DNA of 64,000 nucleotides, from contig OY540814.1 of NCBI GenBank assembly GCA_961205875.1, forward strand, positions 1,674,001 through 1,738,000, given 5' to 3'. This document shows, one piece after another, positions 1 to 64,000 of this stretch (positions are counted from its first letter, which is position 1; each line of letters starts with the position of its first letter). The notes below the pieces were generated by a model. It saw only the letters and a program-made list of their open reading frames with translations, had not been told where the DNA came from and made no database searches. This DNA comes from Sialis fuliginosa. Its lineage: Eukaryota; Arthropoda; Insecta; Megaloptera; Sialidae. The translations under genes were made by a program, and so were the position numbers.

Positions 1-300
1 GTTGTTGGTGCACAAGGGTAGAGTACCGCACGGGCTGTGACGGGTTGACGGAATGGGTGTCGGTCGTTAGGGGTGGGGTGGGTGAGGGGGTAAGGGAGGG
101 GAGGGGAGGGAGTGTGCACAACGCTCGCTTGATTTATTTCGTTGGTTGACGCAGCTGCGCCGGAACTGTGTAACGCTCTGATTTATGTGGTAATCATGGT
201 TGTAGAAAAATCTCTAATGCCGACTTGTTGTGGCGATGCCTGATGCCGCCGGAAGGTCCTTCCGTATTTGAGAATTAGCAAGAGTCCAATGCGTTCAGAT
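1..300. other. GC-rich edge with clustered G-runs
   Basis: The first 300 bases are much richer in G and C than the rest of the window. Positions 70-110 hold eight runs of three to five Gs separated by one to three bases, which is a strong G-quadruplex pattern on the plus strand. No repeat family of this window starts here and no open frame is convincing. It may be the end of a promoter or 5' untranslated region lying to the left, but nothing proves it. Confidence 0.4.
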
Positions 301-383
301 TGCAGATTTATTTACTAAAATCATTCGTTTCCGTAATCACGAATGTTGGATAGACTATGCATTGGACGTAAGTTGTAAATTAA

Positions 384-1222
384 ACAAGTTTGGGGTGGGG
401 TGAGACCCTTTAGGTCCACACAATCAACACGGTATGATTATAAATACTTGAATACTGATTATTTATTGTTTCCGTATAGTTTATGTGAATATTTTTTTAA
501 TATGTATTTATATGAAAAATTTTAATGGAATTGGTCAGAAATAAAACTTAGTTTTCTAATATCCTAATGCCAATAATATAACACACATTTTTAGAATAAC
601 TAATTTGACAATTTAAATTTAATTGCATTTGTTTCCAGGGACCATGAATTGTAGATTTATTTATTAGTATTTAAAATTAAAATTTTGAGAGTAGTTTTCG
701 CCTGTTTAGGCACGTATAACAAAAAAAATACTGAAATACATTTTTCATTATTTGTATTGTAGAATATTTATGCTAAGTTTCAAGTAAATCCGACTAAAAA
801 ATATTTTTCACCCATTTTTACCCCCTTAGGGGTTAAATTAACAAAAAAAATACTGAAATAAATTTTTCTTTATTTGTATTGTAAAATATTTATGCTAAGT
901 TTCAAGTAAATCCGACCATTAATAAGCTTTACCCCCTTTTAACCTCTTAGGGGTTGAATTTCGAAAAATCCATTCATTCAGATCATAATCACGTCAAGAC
1001 GCTTCGATTGGTACACCAACGAAGTCAATAGCATTTTTTATTTACGAGATTTCGTGAACGTAAAAAATGACACGTACATACGTACATACACACACACACA
1101 TACATACATTTTTCTAAAAATAGTGTAAATATACTATAGTGACCTTAAAACATACAATTATGTTGACATTTTTTATTTTGATTTTCGGACCGATTACAAT
1201 AACTTCCCGTTGGGAAGTTAAT
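384..1222 (+). repeat. Family H repeat, longest copy
   Basis: Starts at the phrase caagtttggggtggggtg, which recurs at about 37,739 and 62,917. It contains two tandem units of about 122 bases (about 717-838 and 839-960), each with tactgaaata, tgctaagtttcaagtaaatc and a final ttaggggtt. It then passes through a CA/TACA microsatellite (1072-1110) and ends in a small palindrome at about 1201-1219. The last third recurs at 28,331-28,583, and in reverse at 7,373-7,510. Non-coding; probably a non-autonomous mobile element of unknown class. Confidence 0.7.
1072..1110. repeat. CA/TACA microsatellite
   Basis: Simple repeat of tacg, taca and ca units inside family H. The equivalent place in the other copies (28,452-28,466 and, reversed, 7,491-7,522) is also a CA or GT run, so the microsatellite is part of the element. 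Confidence 0.85.
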
Positions 1223-1441
1223 TAAGCACATAATATGTATGTAGTAACTAAGTATTGTACTTATGTCTTCAAAAAAAGGGGGGGTTCTCAAATCGATATG
1301 TATATTCGGGTATAACTCCGACAAATATGCATCAAAAAGGAAAAAAAATAACCAAAAAATGAAGTCGACTTTAAAAAAAGCCCTAAAAATACTCAAAAGT
1401 ACATTTAAATTTAACAGTTTTTATATACTTTTCAGTGTTTT

Positions 1442-1770
1442 ACTTCTATGTTCCGAAGAAAATGGAAGTATTGTAATACCGTCGAAAAATCGTTTCCGAG
1501 ATAATGACAGATTCTGATTGTGCTATCTTCAAAACGTAAAGAAAAGTTAATTTCCGCATGGCAGCTGTGCGTGTGTCTGTGTGTCTGAATGTAGAATTTT
1601 CTTTTGTTCACGATAACTACTGTAAAAATGCACCGATCTGAATTATTTTTGAGGAAAATGTTTGTGTCAGTGAGTACTCCAGAACTATTGATTTTGGTGC
1701 TAATCTGATTATGGGTTTTAGAAATATTCGAAATTTTGTAACTTTTATTGTCTAAAAGGTGAACGTAAAT
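1442..1770 (+). repeat. Family A repeat, 5' part
   Basis: Begins acttctatgttccgaag and runs through a gtgtgtctgtgtgtctg stretch and the phrase caccgatctgaatta to gtctaaaaggtgaac. The same order is seen at 4,055-4,444 (reverse), 5,087-5,846, 38,423-38,549 and 40,199-40,970. Truncated on the right, where a family B fragment begins at once. Confidence 0.75.
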
Positions 1771-1775
1771 ATTCA

Positions 1776-1955
1776 GGTGCGTTTTAAGAAAAAATTCGAA
1801 CTAATATTTTTTAGTAAAATTGTATAAAAATTAAATGGTTAACCAATTCCAGGCAGTTTATATAAACACTATCGGTTTTTATTTAAATTGTTGAATAATG
1901 AATTACCTTCGGTGAATTTAGCACGAGGAAGCACTGTGCATTTACTTGGCAGATG
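1776..1955 (-). repeat. Family B repeat fragment
   Basis: Matches the outer end of family B (gtgcgttttaag, ggttaaccaattccaggca, agcacgaggaagcactgtg, acttggcagatgttt). The same sequence in the same orientation closes the full copy at 15,020-15,757, and it appears reversed at 31.5, 34.8 and 39.2 kb. Confidence 0.75.
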
Positions 1956-2564
1956 TTTGTATTTATTACTAAAAATTTATAAAATATGTAAATTTATAAA
2001 ATACGTTATAGCGAAAATCCATTTTGAGCAAATCGATTAAGTACGGCACACGCACACATGTTGCAATATTATATGTATTAATTTACTGTCATAAAAAAAC
2101 ACGCGTCGACAGAGAGTACGTCCTAAAAATAATATTTTATAAACAACCGTATCCTATTCCAGCATCCGAACAAAGTCCAGTTTGTACCTTGCGTCATTAT
2201 TACTAGCGGTGTCGGCCGCACAATACGGAACTCTACAGGCACAGAACACGTACTTACCGTCGACACGCACGCCTTTTTTATTACATGTCGCTTTATGAAT
2301 ATTTTATTATGTTGAACACATAAAAATTCCGGTTCGGTAATTTCATTTGTAAAGGTGAATGTTTTCTATTGTCGCATATCGGGGCTTGCGGTGGTGGTTG
2401 TGTAGGAATACTCATTCTCGCAAGTTTGTTATAAGCGAGGATGAGAATGGTAGCGTTCGTTATTTCAACATGTATTCGTTCGTGAAAATTATATCATGTT
2501 TAAATATGAAAATGTGTTAAATAAATACATATATTGAGTTCTGTATCGTGTATAGATTCAAATA
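1956..2564. other. Repeat-poor stretch, no gene recognised
   Basis: No copy of this stretch was noticed elsewhere in the window. A hairpin with an 11-bp stem containing one G-U pair lies around 2,411-2,447 (ctcattctcgc against gcgaggatgag). A strong splice-donor motif, GTAAGTA, reads on the minus strand at 2,257-2,251, but no matching acceptor or frame was found. Confidence 0.35.
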
Positions 2565-3632
2565 TAGCATGGCTTGGCCATAAAATGCACACCCCCTAGA
2601 CTTTTGAAACTATCGTTTTTTGAAGGATGTAATTTTCTTATCTACTCTCATTTCTTCGAAAAAAATTGATGTTTATCATAGACATAGAGAATGGACAGTG
2701 CATTCTGTATTAACTCAATGGTGTAACATCTGTTCAAAAAGGGAGAGAGATGGAATTTAGTTTGGAATATATCTACCTCTTTTTCTAAGAATCTGATTGG
2801 TAGCTTACTATAGTTCAGGGTAGTATTTCTATCAGATATATTTTTGTATATCTATCTTGTGATTTTTGTGCAATAAGTTTTTTATTAGAAAAGTAAATAA
2901 TATAAACAATAAACATACTATAATGGTTCATATTTCATCGAGGAAATTAAAAAAAAAATCAATTGATGTGATAGAAATTTGCAAAATTATGAACGGATAT
3001 TCCGAGAAAATAACATTTTTGCTACCAAAAATATTAAATATATATTAATAAAAAATAGTTTTAAATCAATTCCTATGTGGTTGCTACAAAATTATGAGGT
3101 GGATTGCACTTACAAACAGCACATACAAGATTTACTTAACAAAATTTTAAATATTTTTTTTGATATTAGAACAAGATATTAAAATTGGTTAAAAAAATTC
3201 CAAACTTATATTATTTTGAAATCAATAATTGTTTCTTTTTTTAAATAATTTTTTTTATAACGTTAATTATTTTAACCTCTTTATATACATATAGCATAAT
3301 AATATATATTAATCAACAGTAGATTAATATATTATGATAATATCTATGAATATTTTTAATGTTCGGGACTAAGAATGAAATAGTTACACTCCTGTTTAAA
3401 AAAGGACAAGTAGGTATATTCCAAACCTGTTTCTATCTCTATCTTTTGACACGGCTCTACTCTCGAGTCAGATGCCTGGTCCATTATCTATGTCTATGAT
3501 GTTTATAGTAATAAATGACATAACCTCACTTTCAAGTAGTATATTTTCTTAAAACAATTTGTCACAAAAGAATAAATAAATACATAACCTGAAAAACATA
3601 TTCCACAAATAATAAATAATACAATTCTAATG
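2565..3632 (+). repeat. Family G repeat, interrupted by element F
   Basis: Left part 2,565-2,676 and right part 3,499-3,632 together match the continuous copy at 36,071-36,300 (atagcatgg, cccctagacttttgaaac, then aatgacataacctcacttt). The interruption is a complete family F transposon. Confidence 0.8.
2677..3498 (+). mobile_element. Family F DNA transposon with 8-bp target duplication
   Basis: An 822-bp element with inverted ends CATAGACATAGAGAATGGAC and GTCCATTATCTATGTCTATG. It is flanked by a perfect 8-bp duplication, ATGTTTAT, at 2,669-2,676 and 3,499-3,506. The uninterrupted site survives at about 36,160-36,170. A small frame starting at the ATG at 2,922 reads MVHISSRKLKKKS and stops after about 40 codons; in the second full copy (44,236-45,017) that frame closes after nine codons, so it is not maintained. 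The 8-bp duplication fits hAT or P-type elements. Non-autonomous. Confidence 0.8.
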
Positions 3633-3744
3633 TAACAAGAACTCTTTTTTTATTTTAAGTTCTGTGTATACGATTTATATTACTTCTATCTTATTAAAGG
3701 ATAGTAAATTGATAAATTTTATAGTTTATCAGTTGGTAATCTTA

Positions 3745-4030
3745 CTAACAATGTCCCAGTTTAATCAATTTGTTATTTTTGGTACGATTTTTGAAAACTG
3801 TTTCAAAGTATTTAATTCAAAAATCGACGTCAGTAAACATCCGTTTTTAAATAGGAGGTTTTTTTCCCAAACATAAATTAATCTTAAATATAAAATTTCA
3901 CCCTTCTACGATTTGTTACAGCGCTTACAGACAGACAGACACACAGACATCATGGCGAAAATAGTCAGAATAGATTCAAAATGGATATTTCCATCAAAAT
4001 CCGGATTTCGAAAAAAATCGGCTTAATACT
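3745..4030 (-). repeat. Family I repeat fragment
   Basis: Reverse copy of the block at 60,500-60,760 and 63,560-63,730: aaaaatcgacg, aattaatcttaaatataaaat, a gacagacagaca run, catggcgaaaatagtcaga and ccggatttcgaaaaa. No coding content. Confidence 0.75.
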
Positions 4031-4054
4031 TATACTATATGTATATTTCATATA

Positions 4055-4444
4055 ATAAATGTCCCTTAGATTCAATTGAACTGCAAATGTACCAAGTCTT
4101 ATCAAAATTAGTGAGATAATACTCACAATATTCACTTTTTAGACAAAAATAGTTACAAAATTTCGAATATTTCTAAAACCCCTAATCCGATTAGCACCAA
4201 AATCAAGAGGTCTGTAGTATTCACTGAGACAAACATTTTCCCCAAAAAGAATTCAGATCGGTGCATTTTTACATTAGTTATCGTGAACGACAGAAAATTC
4301 TACATCCAGACACACGCACAGCCGCCATGCGGAAATTAACTTTTCTTTAAGTTTTGAAGTTAGTACATTCAGAATCTGTCATTATCTCGGACACGATTTT
4401 TCGACGTTATTACAATACTTCCATTTCTTTCAGAACATGGAAGT
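4055..4444 (-). repeat. Family A repeat, 5' half
   Basis: Reverse copy of family A from the outer end (AGAACATGGAAGT at 4,432-4,444) to the phrase gtcccttagattcaattg. It abuts the family I fragment. Confidence 0.8.
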
Positions 4445-4854
4445 AAAAATTGACAACATACGTTTGTAAATAATTTTTTTCATCAATTCGTAATACAAGA
4501 GACACACAGACCATTATTTTTGTTCGTATTGGCAACCCCGTACGGGATGGCATTTGAAGAAAAACGTAAAAGGAATATTTCGACAATTTATGACAATAAA
4601 CGTCACTTATAAATGTCCTACACTACACACAACTATACGCGTCTCCGTGAACTAAAAAGCTAGTTAGGACCCGGAACACGTGCGTCAAGTTGTCAACGGA
4701 GAACGCAAGGAGTGGGTTCTGAATATATTGAAGTTGGCGTGCTACAGACTACAGAGCACAGCACACTACACTACTACTGCTACGAACCGAGTGCAATGCA
4801 GTGTACTGGTTAGCAAAACAAGAATCGCAAATACATTTTATTTCATAATGTTGT
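4445..4854. other. Unique flank, no gene recognised
   Basis: No match seen elsewhere in the window. A 64-codon open frame (4,680-4,871) has no recognisable domain and no supporting splice or promoter pattern. It ends in the 40-bp sequence duplicated on both sides of the next element. Confidence 0.3.
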
Positions 4855-5086
4855 TATCGCTGCTGGTTTTTTGAGCTTATTTAGTGCTCCAGAGCAGTGC
4901 CGGATTAAGTCTGTAGCAAATGTTATACAAGAGGCCCTTGGATGTGGCGTCGCTAGGAGGGGCAGGGGGTGACACTCGGGGAGTAAATCGATAGTTTCAC
5001 CCACTCCCCCCGAAAAAAGTTACACATTAAACGGGCGTCACCCACTGTGGATTGTTAACGACATAAAAATATCAGTGGGATCTATT

Positions 5087-5846
5087 ACTCCCATGTTCTG
5101 AAAGAAATGGAAGTATTGTAATACCATCGAAACATCGTGTCCGAGAAAATGACAAATTCTGATTGTACTAACTTCAAAACGTAAAGAAAAGTTAATTTCT
5201 GCATGGCGGCTGTGCGTGTGCCTGTGTGTCAGGATGTAGATTTTTTTTTCGTTCACGATAACTACTGTAAAAATGCACCGATCTGAATTATTTTTGGGGA
5301 AAATGTTTGTCTCAGTGAGTACTCTAGACCGATTTTGGTGCTAATCGGATTAAGGGTTTTGGAAATATTCGAAATTTTGTAACTTTTTTCGTCTAAAAAG
5401 TGAACATTGCGAGTATTATCTCACTAATTTTGATAAGATTTGGTACATTTGCAGTTCAATTGAATCTAAGGGACATTTATTATTTGTACGTGCTCAAACA
5501 GCGATTAAAGGGGTGAAAAACACACTAAAAATTTGAATTTTAAATACTAATTAATGCGTCATTAATTCATGTTGCCTTGGAAACAAATGCAACTAAATTC
5601 AGATTGTCAAATTAGTTGTTCTACGAATGTGTATTATGTTTTTGACATTATATATTTATATACAAATGGCAATAACTGCTGTAACCGTCGTAAATATATA
5701 TGTTTTTTATGTATTACGAAATTTATATTCATAGTAGTAGATTATATTAATAAAATATTTTTCAAAAAATGTATATTTAAAAATTATTTAAAAAGATAAA
5801 AAGAACATGGAAGTCATGTATGGTTCTCCGTACCGATATTTTTTAA
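5087..5846 (+). repeat. Family A repeat, full-length copy
   Basis: Same order as 40,199-40,970: near-terminal ACTCCCATGTTCT, CTGT-rich segment, caccgatctgaa, ggacatttattatttgtacg, catgttgccttggaaac, then AGAACATGGAAGT at 5,802-5,814 followed by tcatgtatggttctcc. The first and last 13-mers are inverted copies of one another, but the repeat runs about 30 bases past the second one. The segment at about 5,470-5,640 is, read in reverse, shared with family H. Confidence 0.8.
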
Positions 5847-5970
5847 AATATATTGGATGATCATCACGTCTATATACTTTCAATAATAAAAAAAAGTCAA
5901 TTCATTCAATTTATTAGACATTTTTCCCATTGGAAGCTTTAAATAACCTAAAAAGAGGTAAATATTATAC

Positions 5971-6286
5971 CATAGACATAGAGCATGGACCGCGCATCTG
6001 ACTCGAAAACAGAGCCGTGTCAAAATAAAGAGTGAGGTGTGTCCGTATTTAAACAGAAGTAACTATTTCTTTCTTATTAGAAAAAGAGATAGATATATCC
6101 CAAACGCCACCGTATCTCTCTCACAGTTTTGAAGAAATGTTACACCATTTTTTTCGGGATACATCTATCTCTTTTTCTAATAAGAATGAAATAAATGAAT
6201 GAATTAAATAAGGACAAGTATATTCCAAATCATTTTCCATCTCTTTCTTTTGACACGGCTCTGTTTTTGAATCCGATATGTCTATG
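5971..6286 (+). mobile_element. Family F, internally deleted copy
   Basis: A 316-bp copy with long inverted ends. The left arm reads catagacatagagcatggac then cagagccgtgtcaaaa; the right arm is ttttgacacggctctg then atatgtctatg. It retains only the outer parts of the 822-bp element. The 8-mer ggtaaata follows the right end directly and also lies six bases left of the left end, so a clean target duplication is not proven. Confidence 0.7.
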
Positions 6287-6354
6287 GGTAAATAGGCTTT
6301 ATTTTTTAACAAATAAGATAGGTGTCACCCCTTCAGAGTGTCACCCGGGTCGGA

Positions 6355-6384
6355 CGCCCCCCCTCCCCCCCCCCCTCCCCCCCC
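6355..6384 (-). repeat. Poly-C/CT tract
   Basis: Almost uninterrupted Cs with two or three Ts; on the minus strand this is a G-run series. It lies inside the hAT-type element, next to a tcaccc-rich stretch. Confidence 0.8.
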
Positions 6385-7005
6385 TAACTATGCCGCTGAC
6401 TGACTTGATTTAGAATATACAATTCTTTGAAAAAATTGATCCGTTAATAAAAAATTAAGGGATAATTTTTTTAACTCTTTTAACCCTTGACAAAGAACGG
6501 AAAGGGATGATAAAATTTGTTGAAATTTTTATTCAAAAATTAGAAAGTGCAAATTTTTGAATGAGCTTTGGAAAACGCAAATCTAATTAATTTTCGCGGA
6601 AATATAACTATGTATTTGAAAATTGGAATTTTTTGTTTTGCTTTTTTTTAATTAACCCCTAATTTTTTTGACGAGTGTATAATAAAACACCACTTTTACA
6701 AACAAAATTTTCTTGATTTGATTTGAGCAAATTTAGAAAAATCAATGATCGAAGATTCAAAAATCGATTTTTCGATTAAATCGAATCGAGATCGGAAACC
6801 CTAAATTTAAATTATTAATTACTGTAGATTTGGACACCCCGTATCAACCATCGGACGGTAAGTAGTAAATCCAATAAGAGATATTTTTCCGCAAAGTCGC
6901 GGGGTCCCCAGAGACGCGAGGCCCGTAGCATTTGCTACTCCTGCTACGTTGTTAATCCGGCACTGTATCGCTGCTAGCTTTTTGAGCTTATTTAGTGCTC
7001 CAGAG

Positions 7006-7372
7006 ACTCTCTGTTGTTTTCATTGTTTGTCACGTTTCTAATACCAAATAATTGTGTTGATATTTGAAAAGAAAACACGTTTCATCTACAACTTTATTTT
7101 AATTCCAAAGTTTTATCATTTTTCCCTTCTTTGAAATAAAATTTCTTTTCATATTATTGAACCCTGTTTTGTTAGTGAACGACCGAAACCGTAACTGAAA
7201 CCGAATTTCGATTTTCACCTCAGATTCGACCGAAACCGAAATTGAATCTTTTTTAATGTAATTCTAGACAGCTTTGCTTAAGGGGTAACATCACTCTAGT
7301 GGCCGAAAAAAGGCCTAACGGACGATTTTTTGGGAGTATTCTTTTTTCAGTATTATTAGAATATAGAAAAAA
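7006..7372. other. No gene recognised
   Basis: AT-rich flank. A short stretch at about 7,180-7,245 repeats the word accgaaa, as in the element at 51.3 and 52.2 kb, but the match is only to that low-complexity word. Confidence 0.3.
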
Positions 7373-7522
7373 CATTTTTAACTTCACAACTGGAAGTTAT
7401 TGTTATCGGTCCAAAATCAAAATCAAAAATTTCAACATATTTGTATGTTTTAAGGTCACTATAGTATATTTACACTATTTTTAGAAAGATGTATGTGTGT
7501 GTGTGTGTGTATACGTACGTAT
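7373..7522 (-). repeat. Family H 3'-end fragment
   Basis: Reverse copy of the last part of family H: ttaacttcacaactggaagt, cggtccaaaatc, tgttttaaggtcactatag, then a GT microsatellite at 7,491-7,522 that matches the CA run of the forward copies. Confidence 0.75.
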
Positions 7523-7624
7523 ATCTTATACACATTGGTATAATTGTATAAACATGACAAATATTTGCCTCCATGTAAAGTGCTACCTTTAGGTTAAAAG
7601 ATATTTAACATTTTATTTAATTTA

Positions 7625-7794
7625 CTTAAACTAAAATTATACACCTTAACCACAATAAAACAATGTCACTCGACACGTGTTTCGACTTCACAAGTCTGGA
7701 ACTGTTAGGCTCCTGATGAAGACTTCTTGTGAAGTCGAAACACGTGTCGAGTGACATAGTTTTATTATGGTTAAGGTGTATATTTTTAGTTAAG
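7625..7794 (+). mobile_element. Long palindrome with hammerhead-like core
   Basis: Left arm 7,625-7,694 and right arm 7,726-7,794 are inverted copies about 69 bases long with few mismatches. Near the centre the plus strand reads CTGATGA (7,713-7,719), one A, GACTTC-TTGT-GAAGTC (a perfect 6-bp stem) and GAAA (7,737-7,740). This is the conserved core order of a hammerhead ribozyme, CUGANGA, stem II, GAAA. Penelope-like retroelements are known to carry hammerhead motifs in their terminal repeats. The extra A beside stem II and a poor stem I mean that activity is doubtful. Confidence 0.5.
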
Positions 7795-8119
7795 TGACTA
7801 GCAACCACAGTTTCTCCGTTTTTCCAGTAATTTTATTTAATAGTAAATTAGTAGTCTTTTTCATTACAGCATTTTTCTGTTTTACCTGAATTATTTCAAA
7901 TACCTTTTTTATATCTTCGATAAGGACAGAAGTACAGGAATTGTTGATTAATTCAGTTAAGCAGTTTTCTTCCGAAAGCTTTTATAGGCTTTTACTTATT
8001 CCCAGATAATTCTCTTTAGTTGTTCTATCTAGAGTAGAAAGCCAAGTTTGACAAACTTTTAGTTTATTCGACAGAACACCTGCTATCTGATTCGGAATTT
8101 TCCAAGTTTTATTTTTAAT
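7790..8119 (-). pseudogene. ATG-less protein-like frame beside the palindrome
   Basis: On the minus strand 110 codons are open except for one TAA at codon 46. The translation looks coding, with stretches such as TWKIPNQIAGVLSNKLK, VCQTWLSTLDRTTKENY, ELINNSCTSVLIEDIKK and VMKKTTNLLLNKITGK. I do not recognise the family. The natural stop lies at 7,790-7,792, just inside the palindrome arm, so frame and palindrome probably belong to the same retroelement. About 40 bases upstream in transcription order is an acceptor-like tttattttcttag. It could also be a dead host exon. No ATG opens it. Confidence 0.45.
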
Positions 8120-8270
8120 TCACAATTTTCATTTCTACTGACTTAAACTTCTACACTAAGAAAATAAATTATTTGTAGCTAACAAGATTTGGTTATAGTT
8201 AACAAATCCCCTGTTGCTAATAGCAAGCACGATATTAAGTAACTGTTGATAAATCACAGTTGGAGCAATA

Positions 8271-8582
8271 TACAGGCTGATCCGGTTTGGGATACAGATA
8301 TTTTAAGAGCTGATTCTTTGACTCATTGTGAATAAAAAATTGTACGGGAAGGTGGAGTCTATCTTCAACACCCTCTGAGCTACAGGGTGTTTAAAAACTC
8401 CCTTCAGAGTAGTACTTACGAACAAAGATTATCTCATAACTTCCAAAGTAATATTTATTTTTATGATAAATGAACCAGAAAAATTTATGACCGTTTCATT
8501 TAATAGGGTAGGTAGCAAAATATTCATTTTAGTGATTATTTAGATAAATTTATAACTGGAAAACCGTAAGACTCAGGTCCAA
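8271..8582 (+). mobile_element. Family J, internally deleted copy
   Basis: Matches the outer part of the inverted-repeat element at 52,805-53,879 (tacagg, gatacagatattttaagagc, ttcaacaccctctgagctac, ttatctcataacttcc). It then jumps to the inner part (tttaatagggta, ataactggaaaac, aggtcc). Only one arm remains. Confidence 0.75.
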
Positions 8583-9409
8583 TGTATGTATGTTAATATA
8601 CATTAAAATTTACACTTTTTCGTTAATTTTTTTAAGCAAAACATCAACCCAAGGGAATTTTGGGTACGAAGATTCCGAATTTGACATCCATTTTTTTCTT
8701 AAGCGCCATCTGGCGCCAGTTTTGGAAACAAACTTCAAAGTTTTTTTGATTTTACCCAAACAAAATATCAACCTATGCGTTTTTCGGCACGATAATTCCA
8801 AATCTGATGTTCATTTCAAATTTTGATTTCATTGAGTATATGGAAATTTTTCCCTATACTTTTTTTTTTTTTAATTATATGCAATCAATCAAAAATGCAG
8901 CGAACTAAAGTTGGATGAAGAGGTATAGTTCCATGGGCGTTTTTTCTTAGAATTGACAGTACTTTCATGTAGCCGAGATTGGTAAAATTCCTTCCATACA
9001 ATTCGGCCCACCCTAATAAATATAATTACAGAAAAATACACACATTAATCAATAAAGCTGGATAATCCCAAGAGAGAGGATGGTTAAGGACTTTGGGTTA
9101 CCCAAGACAAGGGGGTGGATGTGTATGTGCTAGGACCGGATGTATTCCCACGGGATGGATATATGAGAGCGACCTGTCAAACTTCTTGTAATTTAACTTG
9201 TTCAATCAAAACTTTGATGAAAATCACCTAGAAACTCCCAGTAACCAAGTAACGCTCGCATGAGGATCTATCTGCGTCTATATTGCATCGCGTCGCCGGG
9301 TAATTTCTCGGAAAACGGTGTAGCGCACAAATGTTTATACATATTGAAATTGTATAAGACAGAGGTTACACGATCAGTTCAGTCCGTGACCTTGATCCAG
9401 ACTATTATG
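8583..9409. other. No gene recognised
   Basis: Contains an imperfect direct repeat at about 8,635-8,690 and 8,755-8,815 (aaaacatcaaccc.. / aaaatatcaacct.., each followed by acgaagattccgaa or acgataattccaaa), separated by the short palindrome agcgccatctggcgcc. The frames covering it on both strands show no domain. Confidence 0.35.
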
Positions 9410-10227
9410 CAGCGGTTCTTAAACTTATGTAGTCTAGGGACTCTCTTTTGAACAAATATTTCTCGGGGACACCCCCCCCCCCTGAAGGCAGTGGCGTATT
9501 TACGTTAAGTGCCGCTCTGGGCCAAAAAAAATGCCACCCTGGGTAAAAAATAATTGCTGTTTTAGGCAAAAAAATTGTCGCCCTTGTCAAACAAAATTGC
9601 CGTCCTGGTAAAAAAAATTGCCGCACCTGTACCAAGGGAAAATATAATATATTTTTAACAGTCAAAATTCCTATATAAACTAAAAAGTTTATATAAATAA
9701 TGGAAAATATAAGCCACATAAAAAACTGATGACCTTTTTTTTTTTTAGTCCTGCTACTCATTTTTTGTTTCCCTATATATTTTTTTAAATATGCTAAAAA
9801 ATCTACCGCCCTAGGCAATAGCCCCATGGTAAATACACCTCTGCCTGAAGAGTTATTTTAAGAAAATTTTAAAACTGCAAAACCTTATTTTTTGCTCTAT
9901 ACTTACAATTTTTGCTTTTCAACTGCAATGACTTTTGTTTTTTGCATTATTTTTCTTACATTTTTTGCTTTATTACTGCAATGACCTTTTTTCCTCACAT
10001 TTTATTATTTTATTTATTTATTAAACATTGTTTCAATTTTTTGCACTACACAAATTAGCTTTTACAACTGCAGAAACAAGCTACTCACTAAAATAACCCT
10101 TGCCTCCTTGACAGAAAAACAAAGAAGATCGTTAGATAGTAATTAATTACTGGTAAATAGAAATGTAAAAGTACTTTAATATATTATGCCAAACATGTTT
10201 CACGGACCCTAGTTTAAGAACCGCTAG
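9410..10227. mobile_element. hAT-type element, CAGCGGTTCTTAAAC ends
   Basis: Inverted ends CAGCGGTTCTTAAACT (9,410-9,425) and AGTTTAAGAACCGCTA (about 10,211-10,226). CAG-GGTTCTCAAAC ends are a well-known hAT signature. No matching 8-bp flank was found. The right half has three loosely repeated blocks containing ttttttgc and actgcaatgac. A second hAT element is nested inside it. Confidence 0.65.
9489..9843. mobile_element. hAT MITE with internal minisatellite, nested
   Basis: A 355-bp element with inverted ends CAGTGGCGTATTTAC and GTAAATACACCTCTG. It is flanked by an 8-bp duplication, CCTGAAGG at 9,481-9,488 and CCTGAAGA at 9,844-9,851 (7 of 8 match). The left half, about 9,511-9,632, is six degenerate units of about 22 bases around the theme tgccgccctgggcaaaaaaa. 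The 140-codon minus-strand frame across this element is a by-product of that repeat, not a gene. Confidence 0.8.
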
Positions 10228-11388
10228 TTAATGCATTGATTGACGGACTCATGGAATGGACTGACGGATATTTTGATATTTTTCATCAGTCTTAGGTCAC
10301 GAATACGAACTATTAATAAATTAAATGCTATGAGAATATTTAAACATTTTTCTATTAATTATTGAAAATATTGAAATAATAAAAATGCCATAACGTTAGA
10401 TTTCATTAAAATTTAGAGCATAACAATTATTATTAATTAAAATATTGATAACTAGATTAATAAAATACTACGGCATTATGTCAGTTTTTTTTTATTTAAA
10501 ATTTCATTTAATGACACGAAAATAAAAATATCTTATTACTAGTAGGAAAAGTTCTAAATTTTTTAAAATAATTCTCCATGTTTAATTAGACCAAAATAAA
10601 GATTTTTTGTATCTTGTACTTTTTTTCTAAAGTTTATAAATAATTCTTGAATGTCTAATATTTCGAATTATTTTGTTAGATATCTTGGAAAGCTTAGGTT
10701 ATTAAAAAAAAAGTTTTCAATAAAAGATTCATGTTTTTTCACGTTGAATATTTATAAATATAAACTATAGGTTCCTATTTAAAAAAAATGATGTTGACCT
10801 TCAAATATCCTTGAAGGCCACATTAAAATAACAAAAAAATATTACTATATTACTATCTGAACATTTTTTTCAAATATGCGATAATTTTGAGATAAAAATT
10901 TGTAAATACCCCAGCCTGTATGTAGTATAAGTTTAAATTTATAATTAAACTATCTCTACAAGTAATTTATATTTTGTCACCATCAAATATAAATTATGTA
11001 AGATCTATAAGAATAAATTCATACCGCTATAGAAAATAAATTTATTAAAATAAATGTTCTACGTTTTTCGAACAATGCCGTTGTCAAGCGTGACACAATA
11101 AGAAGAGGAAATATGAAAACAAGAATAATGAAATTCCCAAATTTTCATAGCAGCTGGAGATTTTCTTCAACAGAAATGTGCACAAATATAATTCTAATTA
11201 ATACCTAACTAAATTTGTTTTCTTCAAGTATTTTACCTTATTTGAGAAAAAAAGAAGACAATACAATACTGAAGAACAGTATATGCTAATGGGACAAATA
11301 AAATTAATTACATTAATTTTTAATTTTGTTATTTTAAAATTCTTCAACAATAAAAATAAATTATTTTTAAAATATAAAAAATATGATA
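10228..11388. other. AT-rich, no feature recognised
   Basis: Very AT-rich, with poly-A and poly-T runs and stops in all frames. No copy of it was noticed elsewhere in the window. Confidence 0.35.
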
Positions 11389-11903
11389 AGGTACTGGCAC
11401 CAGTCTTGGATATGGCCCCAGTGATGGCTATTTTTTAATTAAATGTACTGAATTAGAAATATCTGTAGATATTTGATTACTACCATTTCTGAATATTAAT
11501 CTATATACATTTAACTGTCTTACAGCCTGATTTGATGACAATCAACCATTAGGTGTCAAAATGATGGACATTTAAACTAATTATTAGTATTCTTTATTTA
11601 TTAATTATTTTATTATCATAGCAACTGCTTTACATTGTTTCAAATTTGACGATTCTTTCTGTATCCATTACTGCGTGCTCATTACTGGTTTTACTTTATC
11701 CATTACTGGAGAGAAAAATATATAAAAGGCTATAATTTAAAAAGCAAACTATATTTGCGGAGTTTGGTAATTAAATTGATTAAATAAAGAGTAACTTGTT
11801 TTATTAGTAACATGAGTTCATGAGAATGGCATAAAAGAGCCCGAAAATTAAAAAAAAACAGTAAACTTTGCTCTTATAGCTGCCATAACTGGTGCCAGTA
11901 CCT
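11389..11903 (+). mobile_element. Family E transposon, full-length copy
   Basis: Inverted ends AGGTACTGGCACCAGT and ACTGGTGCCAGTACCT, about 515 bp, preceded by TA. Landmarks in order: attaccatttctgaatatta, tttaactgtcttacag, tgatgacaatc, taaactaattattag, attactggttttactttatc, ttgcgga, aaataaagag. About 13 copies occur here in both orientations, and most complete ends are flanked by TA, as expected of a Tc1/mariner-type insertion. Too short to encode a transposase; it is a MITE. Confidence 0.85.
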
Positions 11904-12239
11904 TGGTTGAACAGAATTTTTCAGCAATATTTTCATAAATACTAAAACTAACAAAGAAAGAAATATCTCTTAAGATGAATGTTACCGTACAAATAAACAA
12001 CTAAGAAGAAAATTTATCTAGCACCTCCAACACTAAACTATTTAGAAAATAAAATTCATTAAATCTATGCGATTACCGTCTTTCGTTGCACCAAGATTAA
12101 TTAATATTTTAAGTAACTAGTTACTAAGCAGCTTATGTAGTTTAATTTACATAATTAATTATTGCATAATATGGATGCAGAAGATATACAATTTTAATAT
12201 TTTATTCTATTCATCTTCATAAAATATGAGTTCGTAAAA

Positions 12240-12530
12240 AATAATATTAATGCAGTTTTATTTACGATCTATAACATTTAAAAGATGTTATAGAAATAAA
12301 CATCAGTTTTTTATCAAACAAAGTGAAAATATCTGCCATGGTAGCCTTGGGACTTTCTTATACGTAATACTGACAGTGAAGAGTGTACGTATTTCTAATT
12401 TTATTAAAAAATATTTCTTACAAATTAATAAAAGATAGAATAAAATTAATGATACCTAAATTATAGATAATAATATTCTCTTTAATATGTATCGAATTAA
12501 TTTTTTTAAACGTAATCACTAAACCGAAAA
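12240..12530 (-). repeat. Family I end fragment, diverged
   Basis: Contains atctgccatggtagccttgg, gggactttcttatacgtaa and, further right, taatcactaaaccgaaaac, in the same order as the reverse family I copy at 45,660-45,850. Strongly diverged. Confidence 0.55.
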
Positions 12531-12689
12531 CGAGATAAGGACTCTCAAAATTTCAGTTTTTTTTTTAATTTTGGAGAAAAATAGCTGTAACTTTTGAACG
12601 CGTTGTTGGAATTGATTTTAGTTAACGGATTTGAAATCAGCGTGTCAAAATTTATATTATTATAATGGCATGTATAATATTTTATAAAA

Positions 12690-13060
12690 AATTACCGCAA
12701 ATATAGTTTGTTTATGTTTTTTCTCCAGTAATGGAGAAAGTAAAACCAGTAATGAGCACGCAGTGATGGACACTTGCTAATGATTACAAAATGATAAGTA
12801 CTACGATACAAAAGATATAAATGAAAGAATCGTCAAATTTGAAACAATGTAAAGCAGTTGCTATGATAATATAATAATTAATAAATAAAGTATACTAATA
12901 ATTAGTTTAAATGTCCACCATTTTGACACTTATTGGCTGATTGTCATCAAATCACGCTATTAGACAGTTAAATGTATATAGATTAATATTCAGAAATGGT
13001 AGTAATCAAATATCAACAGATATTTCTAATTCAGTAGATACATTAAGACTGCTAGCACCT
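12690..13060 (-). mobile_element. Family E, truncated copy
   Basis: Reverse copy from ccgcaaatatagtttg to the terminal gctagcacct followed by TA at 13,061-13,062. Its outer right end (in family orientation) is missing. Confidence 0.8.
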
Positions 13061-13334
13061 TATTTCCTCGCTTGTAGAAATTTAGGCTTTAGACTGCTTT
13101 CATAATAATACGAACAAGCGTTATCACATTCACAATCTGAGTTCTGGTTTTCCAGACAATGTTACTGTCCCAAAATCGTCAATGGTTTAGATTGTAAATC
13201 TGAAATTCTACAATATACGTACGTAATTTATTTTGTAGAATTGTATGTATGTATATTAATAGTTTTACATAAATATCATATGTGACATTTTTCGGTTTGA
13301 TACAAGAGGAGAAATCATACATTATCTGTATAGA

Positions 13335-13527
13335 TTTATTGATACAATCCCATGAAATAGCGCCGGCATGCTGGGAACTGTTCAAAGAGGAGGATCTCTT
13401 GAGATGAAAAATGGCGACAGAAAAACGATGCAATAAACGAGATATAAATCCGTTAACGGCTGCAAATAAAACTGGCGCTACCCGATTTTACAAACGCTTC
13501 TACGCCCTGGACAAAGATAAATCATAA
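13335..13527 (+). pseudogene. Unrecognised coding-like island
   Basis: The plus strand, frame of the ATG at 13,411, is open for 38 codons and ends TAA at 13,525-13,527: MATEKRCNKRDINPL, then TAANKTGATRFYKRFYALD, then KDKS. The same frame continues upstream past one TGA as IQSHEIAPACWELFKEEDL. GC content and amino-acid make-up are higher and more protein-like than the surroundings. I do not recognise the family. It may be a decayed exon or an inserted gene fragment. No splice sites were found at its edges. Confidence 0.35.
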
Positions 13528-13670
13528 CTATTTCTCATTTATACAACAGAAATAGATATCGATGCATGTGTTTGTAAGAACATGTACAGTAGTTATTTTA
13601 TTTAAATATTTAATGTAATAGATACATACATTCAATTTTTATTTTTCATTTATACATAAAATATACTGTA

Positions 13671-13995
13671 TGATGCCAGTAACAAAGTATCACTGAATTA
13701 TGATTTTAAATAATTAAATAGGTTAAAAAAAACGCTTAAAAAATGACATTCTTTTAATTTCTGGTACATTCCACCAGAAATTCCATGAATCAACCAATCA
13801 AATCTCGTTGTTCCGTTTTTTGGTCAGACGTGAACGCTCCCAATGCATTTAGTTTAAATGAAATAATTTATTTTATTTGTAATAAGTTAATTATTGACAC
13901 AAAATGTAATTAGAATAGGCATGATGCCAGTAACAAAGTATCACTGAAATTATGATTTTAAATAATGAAATAGGTTAAAAAGATTCTAAAAAATG
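13671..13995 (+). repeat. 75-bp direct repeat pair
   Basis: Units at about 13,671-13,745 and 13,920-13,995 both read gatgccagtaacaaagtatc, then tgattttaaataat and aaataggttaaaaa. They are separated by about 175 bases of unrelated sequence. Likely a small duplication or the ends of an unidentified element. Confidence 0.7.
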
Positions 13996-14039
13996 TATTT
14001 ATTTTTGTATTAAAAGCGAGATTAATATGATTTTTGTTA

Positions 14040-14430
14040 ATATAAAAACACAAAATACAGCAATCCGCCATGTTAGATAAAACACCAGTCAGAGTGGATG
14101 ACGTCACGGTTAAGTAAACATCATTTTTGTTTCATTAATATCTGCACTGTTTATAAATTATTTTGTGGTTTTAAATTATCAATTTCCTTAGTTTTGTGTT
14201 ACCAAAACTAAAACCGAGAAACGTTAGCGATGGAACAAGGATTTATTATTGTTGACAAGGAGTCTTTACATAGGCGTGACGTCAAAAATGCGCCATGACA
14301 CCTGCGAGCGTTTTGGCGTCAAATTCAAAATTAGTTTTTAAAGAGTCAATTTTTGAGATTTTCTGCAGAATAAGTATTTTTTTGAAAATAGAAGGCACGT
14401 AAAATCATCATAAAATAGTTTTTCAAAATT
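14040..14430. repeat. Unclassified repeat, part shared with 28.3 kb
   Basis: GC-richer patch with tgacgtcacggttaag and gcgtgacgtcaaaaatgcg. The stretch about 14,354-14,425 recurs in reverse at 28,258-28,325 (aaactattttatgatgat, acttatttctgca). No protein frame was recognised on either strand. Confidence 0.5.
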
Positions 14431-15019
14431 GTATACCGTAATAAGAACTTTTTATGAAATTTTGATATATGAATTTAAAAAAAAATTAATTAATTATTAT
14501 TTGTTCCAAAAACAGAGCAATTTTTCGCTTCATTGCCTGTACTATTAACATTGCTTGTTTAGTTAATAAACAATTTATTATAGGTAATTCAAAAGACGTA
14601 TTTAGAATATAATTCTCTTCCGTATTTCAACGAATTTTTTCATAATATATTTGACTACTAATTAAATTTTAGTTAACAAAATTGAGTTTTTTCATCGAAA
14701 ATTTTTTATGTTGTGTCATAAACAATAAAAAAAATATTTATTTTTTTCAAGACAACATAGATTTCAGAACCTTTAAATATGTCTTACTATTCCTGAAGAA
14801 AATAATAGTGACGATGTATGGAATAATAAGAAAAATCTTTTTTATTATTGTAGGACCAAATTCAATTCCCAATTTTATTAAAAATGTACACATGTATTCT
14901 TATACAAAGAGCAATGAAATATGTGTAGGGATATATTATATATTACATCAGTGGCGTCCTTAAAATAAATTAACATTTGAATATTCATAAGTTTTTTTAT
15001 GTTAATTTTATATGATATA
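14431..15019. other. No gene recognised
   Basis: AT-rich. The 93-codon frame at 14,682-14,963 is mostly Phe, Ile, Asn and Lys from A/T runs and shows no domain. Confidence 0.35.
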
Positions 15020-15757
15020 TTTTGCTTCCTCGCAATATCGAAGATACGAGAAGCTTTGTGATCGTTTTAGATTGAGATTAAAAAAATGTTCTCCGATTTC
15101 AAAATTTTAAATTTGTCTTTCCGTTTCACGTCAATACAAACACTTTTCGTTCCGTGTCTGCCTGTCTGTCCGTCCGTGTGTCCGTCTGTCCCCTGAATCC
15201 TTGTCACACGCATAACTCATGAACCACTGAACCGATATTATTGAAACTTGGTCGGATGGTTGGGTCTGGCTTGAGGACAGTCCCATTTCAAAATCATCAA
15301 AATCGTTTGTAAGGGGGAGGGATGACATCCCAAAATATTTATTTTTTCAAGATATCTCAAGAACGACACGTTATGTACGTGAAAATTTTGTAGAATATTT
15401 TTTGTAGAGCATTAAATTTTTTATAATATGGGTCTACAACGTTTGTAGTAAAATATTCCCTTACAAAGATCTATCTCAATTTATTTTAAAAATTCGTGTT
15501 TTTTTTTCTAAATTGATATTTGCTTGGACATGTAAAATGTCATTTTGACGTTTGCATAAATTTAGATTTAGATTGAAAGTGTCAAAAAATTAAAAATATA
15601 CGAAAACAGGTGCGTTTTAAGAAAAATTTCGAACTAATATTTTTTAGTAAAATTGTATAAAAATTAAATGGTTAACCAATACCAGGCAATTTATCTGAAC
15701 ACTTTATTTAGCGAATTTAGCACGAGGAAGCACTGTGTATTTACTTGGCGGATGTTT
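15020..15757 (-). repeat. Family B repeat, full-length copy
   Basis: Runs from ttgcttcctcgcaatatcg to cttggcggatgttt. Inverted 10-mers TGCTTCCTCG (15,023-15,032) and CGAGGAAGCA (15,723-15,732) lie near both ends. Internal order: aagctttgtgatcg, CTGT/CCGT-rich run, gaatccttgtcacacgcat, ctcatgaaccactgaaccg, cccaaaatatttattttttc, gtcattttgacg, ggttaacca. The 65-codon frame inside is the translation of the CTGT-rich part, also seen at 25.8, 31.9 and 39.6 kb; it does not look like a maintained protein. Confidence 0.85.
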
Positions 15758-15939
15758 TTTTCAAGTATTTAGCTTCTAGGAAATAAAAATATTCGAATGT
15801 TTTTACCTTTGAATGTATTTTTTAAATATTTATAACAATAGAAGGTCAAAATAAGATAAACATTGAAATTTATTTGAATATTATAAATTAGTATCAAATA
15901 TTTTTTACAGAGTACATAGCTGTAATGAATATTTATTTA

Positions 15940-16080
15940 TTATTTATATTTTCTAAATCCATAGCGTGTCTGTCTGTTTATTACATTTTCACGACTAAAC
16001 CGCTGAACCAACTTTGATGAAATTTAGCAAGGAGATAGTTTGCATCCTGAGGTAGTATAAAATAAAATAATATAAAATTT
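15940..16080 (+). repeat. Helitron-like 5' module fragment
   Basis: Holds gtgtctgtctgtttattac, cacgactaaaccgctgaacc, ttgatgaaatttag and gagatagtttgcatcctgag, as at 49,230-49,345. This is the ubiquitous arthropod module found at the start of many non-autonomous Helitrons. The 3' end is missing. Confidence 0.6.
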
Positions 16081-16136
16081 ATTAACTATAATATTACTAT
16101 AGATAAAAAAAATGTGTATGACATTTGTACGAGCGA

Positions 16137-17000
16137 CCTGTTTTATCGACTTCATAACAGAAATCTGTATTACCTAATCTTCTTCTTCATGAGTTTTATG
16201 TCTTCTTTTTTTAAATAAAAATAGCGTCGAGTTGAAGTGATTATTATTGATACCAGAGAAAAGCAATTAAACATTTTAACTGCCCCAAATCTCCACTTTA
16301 AATATAATAATATGGTTTAATGAGAATACCAATGTCCGATTAATTTGTGTTAAATGTATTTGAACGTAGACTTTCGCGGTTATTCAATTGTATAAACATT
16401 TGATTATTGGCTTCTCTGTAGAGCCTAGGTCAAAATTTATCAGACCGGACTAAGACTTTTACATTATTGATGTCTACTATATGCCCTTGTAACATCGAGT
16501 GTTCTGCTACTGCTGACTTGGCGATGTGCTGGTTCTTCATATCTCTTATATGTTAATTAGTTTTTGTTCTTATGGATCTGCTAGTCTGTCCTATATACAC
16601 ACTACCACAATTGCACGATATTTCGTAGATGCCTGCCATGTCTAAATTGTCGTATTTGTCTTCGATGAACCTGACAGAGTTGTCCATCTTACCTGACTGT
16701 TTTATCGACTATCATAACAGAAATCTGAATAACCTAATCTTCTTCTTCTACGTGGGATTTATGTCTGACAGTTCCTATAATAACCTAAATTTCACGCGAA
16801 CGATGTCGCGGGTAACAGCTTTGTTAAAAATGTCTTCTTTTTTAAAATAAAAATAGCGTCGAGTTGACGTGATTATTATTGATACCAGAGAAAAGCAATT
16901 AAACATTTGAACTGCCCCAAATTTGAATTTGAAATATAATAATATGGTTTAATGAGAATACCAATGTCCGATTAATTTGTGTTAAATATATTTGGAGTTG
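16137..17000 (-). mobile_element. Penelope-like element remnant with direct repeats
   Basis: Two direct repeats, about 16,137-16,370 and 16,699-17,000 (tttatcgact..cataacag, aataaaaatagcgtcgagtt, gagaataccaatgtccgatt), enclose a GIY-YIG endonuclease fragment. Penelope-like elements are known for tandem terminal repeats and a C-terminal GIY-YIG domain, so the arrangement fits that class. The reverse-transcriptase part is absent. The second repeat carries about 70 extra bases that the first lacks. Confidence 0.7.
16430..16687 (-). pseudogene. Penelope-type GIY-YIG endonuclease fragment
   Basis: Minus-strand frame of 86 codons from an ATG at 16,687 to a TGA at 16,430. It reads MDNSVRFIEDKYDNLDM, then AGIYEISCNCGSVYIGQT, then SRSIRTKTN, one in-frame stop, HIRDMKNQHIAKSAVAEHS, MLQGHIVDINNVKVLV. 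The GIY (residues 19-21) and YIG (30-32) motifs, the CxC before YIG, the Arg-rich step after it, the AEH and the GH are the hallmarks of the GIY-YIG nuclease domain of Penelope-like retroelements, which cuts target DNA for priming. The stop replaces the residue between TN and HIRD, so the copy is dead. The reverse transcriptase that normally precedes it is not in the window. Confidence 0.8.
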
Positions 17001-17535
17001 TTAGTAACGTCTGTCAACAGTATTTAACGGACATTAAAGCTACTAGACACATGTCCACCTTGCCTGACCGCCACTGATTACAAACAAACCACATTGGTGT
17101 GGGTATTTTGTCATTTTGTGATATATACTGTGTCTATGTTTTTCCGCGGCAATAAATTTTCTATCGTTGAGGCGGATGGGGAATTGACCACACGGAGTGA
17201 GGAATGTATTAAAGGGGCTGCGGGGGGAGGGGTTCACGTGATCTAGGTAATGTTTACAAAGGGGATATGAATGTGTCACCAACTGCATAGTAATAATTCA
17301 TTTTTACCAGCAAGTTTTGTTTTGTCTGATTTTGGTGTATGTGACGTCGATACAAATATACAATCGCTCATTTAAAAATGTTGGGGCTACTAAACTATCG
17401 TGGAAAAGTTAGATGTTTAAATAATTGATAGCGCTGGAATTTAATTTTCATACTTTTCTATTGTTATCCGGCATTCAGTCCTTGTGTTGTGATTAATGGT
17501 TTTGTTTAATACGGAAGAAATTGTTTCACTCTAGA
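17001..17535. other. Intron-like, no gene recognised
   Basis: Slightly GC-richer patch at 17,040-17,290 with gcggggggaggggttcacg. An 81-codon minus-strand frame crosses it, but has no domain and no splice support. Confidence 0.3.
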
Positions 17536-17536
17536 G

Positions 17537-17625
17537 CAGGGGTCACCAAACTACGGTCCGCGGGCCGGATCCGGCCCTCCGAAGTTGTTATTGGTGCATT
17601 TTGAATTGCCGCCACAAATTTAATA
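17537..17625 (+). mobile_element. hAT-type end fragment
   Basis: Reads caggggtcaccaaactacgg, then tccgcgggccggatccggcc. This wording (CAGGGG, CCAAACT, CGGCCCGCGGGCC) is typical of one end of widespread hAT elements. No opposite end was found. Confidence 0.5.
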
Positions 17626-18654
17626 AAATTGTCATCAGTATTTTGTTTTCAATTTTATATCTGTCAAAATCTTTTAATTAAAACATTTTAATCGCAGAAT
17701 TTGTAACTCATTGATGCAAGTATAACGGATTAAACTATTAATTAATTATACTATTGTAATTTTATGTTTTATTTAATTTTATGTTGTGTTTTATTCTTTA
17801 CTTTCTATGATACTCCACTTTATATTTATGCATTTATTTTTTACACACAAAGTAAATGATTGTATTTTAATTTCTAATATATTTAATTTTTAAAATACAT
17901 TAAGAATAAATAAAGTATAACAAATGTTCTTTCAGTTCTTCTAAATTATTGAATGTATTGTGTTTATGAACCGGTTATAGTCAATGATTCTTCTAAAGTT
18001 AAGTTTGGATTTTAAACAGCTCCTTTCTTCAAAATTGCGATACATATTATGCCCTCTAAAACATATTAATTTATTTTCGTTACTTAATTTAATTTTAGTT
18101 ATTATTATTTATTTTATTACCTATGCTTGAAACATGAAGTATTGTTACTCAATGGTATTGGTCAGTTTTCAAATTCGACGCTAAATAAATCTCTTACTTA
18201 GAAATAACACCTAAATGTATCAATTTTGCAATTTTTCTTTAATCGTGTACTAGTTAATTATAATATCAGAATGAATAATGTTTTAATTATGAACGCACTA
18301 TATATACGAATTTGAATAAAATGTTTTTTTTTGCAATATCGCGAAAACAATAGCTGATTGAGCAAAATTACCATAGAAAAGTTGTTCTCTATAAATAGAT
18401 GCGTGTATTAGATAATTTCATACAAATGAAAATGTGTAGGTGGTAGACAACAATAAATTAATAGAAAACAGTGTTTCTTTGAAAATGTATTTTCAATACT
18501 TGATTATGGCGTTGTAGATTGCGTTGAGTACAATATGTAAATTTGTGTTTTCCTACGGTTGTTTATTATTAATTAAAAATTTGTTTGTAGAAGCAAAAAC
18601 CAACATAATTGTATGTAATGTTTAACAAAAAATAACATGTGTTTTCTTTTACAG
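17626..18654. other. Intron-like AT-rich stretch
   Basis: No repeats from this window and no open frame of note. It ends in a good polypyrimidine tract and acceptor (gtgttttcttttacag) for the exon that follows. Confidence 0.45.
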
Positions 18655-18715
18655 GTACGTTATTTTGGAATATGAAAGAACATCAAAAGGTTTTTCTGAC
18701 AGTCCAGACTTACAG
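18655..18715 (+). CDS. Candidate 61-nt internal exon of a host gene
   Basis: A polypyrimidine tract and AG (gttttcttttacag) end at 18,654, and a donor gtattt starts at 18,716. Between them lie 61 bases. Skipping the first base, which would complete a codon from the previous exon, the frame is open for 20 codons: YVILEYERTS followed by KGFSDSPDLQ. The other two frames contain stops. The exon would enter with two bases of a split codon upstream and leave in phase 0. Composition is clearly more protein-like than the flanks and no repeat family overlaps it. I do not recognise the protein. The neighbouring exons were not found, so the introns would be long. Confidence 0.55.
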
Positions 18716-19025
18716 GTATTTAAATATAATAATATCTATTACACTGAGAAATTATGTTCATTAAACTTGTTTATTTTATATTGTGAAAAATATAATAATA
18801 ATAAATGAAAATATGTATAATAATGCTACTAAATTTTAAATGTTGTTTTTGTTCTTGTACATTATGAAAAATTTATACATTTCATACGCGATTTTTTTTA
18901 AATATGTAAAATTTAAAAAAAATTATATTATAGTATATACAATTTTTACTCATTAGTTAATTTAAGTGTGATAAAGATATTAGTATTGTTTAATCGAAAT
19001 ATTTAATATTTTACATAAATACATA
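18716..19025. other. Intron-like AT-rich stretch
   Basis: Starts with the candidate donor. Only poly-A/T-rich sequence follows; nothing else was recognised. Confidence 0.4.
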
Positions 19026-19327
19026 AGGGGCCATCCGTAAATTACGTCACACGTTAAGGGGGGTGGGGTCGACGAAATGTGACATTGTGTGACAAGGGGA
19101 GGGAAGGGGTCCTAAATTTTGTGACATCATATTTCAAAATATAATATACTAGCTTTTTTGTAGACATTTTAAACATTTTAATAATTTTAAGGTGTAAAAT
19201 TGCAAAATATGTGACGTCACATTAGGTAGGGGGGGGTCTCACAAATGTGACCAGCTGTGACAAGGATGAGAGGGGGGGGGGTAAAAAAATCATGAAATTC
19301 GTGTGACGCAATTTATGCATGGCCCCT
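19026..19327. mobile_element. MITE with AGGGGCCATCCGTAAATTACG ends (first 17 nt matched)
   Basis: A 302-bp element. The left end aggggccatccgtaaatta and right end taatttatgcatggcccct-like sequence are inverted copies for about 28 bases with few mismatches, including acgtcacacg against cgtgtgacgc. The interior alternates gtgaca words with G-runs. No convincing target duplication was identified. A weaker relative lies at about 27,120-27,215. Confidence 0.75.
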
Positions 19328-19335
19328 AATAAAAA

Positions 19336-19402
19336 AAAAATTGTCTCAATCTGAATCGATCACAAAGCTTCTCATACCTTCGATATTGCGAGGAAGCAAT
19401 AA
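19336..19402 (+). repeat. Family B 3'-end fragment
   Basis: Reads ttgtctcaatctgaatcgat, cacaaagcttctcat, cttcgatattgcgaggaag, the terminal part of family B. It lies between the MITE and the following E composite. Confidence 0.75.
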
Positions 19403-19647
19403 CATTGTAATTTCACATATTTATGTTAAGAAAAATACTTGCACCAATCTTGAACAATACCTCAGTGTTGAACATTTTTAAATTAAACTAAATTAGAAAT
19501 ATTTGTTGAAATTTGTTTATTACCATTTCTGATTATTAATCTATATACATTTAATTGTATTACAGCGTGATTTAATGACAATCGGCCAATAGGTTTCAGT
19601 TTTGACAGTTCTATTTTCATTAAAATATGTTTCTTAATTTGTTATTC

Positions 19648-19815
19648 TATAATATAAGATTGATAAGTGGTGATACTGAAAAAGAACTTAAGTGTGCACC
19701 ACCAGAGATATCAGATGCTGCAAATTCTGTAACTTTGAATTTACCATCTGCAAAATCTAAATTGAAATATGAAAATTACACATAATATCATGAATTGTGC
19801 CAAGAAAAAAAACCT
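19648..19815 (+). pseudogene. Tyrosine-recombinase-like N-terminal fragment
   Basis: The plus-strand frame reads LISGDTEKELKCAPPE, then ISDAANSVTLNL, PSAKSKLKYENYT, one in-frame stop at 19,783-19,785, then YHELCQEK. The sequence resembles, from memory, the start of a family of arthropod integrase/Crypton-like proteins, in which a PxKSKxxYExxYxxFxxWC segment opens the SAM-like DNA-binding domain. The active-site part is absent. The match is a recollection of a motif, not a search, and the fragment is short. Confidence 0.35.
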
Positions 19816-20097
19816 TAAGGTATTGTTTATATTTAATTTAATTTTATTATTAATTTTTTTAATACAATAATAATTAGTATAGTGCTTAAATTTTAGTAAT
19901 TTGTTTAATATTATAATACAATAGTATTTATAAAATTCATTAATCGTAAAAAAATGTAAAAATGTATGTGTTACTATGAAAACAGTAAACACTTTTACGC
20001 GCGGCAAGCGCAAAAGTACTACTTTACACATTGAAATGTCAATGGAAAAGTCTACTTTTTTAAACGGTTGTAGAAAAACAATATAATTTACTCTTAA

Positions 20098-20337
20098 CCC
20101 AATCGTGCCCAGCGTTACATATATGTAACAGAGCGCTTTTGTTAAGATTTTGCATTGTTGTAAGATTATTTTAATTCGAATGGGTTTGAAATCATACTTA
20201 TTTTCGAGTATTGGACTGAATACATCAACAACGCAATTACCAACGTTCTGGAATTTTAGTATACTTAGAAAGGTATGAATTGATGTCAGAAAAATCAGTA
20301 ATATCGGTAACTAAAAAAAACCTCGGTCACGATTGGG
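20098..20337. mobile_element. piggyBac-type MITE in a TTAA target
   Basis: A 240-bp element flanked by TTAA on both sides (20,094-20,097 and 20,338-20,341). Inverted ends CCCAATCGTG and CACGATTGGG. Ends starting with CCC inside duplicated TTAA are the signature of the piggyBac superfamily. A small palindrome, gttacatatatgtaac, lies near the left end. Non-coding, so it would need a transposase from elsewhere. Confidence 0.85.
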
Positions 20338-20367
20338 TTAAAGCGTTCAAGACCGGTGCCAGTAGCT

Positions 20368-21252
20368 TATTAAAAAGAACAATCAATTAGTTAGTATGAA
20401 ATACAGCAATAATAAAGTAAACGTAGTGATAATAATTTTGAGCCGTGTTTACATTTAAGACAGAGAGATGCAACATTGCTATGCGTGCGGGTGAGTGCGA
20501 TAGGCCATACATTACATACTTTCAAAGCGAGAAGGCGATCTGAAAAAGAAAATTGAAAAAAATCTGGAAGAAATTGCACGCCGCGTTTTCCTAATAATAC
20601 GCTCTACGAGGGTGCCATATGTTAGAAATATAGAGTATTTTGTGAGGTTCACTGCAACATTCCACTTTTCTGCCATTTCAAATCAAATGTATTATAGGTA
20701 TTTGTATATAGGGTGCCCCGTGTGCGACAAAAAATATACAAGAATTGAAAACTTTCATGTGGTTTTGTATAAAAAGTCAATTTTAATATATCACGATTTG
20801 TATTTGTTTCCAATCTGATATATTGGAGCTTTTTCGTACTTGTTTTAAATCGACAAAAAATTGCCATGAATCATACTTTGTATTGAAATTTTGTTACAAA
20901 TATACAAAGAAGTTATTGTATAAAATAAAGAAAATAAATATAAAAACGTTTTTCGGTTCATATTTATTGAAACAGAATTTCTATACAATAATACAATAGT
21001 AACATACTTTATGTACAATAGAGTGCAGTTAATGCAATTAGAACTGTTTGATAAATCAAATACAAAACATGGAACCATTACAGCATTTTGTAGAATTTAG
21101 TTCAATTAGATGCACGTATTGAAAAAATATATATCGTTGAAGAGAAGAAAATGTATTTTATTGATGAAAAATTGCTAAAATTATCGATAATTCTAACACA
21201 AAAAATTATTTTAAGAGTGACGTTACGCATAAGTTTAAATAAATAATTAGTT
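20368..21252. other. No gene recognised
   Basis: A GC-richer patch (20,440-20,600: acagagagatgcaacattgc, gcgtgcgggtgagtgcgat) looks like an old transposon end, but no partner was found. Overlapping frames on both strands at 20,610-20,870 show no domain. Confidence 0.35.
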
Positions 21253-21314
21253 AAAGTACTGGCACCAGTTATGGCCGCTATAAGAGCAAGGTTTACTGTT
21301 TTTGTGATAAATAT

Positions 21315-21890
21315 GAAACACCAAAAATGGGGTAAAAGTGAAACAAGCTTGCAACTAAAAAACTAATTTGTTTATAGGAAAATTATAAAAACTGACATCA
21401 TCATTAAAGGGTTGTTAAAGCGACCTGAAAATATGACTCGCCTAATAAGTGATGTGTCACCCCTACAGATCTCCCTGTTAGTCGATGTCAAAACGTGTGA
21501 ATTAAATTTTAATTCTTTGCACATAACTTTCTGTACAGTTCAGATATTAATTAAAGTTACAATTTCACATTGATATGCCACAAAGAAGATAAATCAAAGT
21601 TGTCTTTGTAGCTTTTCTTTTAATTTTTCGAGAAATATTCTCCATTAGAGGCCTGTTTCACTTTTTTCCTTACCTGTTAGAGGTTAAAAATGAAACACAC
21701 TTTTTTGATTTTTAAAGTCCGTGTTGTATAGTACAGTTCAAATGACGTAAGTATTTAAAATGATTATTCATAAGCGCATATACATAGTAGAAAAAATTAA
21801 AGTATCAATTTGTATCGTTAACTGTCAAAAAAAATGAATTATTTGTATTTTGTTTCACTTTTACCCCAGTTGACCCTACACTAATTATTC
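21315..21890 (+). repeat. Family K repeat
   Basis: The phrases ggggtaaaagtgaaacaag near the left and tttcacttttaccccagttg near the right are inverted copies, suggesting terminal inverted repeats. The interior (acccctacagatctccctg, cattgatatgccacaaag, tccattagaggcctg) recurs in reverse at 27,390-27,835. No protein frame was seen. Confidence 0.7.
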
Positions 21891-22110
21891 ATTTCAAGAA
21901 AAAATATATAAATTTAAATTGACGAGCAAAAAACAAAAGTCATTGAATTGAAAGTAAGTAACAAGCGTAAAATTTTCAAATTATGTTCAAAAAAAGGTCA
22001 TCTCTTCGATCACTTCTTGCTCCGGGGCCCCTGAGCCTCTAGTAGAATTTTTAATCTGAGGTCAAGGAAAAGTCAGGGAATTTTATTTTCAAAAACCAAA
22101 GATGAACAAT
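21891..22110 (+). repeat. Fragment shared with 41.6 kb
   Basis: Contains aaattgacgagcaaaaaa, tcacttcttgctccgggg, gagcctctagt and gtcagggaattttattttc, as at 41,590-41,725. The 41.4 kb copy shows this is one half of a CAGGGTGTCCACT-ended element. Confidence 0.6.
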
Positions 22111-22259
22111 ACATTATCGTAACTATTTTTAATACACCCAGTACATAACACGTAATTTACAAAAACAAATCGTTTATGTAGATTCGTAACAAATGAAAAA
22201 TAATTACGAACGATAAGACAAAACTAAGTGTTTTGTAAATCAGCACACATTTGCGTGGC

Positions 22260-22525
22260 GTTGTTATCTGTCCTCGAACTCCCATTGAACGCCTACTTTC
22301 GCTCTACTACCCCCACCACCACTAGGGGCCTGTATCACGTTGTCAATGCGACGACCGCAGAGTTTTGTTTCATTTCGCTTGCCTCTTGATCCACTATGAA
22401 ATATTGTTGAGAAAGAAACGCTGCTATATGTCTTTTGTTTTCTACTTTTGCTTTGATCGTTTTTGCTCTGCATTTGTACTGTGAGTGATATTTTATATTC
22501 AGAAAGGAATGACGCCTTCATTTAG
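22260..22525 (-). other. GC-richer unclassified block with 85-codon frame
   Basis: The minus-strand frame from the ATG at 22,521 runs to 22,264. It contains FHSGSRGKRNETKLCGRR, then IDNVIQAPSGGGG, then SRAKVGVQWEFEDR. The right half is GC-rich and could be either a repeat or an old coding piece. No family was recognised and no second copy was seen in the window. Confidence 0.3.
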
Positions 22526-23220
22526 ATACTGCCACTTTTTGTATTTCTTTTTATCTTGGAATGTATTTTATAATAAACTGTATATAATTTTTTATGTAAA
22601 CATGTACATTTCACGTCGGATTGTTTATTCAGTTTTTATGTCTAATTGCGGTAGCTTGTTGTTTGAGTGTTCTCTTGTCTTATGACAGTTACAGATACGC
22701 CGGTTTTTAATGTTTGCATATATTATTATTATTTTGTTTTACTTATTAACGTATGTTCACTGAATTTGTATGACGTGACAGTGACAGCAAGAACGGTTTA
22801 TTGTTATCTTTTGATATTAGTAGCGTCGATTTATCTGAAAAAAGGCTGTTTCGTGAAATCTCTTACAAGGGAACCTTTTCAAGTGGCATATTCGGATCGA
22901 GTTTAAATTCTGTGTATAGTTAGAGGGGGTCAGGATAAGTAAGAAATAAATTATCTTACTCATGTTACTAATAAAACAAGTAACTCTTTATTTCATCAAT
23001 TTATTACTTAAGTCCGCAAACATAGTTTGTTTTTTAAATTATAGCCTTTTAATTTGTTTATGTTTTTTCTCCAGTAATGGATAAAGTAAAACCAGTAATG
23101 AGTACGCAGTGATAGACACTTGCTAATGATTACAAAATGATAAGTACTACGACACAAAAGATATAAAAGAAAGAATCGTATTTGAAACAATGTAAAGCAG
23201 TTGCTATGATAATATAATAA

Positions 23221-24038
23221 CACAGGCCTGCGAAATTGAACTTTTTTTTCCCCCTCTAATAATTATGTTATTTTTTTTAAATATCTAGGTATGTGAAACT
23301 AAAATACAGCTTTGTTTTTTTTCTAGCACATCGAGATTTTTTTTATTGATGACATGCATATTTTAGAATTTTTTAACAATTTTCATGTAAATATAAAAAT
23401 TAATGATTTTAAAATTAAATTTTTACTGAAAAAACCAACAGTATTAGTTTAAAATAATGCTAAAGAGACTAAGTAAATCAAAAATACTTATGGTATCTTT
23501 TTCTACTTCCTTCAAAACTCCTGTTTAATCTTTTTTACATTTTATGCGGCACCCATTTCTTGTCTTGGTTTTTTATCTTGATTTTAAAATACCTTTCATA
23601 CAATTCTTCAATAGATTTAGAAATATTTTGTAGTTGTTTCCGTACTACATAACTTCCACATGTGTAACAGAAGTTATCTGGAGAATTAACACATTTGCGA
23701 GGGGCCATTTGTCTTATTTATTACCATACAAAAATCACAAAAATATCGTACCACAGTCGATACACGTAAATCATAATATGATTATAATCACGACAAACAA
23801 TGACTAATGAGGGTAGATAAATATTTAAATGTCATCAGTACTACTAGCATGCACTGTTGTCAAAGAAATTGGAAGTTAACGCTAGTAATAGGTGGTAATA
23901 CTAAGAAAAATGAAAAAAGTCATTTTCTCAGAAAATTTACGTGATGGAATTTTTTGATTATTTTTTCGTAGCTTAGTACCTAATACCTACCGAAATTGCT
24001 AATTAGTTTTTTAAGGGGGAAACCATCGCAGGCCTGTG
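23221..24038 (-). mobile_element. CACAGGCCTGCGA-ended element with a small ORF
   Basis: An 818-bp element inserted in a family E copy; 13-bp inverted ends CACAGGCCTGCGA (23,221-23,233) and TCGCAGGCCTGTG (24,026-24,038). It splits family E between ataatataataa and taatactaataattag. The ends resemble the CAGGCCTGCACAA ends of the hAT MITE at 62,157-62,391, which suggests the hAT superfamily. A clean 8-bp duplication could not be identified. Confidence 0.7.
23535..23708 (-). CDS. 57-aa cysteine-containing frame inside the transposon
   Basis: From the ATG at 23,708 the minus strand encodes MAPRKCVNSPDNFCYTCG, then SYVVRKQLQNISKSIEELYE, then RYFKIKIKNQDKKWVPHKM, and stops at 23,535. Cys at residues 6, 14 and 17 and the closing KxWxPH look like the start of a zinc-binding domain. 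A CxxCG followed by about 35 residues and a QDKxWxPH box recurs, from memory, in many uncharacterised arthropod and hydra proteins that seem to be transposon-derived. The expected next cysteines are missing because the frame stops, so this is probably the truncated N-terminus of the element's former protein. Confidence 0.45.
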   Translation of the reverse strand: MAPRKCVNSPDNFCYTCGSYVVRKQLQNISKSIEELYERYFKIKIKNQDKKWVPHKM

Positions 24039-24470
24039 TGATTTATAATACTAATAATTAGTTTAAATGCCCACCATTTTGACACCTATTGGCCGATTGT
24101 CATCAAATCACGCTTTAAGACAGTTAAATGTATATAGATTAATATTCAGAAACGGTAGTAATCAATACCAACAAATATTTCTAATTAAGTACACTTTAAA
24201 TTAAAAAATAGTCATTACTAATGCCAGTACCTTATATGAATATAGAAAAAATATTTTTCTTGGCATATGCATATTTTTGTTAAGATAATTTTCTAAAAAA
24301 AAAGGGGAAAAAACATGTCGTTATTGACATTATTTGTGTAACAACATATGACATTTGATGAAAATTCTTGAGATTAACTTTCATAAGTTTTCCGAGATGG
24401 AAAAAGTTGTGTGTGTGTATAGATGTCGTTGTTATGTTCTTTTGAAAGATTATATATCATATATCGATGA

Positions 24471-24623
24471 CAAAGGACGTCAGCCTTCGATCCAACGCCA
24501 ATCCATGTAAAACAAATATGGGGTGATAAAGACGGGGATGAAATAGATTTAGGAGTAAACCCTCTGATATTGGAAGAGGAGAATTGGTTGGACGTGACGC
24601 TAAAGACGACTGTCATACTTTGA
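24471..24623 (+). pseudogene. Protein-like frame without ATG, possible last exon
   Basis: A 50-codon plus-strand frame lies between two stops and ends TGA at 24,621-24,623. It reads QRTSAFDPTPIHVKQIWG, then DKDGDEIDLGVNPL, then ILEEENWLDVTLKTTVIL. It is acidic and well mixed, and the GC content is above that of its flanks, unlike spurious frames here. A possible acceptor AG sits at 24,484-24,485 (gacgtcag), but it has no strong polypyrimidine tract. The opposite-strand 87-codon frame over the same bases is less convincing. Not recognised; it could be a terminal exon or a gene relic beside the E composite. Confidence 0.4.
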
Positions 24624-24808
24624 TAAAAATCGTTCACACAGTAAATATTTGAAACCGATGAATGACACGCGTTTATATGTGTTCCTGATTTAAAAAATAA
24701 TATGTCGTATGTGTAATAATGGTGGCCATGGAATTGAAATGTGTGTCAAAGCTTGTGTTTGGGGATTTTCTGTATCAAACTTTGTCTATCTTTCAATTAT
24801 ATAATAAA

Positions 24809-24893
24809 CTAGCTGGGCCCACGCGGCTTCGCTCGCGTGGACTACGGAATTATTGTTTAGGATTTAAAAAATATATAGTTGAATTAATTACAA
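24809..24893 (-). mobile_element. Helitron 3' end
   Basis: Read on the minus strand, the last 85 bases end in CTAG followed by T. A hairpin of CCACGCG paired with CGCGTGG sits just inside (24,819-24,840). This is the classical Helitron 3' terminus. The same 60-80 bases (caataattccgtagtccacg) end the element at 52,411. Confidence 0.8.
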
Positions 24894-25639
24894 ACACGAT
24901 TAGTTATTAATGTAATAAAAACCAAATAACACTTAAATTACCTACCTAACAAAAACGAATCAGAACAAAAAGTAAAAATAATTTTTGTTCTATTTAAATT
25001 TAAAAGTTAATTATTGAAAACAAAATAAACAATTGACAATCAATAGAATACCGGTCTGTTCCCTTCCCTCTGCCCTGCGCTTCTAGTTGGTACGTTCCAT
25101 CGCCATACACGGGTCACCATCGCACAAATAATATTTTCCCGTATAACATATATTTCGATATTTTCTAAACTATACGACCAAATTGGATGCTGTAAAGGGC
25201 AAATTATATCTACATTAAGTACTTATGACGATTAAATCATGTATTTCGATAAGGATTAATGTTTTGCAGGTCATAAGTCCACGTAAACAAAACCCAAATA
25301 TTTTAAATTTTCTTTGTAACATAAAAGCAGTCATTGTGGCTTAAATATAAAAGTTAGACATATGGTATCCGGGACTTTATTGTAGATCTTTTGATTCTAC
25401 ACAATTCTTTACCATATTATTTTGTTCAATATTGAGCGGTTTAGGCAGCGTATTGCAAAATAGTGTGCCGACGGCAAAATTTTTTCCGACTTGATTTACT
25501 ATTATCGTCACTGCTTAGTTGGGCTTTGATTTCATAAAGAGGTTTCTTGTTGTATTAGTAATATGATTTCTTGAGAATTACAAAAAAGAAACCCATCAAT
25601 CTAAAAAAAAACAGTATATATTTCTCTTTGACCCAATTA
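24894..25639. other. No gene recognised
   Basis: Upstream part of the Helitron fragment or its flank; AT-rich, with stops in all frames. Confidence 0.35.
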
Positions 25640-26070
25640 TTTTTATCAACGCACCTGATTATTTTTTGTATATTTTTAATTTTTTAACAATTTCAAATTT
25701 AGATCAATCTTTATAAGGGAATATTTTACAACAAACGTTGTAAACCTATCTTATAAGAAATTGAATGCTCCACAAAAAATATTCTATAACATTTTCACGT
25801 AACATGTATCGTTGATATCTTGAAAAAAAAATATTTTGGAATGTCACTCCTCCCCCTTACACACGATTTTGGTGATTTTGAAATGGGACCGTTCTCAAGC
25901 CAGACCCAACCAGCCAACCAAGTTTCAGTAATATCGGTTGAGTGGTTCATGAATTATGCGTGTGACAAGGATTCAGGGGACAGACACACAGACAGACAGA
26001 TACGGAACGAAAAATGTTTATCTTGATCTGAAACGGAAAAATCAATTTAAAATTTTGAAATCGGACACCC
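25640..26070 (+). repeat. Family B repeat, 3' two-thirds
   Basis: From acgcacctgattatttttt to aaattttgaaatcgga, in the order of the copies at 31.5 and 34.8 kb. The 68-codon frame at 25,820-26,023 is the B repeat itself, with the recurrent SSQTQPANQVSVISVEWF string. Confidence 0.8.
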
Positions 26071-26488
26071 TGTTTATTATTAATAGTGTCAAAATACTCT
26101 ATTGTTGTCAAACAAAAGGATGAGGTTCCAAATATATTTGTAACATAATTTACATTTCTAAAAATAAAACGTTTAAAATAAACACATTGACAAACAGAAA
26201 TCACAAACGACAAAACATTCACAAATACGCTCAACTAACATACACTACAAAAGCATTGATTAGTCTATGTATGTGTTCGATACCACCACTAAAAATAAAC
26301 ATAGCAATTTTACATGTTGATCGTGATCTAAACTATAGTACACCGTGCAAGAGAAGTGTACACCATCTGGGTAACACGAACGATTGTGTTGTAAAATATA
26401 AGTCAAACGACGAACTTCATAAAAAGGACAAAAAGCTATAAAAAGCCAAGATGTAAATGTACATTGATCTTTTCTATTCGATATCGTT
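26071..26488. other. No gene recognised
   Basis: No repeat from this window. An 84-codon frame at 26,187-26,438 shows no domain. Confidence 0.3.
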
Positions 26489-26689
26489 TTGCATACAGAA
26501 ATTGTCGGTTTTCAATACCGCCAGAACACATTTAGTGGGTCGGGACCATGTTTTATTACTGATGTCGAATATTCTGAACTTGCAAAATGGATATTATGGG
26601 ATATCGGATTTTATTTTATTACTCCGACGTTCTGTGATATCCAAACCACTTTTTCAAATGTTATATCGAGGCTATTAACGTCAAATTAA
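26489..26689 (+). pseudogene. Possible pogo/CENP-B-type transposase HTH fragment
   Basis: The plus frame contains NTFSGSGPCFITDVEYSEL, then AKWILWDIGFYFITPTFCDI, then QTTFSNVISRLL. The order G-x-P-x-(L/I)-T/D, then an acidic helix ending ELAKWIL, then DIGF-x-x-T, resembles the second DNA-binding helix-turn-helix of pogo/Tigger-like transposases (typically EELxxWILxMxxxGFPxT). No catalytic domain follows. The call rests on that pattern only. A matching C-terminal piece of the same transposase type lies at 56,094-56,288, but the two are far apart. Confidence 0.35.
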
Positions 26690-27269
26690 TGTTCGTATTA
26701 ACGCAAATTATAATATATAGTGTACATTTAGGTTATAATTGCCTTTGCGTTTTCAGTATCGTTAAGCGTTGTCGCCCGCTGCACAGTTCACAAAAATTAA
26801 AAACAATCAGAGATTCTTAGATATTTGGTTATATATTACAAACTTTAAACATGATTTACGTTCACACTTAACCAGGACCCCCACAGCCCCACATCCTATC
26901 ACTATTCTGGAATATGTTGGCACCCCCCCCCCCCCCCCCTCTAAAAAGTTTTTTTTTTTCCAGTTTGAATGACCTATTTTTTAGATCTTTCAATAGGAAA
27001 ATATCATAGAAATTTTAATTTAAATCAATTCGTTTTTTTGCTCGCCATGCCAAGCCCCCTTTAACCCTGGTCCCCAGAACTGGAGTCCTGTTAGATTTTG
27101 CTTATTAGATTATTTTTTACTAGGGACCATATATAAAATACGTATCCCTTTGTCACGCTGCATCACATTTTTTTAACCCCCTACCTAATAATACGTCACA
27201 AAACCCTCTCTCAAATAACTGATTATTTTTATGATTATTAGTTTTTTTTTAGAAGAAATAAATTGATGT
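26690..27269. other. Repeat debris with C-tract
   Basis: A run of 18 Cs at 26,922-26,939 is followed by a T-run. At about 27,120-27,215 there is a degraded relative of the MITE at 19,026-19,327 (gggaccatatataaaatac, accccctacctaataatacg). No gene recognised. Confidence 0.4.
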
Positions 27270-27389
27270 AGACTTTTTTTTCAACCAAGGGGTACTTTCC
27301 TGAAATTTTCAAAAAATGAACTTTGGTTTTCAATGACAAGTAATTTGATACCTTAAAATTCTTTTATATTTTTTCTCCAGGTCATTTGA

Positions 27390-27835
27390 ACTGTACGATA
27401 CAACACGGACTTTAAAAATGAAAAAAGTATGTTTCATTTTTAACCTCTGATTTGGGAAAAAGTGAAACAGGCCTCTAATGGAAAATATTTCTCGAAAAAT
27501 TAAAAGAAAAGCTACTTTGACAACTTTCAATTATCTTCTTTGTGGCATATCAATGTGAAATTGTAACTTTAATTAATATCTGAGCTATACAGAAAGTTAT
27601 GTGCAAAGAATTAAAATTTAATTCACACGTTTTGACATCGACTAACAGGGAAATCTGTAGGGGTGACACATCACTTATTAGGCGATTCATATTTTCAGAT
27701 CGCTTTAACAAACTTTCAATGATGGTGTCAGTTTTTATAATTCTCCTATTAACAAATTAGTTTTTTAGTTGTAAGGTTGTTTCACTTTTACCCCATCTTT
27801 TTAGTGTTTTATATTTACCCCGCTCGACCCTACTA
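27390..27835 (-). repeat. Family K repeat, reverse copy
   Basis: Matches 21,315-21,750 in reverse (cacggactttaaaaatga, gtgaaacaggcctctaatgg, ggcatatcaatgtgaaa, ctgtaggggtgacacatc, tttcacttttaccccat). Its outer end extends to cccgctcgaccctac at about 27,835, beyond what the first copy keeps. Confidence 0.75.
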
Positions 27836-28330
27836 CATAGATATACATAGGATATTCTATATTGGAAAATAAATACCTACTTCTATAAAATTCGAAGAAT
27901 CCAAGGCAATATTACCGCCAGTAAGATAGTTAAAGTTTAAATTAATAAGAAAAACATACATATACAGTATAACAACAATAAAACTTTGATTTGAAGTTGT
28001 GTCAAATGAAGTTATGCGAATTATTAAAATATAAATTAAATAGTTCGCGAAGAATAACAAAGTTATAAGTTACTGAACTAAATTACTAGGAAAATGAAAT
28101 GAAACTGTTTGTTTTATGCAATAATAAAATAAATGTTTGCTATAGAGATTATTAAATATTCATTATAATATTAACTTATTCCTTGTTTTTAAAGTTAAAA
28201 TATATTCATATAAATAATGTTAATGGAGGTTAAATACTATAGGCATGATGCCTAATTTTTAAAAACTATTTTATGATGATCTTACGTGTCTCCTATTTCA
28301 AAAAAAATACTTATTTCTGCATAAAAATAA
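27836..28330. other. No gene; short reverse match to 14.4 kb
   Basis: AT-rich. Only the last 70 bases (28,258-28,325) match anything else, the unclassified repeat at 14,354-14,425. Confidence 0.4.
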
Positions 28331-28583
28331 AAATTGGGGTTGAATTTCGAAAAATCCTTTCTTTCAGATCATAATCACGTCAAGACGCTTCGATTGGCAC
28401 CCCAACGAAGTCAATAGCATTTTTTATTTACGAGATTTCGTGAACGTGAAAAATGACACACACACACAGACATCTTTCTAAAAATAGTGAAATATACTAA
28501 AGTGACCTTAAAACATACAATTATGTTGAAATTTTTGATTTTGATTTTCGGACCGATTACAATAACTTCCAGTTGGGAAGTTA
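28331..28583 (+). repeat. Family H repeat, 3' third
   Basis: From ggggttgaatttcgaaaaat to cttccagttgggaagtt, matching 950-1,219 closely, including the CA microsatellite and the closing palindrome. Confidence 0.8.
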
Positions 28584-28856
28584 AAAAGGTCAACATATTT
28601 GAAACTAGTATTATGACCATAGGCTAATTACTTATACTAAAACAATAAATAATCACCATTGTAAAACAATTCTAGAGCATAAAGCAAATTATATGTGTTA
28701 TATTTGTTATCTGACAAAGGCGAACAAGTTATTTCCTCATATGCATTTTATTCGCAATTAAGTCTACGTACAATTTACATATGCATATGAACGTGCACAG
28801 AGCAATAAATCCCCTGAACACCTACACAATTCCACGTCTTGGTTTGTTTCCGAACT

Positions 28857-29196
28857 ACACAAACTTTAACAAACAAATAAATGAATTGTATTTAGGGGTG
28901 CGTTGGGTTCGTGGTAAATGTATGTATACTCTCATTTATACCTACATATGTATGTTAATACACGCAAAGTCGAGTTTAGCTTTTCACTAATTATTCTAAT
29001 TTTCAAAATTCGTTTATGTATTTCTTTGGTATTACTATAAAAACTGTAGATTTTATGATATTTATTAATATCCGGTATTATGAAGGTGCTAAGAAATTTG
29101 CTAGTTAGCAAGCTCTTTCAAATAGGGTATTAATTCTGTGATAGTATCTATGGATTAGTTATGGAATTTAGAGCAGTGATACTTCAACTTATTTTA
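28857..29196 (+). repeat. Tandem duplication, unit 1 (uninterrupted)
   Basis: A 340-base unit beginning acacaaactttaacaaac and ending gatacttcaacttatttt. Unit 2 starts directly after it. The single TTAA at 29,065-29,068 corresponds to the site where element L is inserted in unit 2. Confidence 0.85.
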
Positions 29197-30304
29197 ACAC
29201 AAACTTTAACAAACAAATAAATGAATTGTATTTAGGGGTGCGTTGGGTTCGTGGTAAATGTATGTATATCTCTCATTTATACCTACATATGTTAATACAC
29301 ACAAAGTCGAGTTTAGCTTTTCACTAATTAATCTAATTTTCAAAATTCGTTTATATATTTCTTTGGTACTACTATAAAAACTGTAGATTTTATGATATTT
29401 GTTAAGGATGTATAACAGGTATCTAATTTCAACGATAAATAGTTGAAATTTGGAGAAGTTACTCCTTTATAAATCTTAAGTACCCACACAAAATTTCAAA
29501 AGGTTTTACAACATAGTTTCAAAGTTATTATTTTTTTAAATTAACATGGGCTCTTATGACAGAATGGTGTATTTACGGTTAAAGTCCAATAAAACACATG
29601 GTTCAAGCATCGAGAAAAATCTTAAATTTTCACAACACGTCACTTACATATTTAGCAACAAGTTTCATAAAAAAAAATTATACACATACAGAACTAAATT
29701 GTGAGAAAAAAAAATTATTGGTGAAAAATATTAAAAAAAATAAAAAAATGGCTATACTGAAATGTAATGATTTGTTTTTATTACATATTTTTTTATATAT
29801 GTAAGTATATGAAGTACTAATATTATTATTTTCATTATATTTTTATGTTCTAAATAGTGTTATTTAAAAATATTTTAATTTATGTCATTTATAACAATAA
29901 AATACTTCTTTTGTTTTTATATCTGACATCTGAATTCAGAATAAATTTTTTAATTTTATCAACACAAATATTAATTTTTTGGCTAAAATTCTAAAATAAC
30001 AGTCAATAATGAGAAATAAGGTTTTAAACAAAAGTATTTTTATAGTTTATGTAGTATATAAACCAATTTGACTTTCTTATAAGCATTTAAAGTGAATAAT
30101 TCATAATTTGATTTTGATCGTTCATTGCATCTAGATTTACATTATTTTTGACTCAGACTGTACGTGCCATACATCCTTAATGCCCGGTAATATAAAGGAG
30201 CTAAAAAATTTGCTAGCTAGCAAGCACTTTCAAATGGAGGATTAATTCTATGATAGTATCTTTGGATTAGTTATGGAATTTAGAGCAGTGATACTTCAAC
30301 TCAT
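29197..30304 (+). repeat. Tandem duplication, unit 2, split by element L
   Basis: Left part 29,197-29,405 and right part 30,177-30,304 together reproduce unit 1 with modest divergence. The break lies exactly at TTAA. Confidence 0.8.
29406..30176. mobile_element. Element L in a TTAA target
   Basis: A 771-bp insertion flanked by TTAA (29,402-29,405 and 30,177-30,180), with short inverted ends GGATGTAT and ATACATCC. The neighbouring unit 1 keeps the empty site with one TTAA. TTAA duplication points to the piggyBac superfamily, although the ends lack the usual CCC. Its interior (29,680-30,050) recurs at 47,440-47,880. AT-rich, no transposase frame. Confidence 0.8.
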
Positions 30305-30571
30305 AATAAAGTTCGTGACTCAGACCGTACAAAATAATTTTCATAATATCAACACTGTTTTAATACGGTTGGAGTTTATTTACCACGCATGTGCGGAACT
30401 TGCCAAACACTTCAGGAAATTTCAAGAGAACTATCAGATAGGTTTAAATCGTCATTTGAAAGTGTTTGCAAGCTTGCACATTTTGTAAGGGTTTCGTAGA
30501 AAACTAAGAGCACGTATAGTTTCCGTCCGTCCGTCCGTCTGTTTGTCTGTATGTCACAGCCCGGACGTATG
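30305..30571. other. No gene; CCGT/TCTG run
   Basis: A 71-codon frame crosses from the repeat to 30,488 without a known domain. A short tccgtccgtccgtctgtttg run lies at about 30,519-30,550. Confidence 0.35.
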
Positions 30572-31007
30572 ATATTTGATTATTACCATTTCTGAATATT
30601 TATCAATATACATTTAACTGTCTTACAGCGTGATTTATTAGTATAATTAATTAATTTATTATTATATTATCATAGTAACTGCTTTACATGTTTTACATGT
30701 TTTAAATTTGACGATTCATTCTTTTATATCGTAGTATTTATCATTTTGTAATCATTAGCAAGTGTCCATCACTACGTACTCATTACTGGTTTTACTTTAT
30801 CCATTACTGGATAAAAAAAAAAACGAATAAAAAGTTATAATTTAAAAAACAAACTATATTTGCGGACTTTGGTAATTAAATTGATTAAATAAAGAATTAT
30901 TTGTTTTATTTATAACATGAGTTCATGATAAAAACAAAAAAGAAGCCCGCCAATCACAAAAACTGTAAATCTTGATCTTTTAGCGGCCATAACTGGTGCC
31001 AGTACCT
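30572..31007 (+). mobile_element. Family E, 5'-truncated copy
   Basis: Starts at attaccatttctgaatat and ends actggtgccagtacct followed by TA (31,008-31,009). The first 100 bases of the family are missing; preceded by the CCGT run. Confidence 0.8.
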
Positions 31008-31009
31008 TA

Positions 31010-31457
31010 TTGCATTTTTATGTTATTAGAAAAATAAAAAATAAATATTTGATATTTTAATAAGCTTCACAACCCTTATAAACAAGAGTTGATTTGGAGA
31101 GACAAAGTATACCAAATATACACAGAATGCAGTGTTAATACCATTAATAGTGCATCGCATACAAATGCTATAAATATGTATTATTTTATTACTTGCTAGG
31201 TTACACATTTTCTGTACATGATAAAGTAAATTAAATTTTCATATACAGACGCTTAATAGTTAATTGCTTTTACACAACATGCTCCCTATGTCTCACAGAA
31301 GCATGCACAGTTGCAGTAACGGAGTGTCTTTTAATTGCACACTTTATGTGATCGCACGTGTTAATATTTAAATTCTTATAAATTACTCTTGGTGTAGTTT
31401 CATAATTACTATAAGTAATGTTTCTTATTTGTCTAGATTTATATTGGTATTTGTATA
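31010..31457. other. No gene recognised
   Basis: No copy elsewhere in the window and no convincing frame. Confidence 0.3.
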
Positions 31458-32301
31458 ATGCTGTGTTTACACCAAAAAGACAAAACAGCAACAGGATGTT
31501 TTTAAAACATTTCGTATTTAAAATAAACAGGGTTTGTTATTTTGTAAAAAAAAACATCTGCCAAGTAAATGCACAGTGCTTTCTCGTACTGAATTCACCA
31601 ATTTAAATAAAAACCGATAGTGTTTAGATAAATTGCCTGGAGTTGGTGGTTAACCATTTAATTTTCACCTGATAATTTTTTCGTATATTTTCAATTTTTT
31701 GACAAATGTCAAAATGACATTTAAAACGTCAAAATGACATTTAATATGTCCAAGCAAATATCAATTTAAAAAAAACAAAATACGAATTTTTAAAATAAAT
31801 TGAGATAAATCTTTGTAAGGGAATATTTTACAACAAACGATATAGACCCATATTATAAGGAAATTTAATGCTCTACAAAAAATATTCTATAAAATTTTCA
31901 CGTAACATGTGTCGTTCTTGAGATATCTTGAAAAAATAAATATTTTGGGATGTCATCCCTCCCCCCTTACACACGATTTTGATGATTTTAAAATAGGACC
32001 GTCCTCAAGCCAAACCCAACCGTCCGACCAAGTTTTAACAATATCGGTTCAGTGGTTCATGAGTTATGCGTGTGACAAGGATTCAGGGGACAGACGGACA
32101 CACAGACAGACGGACAGACAGACAGACACGGAACGAAAAGTGTTTGTCTGACGTGAAACGGATAGATCAATTTAAAATTTTGAATTCGGATGACATTTTT
32201 TTTGTCTCAATCTGAAACGATTACAAAGCTTCTCGTATCTTCGATATTGCGAGGAAACAAAAAAACAAACACGATGTTGCTGTTTTGTCTTAAGTATGTC
32301 A
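31458..32301 (+). mobile_element. Element N split by a family B copy
   Basis: The left arm (31,458-about 31,540: atgctgtgtttacaccaa, gacaaaacagcaaca) and right arm (about 32,262-32,294: cacgatgttgctgttttgtc) are inverted copies, and match the complete small element at 61,513-61,654. A full family B repeat sits between them. Confidence 0.65.
31541..32261 (+). repeat. Family B repeat, full-length copy
   Basis: From aaaaacatctgccaagtaaa to cttcgatattgcgaggaaac, the family's full extent. The 80-codon frame at 31,909-32,148 is the CTGT-rich section again. Immediately followed by the right arm of element N. Confidence 0.85.
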
Positions 32302-33681
32302 TAGATTAGATACATATAATTTAGTTGGCACTTTATAAAAATAAAACCACATATTGAGTTTAGTTATTATTCTATTATTTAAAAATATTATTTTCTCATG
32401 TAACGTGGGAATAAAAAAATAGACTTTCTCCTATTTCATTGTTAAAAAAATTGTGCCAGTACCTACAGTTTATGCGTAAAAATAATATATTTGATTATTT
32501 TTTTCTATTTTAATTTTATGTTAGCTTAAATTAAATAGCAATAAAGAAATCTGTATTCCACATTTGACTTTATATAAAATCTAATTTCATAATAAGTTAT
32601 TTTTAAGAGTGTGCTTAATGTTACAAAAATACGTTAGCATGCTGTCATTTACATAAGTAGATACTGTAATTTGTTCGTTTGAGCTTTCTACTTTGATATT
32701 TAATACGGAAACTGAAAAGTAGATATTCTATTTAAATGAATGTTCACTACTAGGTAAATGTTTACACTACTATAATGCAGTTTTGTAACTTTCATGCATC
32801 TAATGAATTGTTTTATGGTATTAGTTATTCAACAATGGCAAACATGGATTCAACTTTAGACCAGGAAAGACAGAGGCGGCCTTAACGAGTATGCACCTTG
32901 AACGAGATGCGACATTTTTTTGTTGTTACCCCCTTCTCTGCTCATCCCGGGATTGCCAGTTAATTAAAAAAAACATTTTTATCGTATAATTTGTTTAATT
33001 AAAATTTTAAAAAATACAATATCAAATGGGTTTTAAATTTAAACAATACAAATATCTAAATATTTGATAATTCTTAATCCATACTTCGGAATTTAAAGTA
33101 TTTTCTCAATATCAATAAAAATTCCGATTTTTTCGTAAGAAGAACTATTAGATTGTTAATAATTAGTATTAAAGCTGTTTTTCTTCACCCTTTCTCCGCC
33201 CCTCCTGGCATAGTACCACGGCTGTTGCCCCCCCCTCTTCAAATCCGGCATAAAGAAAAAATATATGACTCAAACACGCTATCTAACATTAATTGTTAAC
33301 ATTGTGCTCCGCAAAATGTGCTCCGTAATGTCAGTATCATTGGAATTTAAAAAATAAATATCAATTATTTGGAATTATAAAATAAATTAATAATAATGTT
33401 ATTAATAAAAATTATTTTATATTACCTTTAAAAGTATTTCCATGAAAATTTCATATAAAATAAAAATTCACTGTTATGGGATATATACATGAAAAATGAC
33501 GAAAATGACATTTGATAAAAGATGGTCAGTCTTTTTTTGTCTACATTTTTCATTTACAGTAAACTAAAAAATATTGGACCGATTTTGATGGGACTTTCAC
33601 TGTTAAGTAACTATTAGTTTTTCAAACAATGAAAGTTCCGTAAAAATCGATTCTTGAGACATTTAAAGCTAAACATAAATA
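32302..33681. other. No gene; hAT-like debris
   Basis: About 32,868-33,255 may be an old element: cagaggcggccttaacgag on the left and a C-rich cccccccctcttcaaatccgg on the right, flanked by AT-rich DNA. No target duplication and no frame were recognised. Confidence 0.35.
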
Positions 33682-34197
33682 AGGTAGTGGCACCAGTCTT
33701 GGCAAGAACCCCAGTAATGGCAAATTTTTAATTAAATGTACTGAATTAGAAATATGTGTTGATATTTGATTACTACCATTTCTGAATATTAATCTATATA
33801 CATTTAACTGTCTCACAGCGTGATTTGATGACAATCGGCCAATAGGTGTAACAATGGTGGACATTTAAACTAATTATTAGCTATACATTGTTTCAAATTT
33901 GACGATTCTTTCTTTTATATCTTTTGTGTCGTAGTACATATCATTAGCAAGTGTCCATCACTGCGTGCGCTTTACTGGTTTTACCTTTGCCATTACTGGA
34001 GAAAAAACATAAACAAAATAAAAGGCTATAATTAAAAAAAAAACATATTTGCGGACTTTGGTAATTAAATTGATTAAATACAGAATTACTTGTTTTATTA
34101 GTAACACGAGTTCATGAGAATTACAAAAAACAAGCCCATTAATCCAAAAAAAACCGAAAAGTTAGTCTTATAGCGATCATAACTGGTGCCTTTACCT
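33682..34197 (+). mobile_element. Family E transposon, full-length copy
   Basis: A 516-bp copy between TA dinucleotides (33,680-33,681 and 34,198-34,199). Ends aggtagtggcaccagtc and aactggtgcctttacct. Internal landmarks as in the copy at 11,389. The 80-codon minus-strand frame at 33,622-33,864 is a by-product. Confidence 0.85.
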
Positions 34198-34782
34198 TAG
34201 TTAATTTTTTTAAATCAAATATTAAATCTAATATTATTTTCAAAATACAGTGGAACTTTGTTAATACGAAATATTTTAACATGAGGTCTTATGGAAGTAT
34301 GCCGGGACCAACAAAAAAAAACGTTCTAACGAGGTTCCACTGTAATATAACGAAATAAACGAAATTCCAATTAAAAGTATTTATTATTAATTAATGAAGT
34401 GTTACTTATTCATCATGCATATTATATTTCGTGGAAAATATTTTTTAAATTATAATTAATAATTATTATCAACAGAAATGTTGACCTACAATTTCATTGA
34501 TACGAAAGAAATTCATGCTCGCTCATTATTATTTTTTCACAAATGTGTAAACAACGTGAAATGTATAAAATGCTGGCATTTGTAGAACGTTTTGTATAGC
34601 TTGTGCATAATCGATTTTATAAAAATGTTTACCGCAACACCAATGATTGAATTTTAACCAGCAGATTGTGGTGATGAATGTACGTTACCCCTCCCCCTCC
34701 CCCCCCCCATTTACCGGTGTGAGAGTATGTATACCTACATATCAACGGGGGCGTGTGTAGAATTTAATATGGGGTATTAAAA
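34198..34782. other. No gene recognised
   Basis: AT-rich, with a C-tract at about 34,688-34,710 (cccctccccctccccccccc). Confidence 0.35.
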
Positions 34783-35575
34783 AAACATCTGCCAAGTAAA
34801 TGCACAGTGCTTCCTCGTGCTAAATTCGCATTGAACAATTTAAATAAAAACCGATAGTGTTTAGATAAATTTCCTGGAATTGGTTAACTATTTAATTTTT
34901 ATACAATTAAAAAAAATATATTAGTTCGAAATTTTTCCTAAAACGCATCTGATTATTTTTTCGTATATTTTTAATTTTTTGATAATTTCAATCTAAATCT
35001 AAATTTATGCAAACGTCAAAATGACATTAAAAACGTCGAAATGACTTTTAAAACGCCAAAATAACATTTAAAACGTCAAAATTACATTTAATATGTCCAA
35101 GCAAATATCAATTTAGAAAAACAAAACACGAATTTTTAAAATAAATTGAGATAAATCTTTGTAAGGGAATATTTTACAACAAACTTTGTAGACCCATATT
35201 ATAGGAAATTTAATGCTCTACAAAAAATATTCTATAAAATTTTTACGTAACATATGTCGTCCTCAAACCAGACCCAACCATTCGACCAAGTTTCAATAAT
35301 ATCGGTTCAGTGGTTCATGAGTTATGCGTGTAACAAGGATTCAGGGGACAGACACACATACGGACGAACGGACACACGGACGGACGGATGGACAGACAGA
35401 CACGGAACGAAAAGTGTTTGTCTGACGTGAAACGGATAGATCAATTTAAAATTTTGAATTCGGAGGACATTTTTTTTGTCTCAATCTGAAACGATTACAA
35501 AGCTTCTCGTATCTTCGATATTGCGAGGAAACAAAAAAACAAACACGATGTTGCTGTTTTGTCTTAAGTATGTCG
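34783..35575 (+). repeat. Family B copy plus element N flank
   Basis: A full B copy to 35,532, with extra copies of the aacgtcaaaatgacattta unit, followed by the same 45 bases that follow the copy at 31.5 kb (cacgatgttgctgttttgtc, ttaagtatgtc). The shared junction means this copy descends from the 31.5 kb arrangement, or the reverse. Confidence 0.8.
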
Positions 35576-36070
35576 GAACGAAAAGTGTTTGCGTTGACGT
35601 GAAACGGATAAATCAATTTAAAATTTTGAAATCGGAGAACATTTTTTTTGCCTCAATCTGAAACGATCACAAAGCATCTCGTATCTTCGATATTGCGAGG
35701 AAGCAAAAGTACATAATTTTAAAGATCATAAAAAAGTAAGAAACTTTTGTAAAAAAAAATTTTTCATACATTCAATTGTTTAGAAAATATGGCGACTTGT
35801 TTCCAAATTTTAGGGTTTTACTAAAATTGCTCTAATTTTGTTAAATAAAATAAATTATACGCCTGTTCCAATATGTTTTTATCTATCGATATTACAGATA
35901 TGATACTTACCAACGTACATATATAAATAATAGACAGACACAGAACGAAAAGTGTTTGTTTTGACGTGAAACGGAAAGTACAATTTAAAATTTTGAAATC
36001 GGAGAACATTTTTTTTTCTCAATTTGAAACGATCACAAAGCTTCTCGTATCTTCGATATTGCGAAGAAGT
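35576..36070 (+). repeat. Two extra family B tails
   Basis: B 3' tails repeat at 35,576-35,706 and about 35,936-36,070 (gaacgaaaagtgttt, gacgtgaaacgga, cgatcacaaagc, cttcgatattgcga). Together with the preceding copy this gives three tails within 700 bases. Between them, 35,710-35,925 is a reverse match to 42,842-43,612. Confidence 0.75.
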
Positions 36071-36300
36071 AATAGCATGGTTTGACCATAAAATGCATAC
36101 CCCTTAGACTTTTGAAACTATCGTTTTTTGACGTATGTTTAAAAAATGTCTTATAAAAAATTGATGTTAATAGTAATAAATGACATTACCTCACTTTCAA
36201 GTAGTACCTATATTTTCTTAAAACAATTTCTCGTAAAAGAATAAATAAATACATAACCTGAAAAACATATTCCACAAATAATACCTAAATAATACATTTT
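36071..36300 (+). repeat. Family G repeat, empty site of element F
   Basis: Continuous copy of the repeat interrupted at 2,677-3,498. At about 36,150-36,185 it reads aaaaaattgatgtt then aatagtaataaatg with no insertion. Confidence 0.85.
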
Positions 36301-37738
36301 AATTTATTATAATACGTTAATCTCACGGTGGAAAGATATTTGTATCATGCGTTAATTCTATAATTATAATTTTTCGGAATTAACATTAAGTTTCAACAAA
36401 CACAATTCAAAATTAAAAAAAAAACATACCATACCAACAATGAAACATGAAATTCATAACACAGAACAAGATCCAAATGTTCATTACCGTCGTATATTTT
36501 CATAGAAAAACGTATCAAATAGTAACATAATTTAATATAATACAAAATTTAAACGTGCATTTTTTTAGCTATTATGACAGTGTTAGTAGATGTATAAAAT
36601 ATGTCAGTTCGTGCGACGGTAAAACTTTAAATTTTGACAAATTTAATGTTTTAAGATCGTACGAAATTAGCATTATACGTACACTAATTTAGTACACCAC
36701 TTTGGTTGCGTTTTCGACAATGATGTGTGCTAACTTAAAAATTAAGCTGGCACATGTCCGCTAAAATACAACCTATCGCTCCAAGGTCGTTTTTTTTCGT
36801 AGTATTAAATTCGCACTAAATATGTTTATGCGAATTTCATTTTAGAGCGATCAATTCGACGCATGTTTGTTAATTTAATAATACTTCTGAATTGTTTAAT
36901 GTGGGTTATAAATTATCACTAAATGTTTGACACCTGATTTGTTAAGATTTGACCTTATTTTACATGAGTGTACTCGCTCGTAATTTTTTTAATAAAAGAG
37001 TTATAAATTATTTTTTTGCGTACTAAATTAACATTAAATATGCTCTAATTTAGTACTCTTCTTTTATTGATGTGTGTTAATTTAAGGTACCTCTGAAACT
37101 CTAGACATTATTTACATCAAAAGAACATTAAAATATTAAACTTGTATTTGTTTTTGAGTTCCAAAAAAAATAATTATATTTCAACGAAAATTCCTTTATA
37201 TCAATTGACATTTTCACTGCTTCATACAATTTTGCTTTTATATTTGATTTATACCAGCTCTTTTAATGTGAAATTAATATTAATATAAACCCCATTAAAG
37301 TAAGTAACAAATTATAACTTGCTTTTATAATTTAATATCTACATATATTAAGGATTTTTAAACGTTTATAATTTTGAGATTTTACTTGCACCTCTTTTCC
37401 TTCTTTTAGATACGTCACTGATTATGAGGCTGTATTTGCTATGTCGTGATAAAAAACCTCTGGTACTGTCAATAAATAATGAGTATGCATATACATATGT
37501 GTACTGTATTCCGTAGGGTTTACTTTATAGATAAATCAATAAAAATTTTAAATATCGCTGATTTTGATGGTTCATTATGATCAATTAAATTTTTATTTAA
37601 TGTGTAATCTATTCCTAAAGGAATAAATAAATGCAAACAGTAACATTGTTACAGAAAGAAAGTCTAATAACATAATACATACAATTTATTTAAGGTAACA
37701 GAAAAGTGATAGATGATACAAAAATAACAAGCCTTGAG
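36301..37738. other. No gene; diverged threefold repeat
   Basis: Around 36,655-36,745, 36,800-36,890 and 37,015-37,090 a theme recurs: cgta..taaatt, then actaat, then atgtgtgttaattta. It looks like an old tandem triplication of about 85-110 bases. The rest is AT-rich and featureless. Confidence 0.35.
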
Positions 37739-38166
37739 TTGGGGTGAGACCCTTTAGGTCCACACAATCAACTTCCCAACACGGTATGATTATAAATACT
37801 TGAATACTGATTATTTATTGTTTCCATATAGTTTACGTGAATATTTTTTTAATATGTATATATGAAAATTTTAATGGAATTGGTCAGAAATAAAACTCAC
37901 CTTTGTATTATGAATATTAGTTTTCTAATATCCTAATGTCAATTTTAGAATAACTAGTTTGACAATTTGAATTAAATTGCATTTGTTTTTATAATAACTA
38001 ATTTAACAATTTAAATTTAATTGCATTTGTTTCGAAGGCAACATGAATTGTAGACTTATTTATTAGTATTTAAAATTCAAATTTTGAGGATGGTTTTCGC
38101 CTTTTACCCCTTCTATGGTTATTTAGGCACGTATAACAAAAAAAATACTGAAATACATTTTTCATT
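37739..38166 (+). repeat. Family H repeat, 5' half
   Basis: From ttggggtgagaccctttagg to aaaaatactgaaatac, matching 394-760 and 62,925-63,310. Includes catgaattgtagacttattt and ggcacgtataac. Confidence 0.8.
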
Positions 38167-38422
38167 GATTAAGTGTTACGTATTTTATTATAGATTTTGA
38201 TTACGTTGTTATGAGGGCTTTTGAGGGCAGGCTCCAAGGAAGGGAAAATTTGTGACTAGCTGAGTTCTATTGCGTGTGGGGTAGTTTGGTACTGTTATTT
38301 TCGAAGAAGGAAGGATTTTTTATGAATAAGGCACACTCAAGGATGTATAAGGAGGTAACAGTGAGTATATTATATTTTCGGAAAAGATTTCGACAAGGTT
38401 CACGGGGGCCCTTTGAAAGTAC

Positions 38423-38549
38423 TTGAAGTATTGTAATACCATCGAAAAATCATGTCCGAGAAAATGACAAATTCTGATTGTACTTCAAAACGTAAAAAAA
38501 GTTAATTTCCACATGGCGGCTGTGCGTGTGTCTGTGTGTCTGGATGTAG
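38423..38549 (+). repeat. Family A fragment
   Basis: Reads gaagtattgtaataccatcg, gtccgagaaaatgacaaattc and gtgtgtctgtgtgtctggatg: the first 130 bases of family A. Confidence 0.75.
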
Positions 38550-39228
38550 CTCACCATATAAATTTCAATTCAAAAGTAGCTCCACGTATATTGAGTTTGA
38601 CAACCTCTGGTTAAGATTATCAAAAAGTAATGCCGTCAACTTTAACGAACTTCAGTATAAAAAAATTCATTTAAATTTTCTGACGTTGTTATGTCTCCCT
38701 AACGTGCAGGTATTTATTAAATTTATGGTTCATTTTTAAATCGTAGCGCATTAATTTACGTTTAGTAAGTAAAAGAAGAAGAAGATTCCATTTAAGGAGC
38801 GTGGGTTTAATTTTAAACGTTAATAAATCTTTCTTTTGCAAGGAACAAATATGTCTTTGCACATTTGTCAAGCCATTAATTCTACTACCATTCTCATTAC
38901 ATTGCGAAAGAACTCGCCAACAGAAAAACTGTTCATCTAAACGTACATTATTGTTTACTGTACAATATGTACAGGGTTTTCGTAAAATATTAACCAGATT
39001 TCTATTTTTAACCCGGTCGTGGAAACGTGAAAAATCAAAGAGAACGTCGGGTCAAATTGACTCAAGAGACATTAGGGACTATTTAAAAAGTTCATTAATT
39101 ACATAATTATTTTATTATTAAGTAAAACATGTCATTAAATCTCCAGTCTAATAAAAAACACATAAAAATACCCCAGTTTTTATTTTTTCTATTTTTATGT
39201 ATTTCTATGATAAGTGAATGCATACAAC
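38550..39228 (+). other. Unrecognised stretch with a 101-codon frame
   Basis: An open frame runs 38,801-39,103 and contains CERTRQQKNCSSKRTLLF, TVQYVQGFRKILTRFLF, LTRSWKREKSKRTSG and QIDSRDIRDYLKSS. It is among the few long frames that do not overlap a known repeat and are not dominated by A/T-coded residues. It has no recognisable domain, no clear acceptor and no second copy. It may be an unannotated exon, a decayed transposon ORF or chance. Confidence 0.3.
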
Positions 39229-39790
39229 ATAAAAAAACATCTGCCAAGTAAATGCACAGTACCTACTTCCTTGTGCTAAATTCACCAAAGGTAGTTAATT
39301 ATTGAACAATTCAAATAAAAACCGATTTAAAACGTCAAAATGTCATTAAATATGTCAAAGTTAATATCAATTAAATAAAAACTCGATTTTTAAAGCAAAT
39401 TGAGATAAATCTTTGTTAGGGAATATTTTACAACAAACATTGTAGACCCATATTATAGGAAATTAAATGCTCTACAAAAAATATTCTATAAAATTTTCAC
39501 GTAACATGTGTCGTTCTTGTGATATCTTGAAAAAATAAATATTTTGGGATGTCACCCCTCCCCCATACACACGATTTTGATGATTTTTAAATGGGACCGT
39601 CCTCAAGCCAGACCCAACCTTCCGACCAGGTTTCAACAATATCGGTTCAGTGGTTCATGAGTTATGCGTGTGACAAGGATGCAAGAGACGGACAGACAGA
39701 TAGACACGGATCGAAAAGTGTTCATTTTTTTTGTCTCAATCTGAAACGATCACAAAGTTTCTCATATATTCGATATTGCGAAGAAGCAAA
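39229..39790 (+). repeat. Family B repeat, shortened copy
   Basis: From aaaaaacatctgccaagt to tattcgatattgcgaagaag, with internal deletions in the gtcaaaatgacat section and near the tail. The 90-codon frame at 39,591-39,860 starts in it and is not a gene. Confidence 0.8.
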
Positions 39791-39941
39791 ATTGAATAAA
39801 AAAAATCATGTTACCTGGAACGCTATAGTAAGATTGACCCCCAAGGACACCACGTTTCTGTGATAAATTCAAACTAATGAATATCAGGTGTTCAACATGA
39901 TTCAATTTGTAGGTCGACTGGACTGATAAGTAAAGAACTAA

Positions 39942-40133
39942 TTTCGTTTTGTTAATAGAGGTCTTCGTAAATCAAAACTAACAGTAATAAACCAAGGGGT
40001 ATTCAATACTATAATACGTGTTTTCAACAAAATACCCAATGATTTAAAATCTCTTCCCATAAAAAGTTTCAAGACAAAGTTTAAGTCGTTCTTGTTGGAC
40101 TCATGTCACTATAAAATCAGTGAATATTTTTAA
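39942..40133 (+). pseudogene. LINE ORF2 C-terminal fragment
   Basis: A 63-codon frame without ATG ends TAA at 40,131-40,133. It reads FRFVNRGLRKSKLTVINQ, then GVFNTIIRVFNKIPNDLK, then SLPIKSFKTKFKSFLLD, SCHYKISEYF. The block NKIPNDLKSLP-x-SFKxKFKxFLL-x-x-x-YxxxEYF is the usual end of non-LTR reverse-transcriptase proteins of the CR1/L2/jockey-like groups. After the stop comes a short AT microsatellite (40,138-40,172), a common LINE tail. Everything upstream (reverse transcriptase, endonuclease) is missing, as in a 5'-truncated insertion. Confidence 0.7.
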
Positions 40134-40137
40134 TTCA

Positions 40138-40172
40138 TATATATATATATATATGTATATATATGTATATTT
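40138..40172. repeat. AT/GTAT microsatellite (LINE tail)
   Basis: Runs of ta and atatgta directly after the LINE stop codon and directly before family A at 40,199. Confidence 0.8.
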
Positions 40173-40198
40173 GTTTATTTTAATTGATTGTACTTTTT

Positions 40199-40970
40199 AC
40201 TTCCATGTTCTGAAAGAAATGGAAGTATTGTAATACCATCGAAAAATCGTGTCCGAGAAAATGACAAATTCTGATTGTACTAACTTCAAAACTTAAAGAA
40301 AAGTTAATTTCCGCATGACGGCTGTGCGTGTGTCTGTGTGTCTGTGTGTCAGGATGTAGATTTTTTTTTTCGTTCACGATAACTACCGTAAAAATGCACC
40401 GATCTAAATTATTTTTGGGGAAAATGCTTGTCTCAATGAGTACTCCAGACCTATTAATTTTGGTGCTAATCGGATTAGGGGTTTTGGAAATATTCGAAAT
40501 TTTGTAACTTTTTTCGTCTAAAAAGTGAATATTGTGTATATTATCTCACTAATTTTGATAAGATTTGGTAAATTTGCTGTTTAATTGAATCTAAGGGACA
40601 TTTATTATTTGTACGTGCCTAAACAGCCATTAAAGGGGTAAAAAACACACTTAAAATTTGAATTTTAAATACTAATATGTCATTAATTCATGTTGCCTTG
40701 GAAACAAATGCAATTAAATTCAAATTGTCAAATTAGTTTTTCTACGAATGTGAATTATATTTTTGACATTAGAAAACTAATATTTATGTATAAATGGCAA
40801 AAAGAGCTGTAACCGTTGTAAATATATATGTTTTTTTAATGTATTACGATATATTTTATTCATAGTAGTAGGTTATATAAATAAAATATTTAAAAAAATG
40901 TATATTTAAAAATTAGTTAAAAAGATAGAAAGAACATGGAAGTCATGTATGGTTCTCCATACCGATATTT
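40199..40970 (+). repeat. Family A repeat, full-length copy
   Basis: ACTTCCATGTTCT at 40,199-40,211 and its inverse AGAACATGGAAGT at 40,931-40,943, then catgtatggttctcc to about 40,970. Internal order as in the 5,087 copy. At the left, acttccat and atggaagt can pair as a short hairpin. Non-coding. Confidence 0.85.
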
Positions 40971-41349
40971 AATATGTATTTTGACTTATTCTAAAAGTAT
41001 ACACTTTTTTTTATACCCACAGAATAAATTATTATTATTATTAAATATTGGACCAGATCGACCAAACGATCCCACTACCGGGTTAATGGTGAATTCGAGA
41101 CACATTACAATCATTTTCGTATTAGAGTATGAATGTAGAAATACACCATGTTTTTACTATTTCATTTCTTGTGATGTACAGTTTTTTTTGTTATTCAAGT
41201 AATAGGTATCTAACTCTAGTTGAAAATGGATAGTAGTCAGGATCGTTTTTCCATCAAAGACTTGGTCCAGTTAAAGATATATAACCGTATGAAATAACGA
41301 TGTAGGTATAAAAATATTAAAAATATTATTAAATCATTTTAATTACCAA
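40971..41349. other. No gene recognised
   Basis: Contains part of an 88-codon frame (40,936-41,199) and a 23-codon frame at 41,226-41,297 (MDSSQDRFSIKDLVQLKI..). Neither is recognisable. Confidence 0.3.
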
Positions 41350-41988
41350 AGTTTTTTAAATTATAGCCTTTTTTAATTTTTTAAAATGTTTTTATTAGTC
41401 ATGAATAAAGTAAAATTAGAAATAAGCATTGACAGGGTGTCCACTTTCTGGAAAGTCAGGGAAGTCTAAAGTGGTCAGGAAATTTCTTGTAAATTCTGAA
41501 AAAATTTATAACATTTTTTTTTTGGCAAGTCAAGGAATTTAAATATTAATTCTGGGAAGTCAGTGAAGAAGAAAAAGTGTACAAATTTAAGTTGATGAGC
41601 AAAAAAAAGGGTCTCCAAATTTTTTTGCACATTCTGGGGGGCCCTCGATTACTTCTTGCCCCCGAGCCTCTAGTGATCAGGGAATTTTGAATCTGTGGTC
41701 AGGGAATTTTATTTTCAAAAAACAGTGGACGTCCCGATTGAGTACCCAGTGATGGACACTTGCTAATGATAAGTAATACGACACAAAAGTTATAAAATAA
41801 AGAATCGTCAAATTCGAAACAATGTAAAGCATAGGTATGCTTTGATAAAATAATAATTAATAAATAGATTATACTAATAATTAGTTTAAATTTCCACACA
41901 TTGGCCGATTTTCATCAAGTAAAGCTATTCTACAGTTAATTGTCTATAGATTATGATTCAGTTATGGCAGTAATCAAACATTAACAAA
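41350..41988 (-). mobile_element. Family E copy interrupted by a CAGGGTGTCCACT element
   Basis: E sequence lies at about 41,350-41,430 and 41,740-41,988. In between (about 41,435-41,733) is a segment starting cagggtgtccactttctgg and ending cagtggacgtcccg, inverted copies of each other, with gtcagggaa words near both ends. It is a hAT-like MITE whose other copy is the half at 21,891-22,110. Confidence 0.65.
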
Positions 41989-41990
41989 TA

Positions 41991-42458
41991 AGGTAAATGT
42001 ACATAATTCTAGTCTATTTTATTAAAAATTAATGAATAAGATAACTTTAAGAGATTTCATTGTTGTTACTTCAGATTTCTAAAAATAACCGAACATAGAA
42101 TCAATTCAATTAATAAGTACCTATCTATGAAATCTCTTAAAGTTATCTTATTTATAGAGATTAAAAAATAGTTGTTATTTTCAATGAAATAGTTACTAGT
42201 TGATTTTTTTTTTTGGAAATTAGTTTTTTTTTACGATTTAATAATAATTAGTGCAAACGAAGCAGTAAAAAATAGTTGATTTCAAATTGTGTTCAATCAA
42301 ACCAGTTTTCTGAAAACGGTGGAGATATGTAATATTTACAATAAATATACATTTTTACGCAATAGCTGAAAAACTATTTTCCAATCTCTACTTATTTATT
42401 AATTTTTAATAAAATAGACCGTAATTATGTACTAAGCCGGGATTATGTACATTTACCT
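41991..42458. mobile_element. Element R, TA target, palindromic MITE
   Basis: 17-bp perfect inverted ends AGGTAAATGTACATAAT and ATTATGTACATTTACCT between TA dinucleotides (41,989-41,990 and 42,459-42,460). The inverted arms extend further inward (ataagataactttaagagat against its inverse at 42,128-42,152). The right arm is split by a family D element. TA targets suggest Tc1/mariner. Confidence 0.8.
42155..42390 (+). mobile_element. Family D hAT MITE nested in element R
   Basis: Starts TAGAGATT and ends CCAATCTCTA, flanked by a perfect 8-bp duplication CTTATTTA at 42,147-42,154 and 42,391-42,398. Removing it restores the right arm of element R. Confidence 0.85.
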
Positions 42459-42841
42459 TAGAGTCCAATATTGGGGTATGATCCAGACCTTATTGCAGTT
42501 AAATTTTCTCGATGACCCTGTATACAGACATAATACATTGATATGCGAACAAAAAATATTCAATTAAAGTTTATAAAATAGTTTTGGTAATAAAAAGTAA
42601 TGGTGAATATTAGCGCTAATAGTTGTTTCTTATACGTACGGGTTTCTTACATACATATGTGTCTGAATGTGTATAATGTTTACTAAAGTTTATACACATA
42701 CATTAGTGTACGTACTTGTAGTATTAAAAGACTTTTTACAGACGGTACAAATGGGAATTGCGTATACTTACAAACATTATCATTATTATGTTTAGGTATA
42801 TGAATAGTAGATGTGTAAATGTATTCATATTATTTATATAT
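42459..42841. other. No gene recognised
   Basis: AT-rich, with repeated tacgta and tacatac words; no repeat copy or frame. Confidence 0.35.
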
Positions 42842-43612
42842 AGTATGTACGTTGGTAAGTATCATATCTGTAATATCGATAGATAAAAAACTGTCCTGGT
42901 CGGCACAAGACTTTTTTATACATCATGATACAGAAAAAATTACATAAGTTAACACTTTCTGCTAAGAAATTGAATATAATTAACTAAATTACATTAATTG
43001 TTGTTTGTGTTAATGTTCGAGATATATTTATTTCTATTCTGTGATTTTATTCTTTAAAAAATAATTCGAAAAATTTAAAAATTAAAGAAAATCGATAATT
43101 TCCTAAAAAAATTTTGGGGGAAAAAATGAACAGGACATAAATTATAGATAAAAGCATTTTCTATAACTTTAATCTAAAACATCCATTTCCGGTTTAGTGA
43201 TGGTTTTCAAAAATACATCTAGAGTATACAAGAACCTTAAGTTTGAAATTTCATATCTGTAAGTCTTACCGTTTTGGCTGTAGAACGTTCACAGATACAC
43301 AGACGTCATTGAGATAATGGTCGTACGTGATTTCAATACGTGTAATTCCGTTAAAATCTCGAGTTTGAATTTTTTCATGATCACTATACTTTATTATACA
43401 ATACATTTTATTTATGTATAAAAAAGTAAAAACATATTGGAACAGGCGTATAATTTTTTTTTATTTAACAAAATTAGAGCACTTTTAATAAAACCCTAAA
43501 ATTTGGAAACAAGTCGCTATATTTTCTAAACAATTGAATGTATGAAAAAATTTTTTTACAAAAGTTTCTTACTTTTTTATGATCTTTATAATTATGTACT
43601 TTTGGATATACC
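42842..43612 (-). repeat. Inverted copy of 35,710-35,925, with 540-bp extra segment
   Basis: 42,842-42,890 and 43,430-43,612 together match 35,710-35,925 in reverse (tctgtaatatcgatagataa, ggaacaggcgtataattt, aaacaagtcgctatattttc, cttttttatgatctt). The 540 bases between them have no counterpart there. They include gacgtcattgagataatgg, similar to family I. Either an insertion here or a deletion there. Confidence 0.65.
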
Positions 43613-44235
43613 GTTCCATTTGATTTTGCTGAGAAACGGGCAAGTATCCCTCAAACTACCCCCGAAAGAGGGGTTTTAGAGGGTTGAAAATATTTTCTTG
43701 AAATTCTTTAGGGTCAATATATACAGTAAATCTTTTATCATAAAACTCTATCTTCAATAGTTTGGGTATAAAACATAGTGGACGGGTGGTCTGGAACATC
43801 CGGTATATGTACTATTATGTACATTCAAAAAGTTTATTTAGGTTCTTGTCCAGTTACCTAAACCACTTGATCCTAGAGCTACCAAACTTGGCGTATTAAT
43901 TACGAGTAATACAGACCGAAAGTATACCTATGTGCTTTAAGACAGGGTCTTCATAAGTTCACGAAATTTACAGAATATGCATTAACAAGCGAGTGTAACA
44001 GCATGTTTCAGCTAGACTGCTGTTTAAAATTAAAACAATAACTTGTGTACGTTATAAATAATACTTCTATTATATTGGGGGAGATGGGGAGGATTCATAC
44101 ACTGGGAGCGTTCATACAAATGGATTAATAAGTGTACTATTAAAATATGTGTAACACCAATAGATGATACTGAACAACCGCCACAACATATCAACAGTTT
44201 AAATCTGACCTAACCTCAAATTTATAGATATGATT
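43613..44235. other. No gene recognised
   Basis: Slightly GC-richer around 43,620-43,690 (ctacccccgaaagaggggtt is a short hairpin). Nothing identified. Confidence 0.35.
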
Positions 44236-45017
44236 CATAGACATAGAAAATGGACAGTGCATTCTGTATTAACTCAATGGTGTAACATCTGTTCAAAAAG
44301 GGAGAGAGAGATGCAGTGTAGTTTGGAATATATCTACCTCTTTTTCTAAGAATCTGATTGGTAGCTTACTATAGTTAAGGGTAGTATTTCTGTCAGATAT
44401 ATTTTTGTATATCTATCTTGTGATTTTTGTGTAATAAGTTTTTCATTAGAAAAGTAAATAATATAAATAATAAACATACTATAATGGTTCATATTTCATC
44501 GAGGAAATTTTAAAAAAACCTCAATTGATCTGATAGAAATTTGCAAAATTATGAACGGATATTCCGGGAAAATAACATTTTTGCTATCAAAAATATTAAA
44601 TATATATTAATAAAAAATAGTTTTAAATCAATTCCCATGTGGTTGCTTTGCTACAAAATGATGAGGTGGATTGCTGCACTTACAAACAGCACATACAAGA
44701 TTTACTTAACAAAATTTTAAATATTTTTTTTGATATGGTTATTTAATTATTTTTTAAAATTGGTTAAAAAAATTCGAAACTTATATTATTTAGAAATCAA
44801 TAATTGTTTCTTTTTTTAAATAACATTTTTTTATAACATTAATTATTTTAACCTCTTTATATATATCTATGAATATTTTTAATGTTCGGGGCCAAGAATG
44901 AAATAGTTACACTCCTGTTTTAAAAAGGACAAGTATATTCCAAACCTGTTTCTATCTCTTTCTTTTGACACGACTCTGTTTTCGTGTCAGATGCGTGGTC
45001 CATTCTCTATGTATATG
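44236..45017 (+). mobile_element. Family F DNA transposon, second full copy
   Basis: 782 bp, flanked by ATATGATT (44,228-44,235) and GTATGATT (45,018-45,025), 7 of 8 matching. Same internal order as the copy at 2,677. Its small MVHISSRKF frame closes after nine codons. Confidence 0.8.
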
Positions 45018-45025
45018 GTATGATT

Positions 45026-45649
45026 AATGTCACTGGTCATAAGTACCTACCGTGTGACCGCCATTACACGAGAATGGTGGAAGGTGAAGGAGGAGAAAAA
45101 ATTACAAATAAACGAGACTCGACTGTATTTTATTATGTGAAAACCTCTGATCTTTAGTCTCGATATAATGTGTTTTGTTTATATGTATGTATACTTGAGA
45201 TGTGTAAACATGCGGTACCAAAGAGCAACATCAGTGACGACGACGACAATGTTATATATTTACACACATGTACGCCACTGAATGCATACACAAACTTAAC
45301 ACATTTGTGTTGTAATAACATTAATTATGTAAAACTCATACGGCAAGATTAACTACTGTACCTAGTTGTGTGCCCCCTCTTTCTATAGGTATAAGGAATT
45401 GTGTAGACGCAAATGAAAATAATGACAAATATCAACTGTGTTGTTTTGTGCATGCGTATGCTATGTGTGCAAATGTAAATATACTTCAACAGGATTGGAC
45501 TTACATTGTTCCAGACTAGGGTTTGCAATCCCGCAATGCAGGATCCCGCATGTCTTGAAGATCTGCGGATCCACACTGAAAGTGCAGGATCCATGCGGAA
45601 TTTTTTGAACATTGAATTTGTAGGTCGCGTGCGTTTTGAATACTTGTAA
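45026..45649. other. No gene; possible old hAT end
   Basis: About 45,515-45,605 repeats ggatcc, gcagga and gcgg words (tagggtttgcaatcccgc), like the end of a hAT element, but no partner end is visible. Overlapping 60-87-codon frames have no domains. Confidence 0.35.
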
Positions 45650-46130
45650 AGCGTAAATATGAATAAAAATATCTGCCTTGGGAACCACGGGACTTTCTTA
45701 TACCTAACCTAACCTAACCTAACAGTGAATTGTATACGTGATTCTTTGTTTATTAAAACATTTCTAACAAACTAACAAGAAAGAACAAAATGAATAATTT
45801 TATATTTATATAACAAGTGATTTTTTTAACGTAATAACTGAAAACGGAACCATTTTTCTCTATTTCGCACTGTTTCAGAGTAATTCGAAAAATTAAAAAA
45901 TCGACGTAGGTAAACATCCGTATCCGGTTGAAAGATCGTTTTCAAAAATAGGACGTTTTCTTCCCAGCCAAAAATTAATCTTAAATATAAAATATCACCC
46001 TTCTACGATTTGTCGTATTTGAGTTACAGCGCTTACAGACAGACAGACGGACACACAGACATCATGGCGAAAATAGTCAGAATGGATTCTTACTTATACT
46101 AATGTATATTTCATAACATGGTATAAGAAA
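45650..46130 (-). repeat. Family I repeat, reverse copy
   Basis: From cctgccttgggaaccacgg to tggcgaaaatagtcagaatg, with gatttgtcgtatttgagtt and the gacagacagacggacac run. Corresponds to 60,560-61,130 and 63,560-63,940 in the other orientation. Confidence 0.8.
45703..45722 (-). repeat. Interstitial insect telomere unit (TTAGG)4
   Basis: Exactly four CCTAA units on the plus strand, inside a family I copy directly after gggactttcttata. The other family I copies have gta or cgt at this place instead. Confidence 0.85.
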
Positions 46131-46698
46131 GTAAAAAGGTAACAATTTTGAAAAAAAAATTAAGGTTGAGATGACTGAATATGAAACCAGTGAAATAAAT
46201 TATATCTCTAGTTCACGATTAGTTAAGTGGTTACATACCTCCAGAATTAAAAAAAAACGTTCGAAAAATGTGACCGTACAACCGATTAAAACATGCCAGG
46301 ATTCGCGCGACTCAGGCGACTAAAGAAGCTTGAACAGCCCCCAGATTACAAAAAAAAAAAACATAAAAAATACAAAAATTTAGAAGATGAATGTCAGATT
46401 AAATGAAAGTTAACCACAAAAATTTAATACACAAAATTCGTGTTTTCTCAAAACTATCTTTTTCTATACGATCTACACGATATTTTTTTAACAGTATTGT
46501 CCCTAAAATGCAACCGTAAATAATGATATTTAGTGGTTTAGTTTTACGTGACATACCGTATATACCGGCGCGGTGTAAAAGGTGACCTACGTATAAAACA
46601 AGGGTTAATTTATACGCAACGAAGGAGTTAAAAAAATTGAAATGGATAATCGAACAAAAAGACAAAAGTAGTTAGTAGCATCTTGTCCTTGTACCTAA
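46131..46698. other. No gene recognised
   Basis: An 88-codon minus-strand frame (46,399-46,665) lies in unremarkable AT-rich DNA and shows no domain. Confidence 0.3.
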
Positions 46699-46706
46699 CA
46701 TATTAG

Positions 46707-47223
46707 TAGAGATTGGAAAAATAGTTGTTATTTTAAATGAAATAGTTACTATATAGTTGATTTTTTTTCTGTAAAATAGTTGGTAAATAGTTTTTTTTAA
46801 TCAAAATAGTGAAATAGTTACAAATTTTTTTACAATAATAAATTTTTTTTCGATTTAATCAATAATTAGTGAAATCTGAAATTTTCGAGGAAAACATGTT
46901 GTGGTCGATTCTAGATAGATTTTAGAAGCTTAAAAAAAGGAAAAACAAATAAATATGTAAAAACACAACATAAATATCTATACAAATATCTGTATAATAG
47001 ACAAAATGTATTTCTAAAAATATATAAAACTACAAAATTTTTAACGTTGGATAAAAAAAAGGCAAATAGTTTTAAAATAGTTGAAAAGGTAAAATAGTTG
47101 CAAATAGTTGATTTCAAATTGGGTTCAATCAAACCAGTTTTCTGAAATCGATGGAGATATGTAATAAAAACTACAATAGTTACATTTTTCGCAATAGTTG
47201 AAAAACTATTTTTCCAATCTCTA
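46707..47223 (+). mobile_element. Family D hAT MITE, best-preserved copy
   Basis: 517 bp with inverted ends TAGAGATTGGAAAAATAGTT and AACTATTTTTCCAATCTCTA. Perfect 8-bp duplication CATATTAG at 46,699-46,706 and 47,224-47,231. TAGAG fits the hAT end consensus. The interior is dominated by aaatagttg words and has no transposase frame. Confidence 0.9.
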
Positions 47224-47439
47224 CATATTAGACAACCTCCTATTTACAGGTGTATTTTATGGATTTTACATCGGTCTATACTGTACGTGTTACGTTTACG
47301 TATCATATGTTACCACTATGAAACTATTTTTCATTAGTTAATTGTCATGTTAACTAATTAATAGTAACTTTAAGCATGAATAACAAAATTTTAATCAATT
47401 ATTAATTAAATCCAGCTGACAAGAAATTTATTTATAAAA

Positions 47440-47880
47440 AAAAAAAAAATTTTACACATACATAACTAAATTGTGAGAAAAAAAATTATTATTGCTAAAA
47501 AATATTTAAAAAAAAAATATGGCGTACTGAAATGTAATGATTTGTTTTTATTACATATTTTTTCATATACATATGTAAGCATATGAAGTACTAATATTAT
47601 TATTTTCATTATATTTGTATGTTCTACATATGTTCGAAATAGTGTTTTAAAAATATTTTAATTTATGTCATTTATAACAATAAAATACTTCTTTTGTTTT
47701 TATATCTGACAGATGAATTCAGAATAAAATTGTTTCTTATTATCAAAACAAATATTAATTTTTTGGCTAATATTCTAAAATAACAGTCAATAATAGGAAA
47801 TAAGGTTTTAAACAAAAGTATTTTTATGTCATAGCTTGAGAAAAATCTTTTCCTGCAAAAATTATGTAAAAAAGTAAATG
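47440..47880 (+). repeat. Copy of element L interior
   Basis: Matches about 29,680-30,050 (tgaaatgtaatgatttg, tatgaagtactaatatta, acaataaaatacttctt, ttttggctaa). The TTAA-flanked ends were not seen here. Confidence 0.7.
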
Positions 47881-47937
47881 TAATGTGATACAAAATTATA
47901 TATGAAAAATGTAAGCTAAACTGTTAATTTATGAACT

Positions 47938-48144
47938 TTGTATACTGAATTTTTGCTTTTTAAAATAGAATATCTACTAGTTACCTTGGTAACAAGAAGA
48001 GATACCAGAATTTTTTCGCATATTCTGAAAAATGTGTTACGTGAGGCTTATCCCCATTCGCAATTGGATGACTCGAATTTACTTACATTGTGGTGGTTTA
48101 TTTTTCTCAAAACAAAGAAAATATCAGTAGGTGTTTTTGTTTGA
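47938..48144 (+). other. Unrecognised 68-codon frame
   Basis: From about codon 20 the composition becomes protein-like: VTRRDTRIFSHILKNVLRE, AYPHSQLDDSNLLTLWWF, IFLKTKKISVG. No domain was recognised and no splice junction is obvious. Lies just left of a family E copy. Confidence 0.25.
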
Positions 48145-48194
48145 ATCCATATTCAAATAGCGATACAAATATTGTTGCTACATGTTATCATATA

Positions 48195-48697
48195 AGGTAC
48201 TGGCATCAGTTATGGCCGCTATAAGACCAAGGTTTACTGTTTTTATGATTGTCGGGCTTCTTTTTTGTAATTACTTATCATGAACTCATGTTACTAATAA
48301 AACAAGTAACTCTTTATTTAATCAATTTAATCACCAATGTCCGCAAATATAGTTTGTTTTTTTAATTATACCGTTTTATTTTGTTTATGTTTTTTTTCCC
48401 AGTAATGGATAAAGTAAAACCAGTAATGAGCACGCAGTGATGGACACTTGCTAATGATTACAAAATGATAAGTACAAAGACACAATAGATATAAAAGAAA
48501 GTATTGTCAAATTTGAAACAATGTAAAGAAGTTGCTATGATAATATAATAATTAATAAATAAATTATACTAATAATTAGTTTAAATGTCGACCATTTTGA
48601 CACCTATTGGCCGATTTTCATCAAATCACACTGTAAGATAGTTAAATGGTAGTAATCAAATATCAACAAATATTTCTAACTCAGTACATTTGCACCT
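48195..48697 (-). mobile_element. Family E transposon, full-length reverse copy
   Basis: Starts aggtactggcatcagtta after TA (48,193-48,194) and ends tgcacct before TA (48,698-48,699). Interior order complete. Confidence 0.85.
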
Positions 48698-49214
48698 TAA
48701 CACGTGATTTCGTTTTACTTCTGCCGTCTGTCATGATTTAAACAATGGAAGTTATGTAAATATCTTTGCCCGCCATCTCTCCACTATCCCCTATTATATG
48801 TATACTACATACATATGTGTAATTTCTGAATCAAACGAAATTTCATCTTAAACATTTAATATGGTTCAGTGAATAAATTGTGTTTAATATGTTTATAAAT
48901 TACAGTGTATGTTACCTTTACACGCCAGAAATTTACGAAATTACTTATTCGTTAATAAGCAATGAAGTAAACTTAATTTCTATCTATAGTCTGTTTATTT
49001 AAGATTGCAATGGTGAGCGTGGATTAGACGGTACGATTCACACAGGCACTATTCTCGCATTAGGCTGGCCCACAGAATAGTAAGAAGCGATAGTCAACGT
49101 TAAAAAACTAGCAATGGTTTTTACCAGGCGCGTATATAGCCTAACTTCTCGGAGGGGATCACACAGAAAAAAGCATTAACATTTAGAATATATGTATATT
49201 AGCATATATGTATA
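48698..49214. other. No gene recognised
   Basis: Mixed composition; ends in a TATATG-rich patch just before the Helitron start. Confidence 0.35.
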
Positions 49215-49589
49215 TCCATACTAATATTATAAATGCGAAAGTATTTCTGTCTGTCTGTGTCTGTTTGTTACTTTTTCACGGCTAAACCGCTGAACCGATC
49301 TTGATGAAATTTGGCAGAGAGATAGCTTGCATCCCGAGGACGGACATGGGCTACTTTATATCTCGAAAATTCAACCCCTAATGAATTGCAAGGGGGTGGA
49401 ATTTTTTTTTTTTTTTAGTTATTAATTAATATTTTACCCCCGTTACTTATGAAGGGTTGTAAGTGGTTTTTATTCGATCCGGCGGGAAAAATACTACGGG
49501 GGCGGGGAGACCTCTATCTCGCATAGGAGTCGAGATATTTACGATTTTGTATAATGAAAGAAAACTAAAAATAAGAACATTTTTATATT

Positions 49590-49800
49590 TTACTCCCTGT
49601 CACATATGAAGGGTTGTAATTGGTTACATTGGATGTGGCGGGAAGAATACTACGGAAGAGAGGTTATTAGGGGGATACAACAACCCCTTAAATTACATAG
49701 GAGTCGAGACTTATATCATAAATGCGAAAGTGTATCTCTCAGTCTGTCTATTTGTTACCTGTTTACGGCTAAACCGCTTTACCGATCTTGATGAAATATG
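49590..49800 (+). repeat. Duplicated Helitron 5' section
   Basis: Repeats sequence from 49,213-49,546: tatgaagggttgtaa, ggcgggaa.aatactacgg, ataggagtcgaga, then ataaatgcgaaagtgtatc and taaaccgctttaccgatcttg. Confidence 0.7.
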
Positions 49801-50400
49801 GAACAGTAAGCTGTAAAAAAATTGTTAGCTTTTTTTCTTCACATATCACTATAATAATTTCTTCAATGGAAACAAGTAACTTCATATATGTTTCTTTTCT
49901 TGTAAAGCAATATGTAAAAACATAAAAATGAATTTTTTTTATTCAATACTTGTAAAGTATTTTCAACAATTTCGAAAAAGCTTTTAGCAAGGAAGAAATA
50001 TGAGACACATGTGAATACATTAAGTGAATTTAATATAATAAAATGTACCTATGTGTTGTAAAACGTACTTATTGTATCTTGTATTTAATATTATAAAGAT
50101 TTTGTATAAAACGTCAAATTGTCAAAGTTGTATATTAATTTATAAATATGAAAATTTTGTAGAAAAATCTGTGACAAATTATATCTGCGCTAATTATTTA
50201 TTCTGTAACGTCGTCCGTTTGGTACAAAACTCTTTTGTCCAGATTAAAAATGACTTCTGATGACTGATTATTATCTACTAAAGTTTTTCTTCGTCGGACA
50301 TCAGTGTCGTATCCTGACCAGAATAATTTAACGTAACTGACTTGTGCGCATTTATATATCTTTCTCTTTTCCATTTGCTCATCTCTCTCTTACACACAAC

Positions 50401-50642
50401 TAGGGTGACCAGATTCTAATTTTGGTAAACCCTGAAATTTAAATGAAGACCACTTTTTTTAATCTTATCTTTTTTATTTTTATTTTATTATTCTTTTCAT
50501 AAAATTTGTTACCATAATCTGCAATGTTATGTCCCTTACTCCATTTTTGACGACCTTTTTTTTTAGTCATTTTTTGCAAAACTCGAAGAAATTGCACCCA
50601 AACCTTGAGACTCTGGGTCAAAACCGGAGACCTGGTCACCCT
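50401..50642. mobile_element. hAT-type MITE, TAGGGTGACCAG ends
   Basis: 242 bp; inverted ends TAGGGTGACCAG and CTGGTCACCCTA. The flanks CACACAAC (50,393-50,400) and TGCACAAC (50,643-50,650) match at 6 of 8 positions. No frame of its own; the 85-codon minus-strand frame across it is a by-product. Confidence 0.75.
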
Positions 50643-50652
50643 ATGCACAACC

Positions 50653-51165
50653 CAAGGTATATAAAGGCAAGGTAGTCTCAACAATTCCTTGACCAATCAG
50701 CGGCCGCGCGGGAATTGACGTCACTTGGGGGATATATTCAAATTCTATAAATGTATAATAGAATATCAATTACAAAAAATTCTTGTTTTCGTATTTTTTG
50801 ATATTTCAACAACACATACAATCAAATAAGTACAAATTCGACATAGTAAAATCATAAAGAGCTGTCAGAATCACAGAACGTATTGCCAATTTAAGAATAG
50901 TAAAAATGACGCTTCCCGAATAGACCAAATTGTCTGTGACAGCTTTTTTTATGATTTTGCAATGTCGAATTTGTACTTCTTTGATTGTATGTGTTGTTGA
51001 AATATCAAAAAATACGAAAACAAGAATAAATAAAGGAATTTTTTGTAATTGATATTCTATTATACATTTATAGCATTTGAATACATCCCCCAGATGACGT
51101 CAATTCCCGCTCCAACACTGATTGGTTAAGGAATTGTTGAGACTACCTTGTCTTTATATACCTTG
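50653..51165. mobile_element. Foldback MITE with 225-bp arms
   Basis: 513 bp. The left arm from CAAGGTATATAAAGG and the right arm ending CTTTATATACCTTG are inverted copies for about 225 bases each, with a spacer of about 60. Each arm carries ccaatcag, tgacgtca and tatataaag words. GCACAAC flanks it on both sides (50,645-50,651 and 51,167-51,173), part of the same target used by the previous MITE. CAAGG fits a hAT end. Confidence 0.8.
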
Positions 51166-51277
51166 CGCACAACCGTTGTAAACTTATTTGTATGCATGCG
51201 CTATTCATTCATATTTTTCTTATACATATACTCATCGCTCTCTCATACATATGCACACTCTACATCTTGAAAGCCTG

Positions 51278-52336
51278 CAGGGCGTCGAACCGGAACTGAA
51301 CCGAAAATCGGAAAAACGTTATTTTTTGCCGGAATGAAAACCGGAACCGAACTGAAAAAATAGTATCGTTTTTTTCGGTACATGTTAAAATACGCGCGTT
51401 AACATGATCTTACTCCCCACTTCAGTTGTTCAGGGCTATCATAAAAGTACCATAAAATGTTTTAAATTATGGTAGAAAATAAAGGACCCCGCAGTTTTTG
51501 ATAGGGAAATGGCTTTCAGTCAATCTCTTTGAAACCAACTGGAAAATATTCTCTAAATCATCCCGATTAAAAGTCTCAATGGTCGCAACCGCCTAAGTTC
51601 CCGAGGTCTCGCGCAAAGAGCTGTTTTGTACCTAATAATGCAATAAAAAAATCGATCGTACAGGACATTTTGAACAAAGAAATTAATTTTTATGTATCGT
51701 TTTGTTTATTTAATTTCTAGATTTTTATGTTGTTAAAGTTTGCAAGTTCTAGCAAATTATTTTATGGATTATAATAAAGTTGTTATAAAACAAGTTAAGG
51801 TATGTGTAGTGCCGTCAGCGCCAGCTACTAGCGATAGTATTAAAAATATTAAATTGTAATATAAAAACAATAGAAAATTAGTTGTCACAAAAATATAACT
51901 TTGATTTGTAACACATGAGATACCTTATATAAATGTAACTATTTTAAAAATATGCTTCTTGTCTAGCCTGACAACTTTTGTATTTAAAGTTTTCTTCCAT
52001 TTGTTATAATAAATTTTAATTGCATTATTAGGTACAAAACAGCTCTTTGCGCGAGACCTCGTGAACTTAGGCGGTTGCGACCATTGAGACTTTTAATCGG
52101 GATGATTTAGAGAATATTTTCCAGTTGGTTTCAAAGAGATTGACTGAAAACCATTTCTCTATCAAAAACTGCGGGGTCCTTTTTAATACAAATAAAAAAA
52201 TGTTTAAATTAATCACTCGGAGCTGTACCGAAAACCGGAAAACCCGTTATTTTTTTCGGAACGAAAACCGGAACCGAACCGATATATATTTTTTTTACTC
52301 AAACCGAAACGAAAAAAATAACGGTTCGAAGCCCTG
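51278..52336. mobile_element. hAT element Q with inverted-repeat element inside
   Basis: Inverted ends CAGGGCGTCGAACCG and CGGTTCGAAGCCCTG (one base extra in one). 8-bp flanks AAAGCCTG (51,270-51,277) and AAAACCTG (52,337-52,344), 7 of 8 matching. The subterminal parts are rich in accggaac and accgaaa words. Element P occupies the middle. Confidence 0.8.
51481..52182. mobile_element. Element P, 155-bp inverted repeats
   Basis: 702 bp; the arms 51,481-51,640 and about 52,025-52,182 are inverted copies of each other (aaaggaccccgcagtttttg, atcatcccgattaaaagtc, cctcgcgcaaagagctg-like wording). Arms are GC-richer than the spacer. No target duplication identified. Confidence 0.8.
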
Positions 52337-52411
52337 AAAACCTGTCGTATTTTAATATTTTTTAAATCCTAAACAATAATTCCGTAGTCCACGCGAGCGA
52401 AGCCCAGCTAG

Positions 52412-52802
52412 TTTAATATATATATTTGTTATTGATACGCTACTGAACAACAGACAATAACATTCGGACGCTGGTGGTGGTAGATCTCGCGACGACAACG
52501 TTTCTTCAAAGTTTGTAGTTTTCAATTAGTTAACGCCACAAGCAGCAGCGCGCTCCGAGTTGATTAGCCGCACGCTCATTAATTACTCAATTCATAAACA
52601 TGTCTATGGCGTGGACAAAACGAAAATATACACAATTATACGCAAAAACTTTTAAGTAGATTTCTTCTCGAAATTATTTTTCCTGAGTGGCTATCTATTT
52701 TCGCTATTCAAAGAAAATGGTTTGAAAATTTTGTGTAATTTAATTATATATTTATTTGAGTGGGAATTAAACTTATTGAATTTAACATGTTTATTTCGGA
52801 AA
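52412..52802. other. GC-richer single-copy patch
   Basis: About 52,480-52,610 is GC-richer than its flanks (ggtggtggtagatctcgcg, agcagcagcgcgctccg) and has no copy here. It may be regulatory or exonic. No frame was recognised. Confidence 0.3.
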
Positions 52803-52804
52803 TA

Positions 52805-53879
52805 TACAGGGTGTTCCGGCTTAGGATACAGATATTTTAAGAGCTGATTCTTTGGCTTATTGTGAGTAAAAAATTGTACGGGAAGGTGGGGTCTATCTTC
52901 AACACCCTCTGAGCTACAGGATGTTTAAAAACTTCCTTCAGAGTAGTATTTACAAACAAGGATTATCTCATAACTTCCAAAGTAACTAGAGTAACCACAA
53001 TGAGTCAGTTTCATAGATAATTAACTAACGTATTTTTCAGTATTAGAGTTATTGCTAGCCATGTTTCCAGTTCAAAGTTATTGCTCATCAAAGTCAAAAA
53101 ATATGTTTATTTTTTTGAAAATTTTTATGAAAATGACATTTTTCCCCAAAAATGCCTATAATATGTGGTCTTTTTTTATCATTATTTTGGTGTATCATTA
53201 TGTTATTTACAAATTCACCTCACAAAGTTTGGACCTGGGTCTTACAGTTTTCCAGTTGCTACCTACCATATTAAATGATGTTTATAATTACAAAATTAGT
53301 TTTAAAATTATGTAAATAAACATTAACAATTAAAATTATGTAATTATAGACAAAACAAAATTATGCCTGTTTTATTTAATAGGGTAAGTAGCAACATAGC
53401 CACTTTGGGGATTATTTAAATAAATTTATAACTGGAAAACTGTAAGACCCAGGTCCAAATTTTGTTAGGTGAATTTGTAAATAACATTATGATACCCCAA
53501 AATAATGATAAAAAATACCACATATTATAGGTACTTTTGGGGGAAAATGTCATTTTCATAAAAATTTTCAAAAAAATAAATGTATTTTTTGACTTTGATG
53601 AGCAATAACTTTGAACTGGAAACATGGCTAGCAATAAACTGAAAAATACGTTAGTTAATTACCTATGAAACTGACTCATTGTGGTTACTCTAGTTACGTT
53701 ACTTTGGAAGTTATGAGATAATCTTTGTTTGTAAATACTACTCTGAAGGAAGTTTTTAAACACCCTGTAGCTCAGAGGGTGTTGAAGATAGACCCCACCT
53801 TCCCGTACAATTTTTTACTCACAATGAACCAAAGAATCAGCTCTTAAAATATCTATATCCCAAACCGGACCATCCTGTA
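52805..53879. mobile_element. Family J long-inverted-repeat element
   Basis: 1,075 bp, almost entirely two inverted arms of about 460-500 bases. Starts TACAGGGTGTTCCGG and ends CCGGACCATCCTGTA, between TA dinucleotides (52,803-52,804 and 53,880-53,881). Mirrored frames in the two arms both begin MLAMFPVQSYCSSKSKN, which is why they look like two genes; they are one repeat read twice. TA targets suggest Tc1/mariner. Confidence 0.8.
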
Positions 53880-53881
53880 TA

Positions 53882-54917
53882 AAAAAAATATGCCTGTTAA
53901 ATTTAAAATGTTACATATTTCTTAAAACTCTAAGAGCATATACAAACTTTAAAATTTACGCTGTGATGTATTTTATGTTCTTTCCATATATCCACTTTTG
54001 AGAAATAATTTCCAATATTATTATTATTTACTTAAAATTTAAATTGATATCCAATTTAAAAATCTCGTTGCTATGTTAATGTCTTCTTTGAAACAGAATA
54101 TTTTTTTGTATATCTCTTATGTTTTTCACATGTTTACTTTGACGGGAGTGCTTTAAAGAAACAGAAGACAATTGTGATAATTTTTACTGTAAAACTGAAG
54201 AATACTTCATGTAAATAAAAAGATTTTGTTTTTCTTTGTATTCTCGAGTACATAAGTCTTGAATTTTTGTTTCTATTTTTGTATTATCATCATGAATATG
54301 AAACAGTTCTGAGAAAAATATTGTTGGGTAATTATTTTTGTGTTATTTCTATTTAATTTTTCTGTCTGGTAACATCTGCAGATTTGAAATTCGTAGAATT
54401 ACTAGGAAAATAATTGTGTCAATATAACATTCATTAAAATTATTTAAATGGATAGGGGAGATACGCAATGAAAAGGACATTTGAGATTGAAGTAGTTTTT
54501 TTTAATGAAACTATAAAAATTATATCGAAGATACAAGAAGCTTTGTGATCGTTTCAGATTGAGACAAAATTTCAAAATTTTAAATTTAAAGAAAGGTAGG
54601 TTACCTTTCTTTAAAGGTACCTATTTATTTATTTTTGATTTTCATACAAATTCTAAGATAAAACCTGGTGTTTCCTGGGTGTTTGAAAATATAATTTTAC
54701 GCGATTTTTTCAATAACTATGAATGAATTTTATTCCGGTTTTCACTAATGGATAGGTTAAGTTTAGGTGTATAATTTGTGGATATTTTGTGTAAATTTCA
54801 TGAAGCCGGAAAAAAACAATTTGTGGTGAACCGTATGTTGTTAGCATGTTGGGTGGGCATAATTACTTTATGTTTAATTAAATTAATATCCCCGGGTAAC
54901 ACCGGGTCCAGTGATAA
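53882..54917. other. AT-rich, family B tail only
   Basis: 54,522-54,592 is a reverse fragment of the family B tail (tatcgaagatacaagaagct). At 54,589-54,625 lies a short palindrome, aaagaaaggtag..ctacctttcttt-like. The rest shows nothing. Confidence 0.4.
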
Positions 54918-55136
54918 TAATTCATAAATAAATTATACTAATAATTAGTTTAAATATGCATCACTTTGACATCTATTGGACGATTGCCATCAAATTACGC
55001 TGTAAGACAGTTAAATGTATATAGATTAATATTCAGAAATGATAGTAATCAAATATCAACACATATTTCTAATTCAGTACATTTAATTAAAAATTTGCCA
55101 TTACTGGGGTCCTTGCCAAGACTGGTGCCACTACCT
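54918..55136 (-). mobile_element. Family E fragment (one end)
   Basis: From taataattagtttaaatatg to aagactggtgccactacct, followed by TA. Only the first half of the family is present. Confidence 0.8.
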
Positions 55137-55320
55137 TAGTTTCGATGAAACAGACATTGTCAATTTCTATTGCGTATCTCCCCTACTAGAAATAAATACT
55201 TAACGAATAAATTCAGAGTAAAAAAATATAACTAATAATATTTTGCACGTTCGCATTTTTTAATAATTGGAATCGATAAAAAGAAATATTACTGTTGGAT
55301 ATTTTTTCTATATAAAATAC

Positions 55321-55419
55321 CTTATAGTTATAATAACCATATATAATCTGCAACGTGGGCGCCGGCATTAGCGTCTGAAAGCAATAAACTAAAAGCAGCA
55401 TAAATTTAGGTATTTTCAT
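55321..55419 (-). CDS. Candidate first exon with signal peptide
   Basis: On the minus strand an ATG at 55,419 opens 33 codons up to AAG followed by a donor, GTATTT. Translation: MKIPKFMLLLVYCFQT, then LMPAPTLQIIYGYYNYK. It has the layout of a secretory signal: a charged start (MKIPK), a hydrophobic core (residues 6-18) and a Pro-Ala-Pro break where cleavage could follow. The exon would end in phase 0. The 250 bases upstream are single-copy and GC-richer, and hold the palindrome ggtgaaattatttcacc 20 bases before the ATG. Without the intron the frame continues to 55,213 as AT-rich low-complexity residues. The protein was not recognised and no second exon was found. Confidence 0.45.
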
Positions 55420-55436
55420 ATTCTTTTGCGTCGTGA

Positions 55437-55690
55437 GCGGTGAAATTATTTCACCATCGATGTGAAAGCGGCCATGTGGCCAATTTCCACGCGAATTATT
55501 CCATGGAAATACAGATATTGCCGCTGCCTTTTCCTACTTTCTCTACTATACTAACATCTCACCACCCTTCAACTGAACGTTTTCTTTCCAGACATCAATT
55601 TTCGTTTGCTCGGGAAATTTTGCGGAACCAGATATTTTCAAATAGCAAAGTACTATTACAGGAATGTATGGTTTAATAACATAGTGTGTG
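55437..55690 (-). promoter_or_regulatory. GC-richer island upstream of the signal-peptide frame
   Basis: Single-copy here, with more balanced base composition. Contains two near-perfect palindromes: ggtgaaattatttcacc (55,439-55,455) and ggccatgtggcc (55,470-55,481). Its position fits a promoter and 5' leader for the minus-strand frame. No TATA box was assigned. The 78-codon plus-strand frame (55,440-55,673) is an alternative reading without domains. Confidence 0.3.
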
Positions 55691-55805
55691 AGTGCGACGT
55701 TTATTCGTACACGTTTCGTTACAAAATTCTAGGAATTTGATTATACACATAATAACAAACATTGTTAAAAGTTAAAATAATCACAATTTATGTCAAATTA
55801 AAAGG

Positions 55806-56340
55806 TAGGGGAACAGAAGGCAAAACGGCTCACTTAATAAAAAACGAATTTTTGCAAAGAAAATATATACCTTATTATTGATGTTTTGTAACATTATAAA
55901 TCAGTCGTTATATCTTTATGATATGTATTAATTATTAATTAATTATAAATTACATACAAAAAGATATTGGAAGATTTACAATATCCTTCTTTTGGTCCAT
56001 TTTACCTTCATAGCGAGGTAAAACGGACTAAATCATCCAATATTTTTTTCCGACCTAAATTGTAAAAATTAAGTTTTTAATAAAATAAATTATTTAGTGA
56101 CATCTCTCGCACAAATATACTGCTTCGTCATCATCGTCATCGATGCCAGCGCACTTACAGTGGGCCCACAAACTACACCCTGGATATTGCACCCACTCTT
56201 CATTTGAGTGTGAATACAAATTAGAGCAGTAAAGACAATCGGTGTCATTCTTTTCAGAAGAGCTAGAATTTCTCTTCTTTTTGTAATTTTATATTTTTAT
56301 TTGGTGGTCCGTTTTACCTTTTCGGTTGTTATCAAATCAA
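55806..56340 (-). mobile_element. Pogo-type transposon remnant
   Basis: The words ggtaaaacgga and tccgttttacc occur around the coding fragment on both sides (56,017-56,030, 56,308-56,320) and, weaker, at 55,985-56,012 and 55,821-55,832. They suggest degraded inverted ends, but exact termini could not be set. Confidence 0.4.
56094..56288 (-). pseudogene. Transposase C-terminal PHD-like finger (pogo/Tigger type)
   Basis: A 64-codon minus-strand frame, opened by a stop rather than an ATG, ends TAA at 56,094-56,096. It reads KRNSSSSEKNDTDCLYC, then SNLYSHSNEEWVQYPGC, SLWAHCKCAGIDDDDDE, AVYLCERCH. The CxxC, EEWVQ, W-A-H-C, CAGID-acidic and CxxC series is the zinc-binding tail seen on many insect pogo-like DDE transposases (usually CxxCGExYxxSxExWxxCxxCxxWAHxxCA). 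The residue expected to be Cys before PGC is Tyr, a likely loss. The catalytic domain is missing. Confidence 0.7.
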
Positions 56341-56774
56341 TCAATATTTTTAGGTTATGTCGGCAGTATTGTTTTATTCTCTCTACATCAAAACTAGTTG
56401 AAACTATGGACATTCAATGTATGCAACATTAAAACTCATTGTAGTAAACTATATTAAACTAAAGGCTTTTGAAAAAATAACAAATATTACATCAAAAATA
56501 AAATAAATCACTTATATTTATATATTGTGGTCATATTAAATTATTAGTATAAAATAGAATCAACTATATTTCGTTAAATTTACCTATTATCAATCTTAAA
56601 GAGCAAACGGAAACATTGAAATGTACCGAGAAGTAACCTAAAATCGAAATGTAATGTTTAATAAATTTTACGTTCGTATAAATTAGAACTAAAATATTAT
56701 TTTCTCTATTATTTTTTCGCACGATTTTGAGTCTTTTGCCGATTTGAGTCGTTCAAAATGTCGCAAACCGAATG
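56341..56774. other. No gene recognised
   Basis: AT-rich; nothing identified. Confidence 0.4.
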
Positions 56775-57235
56775 TCTTATGTTACTAAAAAAAAAGAAAC
56801 TCTTTATTTAATCAATTTAATTACCAAAGTCCGCAAATATATCTAGTTTGTTTTTTAAATTATAGCCTTTTATTTTGTTTATGTTTTTTCTCCAGTAATG
56901 AATAAAGTAAAACTAATAATGAGCACGCAATGATTACAAAATAATAAGTACTATGACACAAATGATATAAAAGAAAGAATCGTCAAATTTGAAACATAAT
57001 AAAGCAGTTGTTATGATAATATAATAATTAATAAATAAATTATACTAATAATTAGTTTAAATGTCCACCATTTTGGCACCTATTGACCGATTGTCAGTAA
57101 GACAGTTAAATGTTTATGGATTAATATTCAGAAATGGTAGTAATCAAATATCAACAAATATTTCTAATTTAGTACATTTAATTTAAAAATATCCATTACT
57201 GGGGTCATATCCAAGACACCAGTCTTGGATATGAC
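56775..57235 (-). mobile_element. Family E, near-complete reverse copy
   Basis: From taaaaaaaaagaaactcttt to ggggtcatatccaagac. It ends in accagtcttggatatgac, which is the inverse of the bases just before it, so the terminus has been rearranged into a small palindrome. Confidence 0.8.
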
Positions 57236-57242
57236 TCTTGGA

Positions 57243-57293
57243 TAATTAATACGTCATTAATTCATGTTGCCTTGGAAACAAATGCAACTAAAT
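57243..57293 (+). repeat. Family A fragment
   Basis: Reads aatacgtcattaattcatg, ttgccttggaaacaaatgca, as at 5,550-5,600. Confidence 0.7.
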
Positions 57294-57524
57294 TCATAAT
57301 CGTGTTAGAATGAAACCGTGTTATTGGAGACGTGTTATATAGAAAAATATTAATTCGATCAAAACCAAAAACACGTAAATAACATTAACATATATAAGAA
57401 GTAAATAACCTCACATCTATATATAAAAAAAATTGCCTACTTTATCGTACATGAACCCTTTCTTGGCCGCTGCATAATACTAATAAAGATATACGATATT
57501 TTCAAAAACATAATGTGATAATTC

Positions 57525-57835
57525 ACTGGCAGCAGTGGCGGGCGCTATCCGTGAACGCCGCAGTAGATAATATATGTGTTGTGCTAATACGCGCATAAAC
57601 AACCATTCTCGACACGGATCGGATCCGGAGCCTTGATCCGTAAAACCGCAGATTCTCCATATACACCGACACCCCCATCGCTCCTGTGGTTGTTGGGCAG
57701 ACCCTCCCTCCCTCAACCCCCCCCCCCCCTCCGCCCACGCCGTGTCGAGCTCTAGTCGTGCTGATCATGCTGGTACAGCTTCCGTTCGATTGTCGGCACT
57801 CATCGGAAATGGCGATCAACTGGTTCACTAATTTC
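57525..57835. other. CpG-rich island
   Basis: About 310 bases of high GC with many CpGs (cgtgaacgccgcag, acacggatcggatccgg, cccacgccgtgtcgagc) and a C-tract at about 57,718-57,734. Frames of 78 and 120 codons on the minus strand overlap here, but their composition (GVGGGGGGVEGG) follows the C-tract. It could be a promoter or first exon; no repeat copy was seen. Confidence 0.35.
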
Positions 57836-57888
57836 TTAAGATAAATTATTATTTTTAAAATGCTTTTTGTAAAATGGTTACACATTAG

Positions 57889-58926
57889 TAGATATTGGAA
57901 AAATAGTTATTTACAATGAAATAGTTGGCTGATTCTCAAAAAAAGTAGACAAATGATTTTGTTATATTGTGTTTTTTTTTTTTTTAATAATGTACAATTT
58001 CTTTCGTAAATATAATAAAACATAGGGTAATTTTCTGAAGGGTTATAGTGGTCCCCAATATTTTTGACTTTAAAGGGGGTTAAAACAAAAATTCAAAAGT
58101 GAGGATATGATAGCTTAGTGTATTAGTGAGGGAATGACAAGCGAAAATGTTTTGGATAATAAAACTTTAAAACAATTTCAACAATACACTTCAACACTCA
58201 GCCCTTTCGCCATTTTTATTTTTTAATGTCAGTATTGCCACATTATAAAAACAATAACACTGCGTTCAGATAGATTTAAAATTACGGTCTAATTTCACTG
58301 TTACAGAAATTGTGAGGGAATGATTCGTTTTTTTAGGACATACTTGTAAATTTATTTTCTGTTTGTGTTTTACTTACTGTTGTACATTTTTAAATAGAGA
58401 ATATTGTTATAAATGAATAAATAATAAGTTATTAAACGCATTCTAGAAAATTTTTCGAAACAAATTAGAAATGTATTTAAATTTGGTGGTTGGGACACAG
58501 TGAGGGAATGATTTTTGAGGTATAAATTTTAATATATTTTTACAATTTATAATAACTGAAATAAAATTAATATACAATTTGGTACACCTAGTGATGTAGT
58601 TTCATAAGAGAATCTCCTTAACTTTAATTTTCGATCTCGTTTTATAGAAATCAGAAAGGACAACAATTTAGATTTTTTTTTAGAATCAGCCAGTTACTAG
58701 TTGAATTTTTTTTCGGAAAATAGATTTTTTTACGATTTGATAATAATTAGTGTAAACGAAGCAGTAAAAAGTGTCGCAAATAGTTGGAAAGGTAGTTGCA
58801 AATATTTAGTTGATTTCAAATCGTGTTCAAGCAAACCAGTTTTCTGAAAACGGTGGAGATATGTAATAAAAATTACAATAAATACATTTCTACGTAATAG
58901 TTGAAAAAGTATTTTTCCAATCTCTA
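57889..58926 (+). mobile_element. Family D hAT MITE, enlarged by element M
   Basis: Starts TAGATATTGG and ends CCAATCTCTA, with flanks CACATTAG (57,881-57,888) and CACATTAC (58,927-58,934), 7 of 8 matching. D sequence is 57,889-57,926 and 58,692-58,926. Confidence 0.85.
57927..58691. mobile_element. Element M, 4-bp target duplication
   Basis: A 765-bp insertion in family D. Inverted ends GGCTGATTCT and AGAATCAGCC; flanked by AGTT on both sides (57,923-57,926 and 58,692-58,695), where other D copies have a single agtt. Inside, tgagggaatga occurs three times (about 58,126, 58,311 and 58,501). No frame. Superfamily not recognised. Confidence 0.75.
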
Positions 58927-58978
58927 CACATTACGTAGGGCTTATTTGGTTTTTTTGTTTTCCATATAAAGTACTGGC

Positions 58979-59411
58979 ACCAGTTTTGGATAATATTGGA
59001 CACTTGCTTAATTAAATATACTAAATTAGAAATATGCCATTAGTAAATCATAATCTATAGACACTTAATTGTAAAACAGCATTATTTGATGACAATGGGT
59101 GTCAAAATTGTGCACATTTTAACTAATAATAATTACTAATGTAATCTATTTATTAATTATTCATAGCATCTGCTTTACATTGTTTTAAATTTTACGATTC
59201 TTTATTTTATAACTTTTATGTCGTAGTACTTATCATTTGCAAGTGTTCATCACTTCATTACTGGTTTTTCTTTGTCCTTTACTGGAGAAAAAGCATTAAC
59301 AAAATAAAAAGCTGCAATTAAGAAAAACAACTATATTTTAGATTTTGGTAATTAAATTGATTTAATAAAGAGGCAGTTGTTTTATTAGTAACAGAAAATA
59401 AGCCCATCAAT
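58979..59411 (+). mobile_element. Family E, 3'-truncated copy
   Basis: Starts aagtactggcaccagtttt after TA (58,977-58,978); ends near aataagcccatcaatat, just short of the family's right end. Confidence 0.8.
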
Positions 59412-59525
59412 ATTTAAATTTGAGAACAATGTCGTTATCTCAATAATATTCATGATTGAGATAACGACATCGTTCTCAAACTTAAATCTTTATTAATAGC
59501 CTGACGATGATTCTGTGAATCGAAA
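59412..59525 (+). mobile_element. 33-bp-arm hairpin and second hammerhead-like core
   Basis: Inverted arms 59,412-59,444 and 59,455-59,487 (two mismatches). Downstream is CTGACGA (59,501-59,507), one T, GATTC-TGT-GAATC (perfect 5-bp stem) and GAAA (59,522-59,525). The layout is the same as at 7,713-7,740, including one extra base before the stem. No convincing stem III or stem I was found. Confidence 0.4.
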
Positions 59526-60499
59526 GCTTGCGATTACCTTTTCTTAAATAAATTTAGACAAACAAGTTTGTTTTTATTTCATAGATATATGCAACACTCA
59601 TCACGTTAATTTTTCAGAATCCCAAAACCTGTTGTGACTTTCAATTATTCATAGTTTATAAAATTAGTCATATATTATGCCATTATTGTATAATGAGCCA
59701 AAATGTATCCGAATGTTCAAAATAAACATAAAATTATGATTGACATTTTCCGTAAAACATTTATAAATTATACGAGGGAAAATGTACTACATACAAAATA
59801 GCATTTATATTATATTGGAAGCATAAATAAATAAGTAAGCTGTCAAACAGAAGCTATGTATGTATATTGTAGATGTATATATGTAACTTACGTGTATGTT
59901 TTGATATTAGTCAGTCTAGCACAACATTAAACAGAGGGCAGCACTGTTCAGTTTATAAGAGTTTTATTGCTCGATATAAAAACGGTCGTTCCGGCTAATA
60001 ACTAGATGTTATATGACCTTCCGAAGTGTTGAAACAAGCCGTGAAGTGCCTGCTGCATCCATAGATACTGTAGGTATCTAGAATGTCACACTACATAAAT
60101 TATTATATTATGGTATCGGATTATTTATAATGAAAAATGACTATTCTGTAAAGTTAATGGACTTATAAATTGTGTTTGTTTATGATTAAAGTAACTGATA
60201 ATGTTTAATAATTTAGGCCTGTGAAATATCAAGTAAAAAGAAAAATATGGATATTACTTATAAATTACTTACTTAATAAAATATTATATAATGTCTGATC
60301 CTTCGAAACTGGGACAGCCTGTACATTGTAACATTAATTCAGAGGTCTCCTAACTGTGCCCCGCAGATCTGCACGCTTATTTTTCTCATTAATTGGATGT
60401 TAATGAATAAATAATAAATTGATGAATTTGTTAAATAATGCAGTTTTTACTTTCTTATTCTATATCTATATGAAATATACATATAGTATAAGTAAGTAT
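59526..60499. other. No gene recognised
   Basis: About 59,930-60,080 is less AT-rich and single-copy. A short hAT-like end, cagaggtctcctaactgtg, lies at about 60,341. No frame recognised. Confidence 0.35.
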
Positions 60500-61140
60500 A
60501 GTGAAGCCGATTTTTTTCGAAATCCGGATTTTTATCTTTCCTTAATCTATTTTGACTATTTTCGCCATGACGTCTGTGTATCTGTCTGTCTGTCGATCTG
60601 TAAGCGCTGTAAGTCAAATACGACAAATCGTAGGAGGATGAAATTTTATATTTAAGATTAATTTTTGTCTGGGAAGAAAACGTTTTATTTTTGAAACCGA
60701 TCTTCAACCGGATACGGATGTTTACCTACGTCGATTTTTGAATTTTTCGTATTACTTTGAAACAGTTTGAGATAGAGAAAAATGGTCAAATTAAAAATTG
60801 TAGGTAATATAAAATACCTATAATTTATGTTCTATTCATTCTTTCGAAAAAACGAATAAAAAAAATTTATTATAATTCAAATGGTTCATAACATTTTTTT
60901 CTTATTTCAAAAATAATTGAAAATTCAAAAATTGACAAGAGTAACAAACTTTTTCAGTTATTACGTTCAAAAAAATTCATTTGTTATATAATGTAGAGAA
61001 TAATATTATCTATATTATTCATTTTATTCTATCATATTAGTTTGTCAGAAATGTTTTAATAAAATAAGAATCACGTATACTATTCACTGTTAGGATTACG
61101 TATAAGAAAGTCCCGTGGTTCGCAAGGCAGATATTTTTAA
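60500..61140 (+). repeat. Family I repeat, long copy
   Basis: From aagccgatttttttcg through ctgtctgtctgtcgatctg, gacaaatcgtaggaggatg and tacggatgtttacctacg to aagtcccgtggttcgcaagg. Matches 63,560-63,990, and in reverse 45,650-46,130 and 3,745-4,030. The mirrored 78- and 86-codon frames are by-products. Confidence 0.85.
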
Positions 61141-61164
61141 TTTGTTCATTACAAGTTAGTCATG

Positions 61165-61243
61165 TTTTGTTTTAAGAAGGGCTCCATAGAAAACCTTAGT
61201 TCAAATAGGGCGCTGCAAATTGAAAAAAGTTTGGGAACCGCTG
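61165..61243 (+). mobile_element. hAT 3'-end fragment
   Basis: Ends agtttgggaaccgctg, the classic CAGNGGTTCCCAAACT terminus read from the inside, preceded by gggctccatagaaaacc. The other end is missing. Confidence 0.55.
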
Positions 61244-61278
61244 CTTTAATTAATAAATATAAACACATATATTATCAT

Positions 61279-61720
61279 TAGATATTGGAATAAATAAAAT
61301 AAATAGTTGTTATTTTCAATGAAATAGTTACTAGTTGAATTTTTTTTCTGAAAATAGTTGGTAAATAGTTTTTTTACGATTTAATAATAATTAGTGCAAG
61401 CAAAGCAGTAAAAAGTGTCGCAAAAAGTTTTAAAATAGTTGGAAAGGTAGTTGCAAATAGTTGATTTTAAATTGTGTTCAATCAAATCAGTTTTCTGAAA
61501 ACGGTGGATCTATTGCGGTGTTCACACCAAAGAAAACAAAACAGCAACACGGTGTTTGAAAACACGTCGTATTTAAAAATGCATAGGCTTTATTGCACTT
61601 TTGTCAAAAAGACACGATGTTGCTGTTTTGTTTTTTCGGTCTGAACACGGCAATATGTTATAAAAATTACAATAAATGCATTTTTACGCAATAGTTGAAA
61701 AACTATTTTTCCAATCTCTA
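61279..61720 (+). mobile_element. Family D hAT MITE with element N inside
   Basis: Starts TAGATATTGG, ends CCAATCTCTA. Flanks ATTATCAT (61,271-61,278) and ATTTACAT (61,721-61,728), 6 of 8 matching. Element N splits it at gaaaacggtgga / atgttataaa. Confidence 0.8.
61513..61654. mobile_element. Element N, 142-bp TA-target MITE
   Basis: Between TA dinucleotides (61,511-61,512 and 61,655-61,656). Inverted ends ttgcggtgttcacacc and gtctgaacacggcaa, continuing inward as aaaacaaaacagcaacac against its inverse. Short middle. Confidence 0.8.
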
Positions 61721-62148
61721 ATTTACATAATAAAAAAAACAAATATAGTATCATAAGAAAAAGTTCTAGTCCGTAAATATTTTTATGTGAGAATTACAAG
61801 TGAAACATTATATATCATAAAAAACGTACTAGGAAAAAAAACATACCGCATCTTCGAAAAAATGGTATAATTTATGACAAATCTCAGATAACGGTCATAT
61901 ACATCGTTGTAAAACTTTTAGCACTTAGGTTTTCTCTAGATTTGGATTATATGGGCTAAATTATTAATAGGTTAGCCGACATCTTTGTTAGTGGTTCAAC
62001 TTTTTATGTACAGTTTAGTGGATATTCTCATATAAGGACATATAGGGTAAGATATGTTACATTTATTTTTGTTGGAATGATATTTTTTTATGGATTTGGT
62101 GTTTTTATATTTTATTTATAATAATTCCAAATGTTATATTTCATCATT
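61721..62148. other. No gene recognised
   Basis: AT-rich; nothing identified. Confidence 0.4.
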
Positions 62149-62156
62149 ATGTAGGC

Positions 62157-62391
62157 CAGGCCTGCACAAATCAAAATGTAATACTTTATGAAAAACCTGT
62201 GCGGGCCGAATAAAAAATATAATAGGGGGGAAAGCTATTAAGAAAATAATAATAATAAAGAATATTTATTTTATCTGACAAAAAAAAAATGTAAGCTAGG
62301 GAATATTATTTTTAATTTATAATATTATGAATGTTCACTAAAGTCTTCGCGGGCCGCACGTGGCCTGTGGGCCGTATGTTGTGCAGGCCTG
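62157..62391. mobile_element. hAT MITE with perfect 8-bp duplication
   Basis: 235 bp; inverted ends CAGGCCTGCACAA and TTGTGCAGGCCTG; flanked by ATGTAGGC on both sides (62,149-62,156 and 62,392-62,399). Subterminal gcgggcc words on both sides. Confidence 0.9.
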
Positions 62392-62428
62392 ATGTAGGCT
62401 ATATTCTAGTTTTTTTCTCAAGTAAATA

Positions 62429-62620
62429 AAGTAGTAGAGGCAGTCTTGGATCATACCCAGTGTTGGATTCTTGTTTATTTAAATTTACTTAATTTATTTA
62501 TATCTATAGACATTTAACTATAAAACAGTTTAATTTAATGACAATCGGCCAATAGGTGTTAAAATTGTGGACATTTAAACTAATTATTAGTGTAATTAAT
62601 TATTATATTATCATAACATC
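62429..62620 (+). mobile_element. Family E, 5' fragment
   Basis: From aagtagtagaggcagtcttg (after TA) to ttattatattatcataac, the first 40% of the family. Confidence 0.75.
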
Positions 62621-62916
62621 AAATTAAACGAACATATCTTTAAAAATATTCGATCTATGAATTGAGTACTTGGGATCTTTTTTGTAAGAAATTTAATTGT
62701 CTATGATATGCTTCTGTGAGATCTATATTAAAATAAATAAATTTTTCAATGTGATATTCACGCGTAAGTAAAAAAGTAATTTTTCTCATGTTAATCAAAT
62801 GGGAAAAAAGACTCGGTTTGCGCCGTCCACAGGTTTGATCTATGAGTCTGAAATTTTGGGACAATTAACATTTGATCCAAAGCTAAAACATAGGACAAAG
62901 GGACCGAAAAAAAATA
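62621..62916. other. No gene recognised
   Basis: A 69-codon minus-strand frame (62,655-62,864, LTREYHIEKFIYFNIDLT..) has a somewhat protein-like make-up but no known domain. Confidence 0.3.
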
Positions 62917-63545
62917 AAACAAGTTTGGGGTGGGGTGATACCCTTTAGGTCTACGCAATCAACTTCCCAACACGGTATGATTATAAATATTTGAATATTG
63001 ATTATTTATTGTTTCCATATAGTTTATGTGAATATTTTTTTAATATGTACATGAAAAATTTTAATGGAATTGGTCAGAAATAAAACTCACCTTTGTATTA
63101 TGAATATTAGTTTTCTAATATCCTAATATCAATAACACATTTATAATTTATAATAACTAATTTGACAATTTAAATTTAATTGCATTTGTTTCCAAGGCAA
63201 CATGAATTGTAGACTTATTTATTAGTATTTAAACTTCAAATTTTAAGAGTGGTTTTCGTCTTTCACCCCTTCTATGGCTGTTTAGGCACGTATAACAAAA
63301 AATACATTTTTCATTATTTGTATTATAGAATATTTATGCTAAGTTTCAAGTAAATCCGACCAAAAACTTTACACCCCTTTTTACCCCCTTAGGGATTCAA
63401 TTAACAAAAAAAATACTGAAATACATTTTTCATTATTTGTATTATAGAATATTTATGCTAAGTTTCAAGAAAATCCGACAAAAAAATCTTTACACCCCTT
63501 TTTACTCCCTTAGGGGATAAAATTTTGAAAAATCCTTTCTTTCAG
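62917..63545 (+). repeat. Family H repeat, 5' two-thirds
   Basis: From acaagtttggggtggggtg to cttaggggataaaatt, including two tandem tactgaaatac..taggg units. It runs directly into family I. Confidence 0.8.
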
Positions 63546-64000
63546 ATCATATCATTCAGATCATATCTGTGTGTCTGTCTGTCTGTCTGTCGGACTGTAA
63601 GCGCTGTAAGTCAAATACGACAAATCGTAGAAGGATGAAATTTTATATTTAAGATTAATTTTTGTCTGGGAAGAAAATTTTACCTATTTTTGAAACCGAT
63701 CTTTCAACCGTATACGGATGTTTACCTACGTCGATTTTTGAATTTTTCGTATTACTTTGAAATAGTTCGAGATAGAGAAAAATGGTTAAATTAAAAATTG
63801 TAGGTAATATAAAATACCTATAATTTATGTTCTATTCATTTTTTCGAAAAAAACGAATTTAAAAAAAAATTAATTATAATTCAAATGGTTCATAACAGAG
63901 AAGAAATATTTGCCATGAGTGTCATGGGACTTTCTTATACGTATTAAAGAGATTGAACAGTGTGCGTGTTTGTCATAGGTACCATGGGACTTTCTTATAC
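63546..64000 (+). repeat. Family I repeat, running off the window
   Basis: From the ctgtctgtctgtctgtcgg run through gacaaatcgtagaaggatg and ggatgtttacctacgtcg to two tandem copies of catgggactttcttatac (63,924-63,943 and 63,982-64,000). The window ends in the second. Confidence 0.85.

Follow-up and report, generated by a model that had tools for sequence, protein, structure and literature searches.

The element at positions 23221-24038 of the window, the whole 64-kb stretch of DNA analysed here, is very probably a DNA transposon of the Chapaev3 group (Chapaev; CMC/CMCT clade) that is non-autonomous and has lost internal sequence, as judged from a comparison of ends, target and motifs with text descriptions of Chapaev3. 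By our own analysis the element is 818 bp long, and the minus strand is its coding strand. Chapaev3 is a known kind of transposon, and the window holds a further member of it in which 57 codons are left.

The window element and its surroundings

The element is bounded by perfect 13-bp inverted repeats, CACAGGCCTGCGA, located at 23221-23233 on the plus strand and at 24026-24038 on the minus strand (the 3' and 5' ends, respectively, when the element is read along its coding strand), and an inverted-repeat search scored the arms as 18 nt with 94% complementarity. When up to two mismatches were allowed, CACAGGCCTGCGA occurred at just two sites in the window, which were both ends of the element; a shuffled-sequence control gave a mean of 0.06 matches, and none of 100 shuffles reached two. 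This pair of matches bears out the preliminary description of the region as a transposon with inverted ends. On the minus strand, positions 23535-23708 hold a frame with its own ATG, 57 residues (MAPRKCVNSPDNFCYTCG...NQDKKWVPHKM) and then a stop codon, corresponding to the start of a transposase N-terminal zinc finger with one C-x2-C pair. The stop codon sits at an internal deletion junction, and immediately after it, in the same frame, lies a remnant of the transposase C-terminus of about 18 codons (23481-23534, minus strand), 78% identical to the copy at locus L061. Both ends and the 57-codon frame are real and lie far above chance expectation. The frame had been described as complete; it does run intact from ATG to stop, but it is a truncated transposase remnant and not complete in itself.

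A 3-bp target-site duplication flanks the element, with TAA on the left (23218-23220, preceded by A) and TGA on the right (24039-24041, followed by T), the latter with one mismatch to TAA. The left flank (23121-23217, plus strand) is a piece of a high-copy dispersed repeat that hosts the insertion, and the right flank (24042-24220, plus strand) belongs to the same repeat, of which empty copies are known. This repeat is very abundant, with 1598 and 781 first-look candidates in the flank searches. The joined window flanks matched empty repeat copies across the junction in all 40 that were scored of the 781 candidates, at 90-95%. At the empty site the A/T-rich tract varies in length, so the exact bases that were duplicated in the window copy cannot be assigned. 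The same repeat adjoins the insertions at L014, L016, L019, L028 and L034, and its A/T-rich linker has been hit by several Chapaev3-type insertions, namely these and the window copy.

Other repeats were also observed in the window. Similar open frames (..DEKSYKISNISKT..ISTKINRSG..) at 1432-1800 and 40180-40545, and at L012 from position 2884, point to another dispersed repeat. Segments at 42157-42401, 46702-46799, 47075-47223, 58718-58926, 61301-61508 and 61640-61720 match the interior of element L031 at 76-92%, and this internal sequence is another repeat, probably nested in L031.

Ends, target sites and motifs across the family

The host assembly (392 Mb in 20 contigs, with the window on contig 6) was searched for copies of both the ends and the peptide. 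The pattern CAGGCCTGCGA was found at 21 + 21 sites genome-wide, compared with 4 + 4 for the backward control pattern, and six facing pairs lay 811-1,298 bp apart, the window copy included. These six two-ended copies carry both CACAGGCCTGCGA ends and a common subterminal sequence, and their internal deletions differ. When the DNA around all 42 sites was compared, 24 sites proved to be the ends of 18 related elements (6 two-ended and 12 one-ended). Pieces of the protein family were present in 14 of these 18 elements, and in none of the 18 remaining CAGGCCTGCGA sites (tblastn, E <= 1e-3 in both cases). As a separate observation, the sites L045 2968, L063 301, L072 1501, L054 3005 and L067 1501 carry CAGGCCTGCGA with A/T-rich flanks and no homology to the element; L054 3005 and L067 1501 have near-identical surroundings and may be ends of some different repeat.

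Searched against the host genome, the 57-residue peptide gave 63 match rows at E <= 0.01, including two pieces of one copy on contig C1, and 36 of the rows were below 1e-8; such match counts for the protein family are lower bounds. The suggestion that the peptide starts a recurrent protein family was therefore confirmed by these 63 rows, as was the association of this family with transposon ends by the 14 of 18 elements against 0 of 18 other sites. The proposed tie to CAGGCCTG ends specifically did not hold, as other subfamilies carry CACTGG, CACTAG, CACTAC or CACAGGCACA ends. The link between family and ends is correct, and it is broader than first proposed.

This breadth was seen when loci were scanned for CAC...GTG pairs whose two ends resemble each other and whose 3-bp flanks do so too (at least 2/3 of the duplication bases matching). 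The sample comprised 38 family loci (L009-L038, L040-L043 and L059-L062) and left out 11 other one-ended CACAGG elements. Ends of this kind were located in 34 of the 38 loci; no CAC...GTG pair was found at L015, L026, L060 and L061, and for L032 the second-ranked pair was used, as the one carrying the ends of its subfamily. Eight end types were recognised (CACAGGCCTGCGA, CACTGGTCAACA, CACTGGGCAACA, CACTAGG, CACTACTTTACA, CACTGGCCAACA, CACTAGTTTACA and CACAGGCACACA), and the bounded elements span 777-2,429 bp. An exact 3-bp target duplication was present in 33 of 34 (16 TTA, 14 TAA and one each of GAA, TTG and ATA), a count biased upward because the finder required at least 2/3 matching bases; the sole inexact case was the window copy, with TAA/TGA. 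An A at -4 and a T at +4 occurred in all 34, and this A/T context was no part of the selection. A permuted-flank control gave 13.8 matches of 34 on average and a maximum of 24 in 20,000 permutations.

Longer copies contain, in order, a Cys-rich N-terminal domain, a linker and a core, and the motifs of the core follow one another as FIDSSK, CGDLKV, C-x2-C, PPLHIKLG, H-x4-H and [DE]E[HQ]GER. The C(2)C motif was read as CFKC/CFIC in L062 and L059, and the LH motif (PPLHIKLG) was found in L062 and L038. In the H(4)H motif, LHFLHNH, the two outer His residues are invariant in the five sequences of alignment A3, and the inner one varies. As for the acidic residues, FIDSSK was found in L062 and L059, CGDLKV in L062 only and [DE]E[HQ]GER in 5/5 sequences, so that all three were read together in L062 only. 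The window copy itself is without the region of the C(2)C, LH, H(4)H and acidic motifs. A probe from the later half of the core gave at least 139 rows (150 of 210 candidates scored), and a probe around the first two acidic residues gave 37 rows, two of them near complete in one frame and one of these being the probe source. Among the copies found in the host genome, none carries an intact transposase of full length. In the N-terminal domain, the C-x2-C ... C-x2-C arrangement is kept in all six sequences of alignment A5. Chapaev has been described as carrying an N-terminal Chapa zinc finger related to part of RAG1 (PMC4411706), and the family shares with this Chapaev/Transib/RAG1 group, as described there, a Cys-rich N-terminal domain before a DDE core. 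From its position and Cys content, the N-terminal domain of the family may be a Chapa domain.

Pfam searches with the micro-ORF and three longer coding pieces returned no model above cut-off, and PDB profile searches with alignments A1, A2 and A5 gave chance-level matches only. Relatives were not found in viral contigs (three single proteins and one alignment as queries) or in genome contigs (one alignment as query), and no mention of six family peptide strings was found in the literature. Some side observations concern rearranged copies. At 20 places among the 139 rows of the later-core probe, a second C-terminal block lies inverted relative to the first and no more than about 1 kb away from it, and this rearranged derivative (e.g., C1:18894998-18895801 and C7:2663971-2664762) seems to have multiplied. 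Upstream of the family copy at L060, open frames at 216-1190 resemble pieces of a Copia-type retrotransposon.

We assigned the family to Chapaev3 because its ends, its A-TWA-T target and its C(2)C, LH and H(4)H motifs match the signature described for that group. In the account of Merrow, Garfield and Conan (Zhang et al. 2014, PMC4079192), Chapaev3 is marked by CAC/GTG ends, a TWA duplication with adjoining A and T, and the C(2)C, LH and H(4)H motifs, and it also yields short derivatives by internal deletion; the family shares the CAC...GTG ends, the 3-bp TWA duplication in its A/T context, the motifs and the short deletion derivatives. The window copy, with 818 bp and 57 codons kept, compares with 2,289 bp given for Garfield_BM in the same account (PMC4079192). 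Chapaev3 is placed together with EnSpm, Mirage and Transib in the CMCT clade (PMC12730594). An alternative is that the element belongs to CACTA/EnSpm, narrowly defined, rather than to Chapaev3. We consider this improbable. According to the same source, CAC...GTG ends with 3-bp duplications fit EnSpm as well (PMC12730594), and C(2)C and H(3-4)H are described as common to all CMCT members; CACTA/EnSpm and TRC elements share with the family their CMC kinship, CAC/CCC ends, duplications of 2-3 bp and these motifs (PMC1636069, PMC12730594). However, animal CACTA-related elements are described as defined by Transposase_21 and as having ends in CCC and duplications of 2 bp (PMC1636069), whereas a 329-residue catalytic piece of the family had no Pfam match, Transposase_21 included, at E up to 10, in a search where HMMER filters discard most weak matches and a diverged Transposase_21 relative could escape. 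The TWA target with its flanking A and T, found here in 34 of 34, also follows the Chapaev3 rule as described (PMC4079192).

The preliminary description had labelled the element hAT-like with CAGGCCTG ends, a reading in which the ends start at CAG and the duplication is 8 bp. Taken alone, the window copy can be read in this way, and CAG...CTG ends also fit many hAT elements. Across the family, however, exact duplications of 4, 5, 6 or 8 bp were found in 0/34 elements, whereas exact 3-bp duplications counted from CAC were found in 33/34; the same protein's other subfamilies start CACTGG, CACTAG or CACTAC, and three coding pieces had no Pfam hAT domain at E up to 10. With ends of the form CAC...GTG and 3-bp duplications, the hAT label is extremely unlikely to be right, and it was dropped because of the lengths of the duplications. 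PIF/Harbinger was rejected as well, since the same Pfam search gave no Harbinger domain and the ends are CAC, although the TWA duplication, also typical of Harbinger, fits.

Origin of the window copy and its short reading frame

Returning to the Chapaev3 reading, we have proposed a plausible course for the origin of the window copy. A DDE transposase from an intact copy elsewhere, present now or earlier in the lineage, would bind the ends, excise the element and paste it into an A-TWA-T target, giving the 3-bp duplication; the internally deleted form would itself have been mobile. The 57-codon frame is what remains of the beginning of the transposase gene. A copy at C3:17.56 Mb, 97% identical to the window copy, has the identical internal deletion junction in different flanks, and the deleted form has therefore presumably moved at least once. 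The deletion common to both copies starts shortly ahead of the second Cys pair and reaches to roughly the final 18 codons of the gene. Another copy at C1:38.70 Mb (88%) is laid out in nearly the same way, is 22 bp shorter at the junction and is frameshifted; it may represent a further deletion or a separate one.

The micro-ORF peptide is the front half of a zinc finger with one C-x2-C, and the second pair and nearly everything downstream are gone. Judged from its sequence, the 57-codon product is most likely inactive, because it would have only half of a zinc-binding domain and no catalytic part, and the window copy is most likely an ordinary remnant of a genomic parasite. It is very unlikely that the truncated frame has been retained for a functional small product, such as a repressor competing with the transposase for the ends, as the KP element of P does in Drosophila. 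The frame is open in two of the three copies of this layout, and nine of the 15 copies of another subfamily retain a frame of equal length, 230 residues, without the catalytic part, which would suit such a role. Against it, the window peptide has lost the finger's second Cys pair, the C1 copy of the frame is frameshifted, and of the four base differences between the window and C3 frames three replace residues. Divergence between these two copies within the frame (4/174) is like that upstream (9/323) and downstream (4/314), and in the nine 230-residue frames 6 variants are silent and 18 replace residues (pN/pS 0.77; test against neutrality, p 0.61). Neither the window and C3 comparison nor the nine 230-residue frames gave any sign that the truncated frames are under selection, and a small-protein function is therefore unsupported.

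The N-terminal domain and meaning of the family

The N-terminal domains of two subfamilies show a weak resemblance to the zf-AD domain (ZAD, PF07776) of insect zinc-finger proteins. The matching domains, at L038 1489-1710 (E 1.5e-4) and L034 1501-1746 (E 1.7e-4), cover most of the model, and their scores are under the curated cut-off (22 vs 28 bits); the two commonest subfamilies gave no zf-AD match at E up to 1. Five of the nine members of alignment A1 matched zf-AD at E up to 10. Among shuffles preserving the Cys positions, 0/10 matched zf-AD, and one reached E 0.005 with another family. A profile-profile comparison with three host ZADs gave 31% probability and E 5e-4 (a single comparison) over 31 columns, and the PDB profile search returned no ZAD chain at E up to 10. 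ZADs are themselves plentiful in the host, with more than 100 of 150 scored matches (194 candidates) above the family cut-off, which makes an arthropod, and probably an insect, the most likely host. From these profiles, it is conceivable but rather unlikely that the transposase N-terminal domain is homologous to ZAD, and that ZAD shares ancestry with, or derives from, a Chapa-related CMC finger. The Chapa domain has also been reported in RAG1 (PMC4411706). No proposal of a transposon origin of ZAD was recognised among the literature matches listed, and ZAD-ZNFs are discussed in the relevant text of PMC10547256 without the word 'transposase'.

This study adds to the known Chapaev3 kind 34 copies bounded at both sides, which fall into eight end types and all have A...T around the target site. 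It also provides a likely name, Chapaev3-type transposase, for a recurrent protein family that Pfam does not recognise above cut-off. If the same is true in other animals, predicted 'genes' of this family should be masked as transposons. The ZAD resemblance is just a lead, but if real it would be weightier than the naming of a transposon, and it would link a domain of one of the largest families of insect transcription factors to the finger of a CMC transposase.
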